Shown piece by piece: positions 1 to 14,165 of a stretch of DNA of 14,165 nt. The DNA comes from Hyphomicrobiaceae bacterium (GTDB lineage Bacteria > Pseudomonadota > Alphaproteobacteria > Rhizobiales > HXMU1428-3). The stretch lies in NCBI GenBank assembly GCA_028285025.1, contig JANQQH010000236.1:1-14165 (forward strand). The letters run 5' to 3'. Below the pieces are notes generated by a model. It worked only from the letters and a program-made list of their open reading frames with translations, did no database searches and was not told the origin of the DNA. How positions within the stretch are numbered: the stretch's first letter is position 1; each line of letters begins with the position of its first letter. The position numbers and the translations under genes were made by a program.

Positions 1-546
1 AACCGCGCTCAACTCCTTTGCCATAAGTTGGTAAGTCTGCCGCGCTTTTTTAGCGCCCCCATTTTTAGCCAGCTCAACAGCTTGTGGCATATCTGTAAAT
101 CCATGGGCAGCCCGTAAACGCTGAACTTGCCCCCCTTCCTGATCAATCGCAATAAAGGCTGGCCGGTCAAGCGGCGCGGCGGATTTCATGTACGTAACAA
201 GCGTGCGCACTTGCGCTCGATCTTGCAAATTTGCGCCCATAAAAATAAGCCCGCCAATTTGCCCTCTGGCCAATAAGTTTCTGGCGGCCTGAACACTCTT
301 GTCGCCAGGCTTGGTTCCAGAAAAACCCAGCATCAACATTTGCCCAATCATTTGATCAAGTGAAGCCGCTTCGCGATGGGCTGTTTTCTGAACAAACTGA
401 AATTGAGAAACCAGATTGCGTTCGTCTTTTGAAAAAGCATAGGTGCTTTTGCTCTCAACAAATAACTCAGCTGAATGGGCATAAATCGTGTTTGCCGGGA
501 AAATCCAACTGAAAATGACAACAGCAGTGCAAATAAAATATTTCAT
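1..546 (-). CDS. Exported glycoside hydrolase family 3 protein (beta-N-acetylhexosaminidase-like), C-terminal part outside window
   Basis: Reading leftward from the ATG at 544-546, an uninterrupted frame of 182 codons runs off the window edge. Residues 1-23 form a signal peptide (hydrophobic core, then TIYAHS), so the product is probably periplasmic or lipid-free secreted. The family signature is IDQEGGQVQRL at residues 134-144, preceded by IGQMLMLGFSG (67-77) and GGLIFMGANL (98-107), the usual N-terminal beta-barrel landmarks of GH3/NagZ enzymes. The family cleaves N-acetylglucosamine or other beta-linked sugars; NagZ itself acts in peptidoglycan recycling and is normally cytoplasmic, so the signal peptide suggests an envelope-located relative. 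The catalytic histidine/aspartate region lies beyond the edge, so exact substrate cannot be judged. The gene is divergent from the TPR gene at 817. Confidence 0.88.
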   Translation of the reverse strand, partial: MKYFICTAVVIFSWIFPANTIYAHSAELFVESKSTYAFSKDERNLVSQFQFVQKTAHREAASLDQMIGQMLMLGFSGTKPGDKSVQAARNLLARGQIGGLIFMGANLQDRAQVRTLVTYMKSAAPLDRPAFIAIDQEGGQVQRLRAAHGFTDMPQAVELAKNGGAKKARQTYQLMAKELSAV

Positions 547-743
547 AAAAACCCAACACTTTTAAAAGGGCCATCACAATTAACTTGATAGCCATTGCCT
601 GTAAATTGAGGTGAACATATGAAAATCATCTTAAAATAAGCAAAATCACCCCATTAAATAATAAATCTTGATATGTCTCTCAACTCTGAAGTGCAGAAAA
701 TGGGAGTAAAAAGGCATATCTAGTGAAATATAAGGGGAGAATT

Positions 744-783
744 TTTGCATCAATTGCAAACTTGGGATAAATATGAGTCCCAA
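744..783. repeat. Two adjacent short inverted repeats upstream of the TPR gene
   Basis: TTTGCA (744-749) and TGCAAA (755-760) flank 5 bases. TTGGGA (762-767) and TCCCAA (778-783) flank 10 bases. They lie 34-73 bases before the TPR start, in the 270-base divergent gap (547-816), which otherwise shows no gene. They could be operators or leader hairpins; no regulator can be named. Confidence 0.3.
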
Positions 784-816
784 TAAATCGTAACAGATTA
801 TAAAAGACACACAACC

Positions 817-2568
817 ATGCTGGCACCTGGCCCAAAACAATTAAGCCCACCCTTCATATGCCTGCTTCTAGCAAGTGCCTTGATGCTTGCTTGCCTTGTC
901 CATAATTCACAAGCATATGCGCAAGAAGGGGCCAATATTCTAGCCCGCAAAGGCAATGCGCAATTGCACCGCGGTGAAAATGAAAACGCCATAGCTTCAT
1001 TATCTGAAGCGCTCTCTGTCGGCCAATTACAAATCTACACCAAAGCCTCAATTTTAAATGACCGCGCTTTGGCCTACACCAGGATCAAAAAATATGAACG
1101 CGCAATGGATGACTTTAACAAGGCCATTGAAGCGTTCCCAGAATTTGCCACCGCCTATAATAATCGCGGCCTTTTGCTCAATAAATTAGGATTTCATCAA
1201 GAGGCCATAAAGGACTTTAATCGTGCTTTGGCCTTACAACCAAAGTCTGGGGCAATCATACATAATCGGGCCAACGCTTTGCTAAATGCTGGCGCTGAAA
1301 AGGTTGCCTTTAAAGATTATGGCAAGGCGCTCAGCCTGTTAAATGACAAAACGGAACCTCATTTGGCAAGAGGACAAATCCACTGGGCCCATCAACGCCG
1401 TTATGCCGCTTTACGAGAATTTAATTTAGCGCTTGAGCAAAATAACAATCATGCCAAACTGCTTTACAACCGCGGTCAGGTTTACTTAGCGTTAGAACAA
1501 CCAACCAATGCCATCAACGATATTGCCAAAGCTGTGCACCTTGCCCCGAACAATCAACAATATAAAATGGAGCTTGCAACCATTTATCTTAACAATGGTC
1601 AGCATTTTCAAGCGCGCCAATTGCTCTCTAAAATTCTTCAAACTGACCCATTAAACGCACCTGCCTTGATTTTACGTGGGCGCGCCTATGCCGATAAAGG
1701 TGATTTTAGCAAAGCCCTTAATGATTTAGATCAAGCCGTTTCTTTAACTGATGGACCAGCTGCTTACGCTGAACGTGCACTCTTGCGTTCTAAATACAAT
1801 ATGCCTGACCTGGCCACCCAAGATACAAGCGCTGCCATTCAAAAAGCCCCCAAAACCGCCCGTAGTTGGGCAGCTCTTGGCCAAGCCGCTCTGCATGATG
1901 GATTGATTGGCAATGCAGAGCGATACTTTTTAGAAAGTTTGAAACGCGATAAGGGGTATAAACTGGCCAAAGAGGGGCTGGTCAAATTGGGCATTGTCCA
2001 ACCAGACAAACAACAGCAGATTTTTGCCGATGATAGTTTAGACGATGACAGCGTTCTGTGGACAATCGTTGAACACCAAAAGAGCAATTACATTGCCTCA
2101 CATCCCAAATATCCCAATCTCAAAGTTCATTTAGATCTATATGGCCCCAACAAACCAAAAATCTTGGAATGGACCGTTTTAACCGGCAAATATAAAGGTT
2201 TTGGCCTCTTGCGTTATGACGCGGGAAGCAAAGACAAGGCAAACCCGTTTGAGCAAGTTTCAATCATCAATCTTAAAAAGCAAAAAGTGCTCTCAATTGA
2301 ACCCTTCCGCTGGGGCAAAAAAATCTCCAAATGGGATTGGAAAGACTATGATGTTGAGATCAAGGACCCGGATGGCATAACCAATAAAATTGCCCTTCGC
2401 ACCCCACCAAAACGGCGCAAACGCCCCAAAGTGACTTCCCAAAGCGATTGGCTTTGGAATGATGGAGGGTTTTGGAATTCAAAACCCAAAGCCAAAAAAT
2501 ATAAGAAGAAAAAGCGGGTGCGGCGTAAAAAGAAGAAAAAGAAATTTTTAGGAATATTTAGTTTTTAA
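817..2568 (+). CDS. Exported tetratricopeptide-repeat protein with polybasic C-terminal tail
   Basis: The 583-residue product starts with a signal peptide (hydrophobic 12-27; probable cut near AYA-Q, residues 33-36). Residues about 38-390 are a run of TPR helices: recurring patterns such as AYNNRGLLLNKLGFHQEAIKDFNRAL (central part at 113-138), YNRGQVYLAL (217-226) and LRGRAYADKGDFSKALNDL (286-304) show the W/L-G-Y-A-F-A-P spacing. TPRs bind other proteins, so a periplasmic scaffold is likely. Residues about 412-525 form an unassigned, tryptophan-containing beta-rich region. From 529 on the protein is strongly basic (KRRKRP; then lysine/arginine runs at 559-576) and ends FLGIFSF. No catalytic motif was found. 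The start has no clear ribosome site but gives the complete signal peptide. The neighbours are envelope enzymes, which fits a cell-wall role, by inference only. Confidence 0.85.
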   Translation: MLAPGPKQLSPPFICLLLASALMLACLVHNSQAYAQEGANILARKGNAQLHRGENENAIASLSEALSVGQLQIYTKASILNDRALAYTRIKKYERAMDDFNKAIEAFPEFATAYNNRGLLLNKLGFHQEAIKDFNRALALQPKSGAIIHNRANALLNAGAEKVAFKDYGKALSLLNDKTEPHLARGQIHWAHQRRYAALREFNLALEQNNNHAKLLYNRGQVYLALEQPTNAINDIAKAVHLAPNNQQYKMELATIYLNNGQHFQARQLLSKILQTDPLNAPALILRGRAYADKGDFSKALNDLDQAVSLTDGPAAYAERALLRSKYNMPDLATQDTSAAIQKAPKTARSWAALGQAALHDGLIGNAERYFLESLKRDKGYKLAKEGLVKLGIVQPDKQQQIFADDSLDDDSVLWTIVEHQKSNYIASHPKYPNLKVHLDLYGPNKPKILEWTVLTGKYKGFGLLRYDAGSKDKANPFEQVSIINLKKQKVLSIEPFRWGKKISKWDWKDYDVEIKDPDGITNKIALRTPPKRRKRPKVTSQSDWLWNDGGFWNSKPKAKKYKKKKRVRRKKKKKKFLGIFSF

Positions 2569-2737
2569 AAATCAAAGACGGATTCTTGGTTTAAATGGGC
2601 AAATCTAAGGGCTTAAACTGTTGCTTATGGTCCACAACTGTCAATTAACCAGGGCCTAGATTTAAATTGTAACTTCAAAACCCTAGCTCCCCCCTTGCCA
2701 ACACCCCCCAAATAAATGCAATCTTAAAAATGAATAA

Positions 2738-2766
2738 TTGAATGGGTGTTTTTATATTTGTAATGC
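2738..2766 (+). promoter_or_regulatory. Possible promoter of the first L,D-transpeptidase gene
   Basis: TTGAAT (2738-2743) and TAATGC (2761-2766) are 17 bases apart. Transcription from here would start near 2773, which favours the ATG at 2794 (or 2806) over an upstream TTG at 2767. The -10 match is weak. The rest of 2569-2737 shows no gene and no convincing terminator. Confidence 0.25.
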
Positions 2767-2793
2767 TTGTTTGCCTTTAAGAAACAAAGCGAT

Positions 2794-3339
2794 ATGATAC
2801 AAAAAATGAACATAACAGCACAGTTGATCAAATTGGGCTTAAAGGCTTGGTTTGCAATCTTTACTATTGCCATGCTGAGCTTTGTTCAAACCGCACAAGC
2901 CAGAGACATAATATCACGTAAAAACACACGTTTTTCTGAATTTCCACCCGGTGCTATCGTTGTCGACACTTCAGAGCGCCGGTTATACTATATGTTAAAG
3001 GACAGCAAAGCGATCAGGTACCGTGTTGCCGTTGGCAAACCGCACATGCAATGGTTTGGCAAAACCTTTGTTACCTCTAAACGCAAGAATCCAGATTGGC
3101 GCCCAACAGCTCGTATGCGCGCCCAAGGCTACCCTAGATTTGTACCAGGAGGCCCCAATAACCCATTAGGCGTGCGTGCAATATATCTAGGCTGGAGTGA
3201 ATACCGCATTCATGGGACAACATCACCCAGATCAATCGGGCGAGCCGCTTCAAGTGGCTGCATCAGAATGTTGAATAAGGATGTCGTTGATCTATATAAA
3301 CGCGTGCACATTGGGGCCCCAGTAGATGTGATAAGATAA
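2794..3339 (+). CDS. L,D-transpeptidase, YkuD family, exported (first of a tandem pair)
   Basis: Counted from the ATG at 2794 the product has 181 residues. Residues about 14-37 are a signal peptide ending TAQA-R. The remainder is a single YkuD domain: PPGAIVVDTSERRLYYM is its first strand, PLGVRAIYLG and YRIHGT carry the catalytic histidine (H140), and SSGCIRM carries the nucleophile cysteine (C156). YkuD enzymes form 3-3 cross-links between peptidoglycan stem peptides or attach proteins to peptidoglycan through the same cysteine chemistry, in the periplasm. There is no LysM or other binding domain, so this is a minimal form. The start is uncertain: a TTG at 2767 and an ATG at 2806 are in frame, none with a strong ribosome site. 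Residue 5 (2806) would also leave a good signal peptide. The next gene encodes a paralogue. Confidence 0.92.
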   Translation: MIQKMNITAQLIKLGLKAWFAIFTIAMLSFVQTAQARDIISRKNTRFSEFPPGAIVVDTSERRLYYMLKDSKAIRYRVAVGKPHMQWFGKTFVTSKRKNPDWRPTARMRAQGYPRFVPGGPNNPLGVRAIYLGWSEYRIHGTTSPRSIGRAASSGCIRMLNKDVVDLYKRVHIGAPVDVIR

Positions 3340-3512
3340 TGATTACATCGGGCAAGAGATAATAAATAATGTAAAGAATTGGTAGGGCAAAGCGTCCAAA
3401 TGCCTTAAAAATAGGCAAAAATTAAAAAAGGGGGATAGCACCTATCAAAAGCGTGTGAGGGAATGGTTGAAGTTTGAAAAATGTGTTAATTAATTGAATC
3501 AAAATCGAAAGA

Positions 3513-3544
3513 AATTTAACAATTAGATCTAGCAATTTAACAAT
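3513..3544. promoter_or_regulatory. Direct repeat of AATTTAACAAT, possible regulator site before the second L,D-transpeptidase
   Basis: AATTTAACAAT occurs at 3513-3523 and again at 3534-3544, exactly 21 bases apart, which is two helical turns. The TTAAC cores resemble CtrA half-sites, but the spacing between the TTAA elements is 17 and not the usual 7. The site lies 95 bases before the ATG at 3639. A small perfect hairpin (GATAG-CAC-CTATC, 3434-3446) is the only other structure in the 3340-3638 gap. Confidence 0.3.
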
Positions 3545-3638
3545 ATCTTTAGCATGTTATAGTATCAATGAGGCATCTATTTGCATGCATATATCAATGC
3601 TTTAGGTCTAGTTCAGAGTACAAAAAGGAATATGACAA

Positions 3639-4226
3639 ATGAAACGAATAACACCACTTTTGTGTGTCATTGCATGTGCGGCATTTACAATGACACTGAT
3701 ACCAACCAGCAAAGCAAACGCCCAAGATTTATTTACCGCTCTATTTGGCGGCGGCGGCGGTTTGGGAGCAGGCAAGTCTCATGTTTCATTTTCAAAAAAA
3801 TACAGCCCCGGCACTGTTGTGGTCAGCTTTGGTGATCGTCGCTTATACTTCATCAATAAGCGTGGCTCAGCTTTATCTTATCCAATCGCCATTCCAAAAG
3901 GTGACAGTCGTTGGTCAGGCAGCTCTCGCATTAGCCAAAAACGGGTGAATCCATCATGGACACCAACACCAAAAATGCGCCGTGAGAATCCAAAATTGCC
4001 AGCCTATGTCCCCGGTGGCCATCCACGTAATCCACTAGGCGTGCGCGCCCTTTATATTGGATCTTCCCTTTATCGCATTCACGGAACAGACGCTCCATGG
4101 ACCATCGGCAAAGCCGTCTCAAAGGGCTGCATTCGCATGTACAATGACCATGTGGTTGATCTTTATCCACGTGTTCGTGTTGGCGCCCGCGTTATTGTGA
4201 CATGGAAGCGGTTCAAATCAGTTTAA
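3639..4226 (+). CDS. L,D-transpeptidase, YkuD family, exported (second of a tandem pair)
   Basis: The 195-residue product has a signal peptide (residues 1-28, cut at ANA-Q), a short glycine-rich linker (FGGGGGLGAG, 36-45) and one YkuD domain. PGTVVVSFGDRRLYFI (57-72) opens the domain, YRIHGT holds the catalytic H148 and SKGCIRM holds the nucleophile C164. It shares domain order and motifs with the enzyme encoded just upstream (PGxxVVxxxxRRLYxx, NPLGVRAxYxG, GCIRMxNxxVVDLY), so the two are paralogues, probably from an old tandem duplication. The start is well supported: AAGGAA at 3625-3630 lies 8 bases before the ATG. The 299-base gap from the first enzyme suggests its own promoter. Role: periplasmic peptidoglycan 3-3 cross-linking or related cysteine-based transfer; substrate preference cannot be read from sequence. 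Confidence 0.93.
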   Translation: MKRITPLLCVIACAAFTMTLIPTSKANAQDLFTALFGGGGGLGAGKSHVSFSKKYSPGTVVVSFGDRRLYFINKRGSALSYPIAIPKGDSRWSGSSRISQKRVNPSWTPTPKMRRENPKLPAYVPGGHPRNPLGVRALYIGSSLYRIHGTDAPWTIGKAVSKGCIRMYNDHVVDLYPRVRVGARVIVTWKRFKSV

Positions 4227-4303
4227 ATTTTCCTGTAATTTGGTTTTTAATGACTTTTTGTTTTTTTTGATAGAGCACAGATTTTTAAAAGTTTATTCAT
4301 AAC

Positions 4304-4348
4304 AAAAAAGCAGCCAAAGAATTTTGCTTTCCTTTGGCTGCTTTTTTT
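4304..4348. terminator. Strong bidirectional rho-independent terminator
   Basis: GCAGCCAAAG (4310-4319) pairs perfectly with CTTTGGCTGC (4332-4341) around a 12-base loop. An A-run (4304-4309) precedes and a T-run (4342-4348) follows, so the stem ends in a U-tract on either strand. It sits between the convergent ends of the second L,D-transpeptidase gene (4226) and znuA (4384) and can serve both. Confidence 0.93.
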
Positions 4349-4383
4349 GTCTTAAAAGACTTGGCTTGCTCATCTGCTTAAAA

Positions 4384-5514
4384 TCAAGGTGCCAGGCAAC
4401 TGTCAAAACGAGTTGCTAAATCACCCATTAGAGATGAATAAGCTTTTGGCCCGGCTTCTATTTTAACCCCGATAGGATCAAGCATAGCCGTTTTTACAGA
4501 CGTACCAGACACAAGAGAGTTGACTATTTTTTTGTTATATTGCGGTTCAGCAAAAACACATACCACTTTTTCATTCGACAGTTTTGCGCGCAGTTCACGC
4601 AAATGCTTAGCACTTGGAGGAACTGTGGGGTTAAGGGTCAGAGCCCCTGTAGCTTGAAACCCGTAACTGCCGGTAAAGTAACCATAAGCATCATGAAACA
4701 CCATAAAATGCCGTCCCTTTAAATTGGACATGCGCTGTTTTAAAGAGCTCTTAAGCCCTTCAAGTTGCTTTATTTGCGCCGCTGCATTTTTTTCAAATTG
4801 AACTTTATGGGCAGGGTAAAGCTCACTCAATTTTGTTTTGATCGCTTTGGTGATGACAATGGCATTGTCCAAACTCAGCCAGATATGCGGGTCAATGCCA
4901 CCTGAATGATCATGACCATGGTGCCCATGATCATCATGGTGTCCATGGTCTTTGTGGTCGGTTTTCTTTTTCCCGTGGTCATGCCCATGATCATCATGGT
5001 GTCCATGGTCTTTGTGGTCGATTTTCTTTTTCCCGTGGTCATGCCCATGATCATCATGATGTCCATGGTCTTTGTGGTCGGCTTTCTTTTTCCCGTGATC
5101 ATGGTCATCATGATGACCAGTCTCATGAGCATGGTCTCCATGATCGTGAGGGGAGCCAAACTTACGTAAGTTCAGTGAAGGCAGCTTTAGTAAAGGAAAT
5201 GATACCTTTGGTTTAGACAAACTTGAAACAATATTTTTCAGTGGTGTTTCCAGTTCTGGCCCCACCCAAACAAGAAGGTCAGTGTTGTGCAGGCGCCGCG
5301 CATCAGACGGTTTCAGCTGAAAATGGTGTGGGCTAGAGGCCCCTTTTAACAGTAAATAAGGGGTTCCCACCCCTTGCATGACGCCGGCCACCAAACTATG
5401 TACCGGTTTAATCGTAACAACCACATTGGGCTCTTTTGCTTGCAAGGCCCAAATGGAGCCAGAAAGAAGGTACGCAAACGTAAAAAATATCAAGAAACGT
5501 GCTCGTGAGATCAT
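4384..5514 (-). CDS. znuA: Zinc ABC-transporter periplasmic binding protein ZnuA with expanded His-rich loop
   Basis: From the ATG at 5512-5514 the product has 376 residues. GAGG six bases upstream supports this start over an in-frame TTG at 5526. Residues 1-26 are a signal peptide (WALQA-K). The metal-binding fold follows: PHHFQLKPSDA (H63/H64), DPHIWLS (H210) and FHDAYGYF (H274) match the three histidines that ligate zinc in ZnuA, and LDPIG (D346) sits at the fourth position. C319 and C373 match the disulfide of Escherichia coli ZnuA. Residues 123-203 are a long His/Asp-rich loop containing three 20-residue repeats of the form GKKK-x-DHKDHGHHDDHGHDH. In the known system ZnuA captures zinc in the periplasm for ZnuB/ZnuC; neither gene is in this window. 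Divergent from zevA, with three Zur-type operators in the shared control region. Confidence 0.95.
   Translation of the reverse strand: MISRARFLIFFTFAYLLSGSIWALQAKEPNVVVTIKPVHSLVAGVMQGVGTPYLLLKGASSPHHFQLKPSDARRLHNTDLLVWVGPELETPLKNIVSSLSKPKVSFPLLKLPSLNLRKFGSPHDHGDHAHETGHHDDHDHGKKKADHKDHGHHDDHGHDHGKKKIDHKDHGHHDDHGHDHGKKKTDHKDHGHHDDHGHHGHDHSGGIDPHIWLSLDNAIVITKAIKTKLSELYPAHKVQFEKNAAAQIKQLEGLKSSLKQRMSNLKGRHFMVFHDAYGYFTGSYGFQATGALTLNPTVPPSAKHLRELRAKLSNEKVVCVFAEPQYNKKIVNSLVSGTSVKTAMLDPIGVKIEAGPKAYSSLMGDLATRFDSCLAP
4921..5100. repeat. Three tandem 60-bp repeats inside znuA
   Basis: Units 4921-4980, 4981-5040 and 5041-5100 are in phase with the codons and encode the 20-residue His-rich units. The first two differ at 2 of 60 positions; the second and third differ at 4. 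Such near identity implies recent duplication or ongoing homogenisation. All frames stay open through the array, which creates false open frames on both strands. Confidence 0.95.
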
Positions 5515-5532
5515 TTTTTGCCTCAAACTTCG

Positions 5533-5561
5533 ATTAAAAGATTTATGTAATATTATTACAA
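5533..5561 (-). promoter_or_regulatory. Predicted znuA promoter overlapping the first operator
   Basis: On the minus strand TTGTAA (5561-5556) and TTTAAT (5538-5533) are separated by 17 bases. The operator at 5546-5560 fills the spacer and overlaps the -35, so a bound repressor would block polymerase. Transcription would begin around 5526, about a dozen bases before the znuA ATG. Confidence 0.45.
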
Positions 5562-5610
5562 GCTATATAATGTAATATTATTACAAGCTATATAATGTAA
5601 TAATATTACA
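5546..5610. promoter_or_regulatory. Triple palindromic operator, probable Zur boxes
   Basis: Three 15-bp sites of the form TGTAAT-N3-ATTACA lie at 5546-5560, 5571-5585 and 5596-5610, each separated by the same 10-base spacer AGCTATATAA. The first two are identical (centre ATT); the third has centre AAT, so it is the same site on the other strand. The arms are perfect 6-bp inverted repeats. The position between znuA and the zinc genes zevAB, and the resemblance to AT-rich palindromes bound by Fur-family Zur proteins, point to Zur; the regulator gene is not in the window. The znuA ATG is 32 bases from the nearest site and the zevA ATG 123 bases. Confidence 0.8.
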
Positions 5611-5732
5611 GGCAATAAATATCTTAATCTCTCCCATTTTGCGTTATATTAAGGGACAGCAACGGGCCAAATTTGTTGAGCGCAAAGTTGGTTGAATAAC
5701 GTCCCATTAAGGCATAAAGGATATTAAAACAA

Positions 5733-6404
5733 ATGCAAAACATGAACGTTTATGTATGTGCCATACTAAGCGCCTTGTGCTGGGCCGGCTTTGCGAACAA
5801 GGCTCAAGCTCACCCCCATGTATTTATTGAAAGCGAAACAGAAGTTTTACTCAATACAAAACATCAAATTACCGGCTTTCGTCATAAATGGGTTTTTGAT
5901 AGCCAATACACCGCCTTTGCCCTTGTTGGAATGGATGTTGATAAAGATGGCAAATATTCTCCTCACGAATTGGAACCCTTAGCCAAAGAAAACATCGAGA
6001 GCTTGCATGAATATGATTTTTTCACCCATGGGACTTATAAAGGCAAAGCGATAAAACTTGAAAACCCAACTGATTATAAATTAACTTATATTAACAATGT
6101 GCTGGCTCTAGAATTTACTCTGCTAGCGAAACAACCGGTTTCTATTTTAGGCAATCCATTAAAATTGGCCATATATGACCCTGAATTTTTCATCGCTTTT
6201 CTAGAGCCTAAAAAACAAAAGGAAATGCGCCTTGCCAGTACCGCCCCTAAAAATTGCATGTTTGAAAAACGAAAAGCTGCAATGGATCAAACCAACCTGG
6301 TTGAAAGCCGCTTAGGACAGCCCATGGATTTAAGCAACGATGAGAACATTGGCGCAGGCGCCTTTTTCGCCCCGTCTTTCCATATTTCCTGTCTGACCAA
6401 TTAA
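5733..6404 (+). CDS. zevA: DUF1007 (COG3683) periplasmic zinc-associated protein, ZevA-like
   Basis: The 223-residue product has a signal peptide (1-26, cut at AQA-H). The mature protein would begin HPHVFIE, the typical opening of DUF1007 proteins, placing two histidines at its N terminus. Residues 68-80 (DVDKDGKYSPHEL) look like an EF-hand loop, common in this family. C175 and C220 near the C terminus could form a disulfide. In Haemophilus influenzae the orthologous ZevA, with ZevB, is required for growth under zinc limitation; direct function is still poorly defined. The ATG is preceded by AAAGGA 11 bases upstream; an in-frame ATG at 5742 is an alternative. zevB follows after 16 bases, so the two are co-transcribed, probably under the shared Zur-type operators. 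Assignment to the family is firm; the metal is inferred from context. Confidence 0.88.
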   Translation: MQNMNVYVCAILSALCWAGFANKAQAHPHVFIESETEVLLNTKHQITGFRHKWVFDSQYTAFALVGMDVDKDGKYSPHELEPLAKENIESLHEYDFFTHGTYKGKAIKLENPTDYKLTYINNVLALEFTLLAKQPVSILGNPLKLAIYDPEFFIAFLEPKKQKEMRLASTAPKNCMFEKRKAAMDQTNLVESRLGQPMDLSNDENIGAGAFFAPSFHISCLTN

Positions 6405-6420
6405 GCTAATAATTTACAAA

Positions 6421-7539
6421 ATGCATAATACGTCAATTTACAAATCTGTTTTTCTGTTTTTGATAATGGGAGTGCTGCTCGTTGCACCTGTTGGTTCTGC
6501 TAGTAGTGCTGAAAACAAAAGTACCACACACATTCAGATCGCCCAAAGTGAAAGCCCGGCTCAAAAAAACAGCCTAAAAGCTTTAAGAAAAGCCCAAGAA
6601 GAAGCCAGCCAAAAACAAATAGCTGCTAGCCCCCCACCACAGCCAAATCTATGGACAACAACAAAACGTTGGATTGCCCAAAAACAAGCTGAGATAAGTC
6701 GCACATTTAGCCATTATATAGATCGGTTCCAACAAACCAACGACGCCCGCTTTGCACTGGCCCTCATCCTAGCAAGCCTGGCTTATGGTTTGGTCCATGC
6801 TGCCGGGCCCGGCCATGGCAAAGTGGTAGTTTCTTCTTATGTCATGGCCAACAATCAAACCATGAAGCGTGGTATATGCCTTGCTTTTCTCAGCTCTTTT
6901 GTCCAAGGCACTGTTGCCATTGTTCTGGTTGGCGGCATGGCTTATCTGTTTAATGCCACCGGGGCAAGCATCAAACAGTTCGGCCTCAAGCTTACCCAGC
7001 TTTCTTACATCTTCATCATTATGCTCGGACTTTATTTATTGGCCAGCACCGCCTTGCGTCGATTTAAAACCGCAACAGCTGTAAAAGAAAAACACAGCCC
7101 CTCATGTGATCACCACCATCATCACAATCACGATCATCACCATGCAGATGAGGACTGCGGGTGCGGTCATGCCCATATCCCCACTAGCGATCAAGTGCAA
7201 GGCAATTGGAACGTTGCCAAAATTGCATCCCTGGTGCTCTCAGTTGGTTTGCGTCCTTGCACAGGTGCCCTTTATGTTCTGGCCTTTGCCCTGATCAAAA
7301 ATTTATTTTGGGTCGGCGCCATTGCCGTCTATGCCATGGCGTTGGGCACAGCGGTGACCATTTCTCTGATGACGATGGCTGTAGTTGGTGGGCGCGAACT
7401 CGCTTTGGTGTCAACCGCTGGCAATCACCGCGGGGTTCGTCTTGTTTATGATCTTTGCGCCTTTGGTGGCGCCATAGCTATTATTCTTTTTGGAAGCCTG
7501 TTGCTAGCCGGCAGCTTAGGCCCCGTCTCTCCTTTTTAG
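6421..7539 (+). CDS. zevB: NicO/RcnA-like metal permease (COG2215), ZevB-like
   Basis: The 372-residue membrane protein begins with a signal-like segment (8-27) and a hydrophilic periplasmic stretch (about 30-108). About six membrane helices follow. The family hallmark HAAGPGHGK is at 126-134 in the first core helix region, and GLRPCTGAL at 276-284 is the second conserved motif. Between them, residues 229-252 form a His/Cys-rich loop (CDHHHHHNHDHHH then DCGCGHAH), expected to bind transition metals. RcnA relatives export nickel and cobalt; the branch encoded beside DUF1007 genes, as here, is linked to zinc in Haemophilus (ZevB). Direction of transport is not settled by sequence. Gene order zevA-zevB, opposite znuA with common operators, argues for a role in zinc acquisition or distribution under shortage. 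A nickel/cobalt role remains a less likely alternative. Confidence 0.88.
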   Translation: MHNTSIYKSVFLFLIMGVLLVAPVGSASSAENKSTTHIQIAQSESPAQKNSLKALRKAQEEASQKQIAASPPPQPNLWTTTKRWIAQKQAEISRTFSHYIDRFQQTNDARFALALILASLAYGLVHAAGPGHGKVVVSSYVMANNQTMKRGICLAFLSSFVQGTVAIVLVGGMAYLFNATGASIKQFGLKLTQLSYIFIIMLGLYLLASTALRRFKTATAVKEKHSPSCDHHHHHNHDHHHADEDCGCGHAHIPTSDQVQGNWNVAKIASLVLSVGLRPCTGALYVLAFALIKNLFWVGAIAVYAMALGTAVTISLMTMAVVGGRELALVSTAGNHRGVRLVYDLCAFGGAIAIILFGSLLLAGSLGPVSPF

Positions 7540-7653
7540 GTGATAAAAATTAAGCAAAAAAGTTAACCCATCCGATTAACCAAAACCATTTGAACAACTT
7601 GCAAGTCTTTACGGCAAAGTGACAATAAAGCCGTGTTGGTCAAGGAGTTTAAA

Positions 7654-8025
7654 ATGAGGTGGGTACAGTATTTCGTGATCGCTCTACTTGGAGCAGTCAC
7701 AGCAAATTTTGTGGTTCAAAACCATTCACAAAAATTAGAAGAAAAGTTTGAGGTAATTTTATACACGCTTTCGCTTTGCGACCATTGTGCCGTGTTTGAA
7801 ACAGACTATTTGCCAGATTATAAAGTTCATGCACTATCCAAAATTGCCCCCCTTGTCATGATTAATATGGATGAGCAGGGCACAGGGCCTTATCACTTAA
7901 AAACCCCCATTTCACATGTGCCAACCGCAATCATCATGAAAAACGGCAAAGAAGTCGCCCGTCTTAATGGATTAGTCGATCGCACCTTTTTCTATGCTTT
8001 TATAAGAAATCAAACTATCCAATAG
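7654..8025 (+). CDS. Membrane-anchored thioredoxin-fold protein with CDHC motif
   Basis: From the ATG at 7654 (AAGGAG at 7642-7647, six bases upstream) the product has 123 residues. An in-frame GTG at 7633 is upstream of this ribosome site and is less likely. Residues 4-22 form one membrane segment, probably an N-terminal anchor with the rest in the periplasm. A beta strand (KFEVILYTLS) leads into LCDHC, so C42 and C45 form a CxxC pair. SHVPTAII (87-94) has the proline expected at the cis-Pro position, followed by a strand and turn (KNGKEVARLNG), as in thioredoxin folds. It may reduce or oxidise thiols of an envelope protein. It lies 114 bases after zevB with no terminator between, so partial co-transcription with the zinc genes is possible. 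I do not recognise a named family member. Confidence 0.75.
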   Translation: MRWVQYFVIALLGAVTANFVVQNHSQKLEEKFEVILYTLSLCDHCAVFETDYLPDYKVHALSKIAPLVMINMDEQGTGPYHLKTPISHVPTAIIMKNGKEVARLNGLVDRTFFYAFIRNQTIQ

Positions 8026-8197
8026 TTAAGATAATATCTGTCCCAATCGCCCTATAATTGCCAAATGGATCAGTCAATCCTTGATAAAAAGGCCAAGGCC
8101 AGTTAAGGATTAGATGAACAATAAAAACAAATAAGTCCTAAACGAAATGTGAAGGATTGGAAGACGACAGTATTGGTAAAAAAGTAAGAGGCAACAG

Positions 8198-9301
8198 ATG
8201 ACAAAAATGAACCGCCGTACGTTTATCGCAACTGGTGCCGTTGTTGGAGGAATAGCTGCCAGCAGTTTTCCAAGCCCAGCTCTTTCAAAGGGGCGCAAAG
8301 AATTGCGCCTTGCCATGTCATGGCCCAAAAATTTTCCCGGCCTGGCTACAGCCGCACAGCGTTTTTCCAAACGTTTTGAAGTGGCAACACAAGGACGTTA
8401 CAAAATACGTATTTTAGGTTCCCCAAATAAATTGTTTCACCCCTTAAAAGTCCTCGACGCTGTCCAGCAAGGGACGGTCCATATTTATCATTCTGCAGAC
8501 TATTATTTTACCGGCAAATCTCCTGTTTACGCTTTTTTTGCAGCAGTGCCATTTGGTTTAACAGCCGCTGAAAAAGATGGCTGGACTCATTTTGGGGGCG
8601 GACAACAATTATGGGATGAACTAGCCGCTCAATTTGGCATCAAGCCTTTTGCCTGCGGACAAACAGGTTCACAAATGGGCGGTTGGTCAAAAAAGCCTTT
8701 AACCTCATTAGATGATTTTAAAGGCCTTAGATTTCGCATTCCAGGCCTGGGCGCAGATGTTTTAAAAGAGCTGGGCGCCGCCCCTGCAACAGGGTTAGCT
8801 GCCACAGAAATCATGCCTGCTTTAAGCGCTGGACGCATTGACGCAACAGAATGGATCGGCCCTTATAATGATTTAGCCTTTGGGTTTCACAAAATAACAA
8901 AACACTATCATTATCCAGGGTTTCATGAACCGGGCACGACATTATGCCTAGGCGTTTCCAAAAAACTTTATGATGGCATGACCAAAGAAGATCAGGCCAT
9001 CATGGAAGCGTGTGCCGTTGCCGAGAATAATTTTGGTTTATCAGAGTTCATGGCCAATAATTCTAAGGCGCTGGAAATATTAATTAATAAACATAAAGTC
9101 CAGATGCATGAATTCTCTGACGAGTTCTATCAAGCCGCTGGTGAGGCGGCAAAAGATGTGGTTGCCAAAGCAGGCTCAGGCGATGGTCTGTCCAAGAAAA
9201 TTTACGACAGCTACATGAACTTTCGCAAATTAAGTACCGAGTGGTCCAAATATTCTGACTTCAGCTATATGAAAAAACGCGCACTCATTCAAAAAAGCTA
9301 A
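8198..9301 (+). CDS. TRAP transporter substrate-binding protein, TakP/FcbT1-type, Tat-exported
   Basis: The 367-residue product starts MTKMNRRTFIATGAVVGG, a twin-arginine signal (R6-R7) followed by a hydrophobic stretch and a cut near ALS-K (residue 30). AGAGG six bases upstream supports the start. The mature part is a DctP-fold protein of the COG4663 group: LAMSWPKNFPG (38-48), GWTHFGGGQQLWDEL (128-142), GLRFRIPGLGADVL (177-189, with the conserved arginine R180 that contacts the substrate carboxylate in TRAP binding proteins), ATEWIGPYND (216-225) and HYPGFHEPG (238-246). Characterised relatives bind 2-oxo acids together with sodium or carboxylated aromatics; the ligand here is unknown. Tat export suggests folding before secretion. 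It is the first gene of a three-gene operon with the two permease genes that follow. A pair of inverted AATCCTT/AAGGATT elements (8076-8111) lies upstream. Confidence 0.93.
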   Translation: MTKMNRRTFIATGAVVGGIAASSFPSPALSKGRKELRLAMSWPKNFPGLATAAQRFSKRFEVATQGRYKIRILGSPNKLFHPLKVLDAVQQGTVHIYHSADYYFTGKSPVYAFFAAVPFGLTAAEKDGWTHFGGGQQLWDELAAQFGIKPFACGQTGSQMGGWSKKPLTSLDDFKGLRFRIPGLGADVLKELGAAPATGLAATEIMPALSAGRIDATEWIGPYNDLAFGFHKITKHYHYPGFHEPGTTLCLGVSKKLYDGMTKEDQAIMEACAVAENNFGLSEFMANNSKALEILINKHKVQMHEFSDEFYQAAGEAAKDVVAKAGSGDGLSKKIYDSYMNFRKLSTEWSKYSDFSYMKKRALIQKS

Positions 9302-9332
9302 CAATAAAAATCAGTTTAGAGTGTTTCTTTAA

Positions 9333-9890
9333 ATGATAAAACGCATAATAGAAAAAATCGATCAGCTTAATTTTGCCATTGGGGAAAAGAGCATTTGGTT
9401 TGTTTTGGCAATGATCGTGCTGCAGTTTATCATTGTGATCTTATCAAAATTATTCGGCATTTCTTTTATCCCACTAGATGAGAGCATCTGGTATTTTAAC
9501 GGTCTCATTTTTATGCTGGGCGGGGCCTATACGCTATTATATGACGCCCATGTCCGGGTTGATTTAATCTACCGAGAAGCCAGTGATCGCTATAAAGCCA
9601 TAATTGATTTACTGGGAAGTTTTGTGTTTTTACTGCCTGTGATGTTTATGACCTTTGGCCTGTCCTGGGGGTTTGTACTCGACAGTTGGTATAATTTTTC
9701 AACCAATGAATGGATTTTTGAGCGTGCTGATGGCAGCCCCACCAGCCTTCCGCTCCTCTCACCCTTTAAAACGGTTATCTGGGGTTACGCCCTGTTGATG
9801 GCCTTAGCGGCGTTGTCATTGGCAGGTAAGGCTTGGGCTTATCTGTCTGGCCAAAGCCAAACATACAGCCCCAAAATCAAGTCAGAATAA
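9333..9890 (+). CDS. TRAP transporter small permease (DctQ family)
   Basis: The 185-residue protein has four predicted membrane helices (about 22-40, 52-70, 92-112 and 146-168), the standard DctQ layout. The family motif appears as GGAYTLLYDAHVRVDLIY (63-80), in which the HVRVD stretch follows the second helix. It pairs with the large permease to move the substrate captured by the binding protein across the inner membrane, driven by a sodium or proton gradient. The ATG lies 31 bases after the binding-protein stop and 22 bases before the large-permease start, so the genes form one operon. A ribosome site is weak here, which may lower its expression relative to the binding protein, as is common in these operons. 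Confidence 0.93.
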   Translation: MIKRIIEKIDQLNFAIGEKSIWFVLAMIVLQFIIVILSKLFGISFIPLDESIWYFNGLIFMLGGAYTLLYDAHVRVDLIYREASDRYKAIIDLLGSFVFLLPVMFMTFGLSWGFVLDSWYNFSTNEWIFERADGSPTSLPLLSPFKTVIWGYALLMALAALSLAGKAWAYLSGQSQTYSPKIKSE

Positions 9891-9912
9891 TAAAAGGAGT
9901 GTATAAAGGAAT

Positions 9913-11532
9913 ATGGATTGGTTGACCCCAGAATGGCTTTGTCTGGCAATGTTTATTGTCACTCTGATCTTTTTAGGGCTGGGTTTTCCTGTCGCTTTCA
10001 CACTTGCCGGTTCCTCCATTTTGTTTGGCTTTATCGCCCTCTGGCTGGAATTTATTGACATTGGCCTGTTAGCTGCCATCCCGCAACAAATCTTTGCCAT
10101 TATGACCAGCAAGGTGCTGGTGGCCATCCCGCCATTTGTGTTTATGGGGGTCATGCTAGAGCGCTCATCAATTGCAGAAGACTTGCTAGAAAATATGGGC
10201 AGGGTGTTTGGTTCTGTGCCCGGCGGGCTGGTGTTTTCTGTGACCATTGTTGGCGCTTTGCTGGCGGCCTCCACGGGCATTGTTGGGGCCACAGTTGTCA
10301 CCATGGGGCTGCTCTCTTTGCCCACCATGATGCGCTATAACTATGACCGCCCGCTTGCCCTTGGCACAATTGCAGCGTCTGGCACATTAGGGCAAATCAT
10401 TCCGCCCTCGATAGTGCTCATTTTACTAGGTGATCAGCTCACCAACGCCTTTACCCAGGCCAAAACCTCAATGGGCAATTTTTCGCCTGATACAGTCTCG
10501 GTCAATGATTTATTTGCCGGCGCCTTGATACCAGGGCTCATGTTGGTTGGGTTTTATTTATTATACCAATTCTATGTCAGCCGCCGTTGGCCAGAAAAAA
10601 CCCCGCCCATCCCTCGCCAAGATTTGCAAAGCATTGAAGGCCCCTTATGGGCTCACATTATCAAAATTCTCATCGCGCCTTTAGCGTTAATCTTGGCTGT
10701 ACTTGGCTCCATACTGATGGGCTTTGCCTCACCTTCAGAAGTGGCTGCCATTGGCGCCATTGGCGCATCCCTTTTGGCAGCCCATCGCTTTAGCCCGGAA
10801 AATGGTCGGTTGATGATCCTGTCAGCCATTGCTTTTTTCTCTTTGGTTATCTTGAGCAGTTTTTTTACCTTGCGCATTGATCGCTCAGACGTTCAAACTA
10901 TAGATTATTTTGCCTTTGGCCTGGCTGTGATTTTGGTAGCTCTGCTGGTCTATGGCACGGCAACAGCGCTAATAAAGTGTTACCAAGAAAAAGACGATAA
11001 GGGGCGCTCGATTTTAAAAGAGGTGATGCGCTCAACTTTAAAAATTTCCACCATGGTGTTCGTCATTTTGATTGGCGCGTCGCTGTTTTCTTTAATGTTT
11101 ATTGGTTTGCACGGCGATGAAGTGGTTGAGCAATTTTTATCCGATCTACCTGGTGGCACCCTGACAGCCATCATCATTGTGATGCTGATCATGTTCTTAA
11201 TGGGCTTCTTTTTAGATTTTCTGGAAATCATATTTATCGTTGTGCCAATCGTTGGCCCAATACTGCTACAAATGGAGGTGGCCCCCGGCGTGACTATGAG
11301 CCCGGTCTGGCTCGGCGTGATGATGGCCATCAATTTGCAAACCTCATTCCTTACCCCACCCTTTGGCTTTTCTTTATTCTATTTGCGCGGCGTCGCGCCC
11401 AAAGAGATCAAAACCACACAGATTTACAAAGGCGTGCTGCCCTTTGTAGCCATTCAGATGTTAATGCTTGTTTTGCTATGGTTCTGGCCAGAAATTGCGA
11501 CCTGGCTACCCCTCGTTTTATACGGCAGCTAA
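9913..11532 (+). CDS. TRAP transporter large permease (DctM family), enlarged COG4664 type
   Basis: The 539-residue protein is hydrophobic throughout with many membrane helices. DctM signatures include LGFPVAFTLAGSS near the N terminus, PPFVFMGVMLERS, ASTGIVGATVVTMGLLSLPTM (two halves of the transport motif), GTLGQIIPPSIVLILLGDQ and, in the C-terminal half, MGFFLDFLEIIFIVVPIVGPI and LQTSFLTPPFGFSLFYLRG. Ordinary DctM proteins are about 430 residues. The extra length is mainly a central region (about 290-375) with two additional hydrophobic segments, which fits the mannitol/chloroaromatic (FcbT3) branch and agrees with the type of binding protein encoded in the operon. Two purine-rich ribosome-like sites precede the ATG (AAGGAG at 9894-9899 and AAAGGA at 9905-9910), neither ideally spaced. 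Transported compound unknown. Confidence 0.93.
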   Translation: MDWLTPEWLCLAMFIVTLIFLGLGFPVAFTLAGSSILFGFIALWLEFIDIGLLAAIPQQIFAIMTSKVLVAIPPFVFMGVMLERSSIAEDLLENMGRVFGSVPGGLVFSVTIVGALLAASTGIVGATVVTMGLLSLPTMMRYNYDRPLALGTIAASGTLGQIIPPSIVLILLGDQLTNAFTQAKTSMGNFSPDTVSVNDLFAGALIPGLMLVGFYLLYQFYVSRRWPEKTPPIPRQDLQSIEGPLWAHIIKILIAPLALILAVLGSILMGFASPSEVAAIGAIGASLLAAHRFSPENGRLMILSAIAFFSLVILSSFFTLRIDRSDVQTIDYFAFGLAVILVALLVYGTATALIKCYQEKDDKGRSILKEVMRSTLKISTMVFVILIGASLFSLMFIGLHGDEVVEQFLSDLPGGTLTAIIIVMLIMFLMGFFLDFLEIIFIVVPIVGPILLQMEVAPGVTMSPVWLGVMMAINLQTSFLTPPFGFSLFYLRGVAPKEIKTTQIYKGVLPFVAIQMLMLVLLWFWPEIATWLPLVLYGS

Positions 11533-11989
11533 CTGATTGATAAAAGGGCTGATCTTTTTTGCGCTGAGACCTAATAAACTGAACATAACCGCCCCATTAA
11601 GCCATCAGAAATTTTAAGTTTAACAGGTCATAAAAACTTTAATTGCATTAAAAAAAGACGCTATATTTTAGACCAAGACGCAATCTGAATGTGGCGGCGC
11701 CCAAAGCCGCCATACTCGCCATGTTTTATAGCGCTGTTCCAGCAGTGATCATTGCCTATCTCATTTTCTTGTTGTCGTAGGGCGTGCCCACGCCGCAACC
11801 TTCAACGTCAACAGAGGCCCTAAGACAAGACCCATTATTTGCTGGTTTTGATCCAAAGCTTACAGTTTAATCATCAAAAATGATTATAAACTGCAAGATA
11901 ACACTTGGGTTTTACCGCGCTTTTCGATAATTTTGAGATGAAAGAATATACCCCATCTTTATTTCAATAAAACAAAAAGGAGAGCACAC
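11533..11989. other. 457-base gap between the TRAP operon and hemH
   Basis: No established gene is visible. A short G+C-rich island (about 11690-11800) stands out in AT-rich surroundings. It holds a hairpin TGGCGGC/GCCGCCA (11692-11698 with 11706-11712) and a tight palindrome GGCGTG-CC-CACGCC (11781-11794). A 29-codon frame with a GTG start (11691-11780) crosses the island and would encode a very hydrophobic peptide, but it has no ribosome site. No convincing T-tailed terminator follows the TRAP operon. Confidence 0.5.
11859..11897. repeat. Long imperfect inverted repeat upstream of hemH
   Basis: CAGTTTAATCAT (11863-11874) pairs with ATGATTATAAACTG (11880-11893), leaving a two-base bulge and a 5-base loop; CTT (11859-11861) and AAG (11895-11897) extend the stem. 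It ends 92 bases before the hemH start. No T-run follows, so it is more likely an operator or leader structure than a terminator. It does not match a clear Fur or Irr consensus. Confidence 0.45.
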
Positions 11990-13081
11990 GTGCGGCAGGG
12001 TCAATCAAATGACTGGAAAAAGAAACACAAAAATACAGCCCCCCCGCGTGAGAACCCTATGCGCTACACCCCCCAAGACCATCCAGAAATAAAGGCGCGC
12101 AAAGTAGGTGTCTTGTTAATTAATCTGGGCACACCTGATGCAACAGACTATTGGTCCATGCGCCGTTACCTAAAAGAATTTCTTTCCGACGCCAGAGTGA
12201 TAGAGGCCAACCGGTTTGTCTGGTGGTTTATTTTAAATGTCATCATTTTAACTAAGCGCCCCTTTTCATCTGGTGAGGCTTACAAATCGATCTGGAATAA
12301 AGAAAAGAATGAAAGCCCGCTAAAAACCATCACCCGTAACCAAGCAGAAAAAATCATAAAAGAGCTGGCACATGACGATATCATCGTTGATTGGGGCATG
12401 CGGTATGGCAACCCGTCCACCAAATCACGCATTGAGGCTTTGCAACAACAAGGGTGTGATAGGATTTTACTCTTCCCCCTCTACCCACAATATGCCGCTG
12501 CCACCAGTGCCACCGCTTGTGACAAAGCCTTTGACGCTTTGAAGGAAATGCGCTGGCAACCAAGCGTGCGCATCGTGCCTCCTTATTTTGAAAACCCTGA
12601 TTATATAGAAGCTGTTGCAAATTCTATCCAAGACCATATAGCTGAACTAGAGTGGACCCCTGAGGTGGTGATTGCCTCTTTTCACGGTTTGCCTCAACGG
12701 TATTTTGAAGCCGGTGACCCATACCATTGCCAATGCGCTAAAACCGCTCGGCTGTTGCGCGAACATTTGCGCTGGAGCGAAGACAAATTACGCCTCACCT
12801 TCCAATCCCGCTTTGGCAAAGAAGAATGGCTGCAGCCCTATACAGATGAGACAATTGAAAAACTGGCGAAAGAGGGCGTTAAGAAACTAGCCGTGGTTTG
12901 CCCTGGATTTGCCGCAGATTGTGTCGAAACTTTAGAAGAAATCGCTATAGAAGCCAGCGATATTTTTAAAGAAAATGGAGGCGAGGAATTCACCCTCATT
13001 CCCTGCCTAAATGACAGCCTAGACAGTGTCCGAGTCCTGTCAGCAATAATCAAATCAGAATTGGCCGGCTGGGTTGATTAA
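11990..13081 (+). CDS. hemH: Ferrochelatase (protoheme ferro-lyase)
   Basis: The 363-residue enzyme inserts ferrous iron into protoporphyrin IX, the last step of heme synthesis, at the cytoplasmic face of the inner membrane. VGVLLINLGTPDAT (39-52) is the N-terminal signature, LFPLYPQYAAATSAT (161-175) lines the active site, SFHGLPQRYF (230-239) carries the catalytic H232, and CPGFAADCVETLEEI (304-318) carries the conserved glutamate E313. The CQC pair in DPYHCQCAKTARLL (243-256) is typical of alphaproteobacterial enzymes. No cysteine lies at the C-terminal end, so a human-type iron-sulfur site formed there is not evident. The GTG start is supported by AAGGAG at 11977-11982, seven bases upstream; the first in-frame ATG (12059) lacks a ribosome site and would remove a 23-residue basic extension. 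It stands alone, with long gaps on both sides. Confidence 0.96.
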   Translation: MRQGQSNDWKKKHKNTAPPRENPMRYTPQDHPEIKARKVGVLLINLGTPDATDYWSMRRYLKEFLSDARVIEANRFVWWFILNVIILTKRPFSSGEAYKSIWNKEKNESPLKTITRNQAEKIIKELAHDDIIVDWGMRYGNPSTKSRIEALQQQGCDRILLFPLYPQYAAATSATACDKAFDALKEMRWQPSVRIVPPYFENPDYIEAVANSIQDHIAELEWTPEVVIASFHGLPQRYFEAGDPYHCQCAKTARLLREHLRWSEDKLRLTFQSRFGKEEWLQPYTDETIEKLAKEGVKKLAVVCPGFAADCVETLEEIAIEASDIFKENGGEEFTLIPCLNDSLDSVRVLSAIIKSELAGWVD

Positions 13082-13174
13082 CAGCCAAGATTTTGCCAAA
13101 TAAAAATATCTATGTAAGCGAATATTAACCTAAACAACTGTAAATAATAACAAAATATTATGCATAGAGGGCTT

Positions 13175-13198
13175 TACGTCTTTAAAATACAAGACGTA
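13175..13198. repeat. Perfect 8-bp inverted repeat downstream of hemH
   Basis: TACGTCTT (13175-13182) and AAGACGTA (13191-13198) flank 8 AT-rich bases. No T-run follows, so an operator or RNA hairpin is as likely as a terminator. It lies in the gene-free stretch 13082-13369. Confidence 0.4.
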
Positions 13199-13240
13199 CT
13201 TCCTATATCTATATCAAGTAATATTTTAAAACAGGCAAAT

Positions 13241-13277
13241 AAGCTGTGAGCCAGGTAAGAAGGGCGGCAGCTTTTTT
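13241..13277 (+). terminator. Terminator-like hairpin with T-run between hemH and the SPFH gene
   Basis: AAGCTG (13241-13246) pairs with CAGCTT (13268-13273), an inner GCC/GGC adds three pairs, and six Ts (13272-13277) follow. The loop is long and the stem interrupted, so strength is uncertain. It is 160 bases past the hemH stop. A perfect TATAAT (13322-13327) lies 43 bases before the next gene and could be its -10, but no good -35 was found. Confidence 0.5.
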
Positions 13278-13369
13278 ATGAATGGTCATATACCCAACAT
13301 AAAGCTGGGCAATAAACGTTGTATAATAACGTTAGGCCATTTTGAAATAGCGATGAAGGTGGGTTTGAT

Positions 13370-14165
13370 ATGGATATTTTTCTAATTGTTTTGGTTCTTT
13401 TGGTTCTGGCAGTCATTTACTCCGGCGTGGTGATTGTTCCTCAAGGGTATAATTACACCATTGAACGGTTTGGCCGGTATACAAAAACACTCAAACCAGG
13501 TTTGGCGATCATCATTCCGTTTATTGACCAAATCGGCAATAAGGTGAATATGATGGAGCGGGTCTTAGATGTGCCCAGCCAGGAAATCATCACCAAAGAC
13601 AACGCCATGGTCAAAGTTGACGGGGTAAACTTTTTCCAAGTTTTGGATGCGGCGCGCTCTACTTACGAAGTGAACTTTTTGGAAAACGCCATTTTAAACC
13701 TAACGATGACCAACATCAGAACCGTGATGGGGTCTATGGACCTGGACCAATTGCTCTCTAACCGTGATGAGATTAATGCCCGGCTCTTGACCATTGTTGA
13801 TGATGCAACCAACCCCTGGGGCGTCAAAGTCACCCGGATTGAAATTAAAGACATCGCCCCGCCAAGAGACTTGGTTGATGCCATGGCCCGCCAAATGAAG
13901 GCGGAACGTGAAAAGCGTGCCTCTATTCTAGAAGCTGAAGGCGAGCGCCAATCAGAAATTTTGCGCGCTGAAGGTGAAAAGCAGGCCGCTGTTCTTGAAG
14001 CTGAAGGGCGTAAAGAGGCCGCATTTAGAGACGCTGAAGCGCGCGAGCGGGCAGCAGAGGCGGAAGCGTCGCGTTTTATGCCGGTGGCCGTACTAAAAGG
14101 CTCCGGAGAAAAGGGCGTAGGAGGAGGCAAGATCAGAAACTCATTGGTGGTCTTTCAGTTTTCGG
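13370..14165 (+). CDS. SPFH/Band 7 (stomatin-like) membrane protein, QmcA-like, C-terminal part outside window
   Basis: The frame is open from the ATG at 13370 to the window edge (265 codons). AAGG lies about 10 bases upstream. Residues 2-22 are a membrane segment, followed by the classic stomatin opening [22 protein letters not shown] (parts at 24-36 and 38-44) and PFIDQI (50-55). [13 protein letters not shown] (66-78), VDGVNFFQV (83-91) and [15 protein letters not shown] (154-168) are standard Band 7 elements. Residues 173-233 are an alanine/glutamate-rich coiled coil with repeated EAEGERQ-like units, as in QmcA. SPFH proteins assemble into membrane cages that organise proteases and lipids, often with an NfeD partner. 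Oddly, from about residue 235 the sequence no longer follows the expected coiled-coil and NYF-type segment; see findings. Confidence 0.88.

Follow-up and report, generated by a model that had tools for sequence, protein, structure and literature searches.

The 218-bp gap between znuA and a zevAB-like gene pair in a Hyphomicrobiaceae bacterium (assembly GCA_028285025.1) carries three perfect 15-bp palindromes, and we consider it highly probable that this array is a Zur operator repressing znuA and zevAB, that its third copy arose by tandem duplication and that its boxes are bound independently of one another. When zinc is sufficient, zinc-loaded Zur dimers would occupy the 15-bp boxes and fill much of the stretch in which transcription would start, repressing znuA (leftwards) and probably zevAB (rightwards). 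As zinc falls, Zur would be released and both znuA and zevAB would be made. All coordinates given below are positions in the window, by which we mean the whole stretch of 14,165 nt that was analyzed, from contig JANQQH010000236.1.

Anatomy of the box array and its flanking genes

The three boxes start at 5546, 5571 and 5596, at a step of 25 bp, and all of them match TGTAAT-N3-ATTACA without a mismatch, as a first-pass annotation of this DNA had described. Predicted Zur box 1 (5546..5560, TGTAATATTATTACA) is the closest of the three to znuA, whose likely ATG (5514) lies 31 bp away. Predicted box 2 (5571..5585) has the same sequence, and predicted box 3 (5596..5610, TGTAATAATATTACA) lies 122 bp before the start of zevA at 5733. 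The two 10-base spacers (5561..5570 and 5586..5595) both read AGCTATATAA, again in line with the annotation. Its description of the third box as oppositely oriented comes down to a single central base: at position 8, box 3 has A where the other two have T, and apart from this position every box is symmetrical, so a meaningful orientation of box 3 is not supported. The first two units (5546-5570 and 5571-5595) agree at 25/25 bases, spacer included, and the third unit (5596-5620) matches them at 20/25 bases, with 14/15 matching in its box. Tandem Repeats Finder placed a 25-bp tandem repeat of 2.9 copies (93% matches) at 5545..5617, containing all three boxes, which bears out the local duplication suggested earlier. 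The array is not a product of chance. Among 20,000 dinucleotide shuffles of the 218-bp gap, at least one box (degenerate form TGTWAYNNNRTWACA) appeared in 14 and two boxes appeared in 0.

To the left of the array, znuA (4384..5526, reverse strand), for the zinc-binding protein of an ABC importer, has an open frame from TTG 5526 and a likely start at ATG 5514 behind GAGG. Its product matches the ZnuA models of both Pfam (3.7e-60) and NCBIfam (270.4, above the cut-off of 268). To the right, on the forward strand, lie a zevA-like gene (5733..6404), matching Pfam DUF1007, and a zevB-like gene (6421..7539) encoding a NicO-family membrane protein (Pfam NicO, 2.2e-31). An NCBIfam search with the zevA-like protein gave no match, and the zevB-like protein gave a weak one, below the cut-off, to a nickel/cobalt efflux model. 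The evidence for the ZevAB assignment here consists of the DUF1007 and NicO matches, and the name zevA for the DUF1007 gene is tentatively taken over from the first-pass annotation. The stretch encoding the His-rich loop of znuA (4922-5103) is also a tandem repeat (60 bp, 3.0 copies, 95%); operator and His-rich coding stretch are both threefold repeats.

An overlap of one box with a predicted znuA promoter had also been proposed. A promoter scan of the znuA strand returned one site, with its -10 at 5605-5600 inside box 3, and this result is indistinguishable from chance, shuffles averaging 1.8 sites. In a looser scan, -10-like hexamers appeared inside the AT-rich boxes on both strands. On the zevA strand, perfect TATAAT hexamers occur at 5566-5571 and 5591-5596, where the repeat joins a spacer to a box; a possible -10 element was thus copied along with the duplicated unit. 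Because these scans could not place the promoters of znuA and zevA, we infer the repression of zevAB rather than read it from promoter positions.

One further possible zevA -10, TATATT at 5645-5650, lies beyond box 3, which may place this box just upstream of the zevAB promoter. Such an arrangement would suit a Zur that represses znuA but activates zevAB, with ZevAB acting on surplus metal. The NicO family membership of ZevB and its weak match to the efflux model point the same way, and Zur is described as activating zitB in Streptomyces coelicolor, where its box lies 8 nt ahead of the -35 (PMC5472717), and an efflux operon in Caulobacter (PMC4176598). We nevertheless regard activation of zevAB as very improbable: the -35 part belonging to TATATT is weak (3/6), the TATAAT hexamers on the same strand inside the array are equal or better, and ZevAB of Haemophilus is described as a system of zinc acquisition (PMC8000910, PMC10563805). 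In the genus to which the window belongs, the partner of znuA is zevAB instead of znuCB, a pairing that supports a zinc role for zevAB.

The Zur-like regulator and its predicted sites across the genome

The bacterium's own genome (G000; 2.41 Mb assembled in 549 contigs, 90% complete) encodes three FUR-domain proteins. One is Zur-like: among NCBIfam models it fits Zur best, although its 92.6 bits stay under the cut-off of 167, and its best solved relatives are E. coli Zur (4mtd, 1.6e-19) and 7dh7, which is entered as a Fur-family regulator and which we take to be Xanthomonas Zur. A Zur homologue, on which the first-pass reading depended, is thus present. Tyr45 and Arg65 of E. coli Zur, which contact DNA (PMC4219657), are conserved here as Tyr56 and Arg76. 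The same source describes salt bridges between Asp49 and Arg52 that link Zur dimers. Aligned to 4mtd, our protein keeps Asp49 as Asp60 but has Ala63 in place of Arg52, and Ala is also found at this position in six other Zurs of the genus that were compared. The Asp49-Arg52 pair, the mark of an E. coli-type cooperative Zur operator, is therefore incomplete here, and this weakens the case for cooperative binding of Zur at the array, which the annotation had suggested beside a graded response, judged from the aligned residues. The pair is given as conserved among gram-negative Zurs by PMC4219657 and as conserved only in enterobacterial and actinobacterial Zurs by the review PMC6103462. Of the other two FUR-domain proteins, one is an Irr above the cut-off and one, truncated where its contig ends, resembles Fur most.

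Scanning the own genome for the exact pattern retrieved the three places in the array only, compared with 0 for a backwards control. Allowing up to one mismatch added one site, at C360:589-603, 36 bp before the gene for the Zur-like protein. Matches at this level are thus confined to znuA/zevAB and zur, and the wide spread at unrelated genes that the annotation had named as refuting its case is not seen. With two mismatches there were 54 sites and 64 for the backwards control; as their number does not exceed the control, such sites are uninformative. When the motif was relaxed and one mismatch allowed, 9 sites were obtained, compared with 6 in the backwards control. The five of these besides the array and zur (on C137, C194, C251, C259 and C478) have no recognised zinc-uptake gene near them. 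The site on C478 (L052 about 2044-2058) lies some 200 bp before a porin-like gene, the count of such sites being at chance level. A wider Zur regulon was not found in this genome, where targets may be missing from an assembly that is 90% complete and in 549 contigs.

Zur sites in Alphaproteobacteria are described as GTTA-N5-TAAC (PMC4176598), and the boxes of the array are 15-bp palindromes of the GTWA-N5-TWAC kind, like the alphaproteobacterial Zur box. In principle a different metal regulator (Fur, Irr or a nickel or manganese sensor) could use them in place of Zur, given that the genome holds two more FUR-domain proteins and that ZevB falls in a nickel/cobalt transporter family. We hold this to be extremely unlikely, since the motif resembles the Zur sites described in other Alphaproteobacteria (PMC4176598, PMC5387054), stands conserved before both znuA and the gene for the Zur-like protein, and the two remaining regulators are identified as Irr and as closest to Fur. 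The reading of the boxes as a Zur operator is well supported by these comparisons, and its sharing by the divergent znuA and zevAB, as proposed at first, is supported by the presence of the Zur-like protein, by the confinement of close matches of the motif to znuA/zevAB and zur and by its retention in relatives.

The second predicted target recurs throughout the genus, where a site with up to two mismatches precedes zur in 8/8 genomes. It starts 32 to 51 bp upstream in seven of these and 125 bp upstream in the eighth (G007). Since further two-mismatch sites lie upstream of it in 6/8 loci, the evidence for this site is its agreeing position. A znuC-like gene follows zur in 7/7 genus relatives. 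In the own genome zur is located at a contig edge, and the edge of contig C35 holds a piece of znuB (137 residues compared, 62% to G005). The gene behind this piece, presumably IspG-like, is also the one found there in G005 (76%). The import genes are thus divided into a zur-znuCB set behind a single imperfect box and a znuA/zevAB set that has three perfect ones.

An ATP-binding gene on contig C349 was considered as the znuC of this system and rejected: it follows a cobalamin riboswitch, there is no good box in the 616 bp scanned upstream (one two-mismatch site), and in the relatives the znuC-like gene follows zur. The riboswitch (RF00174, 104.7 bits, L057 3956-4182) precedes this metal-type ABC ATPase and the start of a permease. 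Close relatives of the ATPase (73-83%) are present in 3/7 other genus genomes.

Box number and spacing among relatives

Of 41 genomes (the own genome and 40 relatives), 25 encode a zevA-like protein, including 7/8 of the genus. The same motif stands before znuA in relatives, in support of the annotation's reading. Box pairs are placed between znuA and zevA at 25 bp in G002, G003 and G004 and at 17 bp in G001 and G005. G006 has one good box (filter count) and a degenerate second site 25 bp off, and G007, which gave no zevA match, has a 22-bp pair before znuA. At L023, from Hyphomicrobiales MAG OFTM213, the boxes are placed as in G003. In a tree of the Zur proteins, the own genome, G001 and G005 are set apart from G002, G003, G004 and G006 (support 100/99), and simple shared inheritance therefore does not account for the window's 25-bp step. 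The nearest relatives in this tree, G001 and G005, are those carrying 17-bp pairs, which makes the route from such a pair to the array hard to trace.

An order-wide survey covered 70 znuA upstream regions in 69 genomes (G191 twice). One region (G003) came from L023. For the other 69, 199 genomes of the order were searched (183 matched), the regions being taken among the matches listed where these reached query residue 32 or earlier; G100 qualified and was left out. Boxes were called at up to one mismatch to YGTWAYNNNRTWACR. At least one box was present in 64/70 regions, whereas each set of single-base shuffles gave about three such regions, and two boxes never fell within 60 bp of each other. 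Six regions had none, 25 had one, 36 had two and three had three. The window alone (1/70) packs its three boxes into 60 bp; the other two three-box regions owe their count to a one-mismatch site that lies 84 or 377 bp off.

Neighbouring boxes within 60 bp of each other were spaced by 15 bp (1 case), 17 (4), 18 (1), 19 (1), 20 (2), 21 (7), 22 (12), 23 (2), 24 (1), 25 (5), 27 (1), 37 (1) and 51 bp (1), so that 21 or 22 bp made up 19/37 of the spacings of 15-27 bp (kinship uncorrected). The 25-bp spacing occurred five times, always in the window's genus and twice within the window. We rejected helical phasing as a conserved rule, spacing varying from 15 to 51 bp (kinship uncorrected). The functional helical phase that had been attached to the 25-bp step is thus not supported by the relatives, where the step is 17, 22 or 25 bp within the genus and most commonly 21-22 bp across the order.

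In a tblastn analysis of the divergent neighbour (69 regions), 46 were znuC-like, 8 zevA-like and 2 zur-like, with none recognised in 13; one of the latter is G005, where zevA is further off. Where a divergent partner was recognised, 35/57 regions had two or more boxes, compared with 2/12 where none was (Fisher p 0.009, kinship uncorrected); one of the twelve, G007, runs off its contig. This distribution suggests that two boxes may serve two divergent promoters and that the third in the window is an addition, although 22/57 partnered regions have one box or none. The six boxless regions include three from family f2 (L121, L123, L126), in which znuA is divergent from zevA and a degenerate TGTTATAATATACG stretch lies near the znuA start. 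The ancestral state was probably two boxes at the divergent promoter pair, the usual operator. In this lineage a tandem duplication of the 25-bp unit of box plus spacer would then have produced three near-perfect boxes, replication slippage being its most likely cause.

The third box and known Zur operators

If slippage produced the third box, it could also be a neutral by-product, with one or two boxes sufficing and the 25-bp period being the length of the duplicated unit. We regard this as a real but doubtful possibility. The rarity of three boxes within 60 bp (a single region of the 70), the 25 single-boxed regions and the variable spacing within the genus are all compatible with it, and the complete identity of units 1 and 2, spacer included, is what a recent duplication would leave. 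On the other hand, all the palindromes are perfect bar the centre, and the flank of unit 3 has drifted more than its box (20/25 for the unit, 14/15 for the box), hinting that box 3 has been kept. Under the preferred reading, the extra box most likely provides tighter or redundant repression through independent binding. The meaning of additional Zur boxes is called unclear in the review PMC6103462, which takes independent and more stringent repression as most likely, and in PMC9337993 two boxes and activation are not linked; we adopted independent binding on these grounds.

Of the published systems, the divergent zur/znuA promoter in Paracoccus denitrificans comes closest, with two motifs of a 15-bp palindrome that are described as bound by Zur in gel shifts (PMC5387054). 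Both systems combine an alphaproteobacterial Zur, 15-bp palindromes and a divergent znuA region. There, however, the partner is zur and the motifs are two, whereas the window has three in a 25-bp repeat, with zevAB as partner, and is known from sequence. Rhizobium leguminosarum likewise has a Zur-dependent 15-bp box before znuA, 41 bp from its start, but one box is reported in PMC12183173 rather than an array. More than one Zur box per promoter, as here, is described for Streptomyces coelicolor znuA and Bacillus subtilis yciC (PMC6103462); these have 'at least two' boxes of other sequence serving one promoter direction. The E. coli znuABC operator shares Zur-repressed zinc import and the binding of more than one dimer to the DNA, but its two dimers are adjacent and joined by the Asp49-Arg52 salt bridges (PMC4219657), in contrast to separate boxes 25 bp apart and a Zur with Ala for Arg52. 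Three-box Zur arrays at znuA were not found in the open-licence literature searched, which does not prove their absence. We see the array as a slightly atypical version of a familiar system, with the look of an ordinary switch that has gained an uncommon additional copy.

Box number might also set the order of the starvation response, zur-znuCB, with its one imperfect box, being released first and znuA/zevAB, with three perfect boxes, last or most sharply. We think this unlikely on present evidence; if it were true, a tandem-repeat operator would act as a threshold dial, altered by slippage between related species. In other respects the system is one of routine zinc homeostasis. With none, one, two or three boxes standing before the same gene in related species, the role of extra Zur boxes becomes directly testable.
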